Positions 1-64,000 of a stretch of DNA of 64,000 nt are shown here, one piece after another. The notes beneath the pieces were generated by a model, which saw only the letters and a list, made by a program, of their open reading frames with translations, did no database searches and was not told the DNA's origin. The stretch spans positions 14,817,201-14,881,200 of the forward strand of contig NC_092670.1 of the NCBI RefSeq assembly GCF_964355755.1. Reading direction: 5' to 3'. Within the stretch, counting starts at the first letter, position 1. Each line of letters starts with the position of its first letter. The DNA comes from Antedon mediterranea. Lineage: Eukaryota > Echinodermata > Crinoidea > Comatulida > Antedonidae. The position numbers and the translations under genes were made by a program.

Positions 1-176
1 TGCATAATTTTGTTCAATCTTACTACAGGATTTAAATAATTACAGTACCACTTTAATTATCTAAATTTATTTTATAACATCAGGAAGTTTACATTGTGAA
101 AATTCACGCTTTTACTGCCTCTTTTAAAAGTTATTTTATTTTATCACTGATATAAATACATGTTATTACCACACAG

Positions 177-2591
177 GCTATTTACGATCGTCTATTCAGC
201 TGGATTGTGAGCAAGGTCAACGAAGCCATTGAGGTGAGAGGCTCAAACCTTAAGCACGGCAAGAGTACACTTATCGGCGTGCTTGATATCTATGGCTTTG
301 AGATCTTTGATAACAACAGGTAAAATACATCGCTAATAACAGTGACACAAGAATGAGATTCTCTCAATATATTTTTAAGGATTAAGAAATATTTCATACT
401 TATTTAGTTTTGAATTACAGGATAAATCAGCATGTATAAGGTTGACTTTTTAGACTTTAAGAGTATAAGTCGTTTTATTGTTGATAGATAATTTTCATTC
501 TATGATGGTTCAAATATTCTCAATCACCCACACACATTGACCATAAGTAGGTAGTCAGCAATTCAGACATAAACAATTAAAATCAATTCTATCTTGACCC
601 ACATCTTGTAATTTCTAAAATGTAAAGTATTAAAGTCAACTAATCAATCAAAGTATGTTTGGTCAGTCAATTTCATTTGGTCAAATATATTTTTTATCGA
701 GAGTGAGTCAAATCCAACACAATCGTAGCTCAAAAAGATAGCCACCACGGAGAGAGGAACCATTAAATTTGACTGCATCATCAATCGGCCAAACATATAA
801 ATGATAGTTGAAGTCACACACACTTACATATTGAGAATTCTGTTCATTACGACCTTATGCGAAAATTTCACTGGCATTAAAAATAGAATTAATTTTATAA
901 AAATGTACTGTACTGTAGAATCCCTTTTTGATATTCAGGGGACACCTTTATTAAGGGAACTCATTCCTGTAAAAAAAATACTAAAATAAACCCCTATTAA
1001 ATGGATACTTTTTTTTTTTGGTCCTTAAAAGGTCTCCTCTTAATAGAGGTTCTATCGTAAAAAAAACTGATTTATGGGGTTTTCTTGATATTGTTTTGGT
1101 TATTATAAATTTTATATACTAAAATTAGTGGTGCGGTCGCCAGGAGTACAGACCCTGTTTGCATTATATATCGGTGTCATCTATTTAACTCCCTAATACT
1201 TCTATGGGTGAAATAGTAAGGCTTGTTTTCTGCAGAGCTTTTAAATTTCAAAGAATTTATATTTTTACTGATTTTTTTAGTTTTTCCTGTTTACTTCAAT
1301 CAGAAACCTGTTGAAATTATATGTTGTATTTAACAGTAAATAAAGTACAAAGTAATTACTAGTGGCTATAGATTTTAGATGAACTGTACAAGGAAATGTC
1401 TCCGGCCTATTATAGACTTAAAATAATAAAATTTTTATGTGGGCATATGTGGGAGGAAATGTGTACCAACAATATTTTTCCTAATTATTTCCCTCTACAT
1501 TTTTTCTTTCCGGTAATTATTTAAAATGCCAATGGAATGAAACGGCAACACCCAAAAAAAAAATACAGACTTTTTTTTCTTCCGCAGTCATAAAAAGGGT
1601 ATATAATAGCAATAATGTGACAAATACAAAAATAAGCACTAACTCACAGTTTATCCTTGTTTAGCCTATATTTGTATGAAAATTTAACATTTTTGTCTAG
1701 ATAAATAAGTTTTTTATAACATGTTTCAAATGTTCTAATACCCATAAATTGAATTTTTCTCATCATCTCATGTTAGGCTTTTTGTAGCTAGATACTTAAT
1801 AGGGTCAATGAATATCACAAGTACTGTAATACAGTGTAACATATGTATCACATGTCATAGGTCAACAAATAATCACTCTAAATTAAATTTGTCTTTTAGT
1901 TTTGAACAGTTCTGTATAAACTACTGCAATGAGAAACTTCAGCAACTGTTCATAGAATTAGTTTTGAAACAAGAGCAAGAAGAGTATGAACGAGAAGGAA
2001 TTGAATGGCAGTCAATTGAGTACTTCAACAACAGAATAATCTGTGACCTAGTGGAGGAGAACCATAAAGGCATCATTGCCATCTTGGATGAAGCTTGTCT
2101 GAATGTTGGCAAAGTCACTGATGAGGTACTCGTCTTTATTTAATTCACCTTGATATATCTTGGCTGCTGTTTTCTATTTGCGAATATATCATATAATATA
2201 TAAACACCACAGGCACAGAACAAATTCTAAACCGCCCGGTGATATACTGAAAATTTATTAATTAATTTGATAATGTGAAGAAATCTGTGAGAATGAGAAG
2301 TCACCCAACCGGGATTCGAACCTGGAACCTTTTGCTTGATATGCAGATGTCCTAACCATTAGACCACTGCGACATTCATATTATTGTTCAAACCCGATTG
2401 GATAGCGACTCTTTAACACTCTAATAATTATTTATTTTGTTTAATTCACCATTGTTCTAGATGTTTCTTGATGCAATGAACAAAAAGTTAACCAAACACC
2501 CTCATTACACAAGTAGAGCTCTGCAGCCCACTGACAAGTCTCTGGTACACAGCCAAGACTTCAGAATACGCCATTATGCAGGTGATGTCAC
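177..2591 (+). CDS. MYO1D: Myosin-Id motor domain exons: switch 2 to lower 50K region
   Basis: Three exons: 177-319 (opens on a codon boundary, ends phase 2), 1900-2125 and 2461-2591 (ends phase 2). They encode the helix before switch 2 ([19 protein letters not shown]), switch 2 ([11 protein letters not shown]), the relay region ([32 protein letters not shown]) and a segment ending [11 protein letters not shown]. The residues are those of a working motor; no stop or frameshift is seen. The intron 320-1899 holds a small TIR element and poly-T tracts. The intron 2126-2460 holds a reverse-oriented tRNA-derived SINE. Confidence 0.94.
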
Positions 2592-5500
2592 GTAAGTGCC
2601 ACATAATGTAGTTTTGTTTTCAGCAATTTCTTAATACTTCTCTCATTATTTCTGTAGGCTTTTAGTCTGAAGTTGCAGTGTAATATTCTATTGATCTCAT
2701 GTTTGTTTTTCCTCTAACTTAATTAACTATAAAAGAAAATATTCTACCAATATATGAGGTATATCAGGTTTAAATGTATACTAGATTGGACATCTCTTCA
2801 CCCACTTTTCATGGAAGCATAGACATATTATAATGAATAATTATAATAATAATATCTCTATGATTACCCAATTAGTTTTAATTAAATAAATAACATTTTT
2901 ACAGCTACGTTATCCATCAGTTTTTGCTCAAGAACAGAGACAGCTTGTTTCAGGATTTCAAACGATTGTTGTACAATAGTAGTAACCCCACCCTTAAAGC
3001 CATGTGGCCTGATGGAAAACAAAGTGTCAAACAGGTCAGAGGTCACAGTTCACCATTGCCATTCTAATCATTGGCTTTGCACCCTGCCTCATTTTCTGTG
3101 AATTGCAATCTGTGTTTGTTAATCATTTTAAAATTGGGAAAATTGGTGATATGTTAAATAACTGTCAATATGTATCGTCTGCTTTTGTGTAACAAAACTT
3201 GATAAACAGCATTTTGCATCTTGTTAGTTACAAAGTTCAACATTTTAAAGAGATTTTTATCATTAAACAAATTTATTTTTGTAGATATTATATTATAGAT
3301 ACTTTGAACTTGGGAACCAATATAAACTACACAGTTTTATATTGAAAAAAAAATTGTTTATTTTATTAAAATTTATCAACCGAATAATGAATGGGAGATT
3401 TATATCTTGCTTTTCTCCTGTGTTTGAAATGAAATTTTCTGTAATAAAGTAATTTATAAAATGCTTAGGTATACTAAAAAATATTTATAAACATTAGTAA
3501 TATTATTAATTGCAAGAGCCAGCATCATTTTGTCAGTACATTGTATATCCATCATTGTTTTTCCACCGGCTGCTTTTTCTGCACATTCCAACACCACATA
3601 TTGCAGGTACGATGTAAGAGGCTACATGGATAAGAATAAAGACACCTTATACCAAGATTTCAAACGTCTACTGTATTCAAGCAGCAATAAGTCAATTAAA
3701 GAAATGTGGCCAGACGGACAACAGAGTGTGTTGGAGGTATTGTAGCGCCACCGTAGATTTGACTTGATTTAACAAAGTAGAGTTGTAGCTTTGTATTTAA
3801 GATACTTGGCTACCAATCCCATTTTCTCATGAAAAAGACTTCAATCTTTCACATACTGTAAGTGTGCATACATTAAAAAACTAGTATTATTCCACATACC
3901 ACACCTAGTGTGTTAAAGAGTCTTTATCCAAATTTGAAACATCAATAAATCCCAAGTTGTCTAACTGTAGGATTTCTGTATATCAAATTTACAAATAAAT
4001 TAATATAATATTACATCTGTTTTTAAAACTCGCCTTTTAATTGTAAGCACTGCAGGATCTTTTAGTAAAGAGCACCTAAAAAATATCCAGTTTATTATTA
4101 TTATTATCAAGCAGAAGATTCTGGGTTTGAATCTAGGTTAGGCAGCTGTTTCTCATTCTCACATTCTCATAGATTTCCTCATCTTCACCCATAATCCTTT
4201 GCTTCTGCTATTTTATAATGTCACTATTTGTTGGTGAAGGGCAATTAAATATTATAGGTCTGGTTGAGTTTAATAATACTATTGCTTTATACAAACAATT
4301 TTAATAATTGTTTATTAAGATTACACTGGTTCTTAATATAATTACTTCACCATTTCAGGGTTCGAAATTTACCTTAGCAAACTATCATGATTTCTTACAA
4401 TCTGTAGTTTTAAATTTTAAAAGCTAGCTAATGTTTGCTTCCGGTCGTAATCTATCTTTAATAGCTAGTTTTCTACCCTGCCGTGTTGTATACATTCTGT
4501 TTTTTATCATTACATTTGCTTAATGTGTTAATTCTTATTAACATTAACAGGTTACAAAAAGACCTTTGACTGCAGGTACAATTTTCAAAAACTCAATGAT
4601 TGACCTAGTGAAGAAACTTACTACCAAGGTTAGTTAAGATTTTGATCGAAAGTAATGAATTGCGGTTGATTTTATGTTATTACACCATTGCATTTGAGTG
4701 CTGTTGAACCCCTATGAAAGACCTGACAAAGTGTCTTTTAAATAGAGGTGTCCCCTGAATAGAGATATCCTTGAATAGGGATTCCTTGAATAGAGATTCT
4801 CCTGAATAGAATGTCCTATAAGTATAGAGGTGTCCCTTAAATAGCAGTGTCCCCTGAAAGAGGTGTCCCCTGAATACGGGTGTCCCTTGAATATAGTTGT
4901 CCCCTGAGTAAAGGTGTCCCCTGAGTAAAGGTGTCCCCTGAGTAAAGGTGTCCCCTGAAAGAGGTCTCCCTTGAATAGGAGTGACCCTTGAATAGAGTTG
5001 TCCCCTGAGTAGATGTGTCCCCTGAAAGAGGTGTCCCTTGAATAGAAGTGACCATGTTGTTTCTTCAACTGACTTTCAATACACAAAATTATTCTTTGCA
5101 GGAGCCATATTATGTTAGATGCATCAAGCCAAATGAGCAGAAATCTCCACTTCTATTCAATGATGAAAGATGCCTTCATCAGGTGCGATATCTGGGTTTG
5201 TTGGAGAATGTGCGTGTACGTCGGGCTGGCTTTGCTGCACGTATACACTATTCAAGATTCTTACAAAGGTAAGTACTTGGTTAAAGTTATCTTTTTACAT
5301 CTATACATATATTGTATGCATCATCATGAACACACATAGATATGGAATCAAGAGTGCGAACCTCCAAGACAACCAGAAGGAGATGGCAAATGTTATGGAC
5401 TCTTGAGTACAAGTTCAAGATCTGTAAGGTTGTTTGTGTCATGTTTCACTCCTATTATCGTATACATTCAACTCTCCCAATACTGGAAACCTTGGAATAT

Positions 5501-8500
5501 CTTGGAAATATCTTGATATTTTTAGTTTAATTTCAATATGTGAGGTATTTCATTTTTAGTTTTTGTATTTTGACTTTTTTTTAAATCTTGTAGATACAAA
5601 ATGTTGACACACTACACTTGGCCAAACTTCCATGACGGTACTGAAGAAGACGGGAGTAAAGTTATCGTTGAGCACATGGGATTTGCTGATGACGTCAAGT
5701 ATGGACGCTCAAAGCTTTTTATACGAACGCCCAAAACAATCGTGGTTCTAGAAGAAGAGAGGAGAAAACTGTTACCATCTATTGTTCTTCTATTGCAAAA
5801 GGTTCATTACGTTTTTTAATAGTTGTTATCACATCCGCAGGGTATTCTTATCCTAGGCCGTACAAATTAATGCTTGTGTAGCGCAATTTGACAGCAAAAA
5901 TCTATATCAAACTGTTTCAAATCAAATTGTATTTTGTAGGTTTGGCGCGGAACAGCAGCTAGGCTTCTAGCACGGCGTATGCGTGCTATTTACCTAGTAA
6001 TGAACTGTTACAAACGTTACAAGGCCAGGCAATTTATGAAGAAAGTCATCGAAACGTTCCGAGACGTGAAACATTCGCGAGATTTAGGTAGGAACCGTGC
6101 CTGGCCTCCACCACCTCATGTGTTGCTTGGCTTCACTGCTGAAATGAAAAAGATGCATAACAGGTAATAATATATATTATTGTTTAACCACATCAGAAGG
6201 AAGTGTTGTACCTTATTACTTATAATAAAGACTATTCATTAGTCCTTTAGGAGACTGACAGTATGCGGAACTATATTTAAACAAACATCGAGAATCATAA
6301 ATTATTGCATTGCAGTATAAGCGGAAAACTGCATAGCTTGTCCCACATAGAGTCTGTATCTATACTGAACGGAAACCACCCGTCCACTCTACGTTGCGTG
6401 TAAATGATCATAAGGAATAATATAGATTCTATATTTTTATTACCGTTACTGCTCGTCTGTGTAAATAGGCCTTGAAAAAGATTACAAAAGCCATTAGTAA
6501 AACTGATTTAAATCTAGTTGTACTATGTTAATTCTAAAAATATAAATAATTCTGTATATTACAATATTGTATCAACATACAGAGTAAACTACTGTATAGC
6601 TATATTTAAATAATGAATTCATCAAGACACAAATTGAATTGTAAATAAATAAATTAAAGGCAGTGGGGGATATTTGTAATCTCTCTTCATTAAGTATCAT
6701 TTTTTTTTTCAGTTTTAATCTTTGTTATACTTTATTCATATTACTGTATTTACTATTTTTTACTTGTAAAGATGGGTTGCAAAGACAGTGTTATCAAGGA
6801 TACCAAAGGAAGAATGGGAACAAGTACGGATCAAAGCAGCAGCAATGAACGCATTAAGAGGAAAGCGAAGTGATTGGGGATACAGACGAAAGTGGCAGGG
6901 AAATTATCTAGCCTCTGTAAGTTCAGAAAAGGAAATACAATTGTAAGAAAGAACCAATTGCTCATTCATAACCTCTCGACTAAATTATAAACAAATGAGA
7001 TGAGGCTATAATCACATGACTTATGAATCAGCAGCTTTTGAGACATAAAGTCATTCTTTTCACATACAGAAACATATGCGAAAACATTAGGAAAACACGG
7101 TTCTTAACATATATATAATATTGAATAATATCTCTATTCTATTAGCTATAGCAATTTGGTTTTTTTTTTTTTGTATCCTGCCAAAATACATTGTGGTCTT
7201 TGATGTTTTTCTTTGTTTTATATGTTTTCCTTTGTTTTATATCTCTTGGCAATAAAGATTAAGAATATGAGCATACGCAAAATGACGTTTGATACTGCTG
7301 CGTAGTCACGTTGGCACATCTAAGAAAACCTAAGATCACTATTAACATAAAAAGTTTAATTTTCTTCCAGCTAACCGACAACAATCAGACCGCTCCATTT
7401 GTGTCTGCAAGCAGCAATCTAAAGAACAAAGATAAATTCAACAAAGTGCTTTTCTCTTCCACCGTTGTAAAGGTACAGTACACCGTCCATTTTGTTATTA
7501 CTAAGAACATATGACTGAATGTAATCCCATGATCAAGTATAATCCCACCCCCAAATGTAGGCTAGATTTGGACACTAGTTCATTGTTAATGCATTCTTAG
7601 TATGATCCCACCATCACCATTTTTACCAAATTTCGTGTACCCTGACTTTACTGAAACTATACATAATAAGGAACTCTTTAATAGCAAAAACAGAATTTGA
7701 AAGAAAAACAAAAGTGAAACAATGCCAAGTGCGGTATTTCCCATGACATACATACAGGATGGATGATTGAATTTATGAATGTTTTGATTGATAATTAATT
7801 AATCGCATTGCAGACAGGTAAAACAATGTGTAACAAGTCAACACATTTATTGTATTGTATTGCATATTTTTTGTAGACATACATCTAGACCATAGCTCCT
7901 AGAATAACATGTGTTTATATTTAACGAATGTTTAATATGGATTATTTGCAGAATCAACAAACATGTAATATTGTAATTCTGTTAATAACAGTTTCACAAT
8001 TGATGTGTTTATTTAATGAGTGTTTTAATATAATCTCTGTGATTAATATTTGCAAAGAGTCCGACCAAATAGAATACAAATATCATAATCGAAGGCGGTT
8101 CCAGGAACGCAAACACATAATATTATTAATAATGAATTAATTCATGTGTGTTAATGGATGTGGATATTAAAAAGTAGCTAATAATGTCATTTTACAGTAG
8201 CTGCCAAAAGGCTCAACCCCTAGCAGCTTTTTAAAGACATATATTAAATAGTCAAAATTAGTTTACATTTTTGTTTTCCTTTAACCTGTTTATGCAATTA
8301 TTTAGTAAGCTTTATTTGATAATAATGCATTACTTGTTAAATATTTGTTCAATTTGTTATAGGTTAATAAGCATAATAAGTGTGCAGACCGAGCCATATT
8401 GGTAACAGATAAATATATCTACAAGCTGGATCCAAAGAATGTCTTCAAGTCAATGTCACATATCAATATCACCGAGGTTAGTAAAAAAAACAAAGCAAAT

Positions 8501-9690
8501 CCATTAGAGAAAGTGTCAAACTCTCCATGGAGAAAATAATATAGAGCGGTACAACGTTCTATACACAGAGACTGCCGGAAATGATAAGATCAGCACACAC
8601 AGATGCACATTGTAACGTGTCGTAGAATAGACAGTTATTTGTTTATTAATGTGGAATAAATTAGGCTATAAACAATAAATCAGACAGCTGAAGAATCTCC
8701 TTCTATATATTTCCTCCACAGTGACCTCAAGCTTTACCACCCATCTATTCTTTTTGAACCCCACTTGACCTCTATGTATAAGCCATTGGAGATTTGTTTA
8801 AATGTTGTACAATTAAAACAATGGTACAAGTTTACACATTTCTTTCCATCCAAAGTTATAAAGATAAATATAGTTAAATTATTAATCATCTAAACATCTA
8901 AAATAAATCCTTCTTAATATCAACAAAAAGTGTACCAGCAGGGCGTCACCCTCTGTCATTTTGTCCAGAATTTAACTTAAAGATATTCTTTTTCGGTTTT
9001 CAAACAGATAACAGCTCTGAGTATAAGTCCAGGAACAGACCAACTGGTCATCGTCCACTTACAAAATGGAAACGATTTAGTTGTATGCTTGACCAACTCA
9101 TCTCAAGAAAATCGAGTTCCAGAATTTGTTGGTGTTCTATGCAGACATTGGGCAGTGTGAGTATTCCATGAATTCTAATTAGGTAATTTTGTATCATGTG
9201 ACATTGTAATTTATCCATTTACCATGTTTTCATAAGATCACATTGGACACCGCCATTTCCCATTTTCACAGCACCCTCAATGATACAGCAAAACAAATAT
9301 GCTACATGGGATTTATCATTCCTGGTTTGTTCAAGAATTTTTTTTAACCGCCCTAACATTCCTATTTCCACTACAAATTTGATCTCTCTAACATATTGAG
9401 GGCACACTACTAAATTGGCTCTATTCAATCCCACAATGCCTTTTTAAATGTTACATGTTTTGGATGAAGAGGATATTTTTGTGTTTTCTTTGATATTAAT
9501 ATATTAACATAAACCATTATAACATTATCATTTGTGTAGGACCAGGAATTCTGAACTGAAGGTGATAATAAATCCAATATTGAACTGTCAATTGGGTAAA
9601 AAACAACGGCATATTCAAATTGAGAAATCGCAAGTCTCATTTCCTGTCTTTGTGAAAAATGGAGAAGATTTAACATTAGCATACCCATAA
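177..9690 (+). CDS. MYO1D: Unconventional myosin-Id-like (class I myosin), 3' part of gene
   Basis: Actin-based motor of class I, expected to link membranes to actin. Exons read from GT..AG boundaries with continuous phase: 177-319, 1900-2125, 2461-2591, then either 2905-3034 or 3607-3736, then 4551-4628, 5102-5268, 5594-5801, 5940-6163, 6772-6916, 7371-7472, 8363-8476, 9008-9156, 9540-9690 (TAA 9688-9690). Either form codes for 655 residues. Class I myosins of this type have about 1,000 residues, so the N-terminal ~350, with the P-loop and switch 1, lie before the window. Visible motifs are switch 2 ([12 protein letters not shown]), the actin-binding segment ([12 protein letters not shown]), the converter ([17 protein letters not shown]), two IQ-like motifs and a basic TH1 tail. 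The stretch [14 protein letters not shown], the tail segment [10 protein letters not shown] and the tail end resemble Myo1d more than Myo1b or Myo1c. There is no SH3 domain. Myo1d against Myo1g cannot be settled by eye. Confidence 0.95.
911..1060. repeat. Small TIR element (AGAACCCCTATTAAGGGG family), intronic copy
   Basis: Ends read TACTGTAGAATCCC at the left and GGTTCTATCGTA at the right, an imperfect terminal inverted repeat. The internal sequence AGGGGACACCTTTATTAAGG also occurs, in variant form, at 44485-44884 and in the minisatellite at 4739-5053. It is probably a non-autonomous DNA transposon remnant. Confidence 0.6.
2223..2373 (-). mobile_element. tRNA-derived SINE, reverse orientation
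   Basis: On the minus strand a tRNA-like head (2302-2373) has box A (GTGGTCTAATGGTTAGGA) and box B (GGTTCGAATCCCGG), followed by a body beginning TGACTTCTCATTCTCACAG. The acceptor stem pairs poorly and the T stem has a mismatch, so this is not a functional tRNA. A related, more decayed copy lies at 4108-4262. Confidence 0.75.
2905..3034 (+). CDS. MYO1D: Myosin-Id alternative exon, version A (pre-loop 2 / loop 2)
   Basis: 130 nt, entered in phase 2 and left in phase 0, acceptor ACAG at 2901-2904, donor GTCAGA at 3035. Encodes 43 whole codons, opening [20 protein letters not shown] and closing [11 protein letters not shown]. It is homologous along its length to the exon at 3607-3736 and fits the same slot. 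The N-terminal part departs from the usual myosin pattern (FLLKN where DKN is normal), while NSSNP matches vertebrate Myo1d better than version B does. The closing segment feeds into loop 2, an actin-contact surface. By my count it is more basic here than in version B. It is intact, so decay is unlikely. Confidence 0.9.
3607..3736 (+). CDS. MYO1D: Myosin-Id alternative exon, version B (canonical pre-loop 2 / loop 2)
   Basis: 130 nt, same entry and exit phase as version A, acceptor TGCAG ending 3606, donor GTATTG at 3737. Encodes [20 protein letters not shown] at the start and [11 protein letters not shown] at the end. The DKNKDTL...DFKRLLY pattern is canonical for Myo1d. Because 130 is not a multiple of 3, an mRNA holding both versions shifts frame and meets TAA after eight codons of version B. 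This favours strictly exclusive use. The 572-nt intron between the two is too long for simple steric exclusion, so another mechanism must enforce the choice. Confidence 0.92.
4108..4262 (+). mobile_element. Degraded copy of the same tRNA-derived SINE
   Basis: CAAGCAGAAGATTCTGGGTT and the following TTTCTCATTCTCACATTCTC match the box-B-to-body part of the copy at 2223-2373 read on the other strand. The 5' tRNA half is missing. Confidence 0.65.
4551..5801 (+). CDS. MYO1D: Myosin-Id end of motor: loop 2, actin-binding segment, converter
   Basis: Exons 4551-4628 ([20 protein letters not shown]), 5102-5268 ([19 protein letters not shown] through [20 protein letters not shown]) and 5594-5801 ([15 protein letters not shown] through [17 protein letters not shown]). 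They carry the strongly conserved RCIKPN and [15 protein letters not shown] signatures. The usual FAFRQ/FAFRI is FAARI here, a mild departure. The intron 4629-5101 is largely a minisatellite. Confidence 0.94.
4739..5053. repeat. Minisatellite, ~17-18 bp unit GGTGTCCCCTGAATAGA
   Basis: About 18 imperfect tandem copies fill most of the intron between the myosin exons 4551-4628 and 5102-5268. The best preserved run is three near-identical GAGTAAAGGTGTCCCCT units around 4915-4960. The unit is a piece of the TIR family seen at 911-1060 and 44485-44884, so it probably grew from the end of a transposon. Confidence 0.85.
5940..6163 (+). CDS. MYO1D: Myosin-Id neck (two IQ motifs) and start of TH1 tail
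   Basis: A single exon, acceptor TTGTAG at 5934-5939, donor GTAATA at 6164. It opens [20 protein letters not shown]; with the preceding LLLQK this gives IQ1 ([17 protein letters not shown]). A second, weaker IQ follows ([18 protein letters not shown]). Both should bind calmodulin-type light chains. The exon runs into [20 protein letters not shown], the proline-rich junction typical of Myo1d before the tail. Confidence 0.92.
6772..9690 (+). CDS. MYO1D: Myosin-Id TH1 (lipid-binding) tail, C-terminus
   Basis: Exons 6772-6916 (includes [10 protein letters not shown]), 7371-7472 ([12 protein letters not shown]), 8363-8476 ([15 protein letters not shown]), 9008-9156 (ending [11 protein letters not shown]) and 9540-9690 (ending [10 protein letters not shown], stop TAA). 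The pattern [32 protein letters not shown] is the PH-like TH1 fold, which binds acidic phospholipids. The protein ends directly after TH1, as in short-tailed class I myosins. The introns hold only AT-rich sequence and possible LINE 3' tails, for example near 7195-7262. Confidence 0.93.
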
Positions 9691-10390
9691 TGGTAATACT
9701 GTATCTGTAGTGGCCTAATGAATATTCAGCAAATATATAAAATAGAATCATGAATATTCAGTATTTGGTATATAAATATTTTTTTTTTTTATTCTGATTA
9801 AGAACTGGTATAAAAACAGGTTAAAAATACAAAGTTTAAAAAGATTGAATATAAATTTAGGACATCCTAAATAATATTAAAGTAATAATTATATTTAATT
9901 TGGGTACTATAAATTAGTTTAAAAGCAAAATCAGATTTTTTAAAACAAATGTTTTTAAATTAAAACAACACTTGGTTGCTATGAGCACTATTCTAATTTT
10001 AACTGATCTTCCAAAATAGATAACGTGACATTATTACTAACAATAGATAATTTATTTCAATATATTCACTGTCAATAATGTTATATAAATATATATCAAA
10101 ATCTGTAATTATAAATAATATATTTTTTTGCCAGATCATTGTAGTTATACGCTTATTCAATGAAAGGTTGAATTTGATTATCACGTTAGTATTATACTCC
10201 GCCCACATGAACCTTATGCAAACGCACTATAATACATTTGATTTATATAGTTATGAATTGAAAAACATTCAAATAGGCTAATATAAAATGTATTCATATA
10301 TTGATATTTTAAGCATATTTTCCGTACTTATTTTCATTTTTCTTTTAAATTTATTTAAATTGCCAGGAGTAATTTCCCTTATGAATTAAG

Positions 10391-10396
10391 AATAAA
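10391..10396 (+). terminator. Candidate polyadenylation signal of the myosin gene
   Basis: This is the first AATAAA after the myosin stop codon, 700 nt downstream. No transcript evidence is available and other sites (10627-10632) are possible. Confidence 0.35.
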
Positions 10397-10892
10397 AATA
10401 TATATTAAACAAAGTGATATATAAAACAAATATTAGTGTAGTTTTAATGATTAATTTCAAAGTAATTGCTTGCTTTAAGCCTGGTATTATGTAGGTAGAA
10501 GTAGCTTGTGCTGCAAGAGAATATTAATACAGTATGCTAGGCCTAGAAAAATAATTTCGGATGAGTTAGGCTTAGATGAAACAATAATATATACTGTAGT
10601 TAGAAAAAAACTCTCTGTAGTTAGAGAATAAACTGCTTATTGGTGGACAGCTGGTGAAAGAAAATACAAATTGAGTAGGCCTATACCACAGAGCTAAAAG
10701 CTGATCGATCGAGGTATGTTGATCGCAGCATTGAGATAACTCAACAGTTCTTTTCAGAACTTTACATACGTGATGTACCTCAATTTTTATGTCAACAAAA
10801 CAAAAAGCTTAAACAATAGTGGCTAGATTACAACAGTTTCATAGGCCATAACATTGTATTCAAAGCAACAAAGGGTTCCATTTCTACCACAC

Positions 10893-10955
10893 CCTTTGCA
10901 AAATTTACCCTTTGCCCGAATTCACCCCTTGCCCGAATTCACCCCTTGCCCAGAT
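10893..10955. repeat. Short tandem repeat, unit CACCCCTTGCCCGAATT
   Basis: Three to four imperfect copies of a 17-bp unit (for example CACCCCTTGCCCGAATT, repeated in phase), in otherwise AT-rich sequence. Confidence 0.75.
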
Positions 10956-11339
10956 TTTCTCAAATTCTTTTGTATGGTTGAATGAAGCTAATATCCGCAG
11001 TTTGTGATAGTAACGACTTGCCCAAAAATGAGTAAATGTGCATGCCACTTTTTGTAGCTTTTTAACACTAACTACAGTTTAAGTATTTGCAATAAAAATT
11101 TTGCCAAATTAGCCATATTATATAGAAACATTCCTTTTTAGAAAAGAAATATCAATTAGTATTAAGCGTATGGTTTTATTTATTTGTACACTTTATATTT
11201 AAAGAATGATTTTATAACAAGGTATGAAGATTTAGGTGTTTTTCGGAAGTTAGGTAAGATACCTTTATAGCCTACTGAATGTTTCTCTATTTGTGTTACA
11301 TAAGTTAATAAATATATTTCACATTGTCATACTTGTAAT

Positions 11340-11760
11340 AAATAATAATGTTATTAATATAGTGACATTCCATTTTCATTTCAGTATAACCTTTAATTTG
11401 TCTGTAATAATAAATGTATTAAACTGTTTTTAATAATTAATATTTAGTTGATAGTGTCACATGGTAATTCTAAATATAATTTCCCTTTAAAATAACCTTT
11501 GTTTAGATTTCATTTCTTTTAATACTATTTCTAATATACGGTACATGTTTTAAGTAATTTGTACTGTATTTTCTTGATAATTCAAAAGAAATCTATGATT
11601 TTCTTTTAATTATCAATTGTTTTATACATTTAATGTTAATATTACTTTTTTAGATGTTTTAAACCATACTTTTAATAATTGATTATTTTTAAATATGTTG
11701 TTATTAATATAGAGACATTCCACTTTATATTCATTTTAACTTTTAATTTGCACTTTTTAT
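11340..11760. repeat. Imperfect ~350-bp direct duplication
   Basis: TTATTAATATAGTGACATTC (from 11351) recurs as TTATTAATATAGAGACATTC (from 11701), each followed by a similar stretch ending in TTTAATTTG. The spacing is 350 bp. Both copies are diverged, so the duplication is not recent. Confidence 0.6.
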
Positions 11761-12816
11761 AATATATCACTGTATTTTCTCATAGTTTATATAGTTGACA
11801 CATTTTCTTTAACAATTAACCTTTATTTTAAATTTAAAATCCTTTAATACATTTTGTTATTAATTCTTTTACAACTGCTGTATTTTTTCCTTTAATTATC
11901 TATTTTAATGGTTTAACTGTGCAGTTATATGTAGTAGTATATTATTAATTATTTTTAATATAATCTTTCGATTTATTTTACATGATATACCGGTACAACT
12001 TCATTTATAACTAATTTATTACTGCATTTGGTAAAAACAACTCAATATGAAACAAATCCAATATGATATGAAGATTATACTAAAACCTGTGCCAAATTAC
12101 TAATTTTATTCTAATTTAGTAATCGAATCCTCTTTAAATGTGCCTAGTTTCTGCTTTTTATAAAAAGATTATATAATCGCTTTTTTATGAAACATTTCTT
12201 TTAAATCCATAATTTAAAAATCCATGATTGAAATAGCGGGTAAAATAATATTCAGTTCATCCAAACTCGCAATTTAATAATCAACATTAAAATGATGAAA
12301 ATTACAGCAGAACATAGACTCTGACGTCGGAATTTTATACATGCCGCGTTCAAAATATAATATGAAGGCGCGCCGCCGCCTTGACAATAATAATATGTCG
12401 TCGAATATACTAAGGGCCGTCGTCAATAGATATGCGAAACCATTATAATAGTTTTAAACATCGCTTTTAGATTAGTGCACACATTCTTTGGTAAGCCTCC
12501 TAGATGGACATAATTTACGTTATCTTGTTTTAAATTATGCTAAAGTGTGCTAAACGAAACTTTAAAGATAAATTAATATATAATTTATATAGATTATCAA
12601 AGTATATCGCAGTTAATCGTAGAAAATGATAGTACCAGATAAATTGTATAGCCATAAATAAAAACACTACTTATATGTTTTGTATTGAATCGAATAATTA
12701 TAAATGATTTATATTTATAAATTCATAATTTTTAATATTCACATTAATTTATTATTATTCCGTCGATATTAATCAATTGAAATGCACTCCAATCGTAATT
12801 TAAATAGCGTCTATAG

Positions 12817-12981
12817 TACAGTAGAGAACCCCTCAGTAGAAACGAGGGGAAATGAATGCACTAAAGGCCAATCCATATTAGGAACAAGGCCATCATATAG
12901 CTTTCTTAGGAGACATCCATATTAAATAGACACTTTGTGTCCAGAAGATATTCCCTCACTAGGCCTATATATTCTACTGTA
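12817..12981. repeat. TIR element, TACAGTAGA ... TCTACTGTA
   Basis: The outer ends TACAGTAGA (12817) and TCTACTGTA (to 12981) are inverted repeats. The left inner sequence GAACCCCTCAGTAGAAACGA relates it to the AACCCC/TTAAGGG family of 911-1060 and 44485-44884. About 165 bp, non-coding. Confidence 0.6.
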
Positions 12982-13408
12982 TAATATACGTAATGTAACA
13001 ATAGTCAATTATAGCTTTGCTTGTAAAACATCTCATTCTTTTTGTATTAGTGTATCGCATTGTTTATTTTGATAAACGCCTGGTTACAAACACAAATGAT
13101 TTTTACATGTGCCAATATATAGACCCTAAGAATATTACAGGTGGTGATATAAAAACATATAGTAGGCCTCGGAGTTGCGACTGGCTGGACATACCGTAGT
13201 CAGTCATCATTTAATATACGATATAATCGCTATGTATACAACATTTATATATATATTTATGCCGACAACGTATATTCGAATAATAAAATAATGTCAGTGT
13301 TTTTAATAAATTTCAGATTTTCTGACTAAAGTTTGAATTTGATTTTCTCTTGTGTACGCTTAATTAGCAAATGTCTTCCTAGCATCATCGTTACGTGGAT
13401 ACAAAATA

Positions 13409-13625
13409 AGTTGAAATTAATTTACGTCGTATGGGGCGCAGTTTGGGACATGCATAATTAGTATTTTGTTTGAGAATTTTTTTTTCACATTTCCATTATT
13501 TCAAAGCAAAAAATTCTTTGAACAAAATTTCTTCTCAAACTACAGTGTCTATACAATGGCTGTATTTTAACTTAATAATACATTTTTCCAAATTTCGCCC
13601 CGTACGACGTAAATTCATTTCAACT
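13409..13625. repeat. Fold-back element with 30-bp terminal inverted repeats
   Basis: The left arm 13409-13438 (AGTTGAAATTAATTTACGTC...) and the right arm 13596-13625 (...GACGTAAATTCATTTCAACT) match at 28 of 30 positions when one is reverse-complemented. The interior is AT-rich and also partly palindromic (GAGAATTTT / CTTCTCAAAC). It is MITE-like. Confidence 0.8.
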
Positions 13626-13648
13626 GTACTTTCCGTGTCCTTACTAAA

Positions 13649-13825
13649 GCGTGGTTCCCACTAGCGACGCAACACAAAGACGTAACGCAACGCAAGTGAA
13701 TTGACCAATCACAAGCGATGGCTTATTCGCTTGTGATTGCTAACTGTCTATAACTTCGCTTGTCATTGGTTAAAACGCTTGCGTTGCGTTTACGTCCTTG
13801 CGTTACGTTCTAGTGGGAACCAAGC
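13649..13825. repeat. MITE, TIR GCTTGGTTCCCACTAG, full copy 1
   Basis: The left end GCGTGGTTCCCACTAGCGAC and right end CTAGTGGGAACCAAGC are inverted repeats, with a second inner palindrome (CAATCACAAGCG / CGCTTGTGATTG). It lies 23 bp after another fold-back element. Related copies are at 52382-52519 (complete) and at 37210-37280 and 56403-56470 (left ends only). Confidence 0.85.
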
Positions 13826-14350
13826 TTATCGGCGCTTTAACGCGGATAACCTAGTAACTCGACGAGTTCAAAATCTAGTTAAGTCTTTATTGAAGCGTTT
13901 GTTTAGGAATTTTATATTAGTGTTGATATACGTTACAAAATGTCTTGTCTGAACGCCTGAAAAATTGAAAGTTAAACAATCAATGGTAACAGCACGTAAT
14001 CGAAAATTGTGAATTAAATAATTTGATACAGAATGAAGTTTATAATAATATTGGTAATGGTAATTTCGTGAGAAATTTTTTATATCTACATATGGTATTA
14101 CAAATGGATATATTATTTGATTCACTTATTTATTTGACGTTAGTATTTGGAATGCCAAATTCAACAATACATCAAGTTTACATTATAGTTTTATATGTTG
14201 CAATTCAAATAGAATTTCAATTTAATATTACAAGTGAAGGAGAACATTGTGGAAAGTAAATACAATCACGCCGACGTTTGCAAGATTCGGAACAACTTGA
14301 AGATAAGATTGTTATTAACAATAACCTAGTTGATTAACTAATTGATATAC

Positions 14351-14583
14351 GCGTCCAAAAGCTGATACACGCGCGTTTAAATAATGTACGCGTAATTTAT
14401 TAAAATCTAAAATTTATAAAAATGATTTAGTACGGTACGTTAATCAAATCTCCACTATTACGTTAACGATAACATGTGACTGACGGACGGACAGACTTTG
14501 CGTCCAAAGGCTGATAATACGGATTTACACGCGCGTTTAAATAATGTACGCGTAATTTATTGAAATCTGAAATTTATAAAAAT
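14351..14583. repeat. Direct repeat upstream of the mucin promoter
   Basis: GCGTCCAAAAGCTGATACAC (from 14351) recurs as GCGTCCAAAGGCTGATAATA (from 14500). Both are followed by ACGCGCGTTTAAATAATGTA and then an AATTTATAAAAATG stretch. The spacing is about 150 bp. The array ends roughly 190 bp before the TATA box, so it could duplicate upstream control sequence. Confidence 0.75.
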
Positions 14584-14768
14584 GTGACGACTACTGTACG
14601 ATCATCGTGGCCAGAGAACAGGTGCATTAAACAAAAGAAATAATAAATTAAAATCAAATAATTCGAAAGGCCACCGACAAAGCAAAAATGTTTACAGAGC
14701 ATAATTTCGTCATTTGCAAAGTTAAACCAAACAAGGACATCTGTGAAATATAATGTATTGAAAGTGTG

Positions 14769-14778
14769 TATATAAAGG
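14769..14778 (+). promoter_or_regulatory. TATA box of the first mucin gene
   Basis: TATATAAAGG at 14769-14778, 73 bp before the ATG at 14851. Transcription would be expected to start near 14800, giving a 5' UTR of roughly 50 nt with no upstream ATG in a strong context. Confidence 0.65.
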
Positions 14779-14850
14779 GGGGAAAGACTAAATATATGTT
14801 ATTAGTATAACCGTTTTTGGAGCGAGTTATACTGTTAAGAAGCCTCTAAA

Positions 14851-15293
14851 ATGCCTCTGATGCGAGGTTCAGATCTAATTTTGATAGTGGTAGGCCTACT
14901 ATGTTTTACGAAAACTGGGTTTTCGCAAATGCAATGTGGTAATTTAGAACAACCAGAAAATGGAGAGCTCGTTTGCGCCGTATTGGCAAACGTTGCGTAA
15001 GTTTGATTTTTCATTTCATTTTTTTAGTTTTACTCGTGAAATGTTAGCAAGTACTGTAATAATCCGATTTCGTCCATATTATAAAATACATGTTCCCTTT
15101 TTAAACTAGTGTGTGTTACTAACTTATATTCAATAACTTTCAAACAAATGTTTTCGTATTCCTAAACCTCTTTAATATTACAGACGTTGTTTCTTACGCT
15201 GCGATACTGGATACGTCCTGCCTCTAGAGGCAAGTGACGAATTCGAATGCACATCGAGTGGATGGTCACCGTCGTCTGTCCCCAACTGCGTTG
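14851..15293 (+). CDS. Mucin exons 1-2: signal peptide and Sushi 1
   Basis: Exons 14851-14996 and 15184-15293. The N-terminus has a hydrophobic core (LILIVVGLLCF) with probable cleavage near GFSQ. Then comes a four-cysteine Sushi/CCP module: CGNLEQPENGELVC, then CFLRCDTGYVLP, then WSPSSVPNC. The PENG motif, the C-x-x-x-C-x-x-GY pattern and W-P-x-C are family hallmarks. The second gene's first two exons align with these. Confidence 0.9.
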
Positions 15294-18200
15294 GTAAGTG
15301 AGGAGAAGCTTGCCAATCCTGCTACTCTAAAAATGGAAAAAGATAATTAAAACAGCAGATGTTTGCTTGTTTTTAATAATTTCCATTTTTGTTAGCTTGA
15401 CTTCTTCAAATTAGGATTATTATCTATCCCTTTGAAATAAAAGTTATAAAATATATTAGAAATTAGTGAATTAATATGAATAAGATAACAATGGAAATAG
15501 AAAATAATGATAAAGATACCCATCATCATCATCATCATAATCATCATCATTATCATCGCCATCATCATCATCATTATCATCATCATAATCATCATCATTA
15601 TCATCATCATCATTATCATCATCAACATCATCATCATTATAATCATCATCATCATCATAAGTATCATCATCAGTTACGCTCGTCTTGTGAACTGATGCTT
15701 TCCACTGTATACCATTTTACTGTGATATGAGCAGAAATTAAATGGATGTTTATTGTGTCTTATTATAATGTACCTATTCCTTTTTCGACTTTCGTGATCC
15801 ATGTAGATTTAAGAGAATATTATTATTAATTATTAGTAACCCTGATGAATTTCTTGCTGTTTACTGTCATGATTTGATCCTATATTTTATTGTTGATATT
15901 AATGTCATTCTCTTATTAGCAATAAACTTGTGCTTAGAAATAAATCAACCGCTTAACGGAACGTTTTCGTGTTCTTTTCTAAGTGAAACAAGGTAAGTGT
16001 ACCTTAAATTTTGCATTAGAATATTTTAATTGAAACACGCAACGTAATGTTTGGCGTATATAATAACATATATATTTATTTTATTTTATAAAATATATAT
16101 TTAAAAATTCAATAGACGCTTTCATACGGCATGACGTTTTAGAATAGCTTAGGTTCTAGACCATATTTCTAATTGATATTAGTAAAAGGATAGCTATTTT
16201 GGCACATATGGCGTCTCATACGTAGATATTACTTTACAACCTCTATTCCTTTCATAGGAAAGCGGGGTTCTACTGTAATAAGTATCATATGAGTCATATG
16301 GCCGAGCGGGTAAGGCAGGGGCGTCGTTTACCGTACCTAAAGAGCCAACAACAACATCGGCAAGGGTTCGATGCCGACTCGCTCCTAGTTCTGGTGGTGG
16401 AACAAGTCTTCTCGGATAAGGACTATAAACCGTAGGTCCAGTGTACACAGTTATAACCTGTGTGTACTTTAAAGAAACCCAGTTCATTATTCGAAAAAGA
16501 GTAGGGGGTTACCCCAGTGAACTGGTTCACACAATAGCCCCTGTATCAGGGGGATGACCACCTATATTAATTCACTATTGGTAATCGTTGGCCACATTGC
16601 CTAACATAAAATAAAAAAATAAAATAAATAAAATTTTGAATAACTTTTGTTTCAGTTCTTGCGTCGCAACTTGCGAAGAGGGATACGAATTCTCTAAGGG
16701 TGTTAACAGCATTAAAACTACATGTAAAAATAGTGTAGGTCGTTGGGAACCAATCATACCGGACTGTCAACGTACGTATATATATATTTTTTCTCTCTCT
16801 TTTATGGCGCAAACACCACTTTTATTCACATTCATATTATCTTGTATCAATACATAAAATAATATTATTTAACACATTTTTGTTAATTCTAAATGTCGTT
16901 ACAATTCATCAGTAACATTTTTACATTTATGAATTCCGTATTACCTCTTTTTTCATTAATGTTCTTATATTTTTCTATACACGTGACAATGATCATCATT
17001 ATCATCTATCCGGTTTTAAAATATTTTACACGTAAACAATTTGTGAGTTTTTAATTATACAAATAATGAATGATCATTAGGAGAATATTATACCTTAATC
17101 TTTAAACAAATTCAACCATTCTCTTCGTTCATCAAATACAAGAAGAATATATTTGTTCTAAAGTAAATTTCGAGGGAACCACGCAAAAAATACTGTGTTC
17201 GAATTTGGCGACAGAAAGTAGAAAGAATATAGACGACGCACTCTGTGAGTTGGTTGTCGCGCCGCGTCCTAAAGTATCATCACATGCCACAACAATCTCG
17301 AAATGTTTGCAGAAAGATTACATCGTGTATCGGTAAATGGGACGAAATAACCATCAATACCTATTTTAAGGTGAAATTGGTATTTTTGTTGTTTAGTTAA
17401 AATGTGGTTTTGCTAATTCAAAAAATGGTTTAATATTGTCTTTACTATGTATTAGTTAATTGCAATTATTGTTATTAATTGTATTGATTGATATTTGTGT
17501 TGTTTTTTAGCTGCTTGTGATATTGAATGCAAGAATGGCGGTACGTGCGTCGAACCAAATGTTTGTGCTTGTCGCACGGGCTTTATTGGTAGCTACTGTG
17601 AAACCGGTAAGTCGTTCGCTATACGCTAAACAGAAAAGATAGTTTATTAAAATTATTGTGTAGGGTCAGTATATTTACGATAGCAGTTTATAATTTGTTG
17701 CAATAAGTCTTCTTTTCCAGAAACGTTTGCCTGAAACATCAAGGAATTTGCTCAGCTACAACGATGGTCATCTCGCATCGAATTTTAATGTATCTTAAAT
17801 GTTTAGGTACGCAATCATGTTTTCCATGTATATTTAACAAGATCTATCTTCCACATTTCAGCCGAACAAAACTGTATTATTCCTGAAGCGCCAAGGAACG
17901 GATCTCTTAGTTGTACTAGTGAGCAGAATGCATATGTATGTATTGTGAAATGTGTTCCAGGCTTTAGTTCTGATGTCTATGAGTATAAATGCGATCCAAC
18001 TACAACAGTATCTAATTGGAAACCTGAGTTACCGATTCATGACTGCAAAGGTAGGTTTTCTTTTGATTCATTGTTACAAAGTTTCCAACACGAATGATAC
18101 TAACCGCGTAAAGATGTTCGTGAATACTATAACGCGGTTTATTAGAGAGCTTCTTCACAAAACATTAGTTTTAGCTTCAAGAAACGCTCATTTAGAATTG

Positions 18201-21200
18201 GTGTTTATACGCCTGCTGTAAAGCTAGACAATTCATCTATTAAAATGTGTAGTTTGTGTTAGTCTGGAACGCGCTACCTGTCGATTTGAGAGGAGCGAAT
18301 TCGGCACCTCTATTTAAACGTCAACTTGAAACTGTTCTTTTTAATTAATTACCGGTACTAAGTATTGTTAGGCGCTCTGTTCTTTGTAGGGTGTCATATA
18401 AAAATTGTTAAAATAAAAATTAGTTTAGTGAAAAGAACAATCCACGTGAAGCCACGTTAGTGTCACATCGTGGCGTCACCGAAGACATGTTGACGCTTTT
18501 AATACGGATACACGATCTGAGGCAATTTCTTTGTAACAACAAATATACAGTAAATGAATACGAAACATAACAAATAACATGAATTCTAAAAAAAAAAAAA
18601 AACTAGGGCAATTCTTATAAATAAATAACACAAAATGTAAAAATATTATATATATATCTATATATATTATAATATCTTGCAACACGCACAACGCCGACCC
18701 TTATTATATACACGTTAAATTAAGTTATCGAGTTTAAAATAGTATTATTTCAAGTACTTAAAATTACCTTGACATTCATGCACGCGCGTTAGTACCAATG
18801 GTTATTTAATAACACGTACCTTATCTTAGCGCAAACACCGAAAGAACGAATGAGCTCCTCGTGGAGCATATTTAGCTCTCGTAGTGTATTATGATGCACG
18901 TGCACATATAGCGCATCTCGGGGCGTTAAGTCGAGTCGCAACAATATTGATGAAACGCGTAATAGTATTGCGGTAATGATTATTCATTCATAAAAGTTAT
19001 GAAATAATCATTTAAACAAGTTATTACAAAGTGAGACAGCAGTTATTACAAAGTGTGACAGCTTTTGTTATTACAAAGTGCGAGAGCTCGATTGTTACTA
19101 AGTGCGACAGCAGTTATTACAAAGTGCGACAGTTTTTTTATAAAGTGCAGGTATTACAAAGTGCGACGATTATTACAAAGTGCGACAGTACACTCGTTGC
19201 CATAAGTCTGTATTTGTTTTGTTTGTGTGTTTTTTGCTATGTAATTATGCACATAGATTAATTTTAAATGACAAGTTTAAAGAAACTGTTGAAGTTAATA
19301 AATTATAATGATTTTTTTTTATTCAGAGATTTATTTCACTACTATGACGAGCAACCTTTCAGGAATCATTGGTAGGTAAAATGACGTTATGCTAAATCAT
19401 AAAGTAGAGAACTGACTAACTCAGATCATGTTTCTTCCAACTGAAACTTCTTCAAATTTATGATAAGCCTAACTATCATGAAAAGAGAGAAGGACGACAA
19501 TGTATTTATTTGTGCCATATATGTTAGTAATTAGGTAACTACTGTAGGTAAATTGGAAGAGCATGCGTGTTAATATTTCAATATTCCAAACCCTTTCTGT
19601 AGAACGAACGAATTATAATCCATAGAGTTTTTAGCTTCAATTTGGTTTACAGTTTCCAATTTTGGGAAGCGAAGAATTGAGTTTTCACCAGTGACCTTAT
19701 ATAAATTGCCAATATATATATAAGCTCATTGGTAGTCACATACTCATGCAAATTCTGCAAACATTTCAGCAGACACGCCCTCGATCAAAAAGAAAATCGC
19801 AGCTATTTGCTCTTGTAGTGGAAAATAATTTTAAAGGTAGCGCGAAAAATTCACCTAATAGACAGTGCTTACCGTATATTATTATAGCCACAACTCTTAA
19901 TAATACATACAGCATATTACTTATAATTATATATGTTTAGACTATAAAGAGGATTACCAAAAAGCCGATGGTTATTGTACTACGTGGAGTCAGGACCACT
20001 ACCGAACATTTGATGGCAGAATATATACCTTCCATGGTTCCTGCCACTACCTTCTTCTTGAAGATGCTTCAGACCGGACTTTCCAGATCCACGCTAAGAA
20101 TGCAAAGGATTGTACTTCAAAAATGGTATGTAGCAGGTCATTGTCAATATACATATCCACTGTTGAGGTGACTCTGCAAAGATCTAAAGACACTCCGTTG
20201 GTTCTACGAAAAAACGGTCTTCAAGGAAGCGAACTTCAGGAACTTCCAACAGCATTTGATGGCATGGAAATTGAGCTGGTTTCTGGCTACATCGTCGTGC
20301 GTAGTGTGTACGGGTTTAATATTCGATGGGATGGGCATGATGCATTCTACATTTCTGTTGAAGACAAATTATTATCCAACACAAGAGGTCTTTGTGGAAC
20401 CTACACGTTAAATCCTGCGGATGACTTCACGTTGCGGGATGGTAGTGTTTCCCAATCTGCTGCATCTTTTGCATCAGAGTATACCATGAATCCAGAAGGT
20501 ATGTAACTTGTCTCACAAAAGGATCATCATTTTTCCTCAAGTGACGTTATGTTCAATTTAAAATGAATTATTTCTATGTTATTTTTAGCGCTGATCGGAA
20601 TAGCCGAACATGGTGACCGCTCGAAGAGTTCTCTCTTTCTTGCTTGATAGCTGGTAAACTGTTGGTTAGCTTGATCACAGTGTTTACTTTGGACGAAGAG
20701 AGGACATTGAACTTGTCCGTTATAAATGTGTATTTTGTTGTTGTAAAAAAGTAAATTTATATTTATTTTTTATTTTTTTAATGTTAAATGTTTGTCTGTT
20801 CATTTTGAATTGCAGACTGTGTTGCAAAGAGTCAAACTTCTTATTGTAAAGTGGACTCACCAAGTGACGTCGAACGTTCAGAAACAGAATGTGAGGCAAT
20901 GATGGTCGACGAAGAGTTTCGTATGTGTCATTTGGTAAATAATTGAATGGTGCGGTGGTGGAATGTGTAAAAGAAGGCTTCTGTTTTAGTGGTGATGTGG
21001 TCATCATACCAGTTTATGCTTGAAGAATAATTCAATTCAATATTTATATTTATGTTTAGTGTGCTTGTTTATGCAATGTAAAGACTGGATAGGAATGGGA
21101 GTAAATACAAAGAATGCCAGCTGTTATCTGTTGTTGTAAAATATTATTGTAGCCTAGGTACGAGTTTCTGTATGATCTGACACTCAATTGTCAAGCATTG

Positions 21201-24200
21201 TCAAGCATTGTCCACTATGTAAAATGATTATTTATACTTCATACAGTTCAACAAGGTTTTCTTTGTTTTTGTCAGGTTGTAAACGTTCAATCTTATTACG
21301 ATGCTTGTAAGGAAGATGTATGTAACTGTCATGAATCAAGATCCGACTGCGCATGTAACTCTTTCGAGGCGTACGCAAGAGAATGCGCGCGCAAAAAAGT
21401 TTATATAGATTGGAGATCAGAAGATAGATGCCGTAAGTGAAAGCCTTCTTTGAGATCATTATTTAGATGGAAAGTATTTTACTTTTTAAAAACATCGTGG
21501 AAACATATTCCTTCTCAATTGTTATTAATATGTCATACTTATTCTGAACAGCTTTGGAATGTCCAGCCAATATGGAATTCCATCAATGTGGTACATCATG
21601 CCCTTTGACCTGTAAAAGTACAACTTACGATTGTATTGATGACCATTGCATTGATGGATGCCACTGCCCAAGTAATATGGTTCTTAACAATAATGCGTGC
21701 ATAGCTCCCGCCAAATGCCCATGTTCTTATCAGATGAGAGAATATGCTGCCGGGTCAACCATCTCAATTGACAATGGTTGCAATACATGGTAAGTAAGTT
21801 TGTTTTTTTGTTTGGCTTTCTCTTTTATAGTCCGGTTTTCCCGTTTGTTCTGAAACAGATTTTGATTGATTTATTTATTGATTATTATTTTTCTAGTGCT
21901 GAACATTTTTTCGGTGATTAAAAAATAAATAAAATCGGATCTTACAATATTTGACACACAAGTAAGTTAACCAATCAAGACACTGTGGAACTTTCACGCC
22001 TATACTTTGTTAACTTGCCGTTGTGTTGCGTGTACATTGCAAACATCAATTTATTAAGTTACTACATAGTTATTTTTATCTCAAATATCAAGCGAATGCA
22101 AAGGCGGTACTTGGTCTTGTACAGATGAAATCTGCCCGGCAACATGCTCTGCGGTTGGTGATCCTCATTACGTAACATTTGACGGTCTTCATTACAATTT
22201 TGTTGGTGACTGTAGCTACGTTCTTGTACAGAGTTGTGATGATAATAATAACACTCTAGATTATTCCATTCAAGTGGAGAACACGAAATGTGGATTACAG
22301 AGCTACGCATGCACAAAGTAAGTTTTGAGACCTTGACAAACGCAATAGCGCCATTCCCGAGTTTGATCTCATTATTGCCAAAGCCTCTTATTATTTATTT
22401 TTAATAATACTGAGTAATGGTATTCTTTTTTTTAATAAAGTGGATAATGACAAACGGAAGCCACAGTAGGCTGTTTTCGGATTACTGAATCTCATCTTAA
22501 CTTATTTATAACTAGTAGTTATTAGCGTACATAAACGTATTATTTGGTAATAATCTAAAGCTCTGTCTACACTATTGACAACAAAATGTGATGTGCCCAA
22601 ATATGGTAGTGATGTGAAATCATTGTTTCCATTATATGGGCACATTTGTTTGTCACACAAAGTTTGATAGTGTAGACAGAGCTTTACCTTTGATTCTTGA
22701 AGGAGTGTAATAGTTAACGTTGGGTCAATACGTGTCAAATTGCGACAGAATTACATTGTATCAGTTAACGGTGAAGACGTCGATCAGTTGCCCCATTCGG
22801 CAGCTGGAGTCTTTATCGAACAGTTGTCATCAATATATCAGAGGGTAACAATCTTTTATACATATATAAAAAATGTATACCGGTATTTATTATTACTAGT
22901 GTATATGGTAGGCCTATATACCGTACGTATTAGGAACCTGTTATCAACAAATTGAGGCATCTAGAAAGTCTCGTACAACCTCTATAAAAAGCTCATATAG
23001 ATACATCTTTTCATTCATACAAAGATGGACTGAACTAATATCAATCCAAATTTCTATTAAATAGAAGCCGCTTTAAGTAATTCATATTTCTTTCAATATC
23101 TTCTTCTGCATCTGCTTCTTCTGAAATAACCATCAGATATCCTGTAGTATTAGACATGCTGTTGACATTAAAAAGGAATTCCTTTCAACTTACAATAAAC
23201 TGAGAGACGGTAACTAGAAAATATTTTGTTTATGTAGGTCACTCTGGACAATGGTTTGATCCTTTTGTGGGATGGATATGTTCGAGTGTATGTTACAGCT
23301 CCACCATCGTTCTTTGGCGAACTTAAAACGTGTGGTCTATGTGGAACCTTTGATCGTAAACAATCGGTAGGCCTAATACATTTTCCATATTTTATAGACG
23401 TTTTACTTATTTTATAGACGTTTTACTTATCTGCACTATGATCGCCCTAAAACATTTTGTAAAGGTTTTTTTTAATAATTGTAGAATTGCCTTGCTAAAA
23501 GATTAATGTTATCTGATCGGACGCTCGGAAGTCTCTTTCTTTTTAATATAGCTTTTTGCTTTTTATTTGTATCTCCATTCAGATTCAGACAATCGTATAC
23601 ACATCATCGTCATGTTTTCATTTCCTAATAATATTAGTATCTAAAAGATAAACAACATATAAAAATGTTTATTTTAATGAAATAAATTACTTTTTATATT
23701 AACATTCATCGTCCAAAATATATACAGTAAATGTGTTATTGTTGAAATTACAGACTGACTTCAGAACAAAAGCTGGTGATATTGAAATCCAAGCGTCCAG
23801 CTTTGCTGCAAAGTGGATGTTAGAAGGGTCTTGTCCAATCATTTCCAACAATCTAAATCTGGAAAGTCCGTGTGATATCTTCTCCCACAGAAAACTACTG
23901 TCTCAACAATATTGCTCGGTTCTGAAATCGGCTCCTTTTGATGGTAAGAAGATCATTTAAATATTTATTAAACGGTAGGCCTTACTCCTTCGTTATGACC
24001 AGAGTAAACAATTTGGATACACATTTCCTACAATCATAACTACAGTACAGTACTACATTACTTTCTGTTCCTAGTAATATTCGTACGAATTATGTCTTTT
24101 TTCAGCGTGCCATAATATTGTTGGAGTTGACCAGTACTTTGAAGATTGTAAATATGACGTATGTGCCAATACTGACGTCAGGATGTTTTGTGCCAGTGTG

Positions 24201-27200
24201 GCAGTGTACGCGGATGCCTGTGCTAAGATGGGAAAACCCATTGATTGGAGACTGAATATTACTGAATGTGGTAAGTTTCACAAATTAATGGAGTGTTTGA
24301 GTGAAATAAAATAGTGATTTTAATTTGGTGCAATGTACTGTGTTTAGTATGTTGCGGGCTTGAACGCCATCGCAGAGATCTTTATGGTTCAGGAATATCG
24401 ATGGTAGTCTTGTGATACAATGACATTGGAAGAAAACAAATCTAGGCCTGGAGGATTCATAAAAAAATTAAGCCAGGATAAAAAAAAATCCTACCGTTTT
24501 GGTACTTATGTGCATTCTTCCATTGACTGTAAAAATGTCATTAATTGTGAAAGATAAATCAATAAGCGGTTATTTAAAATACAGAAATTAAATGTGAGGG
24601 AGACCAGATTTACCAGGAATGTGGTTCAGCATGTAAAACCAGTTGTGCTGCCCTCGGTTGGAAATTGGCCTGTGAAGAAGAATGTGTTTCGGGATGTAGC
24701 TGCCCAAGTGGTGAAGTTCTTGACCAGCATGGTCGTTGTATAAAAATTAGCAGTTGTTCATGTGGATTTAACGGTCGGTATTACAATCCAGGAGAAAGTA
24801 TTAGACAGGGATGTCAGGGTTGGTATGTACATAAATGCACCATTTAGAAAATCTTTATTTATTTATTCCCATTTATAATATGGGAAACATTTTCCAAAAC
24901 ATATTTGCACAACCGCCCGCGTCAAGTTCTAATATAAATGAATTTTTAATTCATGATTGTTGATAATGATTTGTCTGCTTAGTATATTTATTAATTTCAG
25001 CTTTTCTATTTTAGTCGATGTTTCAATGGTGTTTGGCAATGTGACGAAAACACATGCTCTCCAAATGAAGGAGTATGCGGAGAAAACATGGAATTTGTAG
25101 AATGTCGTGACCCTTGCCCTTTGACCTGTGTCAATATAGATGAAACAGAAGGAACTTGTAATGAAATATCATGTGAACCCGGCTGTCAATGTGTTGATGG
25201 ATTTATATTTGATGGTATATGTCACTATACAATTTTTACAGTTTGCCTAAAATGGGACAAAATGGTTGATTTACAAGTAGGCCTATCTAAAAATCTGATT
25301 CGTAAAATAGTTTTCCAGATCCAACCGTCGCTGCAGTTAGTAGATACTCGCTGAATTTTTAGGAAAAACCTATCTATTATCCAGGCTACTTATGAGATTG
25401 CAAGTTCACCTATATCGCCTAGATATATATCGCCTATTAAAACATTTATTAATTCTATGCGTCATTTTCAGGTGCTCTATGTGTAAAAAGAGAAGATTGC
25501 CCTTGCTACCATGGTGATAGAAGCTATCGGAACTTAGAGTTTATCATGGTTGACTGTAATGAATGGTAAATTATTCCTTAAATGTGTCTAAAACTGCTGA
25601 AAGGAAAATATAGTTTCCAAAAGATTTGAATAAAGTTGGAATTCATTAGTTAGAAAAGTTATATTTCATATTACATATTTATCTTTTTTTTTATAATTAA
25701 TTACAGCATCTGCAATGGCCGCAAATGGGTGTGTGAAACAAACACTTGTCCAGGTAAAAATTATAATTTCAATTATTAAATTTGTATCACCATACAGTAA
25801 GTTCTGTGTTTGGTTTGATTTTTTTACATACAGCTAGCATCGCCGTGTATTTTCAAATGTTCATGATTACATTACCTATTTTAAGACAAGTATACTAGCA
25901 AATCTAAAGTTGCCAAAGTTTGCTAGTGTCGACAAGTTGACAAACTTTGCAGAAAACTAGTTTTTGCAGAAGCCATGCACCTTCTTAATAAACTAGTTTG
26001 CTGAGGTCTGTTAACTCATCGAATCAAATCACAAATACATCTATACAAGCATATTTAAACTATATCATTAATTAATTTTTAGTGTGCTAAATACAAAGCA
26101 AATGAATATGATTTACGTATTGCAGGTCTTTGTACTATATATGGAGAATCTCATTATACATCGTTTGATGGCAGAAAATTTGAATTCCAAGGAGAATGTA
26201 CATATACCTTGGTACAAAGTACTAAGGACTCTAACATCGAGTTCTCTATAAAAACTCAAAACATCATGTGTGGTTCTACTGGGGTAACATGTACAAAATC
26301 AATTATGTTTACCATTGGTTCTGGAATTGATAGAGAGAGTTTAGAGTTGGTTCGTGGAAAGGAAGTTGAGATGCCTCGAGATTCACATTTTCATATGCAT
26401 ACTGTTGGTAACTATATCTTCATTACGGTACCAGAAGGAGTTACTTTGCAATGGGATAGAGGCACTTTGATGCATATCAAACTTGATCCAATACATAGTA
26501 AAAAGGTAAAGTTTTATATCTTTGTGGTATTTTAAATAGATGGATGATTCTTTACATCACACATTAAAGTAAAATTAAAGTTATATGTTCAGAACTTTTA
26601 GAATTCACAATTCATCATTCATAGGTAAGCGGCCTGTGTGGCAACTTTGACAGTGACCATCTAAATGACTTTGTGACATCTTCTGGTGGGCCACCAGTTG
26701 CCACTGCCATAGAATTTGGTGATAGTTGGAAGGTACGGCAGTCTTGTCCAGCTACCAAAGAAATCAAAAGCACTTGTTCCTTAGTACCAAACAGAGAAAC
26801 CTGGGCTGTAAAGAAATGCGCAATTATCAAGTCAGAAATATTCAAAGTATGCCATTCTGAAGTACCTTATGAAAACTATTATGGCAGATGTGTTTATGAT
26901 GCTTGTGGATGTGATTTCGGAGGTGATTGCGAGTGCCTTTGTACAGCAATTAAGGCTTATGCGCATGACTGTGTCCTACATGGTATTGCAGTGGATTGGA
27001 GGTCCAATGAACATTGCCGTAAGTTTGTATATGTTGTTTCATTCTGGTTAGTAAGCATAAACCAGAGCATGTGAAGTTCTTCAACTTTTTACACAGCTCT
27101 GTATTTTACCGTAGATTAAGAATGTATGGATATCGCAACTCCATAACCATTTTATCCTATACTTTTAACTATATTTAAACATGTTGCATTTTCAAACTTA

Positions 27201-30200
27201 TATTTATCAAATTTTTGGTATTTCCTTGTTTATACTGAACGGAAATAATGATATTATTAAATTGAATTTTTTTAATGACTTTTAATTATTTTCTAATCTA
27301 TGGTACTATTCTAAACTTAGCTATGCAATGTCAAGGATGTAGTCAGTGGGTACCCTGTACCTCGCCATGCCCAGACACCTGTGACAACCACTGCAACGAA
27401 CACATATGTGAAATTGAGGGATGTGTTGAAGGATGTGAATGTGAAGAGAATCTTGTATTTGATTCTAAAATCAATAGATGTGTACCTATAGATAAATGTT
27501 CGACTACATGTATTCCATTGACAACCACCCGTAAGTAACATTGTGATATTATTTAGAAATATTTCTTTTTAATAAATCGTTAAAATACAGTTTCTATCTT
27601 TGCAAATTTTGTCATTAGGCTTGCTCAGGATGTGGGAATCAGCTGCTCATAAGAGTAGATGAACTGCTATTTTTTAGATAACTAAATGATTACTTTCATG
27701 AAAATAATATGTTATGTACAATATCTGGTGTTTATAAAAAAATATATAAAAATGATTACTTTATTGTACTGTATATATTACACCTACAGCTATTACTACC
27801 AGAGTGACAACTACTGAAATGCCAACAACTATGTCGACAACAACAACTGAAATGCCAACAACTATGTTGACAACAACATCGACAACTACAGTAACAACTG
27901 AAGTATCAACAACTACACCAGCAACTACAGCAACAACTACATCACCAACAACTACATCACCCACAACTACTTCAACCACTACATCACCAACAACTACATC
28001 AACCACTACATCACCAACAACTACATCAACCACTACATCACCACCAACTATATCAACCACTACATCACCAACAACTACATCAACAACTACATCAACCACT
28101 ACATCACCAACAACTACATCAACCACTACATCACCAACAACTACATATACCACTACAGCACCAACAACTGGATCGACAACAACAACTGAAATTCCAACAA
28201 CTATGTCGACAACAACAACTGAAATGCCAACAACTATGTTGATAACAACTTCGACAATTACAGTTACAACTGAAGTACCAACAACTACAGCAACAACTAC
28301 AACACCAACACCTCCAGGTAAGTATGCTAATTTTATTAACCCGATTATGTAAACACATTTTAAAATCCACATATTACAATAGCGCATAACACAATTACCT
28401 GCCTTTGATTATGCAGAAAGATGTTGCTGGACCGATTGGCTGGATAGTTCAAAACCTGACCCATTTAATGGAGGTGACTTCGAAACATTGGAACAACTAA
28501 ATACATTGTATGATGTGTGTGCCGATCCTTTAAAAATTGAATGCAGATTAAGAGGCAGTGGTATCATGTATAATCTTACTGGCCAACAAGTAACTTGTGA
28601 TATTTATAATGGATTGGAATGTATAAACAGAAACCCTCCATCTGACATTTGTTATAACTATGAGGTGAAATTGTGTTGTCCATGTAATACAACGACAGAG
28701 GCACCAACAACTACATCACCAACAACTACATCAACCACTACATCACCAACGACTACATCAACCACTACATCACCAACAACTACATCAACCACTACATCAC
28801 CAACAACTACATCAACCACTACCTCACCAACAACTACATCAACCACTACATCACCAACAACTACATCAACAACTACATCAACCACTACATCACCAACAAC
28901 TACATCAACCACTACATCACCAATGACTACATCGACCACTACATCACCAACAACTACATATGCCACTACAGCACCAACAACTGGATCGACAACTGAAATT
29001 TCAACAATGCAAACAACTACATCAACCACTACATCACCAACAACTACATCAACCACTACATCACCAACAACTACATCAACCACTACATCACCAACAACTA
29101 CATATACCACTACATCACCAACAACTACATCACCCACTACATCACCAACAAGTACATCAACAACTACAATACCAACAACTACATCAACCACTACATGGCC
29201 AACAACTACATCAACCACTACATCGCCAACAACTACATCAACAACTACATCACCAACAACTACATCAACAACTACATCACCAACCACTACATCACCCACA
29301 ACTACATCAACCACAACTACATCAACCACTACATCACCAACGACTACATCAACCACTACATCACCAACCACTACATCACCCACAACTACATCAACCATAA
29401 CTACATCAACCACTACATCACCGATGACTACATCAACCACTACATCACCAACAACTACATCAACCACTACATCACCAACAACTACATCAACGACTACATC
29501 ACCAACAACTACATCAACCACTACATCACCGATGACTACATCAACCACTACATCACCAACAACTACATCAACCACTACATCACAAACAACCACATCAACA
29601 ACTACAGCACCAACAACTACATCAACCACTACATCACCAACAACTACATCAACCACTACATCACCAACAACTACATCAACCACTACATCACCAACAACTA
29701 CATCAACAACTACATCAACCACTACATCACCAACAACTACATATACCACTACATCACCAACAACTACATCAACCACTACATCACCAACAACTACATCAAC
29801 AACTACAGCACCAACAACTGGATCGGCAACAACAACTAAAATTCCAACAACTATGTCGACAACAACACCTGAAATGCCAACAACTATGTTGACAACAACT
29901 TCGACAACTACAGTTACAACTGAAGTACCAACAACTACAGCAACAACTACAACACCAACACCTCCAGGTAAGTATGCTAATTTTATTAACCCGGTTATAT
30001 AAACACATTTTAAAATCCATATATTACAATAGCGCATAACACAATTACCTGCCTTTGATTATGCAGAAAGATGTTGCTGGACCGATTGGCTGGATAGTTC
30101 AAAACCTGACCCATTTAATGGAGGTGACTTCGAAACATTGGAACAACTAAATACATTGTATGATGTGTGTGCCGATCCTTTAAAAATTGAATGCAGATTA

Positions 30201-33200
30201 AGAGGCAGTGGTATCATGTATAATCTTACTGGCCAACAAGTAACTTGTGATATTTATAATGGATTGGAATGTATAAACAGAAACCCTCCATCTGACATTT
30301 GTTATAACTATGAGGTGAAATTGTGTTGTCCATGTAATACAACGACAGAGGCACCAACAACTACATCACCAACAACTACATCAACCACTACATCACCAAC
30401 GACTACATCAACCACTACATCACCAACAACTATATCAACCACTACATCACCAACAACTATATCAACCACTACCTCACCAACAACTACATCAACCACTACA
30501 TCAACAACAACTACATCAACAACTACAATACCAACAACTACATCAACCACTACATCACCTACAACTACATCACCAACAACTACATCAACCACTACATCAC
30601 CAACAACTACATCAACCACTACATCACCAACAACTACATCAACAACTACAATACCAACAACTACATCAACCACTACATCACCAACAACTACATCAACCAC
30701 TACATCACCAACAACTACATCAACCACTACATCACCAACAACTACATCAACCACTACATCGCCAACAACTACATCAACAACTACATCACCAACAACTACA
30801 TCAACAACTACATCACCAACCACTACATATACCACTACATCACCCACAACTATATCAACCACTACATCACCAACAACTATATCAACCACTACCTCACCAA
30901 CAACTACATCAACCACTACATCACCAACAACTACATCAACAACTACAATACCAACAACTACATCAACCACTACATCACTTACAACTACATCACCAACAAC
31001 TACATCAACCACTACATCACCAACAACTACATCAACCACTACATCACCAACAACTACATCAACAACTACAATACCCACAACTACATCAACCACTACATCA
31101 CCAACAACTACATCAACAACTACAGCACCAACAACTGGATCGGCAACAACAACTGAAATTCCAACAACTATGTCGACAACAACAACTGAAATGCCAACAA
31201 CTATGTTGACAACAACTTCGACAACAACTACACCGACGACTACATCAACCACTACATCACCAACAACTACATCAACGACTACATCACCAACAACTACATC
31301 AACCACTACATCACCAACAACTACATCAACCACTACATCACCAACAACTACATCAACAACTACATCAACCACTACATCACCAACCACTACATCACCAACA
31401 ACTACATCAACGACTACATCACCAACAACTACATCAACCACTACATCACCAACAACTACATCAACAACTACAGCACCAACAACTACATCAACCACTACAT
31501 CACCAACAACTACATCAACAACTACATCAACCACTACATCACCAACAACTATATATACCACCACATCACCGACAACTACATCATCAACAATTACATCAAC
31601 CACTACATCACCCACAACTACATCAACCACTACATCACCAACAACTACATCAACCACTACATCACCAACAACCACATCAACAACTACATCACCAACAACT
31701 ACATATACCACCACATTACCGACACCTACATCATCAACAATTACATCAACCACTACATCACCCACAACTACATCAACAACTACATCACCAACAACTACAT
31801 CACCAACAACTACATCAACCACTACATCACCCACAACTATATCAACCGCCACATCACCAACGATTACATCAACCACTACATCACCAACAACTACATCACC
31901 AACAACTACATCAACCACTACATCACCAACAACTACATCAACCACTACATCACCAACAACTTCATCAACCACTACATCACCAACAACTACATCAACCACT
32001 ACATCACCAACAACTACATCAACCACTACATCACCAACAACTACATCAACCACTACATCACCAACAACTACATCAACCACATCACCAACAACTACATCAA
32101 CCACTACGTCACCGACGACTACATCAAACACCACATCACCAACAACTACATCAACCACCACATCACCAACAACTACATCAACCACTACATCACCAACAAC
32201 TACATCAACAACTACATCAATCACTACATCACCAACAACTACATCACCAACAACTACATCAACCACTACATCACCAACAACTATATCAACCACTACATCA
32301 CCAACAACTACATCAACAACTACATCAATCACTACATCACCAACAACTACATCACCAACAACTACATATACCACCACATCACCGACAACTACATCATCAA
32401 CAATTACATCAACCACTACATCACCCACAACTACATCAACCACTACATCACCAACAACTACATCAACAACTACATCACCAACAACTACATCAACCACTAC
32501 ATCACCAACAACTACATATACCACCACATCACCGACAACTACATCATCAACATTTACATCAACCACTACATCACCCACAACTACATCCACAACTACATCA
32601 CCAACAACTACATCAACCACTACATCACCAACAACTACATCAACCACTACATCACCAACAACTACATATACCACAAAATCACCGACAACTACACCATCAA
32701 CAATTACATCAACCACTACATCACCCACAACTACATCAACCACCACATCACCAACAACTACATATACCACCACATCACCGACAACTACATCATCAACAAT
32801 TACATCAACCACTACATCACCCACAACTACATCAACCACTACATCACCCACACCTACATCAACCACTCCATCACCAACGACTACACTAACGACTACATCA
32901 ACAACTACATCACCGACGACTACATCCACCACTACATCACCAACAACTACATCAACGACTACATCACCAACAACTACATCAACAACTACATCAACCACTA
33001 CATCACCAACAACTACATCACCAACAACTACATCAACCACTACATCACCAACAACTATATCAACAACTACAGCACCAACAACTACAGCAACCACTACATC
33101 ACCAACAACTACATCAACCAATACATCGCCAACAACTACATCAACCACTACATCGCCAACAACTACATCAACAACCACCACATCACCAACAACTACATTA

Positions 33201-36200
33201 AGAACTACAACATCTCCTCCACCGCCTGAGTATTCGTGTGAATTCTATTGTGACTCATTTACTCTGTTTGATGAAACAAAATTCGACTTTAAAGTTTGTG
33301 ATAGCATTGTTACACAAACAGTTGATCAAGATCCAATACTTGAAGTTAAAGGTAGTGTATTGTTTAATTTTATTTCTGCCTATTTAATGGATTATAAACA
33401 ATTCTCTCAGGGAGATTTCCAATACTTTCAAAATTGTCAACATTTGTTTCTAATGGCAAAAGAGAATGTATAAAACACTTTTTTATATTTCAATTTTTAG
33501 TTCGTAGACCAACAACAAACAATAATTCATGTTGCCATTGTGATTTTGAGTTGGAAGTGATTATTGGCACATATTCCATTGTTGTACTGGATGACATGTT
33601 CAGAATAAACTCAGTACCCATCAGTAGAGCGTCGATTTCAGCATTCAGTCAGAAATTGAAAGAAGATACCGGTGCCACTGTAAAACTGGTTCGTTTAGAT
33701 ATTTTTTCAGAAATGATTATTTCACTAGAAATTTATATGATTTTCAATGGTTTTAATGTTGCCTTTATAAGAATAGATAATAGTTTAAATTTTCAACATA
33801 ATTTATAATGTTTTCGGGAACAGAGATTATGATGTTCTCTTAAGAATTCATTTTTTTATCTTCTAAGTAGGGCAAGAACAGATCCAGGTAATGTTATGGA
33901 GCCCCTCTACTCCAGCCTTTTCACAGCTAAAATTAAATTACTTTTAACTATTTTCATTATTAAATGCTATTTTACAGCCCTAACGTTGGCCTACATACTG
34001 ATCTATATATTTAAATGTTATTAAGAATTGAATAAGAAAAATGAGTTGCTGGTCTCTCTCACACAAAGGCAATGACAATGATGTATCAGTAATTAACATG
34101 TGATGTAATAATCAATTATAAATTTCCTTATAAAACTGCTTAATAAATCATCATGTAGCTAGCAGAATCGATCATGTGACATGAACCACCACGCCTATAT
34201 ATAATACGATATATCCACCTTATTCCGCAGATACACATGATAGTATTGTTTTTATTTGCAGATTGGACAGACCGTTATCATTGACTCCAATAATGGCATG
34301 ACAATAAAATGGAAAGATAACACACTACTAAATATTGATGTGTCCAATAAATATAAAGGCAAACTGGAGGGTTTATGTGGACAAATTAATGGAGATTTAA
34401 CTGATGATGATGTTTCAATTTCATCAGAAGGAGATATGTGTGTTTGTAATGACTATGAGTGTAGAAATTGTTCAACTGTTTATCCAGATCTTCCAAATAT
34501 TTGTGACCGTCTATGGTATTTATTTATTTTTTCATTTTTTGTTATCTGTCGGGCCTTTTCAATTCTTAAATGTACAATAACATTTCTTTGGCAAAATTCT
34601 TTCATAATTGCATTGCTATAGTAAAATTGTGTATCTAGTATTCAAACAAACGAAATGACAATGTCATACAATGTTTTTGAGTGTGTTGAATCAGGGAAGT
34701 TCACTCTTCCCTGGTTGATTTGTCATGGAAACAAATAATCAATATGTAATTAATGTATGTTTATAATAAATTGTACTTTCTAGGGAACCTGGTTTTTCTC
34801 GCTGTGAACCGTATGTCAATATCAGCAAGTATGTAGGAATGTGTAAACAACATATTTGCGATTGTGTTGAAAAGTCTAATGTTACAAAAACAGATCCTAA
34901 ATTTGGTGATGTTGCAGATGCCTGTGCATGTGAAATATTTGAACAGTTTATGTATGAATGCCACAACCATGCGGAAAACACTGGTTGCTATGATTGGCGG
35001 ACTGTAGAAATATGTCGTAAGTAAATTACCAGAAGTACAGAGTACTGACCACGTTGAATGCACCTCTCACTTAATGTAAGTGAAGGTCCGATGATGATGA
35101 ACCCTAACCCCACTTTTATTATACTGGTTATTAAAGCCTTGTACAGATTTTGTTGAGTTGAGAAAGTATATATTTACACAAAACCATTTTTTTAATCTAC
35201 AAAAAGCTCTTTCTAGCACCAAATGCCCAGGAAATCAAATATGGAAAGAGTGTGGTAGTACATGCGAGTGGACTTGTGATCTAAAAGGGCAACTGATCGA
35301 GGACTGTAAGACTGGAATTTCACCAGGTTGCTACTGTCCATCCGACAAGGTCAGGGACGGAGAAAAATGTGTTGATAGGGATCAATGCAAAGATTGTAAG
35401 TCTTATTTTTACACATGAAATATAGTATACAAATACCATAAGAGAAGAGAAGAATAAAGTATTTTCGCCATTTTTCATATTTTTGAAATGCCTTTTTTCC
35501 AAAGGTGTTTGTGTGGGATATGGTGATCCACATTATTTTACATACGACAAGAAATACTTTGCTTTCCAAGGAGAATGTACATACGTATTGTCACGTCACT
35601 CTTTACCAAACTATGACTTTGAAATATATGCATCGAATGAGAAATGTGTAAATGCACCAACCACTTCGTGCGTGTACCAGATTATTGTGTTCTATAACAA
35701 TCACAATGCTACAATTGCCCGTGAAAGACGAGTAAGTCTGAAATTATTATTTTGTAATTTTACTGAATGTAAACGGAATTAAAATGTTCTTCTAGGGAAG
35801 GCATATGGTGCAGTGTATTATAGGCCTTAGACATCTGATTCAGGGATCATGAGTTTGAAAGCAAAACTTTTGTGTCCTTAGGCAAGACTCTTATGCTAGC
35901 CTCTTTCTGCCTACGTGCAAAATAGGTACCTCAGTAGGGTCAACTCTTAATATTCGTCAATGGACCTTTTTTGGTAGTAAATGAGTTAGTATTCAACCAC
36001 GGTTGAGATATGGCAGGCTCTCTCCGAGATTAAACATATTTTCTTGGATTATTTTTTTTTTGCACTAGGTCTCAATAGATGGTGGTGATTGGATAACAGT
36101 ACCTCCAAAGTACCAAGGTCATGGATTCATAATCCAACCAAAAGGCTTCTTCCAAGTTCAATTAATCATTGAGGCCATACACTTGGAAGTAACGTATGAC

Positions 36201-39200
36201 TATATCAGTGATGCCTTCATTGTAATGATACCTTCCAGTCGATACTTTAACCAAACAGAAGGACTTTGTGGTATGTGCTACATTTGTTGTATATATTAAT
36301 ATACTTATATTTACTAATATACTTATGTTGTATCTATTATGTTGTATCTTATTCTCATCTATTTTAGTGTAATAAAATGAATCAAAGGTGTTTTTTTTTT
36401 AAATTAGGAATCTGTAACCATGACCCCTCTGATGACTTGACAATGCCGAATGGCACGATCACGGAAAACACAGACGAATTTGGATTTAGTTGGCTTGTGG
36501 AGGGCTCAAATTGCACCAAGCCTCCCAAACCTACTTGCAGCGATAATATCAAAGAAGCTGAAGAACTATGTGCCCCATTTTATCAATCACCGTTATCAAA
36601 CTGTAAAATGCTGATAGATCCTACGCCATATTATAAAGCATGTCTGTATGATACCTCATGTGGACAGGGTCCATGTGACACACTGGCAACGTATGCTAGG
36701 ATGTGTAATGAAAAAGGAGGGATGTGTATTGAATGGAGACAAGCAGTTGGTATTTGCAGTACGTTTGTTTTTTACTTTATTTACCATAAAAATGATTCAA
36801 CAGCAATTTTAAAGGTCCACGATGTTTGCAGTTATGCAAATCCTTACATAGAAAGAGAATACAAATTCCAAAATCGGCAGAATGTTCTGCAGGTTTTTTT
36901 AACAACCTTAATTTATTTTTCTGCAAAGGTAATTATATGAAAATATATAAAAGATAATGAATACCAACAGTAACGCACGATATTTCATTATTATGTAGGC
37001 TACCCTGAATGTGAAGCGCCAATGGAGTACAAGGCATGTCATGATGGTTGTCTTATACAAGGATGTGATGAGTGGGAAGACCATAAGCAAGAAGTCTGCG
37101 AACAGACAGATCTTGAAGGTTGTTACTGTCCTGATGGATTCATTATGAACAGTACTGGGCAGTGTGTCAATCCTGAGGTCTGCAGTAAGTAATTATTTAA
37201 TAATCGCATGGTTCCCACTAGTGACGCAACACATAATTCAATGCAACGACCTATTAAACACAAAACTCTGTATTGCGTAATCAAAAATGGAAACTGATGC
37301 AAAAACAAATATCTCACTTGATATGTCACTTCAAATGTTTCTGCTGAAAAGATTTTTAAAAAAACGGTTTTCTAAAACTATTTTTTTTAACAAATAGATT
37401 GGGGCGACGCTTAATTGCTTTACGAAACCGTTTCCAAAAAAAAAAACCCAGTCATTTGATCTAGACCAGTATACATTTTTAAAAGATTTTTTAAAAGCAT
37501 TTCATTTTGCGTGGATCCGTTTCTACTGGCAAGAAAATACCGTTTTTTTTTTAAAGGGTATTAAAAAAACAGATTTGGTTACTCAGCAGAAACAGTAATT
37601 ACAAACAATTTACTTAGTCTGATTTTTTTTACAGTATATTGTGAATACCAAGGTGTAAGGTATGAAACTGATGACGTTTGGATGATTAGTGCATGTTTAA
37701 TGGGAAGATGTATTAACAAAACGGTTGTTATTAGTGAAATACAGTGTGCAATACCTCCCACATGTGGACCAGATGAAACATTGAACACACGTAATGTCGA
37801 CGGAGTTTGCTGCCCCCAGTATGATTGTTGTAAGACATAAATTTTAATTAAAATTAAGATTATAAATGTCTTTCCATTATATGGTTCATCAAGTATGATG
37901 CTATTTTATGATTGTTTTACAGTACCTGTTTCTCATTTTAAGTATGCAATTATCAACGTGCTACTGCCCCACTATGTCCAGTATAGATGCAATTGTTTGT
38001 CTGTTTCTGCGCCTCCATGCCTATATTTACTATCAGCACTAACATATACAGTATGCACTTATCAACGTGCTACTGCCCTACTATGTCCAATTTAGAAGCA
38101 ATTGTTCGCCTGCTTCTGTGCCCATATGTTTACTATTATATAGCAACCAACATATAAAGTATGCAATTGTCCACATGCTATTGCATGTAGTATAGTATGA
38201 AATTGTCCATGCACTAATGCGCTACCATGCCAATGTTACTATTTATCATTTATAGTATGCAATTGTGTAAACGTTACGGTGCCACCATGTTCATTTGGTT
38301 ATGAGGTAAAAACGACATACACACAAACTAACTGTAGTTGTCCTATACCAAAATGTGGTAAGTATTGACGTACACTTTACTATTGGCATTCACACCATAC
38401 ATTATTGCAAAATTTGTATCACGATAGATGCCTGTTTTAGTCTTTATCAATTTTCCAACTTCATTGTGGCTGTCAAATGAGGAAGGGGAAAATCTAGCAA
38501 TACTACCTGGCCCCTGGATCCGACGTTGACTAAATATGGTAATAAGTTTTGAGTAGTAGGCTTTTTCCAGATGCTTTGACTGCATTTTAAGGGACCATTA
38601 AAATTAATAGACCCTGACCTTAAATACAATCATTTGCACTTTAAAGTTGTTGTTTCTTGTCACAGATTTCATAGGAATGTGAAACAAAACAAATATATAA
38701 ATGTATGGTGTGAAAAAGATAGACAATATTATAAAGAGATCTTTCTATGGAAACTACCACTAATAATTTAAAAATTAGGTTATGAACAGAATATCAGCAG
38801 ACATTGTGGAAAAGGGAACTCGGAATAAGCTTGTGTGATACACACACATAAATCGCTAACACCATAATGATTACACAAACTCTCATGGATGTTCAATGTT
38901 TGTTTTTTTAACAGTTCCTCAAGACGTATGTCTGTTAAACACCACTGATGAACTCCTATTGCTACAGGTACAGGTTTTACATAACCAGTAGAACCCTGTT
39001 TAAGCATACACCTGCTTGAATCAAAGAAATCTAACAACAGGACCACGAGCGTGTGAAAGTGTTCATCTGTGGCTGCGACACGATCATTGGCATTTGTCGC
39101 AGCCAGCCATAAGATTAAAGGACTGTTACGAGTTCCTATCTTGGCAAGGAAACTTCATCATCCTGTTGTTAGATTGCTTTGCTTGGATTTAACGCATGAC

Positions 39201-42200
39201 AGTGTGTGAAATATTGAGATATTGACCTGACGCTTAAACAAGTATATAGATTTAAATTTTAGTAAAACTAACGAGATGTTAATTGATTTCAATGTTAAAT
39301 ATAAGACTGAAGTTCAATAAAAAGAATCAAATAAACAAATAATCTGAATACACTTAAACTTCGACAACAAATGTTTGTTCTGATAAGATTACATTCCTTT
39401 AAAGTAGATAAAAAAATAATTTATCCTTTTTATAAATCTATTGTACAAAGTATTATGACTTTCTATATGGTTGTTTTTACAATTCCTTCAGAGAAAGCGA
39501 TAAGAAGCTGTTACTTGGGATTCATTATTCCAGCCAGTAGGATTATAGGCAATTATAGTCACACCACTGGATATTTTAAAAACGACTTTATTTTAAAAAA
39601 GATTAGAAATATCATGAGTGATAAAACTCAATATCTTTCTTAGTTAGTTCTCGAAGCTGCAGATTAGTGATCATGAGAAAAATAAATACTGAGCGCTATA
39701 ATAAATCGTTCATTCCCACTGCAGTTAGATCCTAAAATAGTAGTTAATGGAAACGCTGTGCAATATGATTGGTTTTACTTGATTTTAGCATATTTTGGAT
39801 TTATGAAAGTTGTGATTGTGTTTATCTTGTGTGTATTTTAACGCTTTTATGAAATTGTACTACAATTTAGGAGTTTTAGGATAATAAAGTGTTATTGTAT
39901 TGTATTGTATGGTGTTGAAAAGATGGATATTTCCGATATTTCACAGGGTTTGTAAACCTGTGTGTAAAAACAAAAACAAAATATCTCGAAGAGATTGAAA
40001 TTGTTATGTAATTTGTATGTATTGTGAAGAGGGTGTTTAATGTGTTAAGCTGATTTTACCTTTATAAATATGATTTGTATTATCAAGTATTTCTTTATTT
40101 ACAGCCTGGTGAGAAAACAAAAATTGATGAATGCACTGTCTGTAATTGTTTGACTGACGAACCCCTTGATGGTAACTTTTATCAATACACATGTTTTTCC
40201 GAGCAATGTTCTGAGTGTGGAAAGGTGAAACTTTTATATTTATATTCAAGATAGTTTTGTTTACACCATACTCATCGCCAATGTAACGTTGCCTCTGTAA
40301 GCATTTCTGTCTAGTCAATAACAAGAATCTCCTGTTCGTCCGAAGCGCGTAACAATTTCGAAAGGCATTGTGGGATAGAATAGAGCTATGAGTGGCGCCA
40401 TTGTGAGCCATGGAGTAGGGCGCCCGCATCAAATTAGAAAGTCAAAATCATAGAGGGGATCTGCTAATGCTCTAGGGGGGATAGAGTAATTGACTGAGGA
40501 GTAGAGCGCCCGCATCAAATTAGAAAGTCAAAATCATAGAGGGGATCTGCTAATACTCTAGGGGGGTTAGAGTATTGACTTCCTAGTTTGGAGGGGGCGC
40601 TGCTCCATGCTGTGAAATGGCGTCGCCCAGTTTGACCTTTTAACCCTGTACTTCCGATACTGTGTTTTGAATGCAAATTGAAGAACAGGAGATTCTTGTG
40701 TTATAAGTTCTTTGCTTACACTAAAGGCAGACCAACACTATAATATCCCCATGTATTCCTCTATTTACCTCATAATTATTTAAATAGGCTGTTGTCAATG
40801 TGTAAACTTTTATTCATCACTCTGTAGTATAAAAACATACAGAACCAAAGCAGTAGGCCTATTCATTGAATTTATGAAAAGATCATTCAAACATGTAGTA
40901 TAGATGAATTATTCTGTTAGGTTTATGTACTGAATTAAAGAATTTTTCTTACGATCCTATTTTAATGTAGGGCTATTTGAGAATACCAATTAATGGAAGT
41001 TGTTGTGGCGAATGCAGAAAAGAATTTTGCATCGATCATAAAGGTCATTTAAAAGAGGTGGGTATCATTCCTATGTTTACTGGCACTGTAGCTTGGTAAG
41101 TTACATTTAGAACGTTTTCAGTGAAATGGTACAAACAATTTTTTTCAGGATAAAGATGAAAGGTTTTTTTTTCAGTTTTCAACGAATGTAATGATTTGTT
41201 TCATTTTTTTTCGGTTTTTTTTCTTCAAAAAACTAGTAGTACTAGCTTGGTGGTTGAATGTGATTGTCTAGCAATCCAGAGGTCCAGTACTGACCAACCA
41301 AAATAAATTTAGTTAATAAGCACTACAAAGTTTAGTTTTCTATCCTCTAATTGGCTAGTTTTTCTCGCTGTTGGATTTTTATGAAATTGTAACAAATGTT
41401 TACATTTTTTCTTCTTAATAGGGTGGTAGTGAGTGGTCTCCGACAAATTGTGAAACATGTAAATGTACTTCAAATGGTGACGAGGTGATAGAAAGATGTA
41501 CAACTAAAATCTGCCCACCATTTAATGAAACTGCATGCCTTGCTGAAGACGTAAGTAAACTTCTAATTTTTAATGGGCCCATAGCATGAACAACTCAAAT
41601 GCAGCAGCTACCCAGCGTTGGAAGGGCCTCAGGAGTGCTAAACCAGGGGCATCTGTGACTTCATCCATTCATTGTCTGTTTTTGGACATTCGTTCGATGT
41701 TCAATCAGGCCAATAAAGAAGATAATCACAATCACTTATCATTTTCACATTAAGGAAGTGTAGTTTTTGTAGGTTTACAGGGGTAAATAAAGATTGAAGA
41801 ATGGTATATATCATAAGGTAGTCCTATACTAATTTATAATAATAACCGCCATCCTGTTCAGGTTGATGGGGCAGGATCCTGTGCTGAGAACATATTTTCC
41901 CCTAAGGTCTTATTAAATTATTTCTTTACGGTTGCACAACGATACTAATATTTTTGTGTTTTATTGGTAACATTTTATTAATATTTTACATTGTTATTAT
42001 TTTATATTGTTATATTTTATAATAAAATTTTACATTATCATTTTATACATTAATTATTAATATTTATTCTATAGTCTATCATTGAATATGACGAGTCTGG
42101 TTGTTGTAGGACTTGTGGTAGGTTCATCATATTTATTATTTGGTCTAGCAATGTCACTACGCACTTTAAAACTATGCAATGTTAACTTTAAAATGTACTA

Positions 42201-42906
42201 CTGTATTATACCAGCAACTTTTGATGTTTTACCTACATCTTCAAACTGTAAAGAGATAAAAAAAAGGACAGAACATTAGTTTAAGTTCAGCATTTTACCA
42301 ATTTTAGGTCTTGGGGCCTCATTTATAAAAATACCACCCAAGATCTAATTGAAGTCTGTCAGTGTTCTTTTGGCGAGATAGATGCTCTAGTCTTATTGCC
42401 TCTAATATTAGGATGAGATATTTTCAGCTGCTGGTGGCATGTATCTTATTTTTACAAATGGGACTTGAAACACGTCCAAACAAAGTGATTATTGCAATCT
42501 TGTCATGATTACTCTCTGTGGATGTTAAGCCCTACGAGCACGTAAACACGATACATATGCGTATGTTACGCATGTGCGTAATTGTTATAATTTTTATCAA
42601 TATTTTACAGTGCGTAATGAAACACAAGGAAACTGTAAACACATCACAAATATTGATTTCTTGCGAATTGGAAACTGTAAAAGTGAATCTTCTACCATCG
42701 ACCAAAGCTATTGCCAAGGGCAATGCAATTCATCGGCCAAGTATAGTAATGATCTGAAGAAGGTTGTGGATGACTGCAAATGTTGTCAATTCAAAGAAGA
42801 AGCAGAGATTCAGGTCAAGATGATTTGTGACGACGGAACTGAACGAGAAGAGAAACATGTCTATGCTCGAAGTTGCGGCTGTGATGATTGCGTCGAGAAC
42901 AACTAA
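14851..42906 (+). CDS. Gel-forming mucin / VWF-like secreted protein, complete gene
   Basis: 42 coding exons are predicted with phases that join throughout; 12,471 nt and about 4,156 residues if exon 33501 ends at 33679, three more if it ends at 33688. The architecture is signal peptide, Sushi, Sushi, EGF, Sushi, D1 (VWD-C8-TIL), D2, D', D3, PTS, CysD, PTS, CysD, long PTS, degenerate D assembly, second D assembly, three VWC, CTCK. From D1 to D3 and from the PTS to the CTCK this follows vertebrate gel-forming mucins (MUC2/MUC5 type). The Sushi-EGF head and the second D assembly after the PTS are not in that plan. Such proteins dimerise through the CTCK in the ER, multimerise through D domains in the Golgi and form secreted mucus. 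I assign no orthologue symbol, since invertebrate mucins do not map one to one. The start is set by the signal peptide and TATA box. Confidence 0.93.
15519..15672. repeat. (ATC)n microsatellite
   Basis: About 150 bp of CAT/ATC trinucleotide with scattered TATC and AATC interruptions, in the intron between mucin exons 2 and 3. It produces spurious poly-His, poly-Ile and poly-Met frames. Confidence 0.95.
15920..18050 (+). CDS. Mucin exons 3-6: Sushi 2, EGF-like, Sushi 3
   Basis: Exons 15920-15992 and 16656-16771 form Sushi 2 (LNGTFSC, then CEEGYEFSKG, then WEPIIPDC). Exon 17511-17606 is an EGF-like module (CDIECKNGGTCVEPNVCACR then GFIGSYC) with six cysteines in EGF spacing. Exon 17862-18050 is Sushi 3 (CIIPEAPRNGSLSC, then CVPGFSS, then WKPELPIHDC). 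Modules end in phase 1, as expected for shuffling. The paralogue at 45687 lacks the equivalents of Sushi 2, EGF and Sushi 3. Confidence 0.88.
16291..16563 (+). mobile_element. tRNA-Leu-like-derived SINE
   Basis: Head with box A (TGGCCGAGCGGGTAAGGC, 16299-16316) and box B (GGTTCGATGCC, 16365-16375), typical of a class II (Leu/Ser) tRNA ancestor. A non-tRNA body follows with GTAGGTCCAGTGTACACAG and CCCAGTGAACTGG. It lies in the intron between mucin exons 3 and 4. The body and missing stem pairing exclude a functional tRNA gene. Confidence 0.75.
18256..18348 (+). pseudogene. C-terminal remnant of a non-LTR retrotransposon polyprotein
   Basis: The frame from 18256 reads VLVWNALPVDLRGANSAPLF then KRQLETVLFN and stops at TAA 18346-18348. 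The W-N-x-LP-x-x-LR ... F-K-x-x-L-x-x-x-LF pattern is the conserved C-terminal end of CR1/L2-like reverse transcriptase ORFs. An A-rich tail follows near 18410. It is intronic and only the last ~30 codons survive in this frame. Confidence 0.7.
19021..19192. repeat. Minisatellite, ~22-bp unit TTATTACAAAGTGCGACAGC
   Basis: About eight imperfect copies of TTATTACAAAGTGCGACAGC, spaced by 2-4 variable bases, in the intron before mucin exon 7. Unit length and variation differ from a CRISPR array. Confidence 0.85.
19327..19371 (+). CDS. Mucin exon 7: short linker exon
   Basis: 45 nt with phase 1 on both sides, acceptor TTCAG at 19322-19326, donor GTAGGT at 19372. Encodes a Thr/Ser-containing linker (EIYFTTMTSNLSGII). 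It keeps frame whether included or skipped, so it may be alternative. Support is only from splice sites and phase. Confidence 0.45.
19941..21789 (+). CDS. Mucin D1 assembly: VWD, C8, TIL
   Basis: Exon 19941-20498 carries the VWD domain (TFDGRIYTFHGSCHYLLLED through VYGFNIRWDGHDAFYISVED and RGLCGTY). C8 is in 20816-20934 and 21276-21432 (SYYDACKEDVCNC through WRSEDRC). TIL is 21552-21789 (CPANMEFHQCGTSCPLTC, ending TISIDNGCNT). The usual CGLC motif is RGLC here, missing the first cysteine. Confidence 0.93.
22093..24822 (+). CDS. Mucin D2 assembly: VWD, C8, TIL
   Basis: VWD exons 22093-22317 (AVGDPHYVTFDGLHYNFVGD), 22703-22844, 23238-23366 (LWDGYVRVYVTAPP, TCGLCGTFD) and 23754-23943 (ASSFAAKWMLEGSCP). 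C8 is 24106-24270 (DQYFEDCKYDVCANT). TIL is 24585-24822 (CKTSCAALG, CVSGCSCPSGEV). The CGLC motif, proposed in VWF-type proteins to catalyse disulphide exchange during multimer assembly, is intact. A 127-bp MITE sits in the 22318-22702 intron. Confidence 0.93.
22558..22684. repeat. 127-bp MITE with TA target duplication
   Basis: The ends AAGCTCTGTCTACACTAT and ATAGTGTAGACAGAGCTT are perfect inverted repeats flanked by TA on both sides, as in Tc1/mariner insertions. The interior arms (TGTGCCCAAATATGG / CCATTATATGGGCACA) also pair. The element ends about 18 bp before the splice acceptor of the 22703 exon. Confidence 0.9.
25015..25753 (+). CDS. Mucin D' module (TIL' and E')
   Basis: Exons 25015-25214 (CRCFNGVWQCDENTC, then CPLTCVNIDETEGTC, CEPGCQCVDGFIFDG), 25472-25565 (CVKREDCPCYHGDRSY) and 25707-25753 (CNGRKWVCETNTCP). 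This matches the TIL'-E' module between D2 and D3 in VWF and gel-forming mucins. The second gene has all three exons at identical lengths (200, 94, 47). Confidence 0.9.
26126..27530 (+). CDS. Mucin D3 assembly: VWD, C8, TIL
   Basis: VWD in 26126-26505 (YGESHYTSFDGRKFEFQGEC, then GNYIFITVPEGVTLQWDRGT) and the start of 26625-27018 (VSGLCGNFDSDHLNDF). C8 lies in the rest of that exon (CHSEVPYENYYGRCVYDACG, then WRSNEHC). TIL is 27321-27530 (CTSPCPDTCDNHCNEHIC, then CEIEGCVEGCECEENLVF). The exon ends in a Thr-rich stretch that leads into the PTS arrays. Confidence 0.93.
27790..28317 (+). CDS. Mucin PTS domain 1
   Basis: One exon of 528 nt, phase 1 on both sides. It opens with TTEMPTTMSTTTTEMPTTM-type sequence, runs into TTTSPTTTS repeats, then closes with a distinct cassette (TTGSTTTTEIPTTMS through TTATTTTPTPPG). 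Cysteine-free and almost all Thr, Ser, Pro: an O-glycosylation domain. The closing cassette is repeated before 29967 and, fossilised, near 31120-31230. Confidence 0.9.
28318..30066. repeat. Recent 1,650-bp tandem duplication (intron + CysD + PTS)
   Basis: The 99-nt intron 28318-28416 matches 29968-30066 with three differences by eye. The following exon start (28417 to about 28780) matches 30067 onward with no difference until one C-to-T in the repeats. The offset is exactly 1,650 bp, a multiple of 3, so both copies keep frame. Confidence 0.93.
28417..29967 (+). CDS. Mucin CysD (WxxW) domain 1 plus PTS domain 2
   Basis: Exon of 1,551 nt. About 90 residues opening RCCWTDWLDSSKPDPFNGGD and ending EVKLCCPC form a CysD domain: ten cysteines and the WTDW motif, a known C-mannosylation context. 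In vertebrate mucins CysD domains sit between PTS blocks and cross-link the gel. Some 410 Thr/Ser/Pro residues follow. The intron before it and the CysD coding part are duplicated at 29968-30357. Confidence 0.92.
30067..33351 (+). CDS. Mucin CysD domain 2 plus long PTS domain 3
   Basis: Exon of 3,285 nt, the longest in the window. Its CysD coding sequence appears identical to the first copy. It continues with roughly 960 residues of TTTSPTTTS repeats with rare Ile, Tyr, Ala, Asn and Leu changes and no cysteine. It closes with PPPPEYSCEFYCDSF and the first part of a degenerate VWD domain. Inside, near 31120-31230, is a copy of the cassette that normally ends a PTS exon, without its splice donor. 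Confidence 0.92.
30340..33200. repeat. 27-bp (9-codon) coding minisatellite of the PTS arrays
   Basis: The basic unit TCACCAACAACTACATCAAC + CACTACA encodes SPTTTSTTT. Similar arrays occupy about 27930-28160 and 28700-29820. The Thr codons ACT, ACA and ACC recur at fixed places in the unit, so the array spreads as DNA. The reverse strand is also open because the unit is a multiple of 3. Confidence 0.9.
33501..35395 (+). CDS. Mucin degenerate D assembly after the PTS (VWD, C8, TIL)
   Basis: Exons 33501-33679 (or 33688), 34262-34515, 34784-35016 and 35207-35395, with the VWD start in the previous exon (FTLFDETKFDFKVCDSI in place of TFDG-Y-F-G-C). The VWD end is recognisable (MTIKWKDNTLLNIDVS, LEGLCGQINGDLTDDDV). 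The C8 (CEPYVNISKYVGMCKQHIC, then CYDWRTVEIC) and TIL (CPGNQIWKECGSTCEWTC) are good. The 33501 exon has two in-frame donors: GTAAAA at 33680, which looks better, and GTTCGT at 33689. The acceptor of the 35207 exon (AAAAAG) was chosen by phase. Confidence 0.8.
35505..37184 (+). CDS. Mucin second C-terminal D assembly (VWD, C8, TIL)
   Basis: Exons 35505-35731 (GYGDPHYFTYDKKYFAFQGE), 36069-36270 (ending FNQTEGLCG), 36408-36758 (ICNHDPSDDLTMPNG, then the C8 with CKMLIDPTPYYKACLYDTSC) and 36999-37184 (TIL, CHDGCLIQGC, CYCPDGFIMNSTGQC). This one keeps the GDPH and TEGLCG signatures. Gel-forming mucins normally have a single D4 here, so either this or the preceding assembly is extra. Confidence 0.88.
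37210..37280. repeat. Partial MITE copy (GGTTCCCACTAG family)
   Basis: ATGGTTCCCACTAGTGACGC followed by AACACATAATTCAATGCAAC matches the left part of the elements at 13649-13825 and 52382-52519. The right end is absent. Confidence 0.65.
37337..37593. repeat. Fold-back element, TIR GTTTCTGCTGA ... TCAGCAGAAAC
   Basis: The ends GTTTCTGCTGA and TCAGCAGAAAC are inverted repeats about 257 bp apart in the intron before the VWC1 exon. The interior is rich in A and T runs and CCGTTT motifs. It is probably a MITE. Confidence 0.65.
37635..42117 (+). CDS. Mucin VWC domains 1-3
   Basis: VWC1: 37635-37829 (CEYQGVRYETDDVW, CCPQYD) and 38256-38357 (CNCVNVTVPPCSFGYEV). VWC2: 38915-38967, 40105-40224 (IDECTVCNCLTDEP) and 40971-41057 (GSCCGECRKEFC). 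VWC3: 41422-41550 (WSPTNCETCKCTSNGDE) and 42075-42117 (SGCCRTC). The CxxCxC and CCxxC pairs are the family signature. They form the flexible stem before the dimerisation knot. The large introns hold MITEs and a LINE remnant. Confidence 0.85.
37940..38255. repeat. Degenerate tandem copies of the next exon's acceptor and start
   Basis: AGTATGCAATTATCAACGTG (37941), a near-copy at about 38050, shorter forms near 38157 and 38190, and finally the true junction AG/TATGCAATTGTGTAAACG (38254). Each resembles the 3' splice site plus exon start of 38256-38357. The first spacings are about 110 and 107 bp. Confidence 0.8.
39024..39184. repeat. MITE, TIR CTAACAACAGGA ... TCCTGTTGTTAG, copy 1
   Basis: AAATCTAACAACAGGACCAC at the left and ATCCTGTTGTTAGATTGC at the right are inverted. 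The interior includes GGCTGCGACACGATCATTGG and TTTGTCGCAGCCAG, shared with the copy at 42913-43126. A partial copy lies near 57750-57810. Confidence 0.82.
39371..39912 (+). pseudogene. CR1/L2-like LINE 3' remnant
   Basis: A frame from 39371 reads YPFYKSIVQSIMTFYMVVFT and later PASRIIGNYS, resembling the segment after the reverse transcriptase in CR1/L2 elements. In another frame (from 39673) NTERYNKSFIPTAV matches the usual RYNxSFIPxAxxxLN ending. A TATTG-type tail ends near 39912. Frameshifts and stops show it is dead. It lies in the intron between mucin exons 38915-38967 and 40105-40224. Confidence 0.72.
40321..40699. repeat. 379-bp TIR element with an internal 86-bp tandem repeat
   Basis: The ends ACAAGAATCTCCTGTTC and GAACAGGAGATTCTTGT are a perfect 17-bp inverted repeat. 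Inside, a unit beginning GGAGTAGGGCGCCCGCATCA (40412) repeats from 40498. The interior is more GC-rich than its surroundings. Confidence 0.85.
42611..42906 (+). CDS. Mucin C-terminal cystine knot (CTCK)
   Basis: The last exon, stop TAA at 42904-42906. About 90 residues with the cystine-knot spacing: CKHITNIDFLRIGNC, YCQGQCNSSAKYS, DDCKCCQF and a terminal RSCGCDDCVENN. In VWF and gel-forming mucins this domain makes the tail-to-tail dimer. Its presence shows the gene is complete at the 3' end. Confidence 0.92.
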
Positions 42907-42912
42907 TTCTAT

Positions 42913-43126
42913 ACAAGGCAATCTAAAAACAGAATGCTGAGCTCTGGAGATCAAATGGTTTATCTAGTGGCTGCGATACGAGAGGTTCCACGCCCCTTAA
43001 TTGAGTAGAATATGTACATAGTACAGACTGTTGGTATTTGTCGCAGCCAGACATAAGATCAAAAGACTGTTACACGTTCCTATCTTGGCAAGGCGAGCTC
43101 AGTGTCCTGTTGTTAGATTGCCTTGT
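42913..43126. repeat. MITE, TIR ACAAGGCAATCTAACAACAG, copy 2 in 3' UTR
   Basis: The left end ACAAGGCAATCTAAAAACAG and right end CTGTTGTTAGATTGCCTTGT are inverted with few mismatches. The interior TTTGTCGCAGCCAGACATAA and TTCCTATCTTGGCAAGG match copy 1 at 39024-39184. It begins 7 bp past the stop codon, so it probably supplies much of the 3' UTR. Confidence 0.85.
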
Positions 43127-43321
43127 TCTATACATGTTTAAATTATTATTAGGCCTATTATAAAACGATATAATTATATAATGTAACCTTACTGTTTTTT
43201 GGGGGTTTCTTCATAATTTGATGGTATTATTGTTTGATGGTTAGATAGATAAAACAATCTAGATACTCACGTTGATTTTGATTAATAATTCAATATCTAA
43301 GATTTAAAATATGCATGTTCA

Positions 43322-43327
43322 AATAAA
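43322..43327 (+). terminator. Candidate polyadenylation signal of the first mucin gene
   Basis: First AATAAA after the stop codon (about 416 nt downstream), followed by a TGTTTGTTTTATTTT-type T/G-rich stretch. Transcript evidence would be needed to confirm it. Confidence 0.4.
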
Positions 43328-44284
43328 TGATAATAATAATTATTTACTGAATATAAATGTTTGTTTTATTTTAAACATTGGATAATGATTTTCTAGTTTT
43401 TGGAATTAAAAAAAAGAAATATATAAAGATATTTCCATAGGCGGAACTGGAATCAGACTCAATTAAAATATTATAACCCTTTTAACATTTTCGAAATATA
43501 TATCCTGCGATGCTGCTGTTAGTCATGCTCTCATTGCTTACGCTCATTCATCAATTTTCTTTTATTCATCCAAAAGAAAATATAGAAAAAAGCATAAAAA
43601 CATCAATATAACAGAGTCAGAGTGAAACATGGACAAAAAGGAAGAGGAAGAGGCAACTACATGCCAAAATAAAGTAAAATAGTTCAGATACTTAATAATT
43701 AAAAGTTCATGAGAATTACAGTGCTAATTTCATTTTAAAATTTAAAATAAAATTATAAGTTGATAATGATATATTTATGGTTTAAACGCTTCTAACAATG
43801 TTACTATTTCGTTGCACTTTATTTGATAGCTCTTATGATCGGACTTGGTATTATTTTGTAGAACCCATTTAAGCGTTCTATCTATAATCGGTGCATACAC
43901 GTTAAAGCGAACTCGATACTTTGACAACTTTTATTTTCGGCTGGTAACTTGCAAATGGCGGCTACTAATAAACATACTGTCCTCCTGGACAATTTGCATA
44001 CAACCAATTTTGATTTTTTTATTTACAACTTATTTAAAATAATTAATACATATTATTTAGAACTTTTTTCTTTTTGAAAGGGAGAAGTAGGTACGGTTGA
44101 AAACCTTACCCACTTCCTTTTTTAATTGATTGATTGAGGGATTGGTTTATAAGGAAATTACACATCCTACCTATATTTAAAGAAATTCGCATGGTCTACC
44201 GCAACATTTTTTTAATAATGTACCTAATCATACAATTAATATACTTGTTGAGAGCTGGCTTATATGCGCTATATAAGAATGAAC

Positions 44285-44386
44285 TATTATTATTAATATT
44301 GTTATTATTTTTGTTGTTATTGTTATTATTATTATTATTGTCGTTGTCGTCGTCGTCGTCGTCGCCGCCGCCGTCGTCGTCGTCAT
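44285..44386. repeat. Compound trinucleotide microsatellite (TTA/TTG/GTC)
   Basis: A run of TTATTATTATT passes through TTGTTG into TCGTCGTCG and GCCGCCGCC. It is non-coding, and the poly-Leu/Ser/Asp frames across it are artefacts. Confidence 0.92.
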
Positions 44387-44484
44387 AGTCACTATCATGT
44401 TGTTCCGTGATCTCAATACAATTAGTACCAAACAAAAAGTTCATTTATAAATTAATCATAGAGAAATTACAATACATATCAACG

Positions 44485-44884
44485 ACTGTATAACCCCTAT
44501 TTAAGGGACACCCTGGGACCCACATATTGTCCCCTCAATAGCGGTTTTTGTGAGAAAACAACAAATATTCCAAAATGAACAATACATTTTCTGGACTTGA
44601 TCAAGAAATTAAGAAGTGAAAATTTAGTACTTTTCACCAATGAAAACTGTCAAGCCAGAGTAAGTATCATAATAATATTATTATATCCATTTTTGTATTC
44701 AATAACGATATAAATACATATAATACATATTTTTTTATTGTCCCCTTAATAGCGGTTGAATCAAACATTTGACACACGTAAACGTGTTCCTGTCCCCATA
44801 ATAGTAGGTATCCTCTTGTGGTGTTAAAACATTCCCTCTCGTTTCGCGGGAAGGTTCCCTGAATAGGGAAGGGTTCTTCTGTAC
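44485..44884. repeat. TIR element, AACCCCTATTTAAGGGACAC family, ~400 bp
   Basis: The left end CTGTATAACCCCTATTTAAG and right end CTGAATAGGGAAGGGTTCTT with CTGTAC are imperfect inverted repeats. Two internal TTGTCCCC(T)TAATAGCGGTT motifs connect it with the elements at 911-1060 and 12817-12981 and with the minisatellite at 4739-5053. Confidence 0.7.
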
Positions 44885-45624
44885 TTTAAACATTAATCTC
44901 GCATGACGAAAGTTGACTAGAGCTAATCCATTGCTCCATATGTTCTGATCTTTCAACCTTTTTATGATGTATCAACTGATAATGATCTTATCTATAATAC
45001 CGTATGTATATACGGAAAACAACACATTATGTTACTTAGTTCTGCATTAGCGCCTTTTCTATTAAAGGGAAGTAGGTAGGGTTGAGATCATTATCTACTT
45101 GTTTGATTGATTGATTGATTGATTGATCATGCATCAGCATAGTGTAAGGTGTACCGCCAAAAAATATAATCTGAATAGATAAATCTTGATTTTTCTTTCA
45201 GAATTATAGATGACACACTATATAGACTGTAAAACAGTAACTTGTTAACACGGTTGCATTTTGTAAACAGCGGTCATTTTGTAGTCTTTTTAATACAGAA
45301 TATGAGGTCAAATGTGACATTCAAAGTCATACATGTATGTTAATGGTTATCTAACATTAAAAAGTTGAATTTAAGACGATTTAAAAAATAATAATTTCAC
45401 ATATGGCGCGTTTGCCGTAAATATAGGCCTACCTCAAATTATTGCTAAATTTAAATTTATTTCCACAAATTAAAATAAAACAATACTGTGTGTAATATAA
45501 TAAACTACAGTAATATAACCCAAAAGCATATCTATAAACATAACAGGCCCTTTTTCTCTATGCATAATAATCCCAATCATTTCCAATTAAAATGGTCAAA
45601 TAAGGAAGTGAAGTTGTGTAGGCC

Positions 45625-45632
45625 TATAAAAG
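45625..45632 (+). promoter_or_regulatory. TATA box of the second mucin-type gene
   Basis: TATAAAAG, 62 bp before the ATG at 45687. It follows an AGGCCT palindrome. Distance and form are similar to the first gene's promoter, consistent with duplication including the core promoter. Confidence 0.65.
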
Positions 45633-45686
45633 AAGCCAATAGACCTGTATTGCTTTAGTCGACTTAGTTTTGGAGTCAGTAGACAT

Positions 45687-46693
45687 ATGTCTCCAAAAAC
45701 ATTCAGAATGCGACTAATGCGGGTTTTACTTCTCCTTTTTGTGGTATCGTGTATGAAAACGGTGTTTGCGCAAGTTACACCACCGCTGTTAGCGCAAGTT
45801 ACACCACTGCTGTTAGCGCAAGTTACACCACCGCTGTTAGCGCAAACACCAACTCTGCAAACACAACCACAGTGTTCCGATTTAAGAGATCCCGAAAATG
45901 GAAAGATTGAGTGTAAAACCACTAAGTAAGTTATTATAAGTTACTTTATTATATTTTATTAATTTTTAAAATACGTAAGTGTTTGTTTTCTGTTTAAATT
46001 CGAACATGTGTAGAAAGATAATAATGGGGTATGAAAAAACTTTAATGTTTTAAGTCAAATTTAATTCCGTTAATTTTAGCCAGTGCTTTTCTACTATTTT
46101 TGTCTTGTTCAACGTCAACAGGGATTCTTAGAAAATATCATATTTTAACAATTGTTTTCGGACAATGAAACATATTTTAAATAGTTTATATGGTTTTAAT
46201 TTAATGGTTATTTACTATTATTATATAAGTGTTTTTCACTTTATTTTCATTCTAATATAGAAAGATAGAACAGAAGTACTAAGGTCTCAAATTCATGACA
46301 AGTCCGATTTCTTTTGTACTGTGTCCGATTTCTTTCGTATTGTGTCCGATCTCTTTCGCACTGTGTCCCCCGTACTTTCCCTGTCCAAACTGTGTTACAC
46401 CTTATTATATCTACATTAAATACTAAATATATAGAAATAAATATTTGATTTAATATTGGAACATTGTATTTGTACACTACAGACTCTTTCATGAAGGTGA
46501 TAAAAATCACTCTTCAATCATTAGGTACTATGCAAGTAAAGATATAAATATTGTATTCGTAGATTGAAATACGTTCAATATTGTGATATAATTTGCAATA
46601 ACGGATACGTCCTGCCTGCTGGAGTAAGTGATACTTTCCAGTGTATGCCAAATGGAACATGGTCGCCGCCGTCTGATGTACCTGACTGCGTTG
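45687..46693 (+). CDS. Second gene: signal peptide, 8-residue repeats, Sushi
   Basis: Exon 45687-45925 gives a signal peptide (LMRVLLLLFVVSC, cleavage probably near VFA/Q). Then come three copies of AQVTPPLL encoded by a near-perfect 24-bp repeat, then CSDLRDPENGKIEC. Exon 46563-46693 completes a Sushi module (YCDIICNNGYVLPAG, WSPPSDVPDC). The repeat has no counterpart in the first gene. The ATG is chosen because it starts the signal peptide 62 bp after a TATA box. Confidence 0.82.
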
Positions 46694-49600
46694 GTAAGTG
46701 AGGTTAACCATTTATGCTACTATTATTTATTTCCATTTTGCTTATCCCCTGATCTCTTCATTTCTCCATTTTATTTTGTGTATCCTGAATCGAGTGTATG
46801 CCTACTGTTAACGCCAAGTTTTATTCAATTCAAAGTCAATGTTGGGTACGTACTACATGCAAAAATATAGCCGATATCCTTTAAAGGTTAGATAAACCTG
46901 ATCGTTGTGTTTTTCTATATTATTATTATTGTTGTTGATGTTGCTGTTGTTTTTGTCACATTAACAGCTTTAGAGGGAAATTTGGAACCATTGGCTTGGT
47001 AGGCCTATCGTTTTGTATTACCATGTAACGTTACGAATAATGATATTTAATTTGATGATCTCATTGGCACAAAGCAGAGGGGGGCCGGTAAATCCCAAAC
47101 ATCGACTGTTTACATTAAGTCTATATAATCGCTGATTCTTCAAAGGAACAGCACTTGAGAAACGTCTATAAGTTACACCTAGTTTTCCTGGGTTTATCTC
47201 TAAAACAATGGTTCAGTTCTTATTTACTGTTTCATATAGTATGTTTATAAACATGTATATATACCATAATTTAGAGGTTTATTGTACTACGTGGAGTCAC
47301 ACACACTACCGAACATTTGATGGCAGAATCTATACCTTCCATGGTTCCTGCCACTACCTTCTCCTTGAAGATGTTTCAGACAGGATTTTCCAGATCCACG
47401 TTAAGAATGCAAAGGATTGTACTTCTAAAATGGCATGTAGCAGGTCACTGTCAATATACATATCCGGTATTGAGGTGACTCTGCAAAGAAGTCAAGGCTC
47501 CCCAGAGGTTCTAAAAAACCAAAAAAATCTGAGCCTCCCAACAGCATTTGATGGCCTAGAGTTTGAGATGGTTTCTAGATACATCATCGTGCGTAGTGTG
47601 TACGGTTTTGAAATTCGATGGGATGGGCATGATGCATTCTATATTTCTGTTGAAGACACATTATTATCCAACACAAGAGGTCTTTGTGGAACTTACACGT
47701 GGAATCCTGATGATGACTTTACGTTGCGAGATGGCAGTGTATCCCAATCTACTGTATCATTTGCATTAGAGTATACCATGAATGTGGGAGGTAAGTACCT
47801 TGTTTCAGAAATCACACCTGCTCCGGTCCGGCTACAGTTCAGGTCCAGTTCAGGTTCGCATCGGATTGTGCGTACCATTAATAGCAACTTTTCGTTTTCA
47901 CGACTCCCCATGCTCACATTGAGTATAAAATATCCGCATTGAACGTCGTGAAAACGAAACGTTAAGATGCGATTTTATTTGCCGGAGCCGAACTGGAGCA
48001 GCACTGCCCCGTTAGCACTTTTATTTTACTTATTCCATGTCAATGTTAATTTTTTTATACCAGGGAAAAATCAATTTTACTCTTCCCTGTTTATACTATA
48101 AAATAACCGCAGTTCAGGTAGGAGAGATTCTTATACACACTTTAATTGATACGGGTGGTCTGTACATCATTTTCCTGACATATGACACACAATTTCTGTC
48201 TCCCCACACTCGGTGTCCTATTGCTAGCATGTCACAGTCATTTTCATTTCAATTGTTAAATAATCCATCAGCATTTATCCGCGTTGATTGTGGCCTAAAA
48301 ATACTAACATTTCTTTTGATCAATCGTAGTTTATTTCCATTTACATCGAATATTCAATTAATCATTTGCAAGCAATGTATAGGCCTATATGTTCATTCTT
48401 TATTGCAGATTGTGATCCAGTTATTCAAACTTCATATTGTAAATCGTCTTCAATTAACGTCAAGCGTTCAGACGTCAATCGTTCAGAAAGAGAGTGTGAG
48501 GCAATGAAGTTTGGTGAAGAGTTTCGTCACTGTCATAATGTACATTACATTATTATTTATGTTATCGTTTTAGACGCTTACTTTGTTTTTTTTAGTAGCT
48601 TTCACAATTGTAAAGATATATTGTCCTGCTGAAAAAAATATGTTTGTTGTTGTTAAATATGCCATTTTAAAGTTCCATAATAGTCATTCACATTGACCAA
48701 AATTGGATCGAAATTATTTTTTTGATTTTCGAATTATTTACCTGAACAAACTGTAATTTAAAGCAACAAATAGTCAAATTGGCTGCCAGCAAATGCATTT
48801 TTGGTTCAATTTAAACATTTGTTTGTTTTTTTTTTATTTTATAAGTGAAAACATTATTTATTCCGTTTTTATTAATCTTCATTTTTCATGTTTTTGGGGA
48901 CAATATATCTTTGTTATCGTCCTAAATTTCTGAATTGCTGGGAATTAATGTTTATATATCTACAGCACACAGAAAACGGTGACGTCATAAATACTACAGG
49001 GTTGGGTAGGTTTGACCAGTATGTGTACCTTTTTATGGCCAGCGGGCGTTCCGGATATTGCGCAATATGGACAGCGGGCGTCCTATTATTGCGCAATATT
49101 GACTCTCTCCGTGCGTGTGAAAAATACCAAAGCGTACAATGCGACAGAGGGCGTTATATTAAAATTTTCACGTACTATTATTATTATTATTTATCAGAAA
49201 AAAAAAATTTTGAAATGTGAACTTTCATTTAAAATGTTTTTTGATTGACATTATTAAGAATTATTGCTATTAATTAGGCCCTAAAATACAGTAGTATAAT
49301 TTATTAAATCAGTATAACTTAGGCTAGCCTGCTCTGAACAGATAAATAGGCTTTGAGAGGCCTCAGTTCAGGCTTGCCCTACTTGCAAATTCTGTATATA
49401 TCTATATATAAATTTACGTAAGGGCAAAATTCGGTAAATCTCGGTTTATTTCTAGAATTTCTACTCGATGGTATATAAAGTTGGTTCATACTTTCGGTAC
49501 TGATTTTAACCATCTGATGTAACCCTGTTTACTAATTAAATTGAGTTAGGTAATTAGTTATTGACGATTAAAACGAATTTAGGTTCAACGATTTGCCCCA

Positions 49601-52600
49601 AATAGGGGTGTTTTCCGATCGTGGTATACACTGTCTAATGGATGTCCATCTTGAAAAATACCCGCCAAAAAAATACGAGGAGGCTTCGCATTTTCCTATC
49701 TCCTCCTACGATAATTGTTTTTAATAGCTGAAAACTGGTTGAACAGCTAGAGTACAGCATCATAATGTTGAAGACAGGCCGATTTTCTTAAAAAAATACT
49801 ATTTTGATAGATTTAATATACGATTATACAAATGTATTGATTTGCGATGAATGGAACATTCAGATCTCTGTTTCACAAGTGTCTATTCCCTCAGGCGTCG
49901 TAAAGGCAAGTACAGCACTGTATACTCGAAATTCGATCCATTTTTGTTTTCAATCTGTGCTGCAGAGGTTGGATATAATTTTTTTTTAAACGGATAATGA
50001 GCTAGCGTTTTCACTCGCCGTATATTATGTACAAATCTTTATTATTGCAGTTAAACCACCCACATCATCACCTTTCCCTCACTGGCATGAGTAGCGTTGT
50101 AAAACCAGTAGAGAATAGGCCTACGGTACATCACATGCCCTAAACGCAGAACAACTTTGGTGGGTAGGGTAGGAACCAACTTAAGTATGAATTGGCTCTA
50201 AGAAACAATTGAAAACCATTAGGCCTACTAATTAAGTTGAGTTAGATAATTTAATATTTATTGACGATTAAATCGAATTTATGATTTTCCCCGAATAGAG
50301 GTGGTTTTCACAAATTGTTTTACATTATATTATAAACATATACACGTCGTAGTGGTGTATCGTTACATGTACTATACTATTTCAATCGACTAGGACGGTG
50401 ATAGTTTCAACAAAGTATTACATCGCAATGTTTTACTGTGTTTAGTGGTATATTATTTGTAAAACATGAAAGCAATTAATATTTCGTTACTAAATGGATA
50501 AAGAATATATTTTAACATTGTTCCTCTTTGCACCCATCCTCTTCCCCATCCCTCAACCCTAATGTTACATACAAAACACAAATTAAGTTTGTTTAAATTT
50601 GACTTAAACAATTGGTCTAATTTTATAATAATAGGGTGCTAATTTTAGTTGAGTACATAAATCACAGTGTCTATTTATTCGTTCCTGTAAACGACATGTA
50701 TTATTGTCCTGCGGTACGTACATTTGAAATCGCCAGTTTTTTAACGCTGAAATTATTATGTATTCGAGAACCATCTGTGGGCACGACCTAGATGGTACGC
50801 GAGCGAAGCGAGCGTACCATCTAGTAAAATTAATTATGTATATAGCGCCATCTGTACAAATATTGCGCAATAGTTGGACGCCCGCTGGCCATATTGCGCA
50901 ATATCCGGGACGCCCGCTGGCCATAAAAAGGTACGCATACTGACCAAACCTACCCAACCCGTATCCATAAATACGTATTATATGAAATGAAATATATAGC
51001 ACGCCTTCTGTCGCTCTGCACTTTGCCAAACTTGGCTCAGTTCTTTAGCAAAATGTGAGCTGTGATTAATGTGCTTTCCTTCCAATACTAGGAATCCTGA
51101 ACCAGTGCCAGGGTTGTAACTCACGACACTTTCAACTCCAGTCAAGCCTTAAATGAGACTTAGTTTATAAACAAGATGAATTATAAAATATCTGTTGGAT
51201 GCGTATGGAATTAAAAACCACTTGTATCTTGAATCTGAACTTCGTAACACACAAAATCATTTACTTAACAATTATATTGAAAAAGTTATTTAGACACAAT
51301 TTAAAATGTTTGCTTTATTTTTGTCAGGTTGTAAACGTTCAACCTTATTACGATGCTTGTAAGGAAGATGTATGTAACTGTCATAAATCAAGATCCGACT
51401 GCGCATGCGACTCTTACGAGGCGTACGCAAGAGAATGCGCGCGCAAAAAATTTGAGTTCAAGTGGAGATCAGCAGATAGATGCCGTAAGTGAAAATCATT
51501 GTTCAAGTAATTTAGGCTAATTTTGAAAGGGAACCGAAAATAATTAGTTTCTAATTATGTTTTAAACAGCTTTGGAATGTCCAAGCAATATGGTCTACAA
51601 GCAATGTGGTTCGTCTTGCCCTTTTGACCTGTAAAAATACAACTGTTGATTGTATAGATGATCATTGCGTTGATGGATGTCATTGCCCAAGTAATATGGT
51701 TCTAAACAATAACAGGTGCATAGAGCCCGACAAATGCCCATGTATCCATCAGATGAGGGAATACGCAGTCGGAACAACTATCACTGATGAGTGCAATACG
51801 TGGTAAGTAACCATATTAATGGGGATACACTTATATCTGGTTTTTTTTTGCGGTTGTCAGTTCATTTTGTTTTTAAAAAATAGTATATGTTATTGTTATA
51901 TAGTATTTTTACTATAATTATAATTCTGTAATTATACACTTGTCATTGTATTAATACGTTTTTTTATATAAAAATATTCAGCGAATGCACGGCAGTTGGT
52001 ACTTGGTCTTGTACAGATGAGATCTGTCCGGCAACATGCTCTGCGGTTGGTGATCCTCATTACGTAACGTTTGACGGTCTTCATTACAACTTTGTTGGTG
52101 ACTGTAGCTACGTTCTTGTACAGAGTTGTGATGGTGATAATAACACTCTAGATTATTCAATTCAAGTGGAAAACAAAAAGTGTAAATTGCAGAGCAGCTT
52201 CGCATGTACAAAGTACGTTATCTCAGACATTTACTAACCCCATAAGACAAATAATTGTCAATGTATTGTATATGATTATTGCATAAGGGATGGTGCGATT
52301 AGTTAGACAATATAGAACAGTTTGAACAACACTACTTTAAATAATATATATAAACTACAGTTTCACAAGTGAATCAGTTATGCTTGGTTCCCACTAGGAC
52401 GAAACGCGAGGACGTAGACGCAACGCAAGCGAGTTAAACAATGAAAAGCAACTGTTCGCCTAATCCATCGCTTGTGAATGGTCGACTCGCTTACGTTGCA
52501 TCTCTAGTGAGAACCAAGCGTTACTGTACAAGCTTTGTGGTCTTCTTGATATCACCTAACTTGTATTACACTTTTTATCAGTAGTTTTACATTTGTTAAG

Positions 52601-55600
52601 CTAACATGTTTGATTCTTATAGGAGCGTAATAGTAAATGTTGGAACAACACGTGTAAAACTGCAACAGAATTACATTGTGTCAGTTAACGGTGAAGACGT
52701 CGATCAGTTGCCCCATTCAGCTTCTGGAGTTTTTATCGAAAAGTTATCATCGATATACCAGAGGGTAACAATATTTTATAACAACAAAAAAACATTCACT
52801 TTTATTTACAATATAATGCAGTTGTACACCGGTCTATAACCCTTATCGTAATGAACACCCGTGCACGAACATTTCTTCCTATTTATGTCCGTTTATGCAT
52901 TACGTCATTCCTTGGTATAATTTTAATCACTCATAACGGATTGTAACCAGCGCCATCACACGCGTTAAAATACATGTTGAGGCTTTTGTCATGTAAAATG
53001 ACAATCTTGTCTCATCAATTAAATAGAAATATGATATATCAATAGGATTGTTTTCTATGTACATTAGACCTTATAATGATTATTATGGAAGTTAAGTGCA
53101 GAAACAGAAAATTATACAGAAACCAATTACAGAAATTATCATAACTAGATGGTTCTCGAATACAAAGTAATTTCAGCGTAACAAAACTGGCGATTTCAAA
53201 TGTACGTACCGCAGGACTACAATACATTGTCGTTTACAGAAACGAATAAATAAACACGATGATTTATGTAGTCAACTAAAATTAGCACCCATGGGAATTA
53301 CTTCCGAAGGAGAAACTTATCACAAAATGAGTTCAAATTTTCGATTTGGATTCATTTAAAGAAATTCAATTTGTGTTTTGTATGTAACATTAGGTTTGAG
53401 GGATGGGAAAGCGGATAGGTACAAAGAGGAACAATTTTTAAATATATTCTTTATCCACTCAGTAACGAAATATTTTGTTCATGTTTTATAGGCCTATAAA
53501 TAATATACCTCTAAATACAGTAAAACATTTGCCATTTAATACTTTGTTAAAACTGTCACTGTCATAATCGATTGAAATATTAAAGTACACGATACACCAC
53601 TACGACGTTTATATTATAGGTAATTATTAATTAATAATTAATACAAACGTTGAGAGGGAACTGTCAGTATAAAGTTTATTTGTAATAATGTGTTTATATA
53701 TCTAACAGTGAAGCCTAACCACAATCTCAGTAATAAAGTTTATTTGTATATATTTTTATATTACATCTAACAGTACGAACATTCACAGTAAGAAATGTTC
53801 GATTCAAATGAGGACCAAAAATAGTTAATAGGTATTTACAATATTGTCAAAGTATTGCAAGTTTATTCTCAAAGGGCCCATATATTTACCTACCGTATGT
53901 GTTAAACCAAGGGCTCATAAATTTACCTACTTGTGTTAAACCAAACTCTGGCAGACTGAGAGATTGGGATGTTCCATTCATCGCAAATCAATACATTTGT
54001 ATAATCGTATAATACATCTATCAAAATAGTAATTTTTAAAGAAAATCGGCCTGTCTTCAACATTATGATACTGTACTCTAGCAGTTCAACCGGTTTTCAG
54101 CTATTAAAAATAATTATCGTAGGAGGAGATAGGAAAATACGAAGCCTCCTCGCATTTTTGTGGCGGGTATTTTTCAAGATGGACATCCATTAGACAGTGT
54201 ATACCACGATCGGAAAACACCCCTATTTGGGGCAAATCGTTGAACCTAAATTCGTTTTAATCGTCAATAACTAATTATCTAACTTAATTTAATTAGTAAA
54301 CAGGGTTACATCAGGTGGTTAAAATCAGTACCGAAAGTACGAACCAACTTTATATACCATCGAGTAAAAATTGTAGAAGTAAGGCGCGATTTACCGAATT
54401 TTGCCCTTACGTAAATTTATATATAGATACATTTAGTATTTGGAAAATGTTACTACCTATTCATATGTTTTTACATGGCCCAATTGATCTTTCTCCGTGA
54501 GTTGGTATCTACAATAGGTCACCAATACAGACAGCTCTTCCCTCGCATCGTTTGCAGTGCAAAACTGTATCCTCCTCTTTCTTTTTATTGTTTTATCTCT
54601 TCATGATGTTCCCGACCTTAAATAAAACACTGTTCTGGTTCCACATCATTCAAGACGTGTGAACTTGGCGGAGATCATGTAAAAATGTGAATAATAAACA
54701 AGAAAAAAAAATATAATTCTACTTCATTTTTTCATAGGTCACGTTGGAAAATGGTATGATCGTTTGGTGGGATGGATTTGTTCGAGTGTATGTTACAGCT
54801 CCACCATCGTTCTTTGGCGAACTGAAAACGTGTGGTCTATGTGGAACATTTGATCACATACAATCAGTAATATTTTATCCATACGTTTATCATTATTTTA
54901 TACATTTAATCACATTTTGCATTTTTATTATTTATTTCTATTTACTACTTTAAAGAAATGCAGTTTAAAAGTTTGTACATCAAAGTAGTTTCTAATAAAA
55001 TAGTTTCTAATAAAATGCAACGAATGTATAAACTACTGGTTATGATATAATTATATTGTTGAACACGCAGAATGACTTCAGAACAAAAGCTGGTGATACT
55101 GAAATCCTAGCGTCTAGCTTTGCTGCTAAGTGGAAGATAGAAGGCTCTTGTCCAGACTCTCCTGGCAATCCGACTATGGAAAATCCGTGTGATATCTTCT
55201 CTGACAGAAAGCTGCTGTCACGAATGCGTTGCTCAGTTCTGAAATCGGCTCCTTTTGATGGTAAGAAGTTTGTTTATTTAAACTTCATTTATGTACAGTT
55301 AACTAATCCAAATATGCCAAAATGATATTCTTTTTTAACTAAAAGGAACAACATTCTAAACTCGGATTTAACTAAGGTTAAAGTTAATATATTATAGGCC
55401 TATAGTGCGTTCCACAAGCAATGTCGTCGTCTCAATGTGCTTAGTGAAGTGGGGTAAAATAAAGAAAACCAGGAATAGCCTAAATAACCAAATTGACAAC
55501 AGAACAAAAAAAAAGTCCAAAACGGAATATCGCATCACCGAGACAAGCCAGATATTTAATATCAAGTATCATAATGAGGTTAGCGTCTACCTATCCTGCC

Positions 55601-58600
55601 TAACAAACAATAAAAGAATTAAAAAAGGTATATGAACAATAATGAAATGGAGATTCTGTCTCGAATGCTAGATGGTACTAAATCCAATAACTTGGGGCCG
55701 CAATACAGAAAGCTCTATCACCATAATGTCTTGAGTCGCGATTGACAGCAAAGTAGTATTTGTTGTTATGTTGAGCGTAGTGACCGGGAACATGTTTCTG
55801 CGCTCAACTTGAGCTCAGAAATATATCGTAGAGCCTAGTCTGAAGCAACCACTCACACAGTTTCCAATGAACCACACTTTTAAGCGTCTTTTTGAAGTTA
55901 CGCAAACGATAATTTGGATAGACCATAGCATGTCCACACAGGATTACACTCAAGCAAATGCCGATAGAAACAATTAAAAGGTTTCACAAATTACAAATCT
56001 CTAAAATAGATAACTTTGCTAAGTAATATAATTTGTAGGCCTACTTTGCTTCATATCAGACCTGTTTAGATATCATTTGAGAATGGTGCTTTCTTTCAGC
56101 TTGCCACAATGTTGTTGAAGTTGACCAGTACTTTGAAGATTGTAAATATGAAGTATGCGCCAACGAGGAAACAATCGAGAACAACGACATTTATTGTGCC
56201 AGTCTAGCAGTGTACGCGGATGTCTGCGCTAAGATGGGGAAACCCATTAATTGGAGATCGAATATAACTGAATGTGGTAAGATCCTAATATGTGTAATGA
56301 ATTAAAGTGATGTTAATACAGTAGAGTCGAGATTGTAGGCCTGGAAGTAGATGTGGAAGGTAAAAACCTCCACCAACACCATAGTATTCAAGAAACCCCT
56401 TAAGCTTAGCTGCTCCCTAGAGACGCAACACAAGGATCTAGACCCAACCCAAGCGAGTTGAACAAAGTGACAAAGTAAATCCATCTTAATCAGACCTTGA
56501 CAAATGCTTGAATACACAGAAATTGAATGTGAAGGAGATAAAGAATACAAGGAATGTGGTTCAGCATGTAAAACCAGTTGTGCTGCACTCAGTCCGAAAT
56601 ATCATTGTGAGGAAGAATGTGTTCCAGGGTGTAGCTGTCCAAGTGGTCAAGTTATTAACCAAGATGATCGTTGTGTGCCAATCAGCGATTGTTCTTGTGC
56701 ATATCACGGTCGGTATTATAATCCAGGAGAAAGTATTAGACCAGGATGTCAGAATTGGTATGCCATTTATTACTTTCTTCATAACATTTCTATAAACTGT
56801 CAACCTTGGCAAACATTGATCATAACCTCACTTATTTTTTTTGTCAGCTTTAAAGCAGAATAAGCATCGTGAATTTCCTTTAAAATGGGAATTTAAAATG
56901 TTTTCTTGTCTTCTGCTTATTAAATTATTATCTGACATCAGTCAGATTTAAAATCGTATTAATAACATTTCACCATTTCTACTTTAGTCGTCAATGTTCT
57001 AATGGTGTTTGGCATTGTAATAAAGAGCCATGCTCTGACGATGTAGTGTGTAAAGAAAACATGGAATACGTAGCGTGTGGTAACCCGTGCCCTTTGACAT
57101 GTGACAATGTAGATGTAGTGGAAAGCACTTGTAGTAACAAGATTTGTGAACCAGGATGTCAGTGTGTTGATGGATATATATTAGATGGTATGACATTTTT
57201 TTTAATATTTCATTTCATTTATTTATTCAAGGTCAAACACAGTAAAATGTGTACATGGTTTGAAATTGTTTTTGTTTGTTCAAAGTTAAAAATTCACATA
57301 AAAATATAAATACAATGTTTACATTATGGCAAAATAGCTAGAGAATAGAATATTGGTTAAAGGTACTTCCATGATACTGAAATGTGCGAGTCAATCGTTT
57401 AGTGATAGCATAACCTTCATAAATTATAAACCAGTGGAAAACATACGCGTCAAAGACTACTACTACAAAGTACTACATGGAAACAAGACGATTTTTTTTC
57501 TTCAAATTTAATGATACAGTATAAATTGCGTTAACAATCAAACAACACATACAACAAGTTTTCATAATATGTCAAGTGACTTGTGTTGTTTTTTTCAGGT
57601 TCTGAATGTGTAAGAAGAGAAGATTGTTCATGTTCCCATGGTGGTAAAAAATACCGTAGCTCAGAGTCTTTTATGGGGGGCTGTAATAAATGGTAAATTT
57701 TTTTATGGATGAAATTAATATTCATCTGTCAAATTGTACCAAGGTTATCAAACAACAGGATACTGTACTACTGTAAGCTTTCTGTGGTTGTGACACGATC
57801 AGCACCCGTCCTCTAAAGGCTTGACTAATTTTCGATTTTCGTATACTTATTGATTTAATTAAAAAATCTTCCCCTTTTAATATATTAATCAATGCAAGAA
57901 TTGTGGAGAATGTCCTATATATGAGAGGCACTTTTTGGAGAAACAAAAAATAAATAAAAAATACAATGCGCACATCATCTGGTCGCGTACGCATTTTGAC
58001 TGCATTGTCAAAATGATGTTAAAGTACACTTTCAATTCACACAAAAATGAAAAACTTAAAATGATTGTTAAATCTGAAATGTGATGTCTCTGCTTCGATC
58101 AAATATATTTAAAAAATCAGATGTGTTCGTATATAATTTAGAAAAGGTATATTTCATATTGCTTTATTTATTTATTACTCATTAATATTTACTTACAGCA
58201 CCTGCAAACAGCGCCACTGGAAGTGTGAAAAAAACACATGTCCGGGTAAGTTAAGGTTTTTAACTAATCATTAATAACAATATTGGTTTCTAAACTCTGT
58301 AAAAAGTATACCAACATTATTTCTGCAGTTGAAATAGCCACCGAGTTAATTTAGGTGTAGTACATGGTACGTATCGCCGTGTATTCTCAAATACAATATT
58401 CAAAAGTCGTTCGATATTTTATTATTGTTTAAATACTGTAAATATAGGCCACATGAACTAAATGTGCTCAAATATGCATTTTAGTCAAAGACTGATGGCA
58501 TCCTAACTAATGTGTAAGTATCACTTTTGTATTACAGGTATTTGTACTACATATGGGCAAACACATTATACTTCATTTGATGGCAAAGATTTTGCATTTC

Positions 58601-60383
58601 AAGGAGACTGTACATATACTTTGGTACAAAGTACTCAAGACTCGCCAATTGAGTTCTCTGTCAAAACTAAAGGCATCATGTGTGGATCTTCTGGGGTAAC
58701 ATGTACAAAATCGATTGTGTTTACCATTGGTTCTAAAACTGATAAAGAGGTGGTAACATTAATTCGTGGAAAGAATGTTGAGTTGTCTCAAGATTCTCAT
58801 TTTCATATGCATGATGTTGGTAACTATATCTATATTACGATACCAGAAGGAGTTACTTTGCAATGGGATAAAGGTACATTGATATATATAACACTTCATC
58901 CAATGCATAGTAAAAAGGTAAAGTTTCATTTTATTTATTGTCTAATTCTATATAAGCAAAAGCAGCATGCTTATGCCAGACCAACGAATAATCATGCTAT
59001 AACATTTAGTAATTACATGTACGGAGTACAGCTATCAACAAAAGTGTGAATAAAAATAAAATATATAGTATACAATTCATTCATAGGTAAGCGGTCTGTG
59101 TGGCAACTTTGATAATGCTCTAGTAAACGACTTTGTACCGTCTTCTGGTGGACCGCCAGTTGCTACTGCCATCGAATTTGCTGATAGTTGGAAAGCACGA
59201 TCCACTTGTCCAGCTACCAAAGCAAAACGCACTAAATGTTCGGAAATACCACAAAGAGAAATCTGGGCTGAAATGAAATGTGCAATTATGCGATTAGACT
59301 TATTCGAACCTTGTCATTCTGTAGTAGGACTTAAAACCTATTACGAAAGATGTGTTAAAGATACATGTGAATGTGACTTCGGTGGTGATTGTGAGTGCTT
59401 TTGTACAGCAGTTAAGGCATATGCGCATGCATGTGCTCATCATGGTATTGAAGTAAAATGGAGGTCCAACAAACATTGCCGTAAGTTGTTATACGTTATT
59501 TTATTCTGGATAATAAGCGTATACGAAATTATGAAAATACTTAATAGAAATATAAAGCAGTATCATTACGTTATTTTTATTTATTATTATTTCAATTTAT
59601 TTCTGGATGTTTTACTTTATCGTTTTGATTTAGCTTTTTGCTTATTTTATTTGTATAAAAGTAGTATCATAGGAACATTTGGTAAAAGCTTCTCATCATT
59701 TGTGCCACATGTGGTGTGTGTACCATAAAGTTAGGTTGTGGTATATGATACTAGAATATTCATGTGAAACAAATGTGATGTTGTATTACAAAATATTCCT
59801 ATGCTACTGGGATACAGCACGGGTAATGTTTACATGTACAGTACATATGACAATAAATTTAATCTGAATTTATCAATTGGAGAGTACCGATAATCGGATG
59901 AACATAAATGAAATACTGTAGTAACGGCTCGGAGAACAATATTATATGAAACAAATTAAAATACACTAAAACAATAAAATATCTGGATCACACATTTACT
60001 CTTAACTATATTTATAAATTTCATTTTCAAGGGGACATTTATCAAATTATTAATATTAGTTGTTCTGTTAGTTTACTTATAATAACTAAAACTACGAAAA
60101 CGATGAAACAAAAGCAACCTTTAGTTATTTTGAATGTAACTCATCTAATATCTATGGTACTATTCTATTCCAAACTTAGCTATGCAATGTCACGGCTTTA
60201 GTCAGTGGCAACCATGTACCTCACCATGCCCACGGACATGTGACAACTACTGCAACGAACAAAAATGTGAAATTGAAGGTTGTGTTGAAGGCTGTGAATG
60301 TGAAGAAAATCTGGTTTTAGATTCTAAAATTAATAAGTGTGTACCTATAGATAAATGCTCAACGGTTTGTCCACCAACAACAA
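45687..60383 (+). CDS. Second mucin/VWF-like gene (tandem paralogue), frameshifted
   Basis: 18 exons are visible: 45687-45925, 46563-46693, 47275-47790, 48409-48539, 51328-51484, 51570-51802, 51982-52212, 52623-52764, 54738-54866, 55071-55260, 56100-56276, 56520-56757, 56988-57187, 57599-57692, 58199-58245, 58538-58917, 59087-59480, 60180-60383. They encode signal peptide, one Sushi, D1, D2, D', D3. Eleven exons have exactly the same length as in the first gene (157, 142, 129, 190, 238, 200, 94, 47, 380, 394 and the 131/119-type C8 exon in the same phase). The exon 51570-51802 has one extra base, which brings a stop at 51632-51634. All other exons are open and conserved. The last visible exon ends in phase 1, so the gene should continue past the LINE. 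It is a functional gene with an assembly error, a recent pseudogene, or one using exon skipping. Confidence 0.85.
47275..48539 (+). CDS. Second gene: D1 VWD and first C8 exon
   Basis: Exon 47275-47790 (CTTWSHTHYRTFDGRIYTFH, ending SFALEYTMNVGG) is the VWD domain. Its coding DNA is highly similar to 19941-20498, with a short deletion near 47500. Exon 48409-48539 (CDPVIQTSYCKSSS through EFRHCHN) opens C8 and ends in phase 0 with a weak donor GTACAT. The D1 motif RGLCGTY again lacks the first cysteine of CGLC. Confidence 0.88.
47812..48010. repeat. Fold-back element in the second gene
   Basis: TTCGTTTTCACGAC (47891-47904) and GTCGTGAAAACGAA (47945-47958) are perfect inverted repeats. The outer parts CTGCTCCGGTCCGGC and GCCGGAGCCGAACTGGAGCAG also pair imperfectly. 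It lies just after the donor of the 47275-47790 exon. Confidence 0.72.
48999..50960. mobile_element. ~2-kb unclassified element with ~102-bp terminal inverted repeats
   Basis: The left TIR 48999-49100 (GGGTTGGGTAGGTTTGACCA ...) and right TIR 50859-50960 match over about 102 bp when one is reverse-complemented. Both contain CGCCCGCTGGCC-type and TATTGCGCAATA palindromes. The interior has no transposase-like frame. A diverged, inverted relative of the interior lies at about 53145-54440 without these TIRs. Confidence 0.8.
50789..50822. repeat. Hairpin AGATGGTACGC ... GCGTACCATCT
   Basis: Eleven-base arms surround GAGCGAAGCGAG-type sequence, giving a near-perfect palindrome. It lies inside the unclassified element, next to its right TIR. 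Confidence 0.75.
51328..51802 (+). CDS. Second gene: rest of D1 C8 and frameshifted TIL exon
   Basis: Exon 51328-51484 (157 nt, as in the first gene) completes C8 (PYYDACKEDVCNC, WRSADRC). Exon 51570-51802 is the TIL. It reads CPSNMVYKQCGSSCP, then an extra T in the run 51622-51625 shifts the frame to FDL and stop (51632-51634). Downstream the original frame stays conserved (DDHCVDGCHCPSNMVLNNN). The exon length 233 breaks the phase 1-to-2 rule that 232 would satisfy, an independent sign of one added base. Confidence 0.88.
51982..56757 (+). CDS. Second gene: D2 assembly
   Basis: Exons 51982-52212, 52623-52764, 54738-54866 and 55071-55260 (VWD: AVGDPHYVTFDGLHYNFVGD, TCGLCGTFD, SSFAAKWKIEGSCP), 56100-56276 (C8: QYFEDCKYEVCANE) and 56520-56757 (TIL: CKTSCAALS, CVPGCSCPSGQV). 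All are open and close in sequence to the first gene's D2. The C8 exon is 12 nt longer than its counterpart. The CGLC motif is intact. Confidence 0.88.
52382..52519. repeat. MITE, TIR GCTTGGTTCCCACTAG, full copy 2
   Basis: GCTTGGTTCCCACTAGGACG at the left and CTAGTGAGAACCAAGC at the right. The interior CGCAACGCAAGCGAGTTAAA and CAATCCATCGCTTGTGAATG-type sequence matches the copy at 13649-13825. It lies in the intron 52213-52622. Confidence 0.85.
53145..54440. mobile_element. Inverted, diverged copy of the 49430-50770 element body
   Basis: Several segments match the reverse complement of 49430-50770 in order: GGTTCTCGAATACA (53152 region) against 50760, ACTACGACGT near 53608 against 50345, and the long block 53985-54360 against 49440-49830 (for example AGAAAATCGGCCTGTCTTCA). 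Both copies also have private insertions. Confidence 0.82.
55678..55782 (-). pseudogene. Non-LTR retrotransposon C-terminal remnant, minus strand
   Basis: On the minus strand the frame reads HYAQHNNKYYFAVNRDSRHY then GDRAFCIAAPSYWI and a stop. The Y-GDRAF-x-x-AAP-x-xW pattern is the conserved C-terminal motif of CR1/L2/RTE-like elements. The intron is 55261-56099 of the second gene. Confidence 0.6.
56403..56470. repeat. Partial MITE copy (GGTTCCCACTAG family)
   Basis: CTCCCTAGAGACGCAACACA followed by CCAAGCGAGTTGAACAAAG resembles the left part of the 52382-52519 copy. It is decayed. Confidence 0.5.
56988..60383 (+). CDS. Second gene: D' and D3 assemblies
   Basis: Exons 56988-57187, 57599-57692, 58199-58245 (D': GVWHCNKEPCSDD, CQCVDGYILDG, CVRREDCSC), 58538-58917 and 59087-59480 (D3 VWD and C8: HYTSFDGKDFAFQGDCTYTL, VSGLCGNFD, WRSNKHC) and 60180-60383 (TIL: CTSPCPRTCDNYCNEQKC). 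The last exon ends PPTTS in phase 1, the position where the first gene enters its PTS arrays. No further exon is visible before the LINE. Confidence 0.88.
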
Positions 60384-60926
60384 GTAAGTAATAGTGTAGT
60401 CATAGTCATATAGTCATAGTCATATATACTTTATTGTCCATTTAAAAAAACAGAAATGTGATTTGAAAACTGGCAAAATACAAAAATATAAAATACAATT
60501 TACAAAAAAACACACAAAAAGTTAAGAGGCTAAAAATTGTTAAAATTAGATACAAATTATCGGTTACATGATGTAGCATCAGCTGCATATAGATGTGGAA
60601 ATATTTGTTTGTTTTATTACTACATTATAATACTCTTATGTCGCCAAGTACAACACAACGATAATTAGCTAAATTCATTTGTACTTTTATTTACACATCT
60701 CTCTGGCTTGAAAAATACTTCAAATAGAAATACACGGTCTTATTTTTAATTTATTAACTATGTAAAATATCTTGGTATAAACATTGATAATTCAATTAGC
60801 TGTGACTTATATAGTAGATAAAGTATAATGGTGGTAAATATTACTAAATACACACAATACTGTAAACCAAACTTGTCTTTATTAATGTTTCCATTGGATG
60901 TTGGACGTTAAATCGGAAATTTCATT
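60384..60926. other. AT-rich sequence between the last second-gene exon and LINE ORF1
   Basis: Starts with the intron donor GTAAGT. A stretch near 60400-60540 (TAGTCATAGTCATA, then ACTTTATTGTCCAT and A-rich runs) looks like a reverse-oriented retroelement tail. I cannot fix the LINE 5' end; it should lie within this interval, possibly close to 60900. Confidence 0.5.
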
Positions 60927-61796
60927 ATGGAAAGTGGAAAACAAGACAAAGAAAAAATCACCTACCACCTGAGATCTGTAAGGGCGGACGCCGAGGAAAC
61001 AATAGAACCGGTCAGCGCGGGAAGCGCAGCCCAACCGTCGAATTCCGTACTAGACCAGAAACTGGACATGATCATTCAAAAACTAGAATCGATGGATAAG
61101 CGTGTAAAAAACCTAGGATCCCGGATGAGTAAAGCAGAGGGAAAATCCAAAACACAAAATCAGGACATCGCAGAAATTCATCGGTCATTAGAATTCATTG
61201 GTAAAAGTGTAGAAGAAAACACAACAAAATGCAAGTCGACAAGTGAAATTACAGGTAATTTTGAATATTTACAAAACAAAGTTGAAGACCTGGAAAACAG
61301 GTCCAGAAGAAATAACCTTGTAATTCACAACGTACCGGAAGGCTATGAAAAGAAGGAAAATAAAACATGTGAAGAATTAGTGAAATATATATTAACCTCC
61401 CATATGAAATTGGAAGATGGCGAACACATCGAGATCGAACGCGCCCATAGAACACCTGGCTATTTGCATAATAAAGGATCAACAAAACGCAAACAAACGC
61501 CTAGGCTGATTCATGTTAAGTTACTCCGCTTCACTGATCGTCAATTTGTACTGAGGAATGCTGCAAAAACGCTGAAGAACTATCCACTGCACACCAATCT
61601 TATATATATTAGCGACGATGTTTCAAAGAAGGTGAGAGAGCAGCGGAAAATACTGAGGCAAAATCACATCGAAAGAATAAGACGGCGATCGGACGTTAAG
61701 TTCGCGTTTATCCCGTTCTGTGTGCCTCCAGTTATTAGATACCAGAAGCAAGATGGCCGCTTTGAATCATTCGTACCTGGACAAAACAGCAAATGA
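60927..61796 (+). CDS. LINE ORF1 protein (coiled coil, RRM, C-terminal domain)
   Basis: 289 residues. An N-terminal basic/acidic segment is followed by a coiled coil (about residues 45-115: LDMIIQKLESMDKRVKNLGS onward). Next is the RRM start (LENRSRRNNLVIHNVPEG, about 120-140) with EIERAHRTPG and RLIHVKLLRF. Then comes a C-terminal domain ending with ISDDVSKKVREQRKILRQ. In L1 this protein trimerises, binds element RNA and acts as a chaperone in the RNP. The length is close to that of vertebrate L1 ORF1. The start is the first ATG in frame, in context TTCATTATGG. Confidence 0.9.
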   Translation: MESGKQDKEKITYHLRSVRADAEETIEPVSAGSAAQPSNSVLDQKLDMIIQKLESMDKRVKNLGSRMSKAEGKSKTQNQDIAEIHRSLEFIGKSVEENTTKCKSTSEITGNFEYLQNKVEDLENRSRRNNLVIHNVPEGYEKKENKTCEELVKYILTSHMKLEDGEHIEIERAHRTPGYLHNKGSTKRKQTPRLIHVKLLRFTDRQFVLRNAAKTLKNYPLHTNLIYISDDVSKKVREQRKILRQNHIERIRRRSDVKFAFIPFCVPPVIRYQKQDGRFESFVPGQNSK

Positions 61797-62272
61797 ACTA
61801 CCAGGGTGTAAACAAAAGGTATTTTGATCCCTAGACTGTGAACACTTTTTATAATTTTCTTTTTTATCTATTACTACGGCATTGCAAATATAGATATGTT
61901 TTATATCAATTTACATGTACATGATAGCTACTCGCAGATGGCGATGGTTATCCAATGCTACGCATTTTTGTATTTGATGTTCTCAAGTGTAATTAATGTT
62001 AATGTTATCTTTAATTTTATTTTTTTTATTTTGAGTATCGCATTTTATAGACTATTAAATGTGTATGTTTTTATACCCACGGTAATGGAAACGGCTATAC
62101 AAAACCGGACTCCGCTAATTATTTGCATTCTTAACATATACTATTTATTTCCATCAGATAACGATGTACAGTATCTATAACGACGTTTATGATCTCAATT
62201 GTTATTATCTCTCTGATATAACTAAATGTATAATAATAACGCAGACAGTAATAAAACCACAAAAAAATAAAT

Positions 62273-64000
62273 ATGGGTAGCATAGATATATGTAGTTTAA
62301 ATGTACGGGGGCTTAGAAACCCTTTTAAACGCAGCACCGTATTTAATTGGCTAAGGGATCAACCCTTCTCCATATATCTCCTACAAGAAACCCACTGCAC
62401 ACATGAGCTGGAAACTGCGTGGCGTAATGACTGGGGTTCTGAGATTAAATTTAGCAATGGAAAGAATAATTCGGCTGGAGTCTGTATTCTTTTAAAATTA
62501 AATGTCAGCTACAAAATAGGAAACATATACAATGATCAAAATGGGAAATTTATTATTATGAATATACAAATAGAGGATAAACATATTACAATTGCAAATT
62601 TATATGGACCAAATGATGACAACAGTTTCTTTTTTGAACAATTTAATAATAAAATTGAGGAGTTCGCACAGTACTCTCTAATAATAGGCGGAGATTTTAA
62701 TACAATACTTGAACCTGATCTGGATAAGAAAAATGGAAGAGGTCAAATTCACCCGAGATCTGTAGAACAAATAAATAGTATAAAAGACAATTATAATTTA
62801 ATTGACATCTGGAGACAGGAAAATCCAACTAAAACCCAATTTACATGGCACTCCAATCAATCTCCAAAAGTGTTCTGTAGGTTAGATTATTTTCTTATAT
62901 CCTATGAACTTTGGTCTCAAGTTGAAAAAACTTTAATATCACCGGGTTTTAAAAGTGACCATTCATTGATTACGTTATCAATACATGGAATAACAAGCAA
63001 ACGAGGGTCAGGTTTCTGGAAACTGAATACAAGCCTTTTAAGTGACCCACAATACGTTAAAGAAATTAAAGAAACCATAAAAAACACAAAAGAAGAATGT
63101 TTAGAAAATAACCCACATACTGTATGGGAAATGATAAAATGTAATACAAGGAGAACATCAATGTCGTATTCTGGTAGACTAAATAAAACAATTAAAAAAG
63201 ACGCGGATCGATTAAACAATGAAATCAAAACCTTAGAAGAGCAATATTGCGTAAACAGTAATGAAAAAATAACCGAAATGATCCAAATTAAAAGAAACGA
63301 ACTAGAATCAATCTATGAAATTAGAACACGTGGCTCACTGATTCGATCCAAAGCCCGTTGGATAGAAGAAGGAGAAAAAAGCACGAAATATTTTCTTAAT
63401 TTAGAGAGGAGGAATTATAATAAAAAGCATATAACTAAAATTACAACAGATAATGGAGACATAACTAACCCCGACGATATAATAAATGAAGAAAAACGAT
63501 TCTATGAATCATTATATAGTTTTGAAGGCGAAAATAACAATGTCAACCCTGCTGATATTTTTGACAAGATACACATAGATAAAATCAATAAAGATGATGA
63601 ATCTATATGTGACCAGCCCCTTAGAGATACAGAATGTTTAGAAGCATTAAAGGCGATGGATAACAATAAAACCCCTGGGACAGATGGTTTTCCTGCCGAG
63701 TTTTATAAACTATTTTGGAATGATATAAAAGATACGCTAATTAACGCTTACCATTATTCTTTCCAATCCGGGTTTTTAAGTATCTCCCAGAAACGAGGGG
63801 TGATATCACTTATACCGAAAAAAGATAAATCTCCGCTATTATTGAAAAACTGGCGTCCCATCTCGCTTTTAAATGTGGATTATAAAATTTTAGCAAAAGC
63901 CATTGCGACTCGTTTAAAATGTGTGCTGCCATCAGTAATTAATCCTGATCAAACGGGCTTTCTTAAAGGCAGATATATTGGAGAAAACATAAGATTAGTC
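62273..64000 (+). CDS. LINE ORF2: AP endonuclease and reverse transcriptase, partial
   Basis: 576 codons without a stop to the window edge. Endonuclease motifs in order: SLNVRGLRNP, LLQETHC, ANLYGPND, IIGGDFNTI, CRLDYFLIS and GFKSDHSL, containing the catalytic Asn, Glu, Asp and His residues of the APE-like fold. The linker carries ARWIEEGEKSTKYFLN. Reverse transcriptase starts with NNKTPGTDGFPAEFYK, VISLIPKK, NWRPISLLNVDYKILAKAIA and DQTGFLKGRYIGENI. The catalytic YADD block lies beyond the window. It nicks target DNA and primes reverse transcription there. Confidence 0.94.
   Translation, partial: MGSIDICSLNVRGLRNPFKRSTVFNWLRDQPFSIYLLQETHCTHELETAWRNDWGSEIKFSNGKNNSAGVCILLKLNVSYKIGNIYNDQNGKFIIMNIQIEDKHITIANLYGPNDDNSFFFEQFNNKIEEFAQYSLIIGGDFNTILEPDLDKKNGRGQIHPRSVEQINSIKDNYNLIDIWRQENPTKTQFTWHSNQSPKVFCRLDYFLISYELWSQVEKTLISPGFKSDHSLITLSIHGITSKRGSGFWKLNTSLLSDPQYVKEIKETIKNTKEECLENNPHTVWEMIKCNTRRTSMSYSGRLNKTIKKDADRLNNEIKTLEEQYCVNSNEKITEMIQIKRNELESIYEIRTRGSLIRSKARWIEEGEKSTKYFLNLERRNYNKKHITKITTDNGDITNPDDIINEEKRFYESLYSFEGENNNVNPADIFDKIHIDKINKDDESICDQPLRDTECLEALKAMDNNKTPGTDGFPAEFYKLFWNDIKDTLINAYHYSFQSGFLSISQKRGVISLIPKKDKSPLLLKNWRPISLLNVDYKILAKAIATRLKCVLPSVINPDQTGFLKGRYIGENIRLV

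Follow-up and report, generated by a model that had tools for sequence, protein, structure and literature searches.

A putative pair of mutually exclusive exons in the motor domain of a Myo1d-like class I myosin gene of Antedon mediterranea

Analysis of a 64,000-nucleotide stretch of Antedon mediterranea DNA (hereafter the window) revealed two adjacent homologous exons, A and B, in the motor domain of a class I myosin gene. The reading that we prefer, with a probability of about 0.78, is that they form a mutually exclusive pair, which would have arisen by the tandem duplication of a single exon long ago within a Myo1d-like gene, and that the gene makes two motors with different actin affinity and a different mode of cleft closure. 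If this is true, the choice of motor exons described for muscle myosins would extend to the tuning of a class I motor that is linked to membranes. The coordinates of the gene and of the exons around the pair are given in Table 1.

Table 1. Position of the myosin gene and of the alternative exons in the window
Feature	Start	End	Strand	Remarks
Class I myosin gene, part inside the window	177	9690	+	motor, neck, TH1 tail; stop TAA at 9688-9690
Constitutive exon 5' of the pair	2461	2591	+	peptide ends HYAGDV; donor CAC/gtaagt
Alternative exon A	2905	3034	+	130 nt; acceptor ...ttacag; donor CAG/gtcaga; net charge +4
Intron between A and B	3035	3606	+	572 nt; 28% GC
Alternative exon B	3607	3736	+	130 nt; acceptor ...ttgcag; donor GAG/gtattg; net charge 0; common G and D before KN kept
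Constitutive exon 3' of the pair	4551	4628	+	second half of loop 2 with basic KR, start of the next helix

The window begins inside the myosin gene, the 5' part of which lies upstream; its exons were traced back to G000:C1:14801556, and the first exon or exons lie further out. In the joined C-terminal piece of 364 amino acids, a Myosin_TH1 domain (PF06017) was detected at residues 176–346 with a score of 120.7 bits, and a Pfam search of this piece at an E-value of 0.001 found neither SH3 nor any other domain beside TH1. The presence of the TH1 tail, the end of the gene soon after it, and the absence of SH3 thus indicate a short-tailed class I myosin. The label "Myo1d" is provisional; it fits such a tail and the close likeness of the product to vertebrate MYO1D. 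A six-frame search of the genome with PF06017 returned exons on contigs C11 and C2 only and missed this gene, as can happen with short exons. In a structure search, the best solved relatives were Myo1c and Myo1b, and Myo1d was absent among the best 60 of 150 and 151 matches; the alignment with Myo1c had an E-value of 5.5e-99 for the version of the motor with B and 3.2e-97 for the version with A. The neck gave a single weak Pfam match to IQ (E = 0.19), which is under the cut-off, and another IQ-like stretch was seen by eye; two IQ motifs are given for fly myo1D in the available passages of PMC10374968. The naming of invertebrate Myo1 subclasses varies between sources, and passages of PMC6537884 assign no "Myo1D" to Drosophilidae, unlike those of PMC10374968.

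The first-pass annotation had described A and B as adjacent homologous exons of equal length that are entered in phase 2 and left in phase 0, each flanked by an AG and a GT of its own, and this was confirmed. When either A or B alone was spliced between positions 2591 and 4551, the frame stayed open throughout the joined stretch. The joining of A to B led to the anticipated frameshift and early TAA: B was then read as VRCKRLHG, with the stop after eight of its codons. Skipping of both exons gave TLQKDL, followed by TGA. The use of one exon or the other, as had been proposed, therefore appears well supported by the reading frame together with the coding constraint between the copies. The donor of A matches GTRAGT at 4/6 positions and that of B at 3/6, and the other donors of the gene, taken where they fit exon ends, match at 3 to 6. 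In two other class I myosin genes, located on C2 and C11 (L003 and L004), inspection by eye placed the upstream intron in phase 0 and 5 nt further upstream, and loop 2 of the C2 gene appeared by eye to have no internal intron. The differing intron positions in the C2 and C11 genes thus suggest that the duplicated exon has boundaries of its own.

Comparison with Myo1b and Myo1c showed that the 43 residues encoded by each exon span the end of a strand, the motif G-F-x-D-K-N-x-D, the next helix, and approximately the first half of loop 2; the limits of strand, helix, and loop within the exon follow the general myosin fold. The pair had been described as reshaping loop 2, and this is correct in part: of the 43 residues, only approximately the final 8 belong to loop 2, in its first half, the strut region is covered as well, and the next, constitutive exon (4551–4628) encodes the basic KR of the loop. 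In the strut region, Myo1b and Myo1c both have G-F-x-D-K-N, whereas B has G-Y-M-D-K-N and A has Q-F-L-L-K-N. Thus, A has no acidic residue directly before K-N and no Gly three positions before that. The most unusual change in A is this departure from the common G-F-x-D/E-K-N, which is situated upstream of loop 2 and adjoins the strut. The swing of about four charge units given in the first-pass annotation was reproduced, with +2 in A and −2 in B over the last 13 residues; over the loop-2 stretch with the constitutive KR included, the net charge is about +3 with A and 0 with B.

According to the passages of PMC5550493, the upper 50K domain is connected to the lower one by the strut, whose Asp590 in Dictyostelium belongs to a proposed allosteric branch point. 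By numbering (index 590 in chain 1fmv, derived from the alignment range), this residue is the Asp of K-N-K-D. The equivalent Asp is present in both A and B, and the loss of a key strut acid in A was rejected as an explanation. Since the Asp is kept at this position in both copies, the effect of the swap may be mild.

Myo1b, Myo1c, and the C2 paralogue share the Gly and the Asp of B (3/3 at each position), whereas at the aromatic position all three agree with A (3/3). Over the whole exon, matches at the 43 positions numbered 10 with A and 14 with B for Myo1b, 14 with each for the C2 paralogue, and 13 with A and 14 with B for Myo1c, the last two counts being approximate after a gap in Myo1c. B thus looks a little more canonical, and neither exon appears decayed. 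The ten other myosin loci compared (L003–L012) are a subset of the myosins of the genome, two of them, L011 and L012, coming from one array. Among these loci, the Gly position holds Gly in 9/10, with Phe in L007, and the acid position holds D or E in 9/10, with Lys in L012. In addition, Myosin-7 (PDB 8qyp) has Gln at the acid position and myosin-XV has Lys at the Gly position. Invariance of the Gly and of the acid among myosins was rejected because of these counter-examples.

The array that contains L011 and L012 is located on contig C3 of G000 at approximately 19.6–25.1 Mb and is a large gene expansion: at least 19 matches to one stretch of Myosin_head (profile positions ~342–408) were detected in 5.5 Mb. 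By eye, the motor of the array is class V-like, and none of the four DIL-domain matches in the genome (0/4) lies on C3. L012 has two IQ-like frames and, after them, a frame with a hydrophobic end, which by eye is perhaps a membrane anchor.

A and B are identical at 79/130 nucleotides and 25/43 amino acids, a likeness beyond chance. In searches of the whole 354-Mb assembly, each exon retrieved its partner, with E-values of 4.3e-12 for the A query and 7.9e-12 for the B query. The other matches were weak and fell in other myosin loci: one for A (E = 0.011) and three for B (E from 0.002 to 1.1). No third copy of A or B was found by these exon searches. Among 20 listed exon peptides of the gene, A and B included, searched against 31.2 kb, the only strong mutual match was that between A and B (3.6e-16), the next cross-hit having an E-value of 0.028, and no duplicated flanking exon of the gene was found in this region. 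These results bear on the possibility that the second exon stems from a misassembly or from part of another gene copy lodged in the intron. No sign in favor of such an origin was seen; no further copy of either exon was found in the assembly, phase and length match the host gene exactly, and the flanking exons are single in the 31.2 kb searched. We therefore regard an artifact or a stray fragment as extremely unlikely.

Another alternative is that one of the exons is a relic, rarely or never spliced, and that a single motor is made; because it departs from the GFxDKN motif, A would be the likelier relic. The deviation of A at the Gly and Asp positions, where Myo1b, Myo1c, and the C2 paralogue agree with B, is in favor of this explanation, as is the C at position +3 of the A donor (gtcaga). 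However, despite saturated synonymous change, A still has an open frame and its two splice sites, and its Pfam Myosin_head (PF00063) score, as measured on the joined versions of the motor (310.0 bits with B, 308.4 bits with A), lies within 1.6 bits of that of B. The two copies are alike at 60/86 sites of codon positions 1 and 2 and at 19/43 of position 3 (Fisher p = 0.007), and their divergence amounts to a dN of 0.31 and a pS of 0.94, that is, synonymous sites are saturated beyond correction. In neutral simulations (n = 3000) that started from B and drifted without selection to the observed identity at third positions, with an intron-like base composition and no indels, the frame was still open in 97/3000 runs, at least 60 matches at positions 1 and 2 were kept in 30/3000, and at least 25 identical residues in 0/3000; the comparison is blind to a recent loss of use. 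Both A and B thus look constrained as protein, and a relic is unlikely. The second exon might also act as a switch of expression level, with the difference in protein being secondary: inclusion of A and B together or skipping of both would lead to a stop and to nonsense-mediated decay, and both faulty products do stop early, with more exons downstream. Constraint on the protein in both exons and a clustered charge difference would be needless for a poison exon, and we consider a role mainly in expression level quite unlikely. Two functional motor versions, chosen by mutually exclusive splicing, thus remain the preferred explanation.

With regard to the control of this choice, the frame predicts that only messages with one of the two exons are productive, and messages with double inclusion or double skipping would be expected to be degraded. 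The choice would then be enforced by the frame, nonsense-mediated decay, and regulators together. Simple steric exclusion was rejected as the cause, since an intron of 572 nt is too long for it. Pairing of docking and selector RNA elements between introns was also set aside: in a crude test on one genome, pairing between the introns did not exceed that of shuffled sequences: 16, 25, and 13 of 60 shuffles gave whole-intron duplexes at least as good as the best ones observed. None of the motifs TGCATG, ACTAAC, and CTCTCT occurs in the three introns; TCTCT is found three times upstream of A. No U12-type sites were apparent by eye.

The two isoforms are predicted to differ in the first half of loop 2 and, before it, in the strand, strut region, and helix that link the upper and lower 50K subdomains. 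This difference would be expected to affect actin affinity, ATPase activation, and sliding speed, and not the cargo. The action of a basic loop 2 is known from myosin classes other than class I. The motor with A, which combines a more basic loop 2 (about +3 versus 0) with the absence of the common Gly and Asp before Lys-Asn, would be expected to hold actin more tightly in weak states and to differ in cleft closure. According to passages of PMC7994445, short-loop myosins, Myo1b among them, contact actin through positively charged residues in loop 2 and in the strut; stronger actin binding is expected of A because its loop 2 is the more basic.

We infer a link to left-right asymmetry through the likely orthology of the gene with Myo1d. 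In Drosophila, the handedness of induced chirality is determined by the motor domain, be it that of Myo1D or of Myo1C, and the deciding part of the motor domain is not specified in the available passages of the source (PMC10374968). A natural swap within the motor domain would matter for this reason, and an exchange of only 43 residues, located near the strut and in the first half of loop 2, would provide a ready-made test of this segment for chirality. It is conceivable, although very unlikely, that one Myo1d gene houses both kinds of fly motor, so that the motor would be a fast transporter with one exon and a strong tether with the other, and the choice would set the strength or even the direction of cell and organ chirality.

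Other features were noted in the window. In the myosin gene, the intron at 4700–5050 is packed with degenerate repeats of the type GAATAGAGGTGTCCCCT, which result in long open frames on the minus strand. Between positions 19904 and 59728, VWD (1), C8 (2), TIL (2), and cystine-knot (1) domains were detected among 8 frames scanned; frames that by eye are similar to those with VWD, C8, and TIL continue to 59.7 kb, and long frames rich in T-T-T-S-P occur at 27.7–33.5 kb. This region resembles gel-forming mucin genes, perhaps two in tandem. A LINE-type retrotransposon occupies positions 60912–64000, and its frame with endonuclease and reverse transcriptase runs past the end of the window. It is preceded by a frame that looks coiled-coil-like by eye and may be ORF1, the Pfam matches being below the cut-off.

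Among known systems, no report of a mutually exclusive exon pair in a class I myosin was found in the literature searched, which lies outside subscription journals and supplements, and the term "mutually exclusive" is absent from the available text of the review PMC6981383. Alternative splicing also tunes the motor of a class I myosin in vertebrate Myo1b, the splice isoforms of which are cited in the same text. Myo1b and Myo1c of vertebrates (PDB 6c1d and 4byf) belong to one family with the motor studied here and can be aligned with it across the whole exon, and A resembles Myo1b in its basic loop 2 (by eye). The vertebrate Myo1b isoforms vary in the number of IQ motifs in the neck and are not known to involve a swap of an exon in the motor domain. 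The Drosophila Myo1D and Myo1C are likewise class I motors with a difference within the motor domain, which in the fly sets the direction of organ chirality (PMC10374968); however, the fly has two genes, whereas here 43 residues would be swapped within one gene.

A close parallel is provided by the muscle Mhc genes, in which mutually exclusive exons encode parts of the motor and the clusters of such exons are numbered from the N to the C terminus (PMC3912159, in the passages available). According to the same passages, cluster-8, located at loop 2, dates back to the bilaterian ancestor and also occurs in sea urchins and in an acorn worm, and the ctenophore cluster-0 is located at loop-1 and switch-1. 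The pair described here shares with the Mhc clusters, and above all with cluster-8, the presence of tandem homologous exons within the myosin motor near loop 2. The Mhc genes belong to class II, whereas the gene studied here belongs to class I. Unlike in cluster-8, the C-terminal stretch of loop 2 is encoded here by the single exon 4551–4628, and the duplicated exon is located just upstream. It lies between the places of Mhc clusters 7 and 8, and an overlap with them is unlikely, judged on limits that the text of PMC3912159 gives in part. According to the passages of PMC2257972, the additional exon pairs of arthropod Mhc1 usually have their more canonical variant on the 3' side; in the same manner, the 3' exon of the present pair, B, is slightly more canonical.
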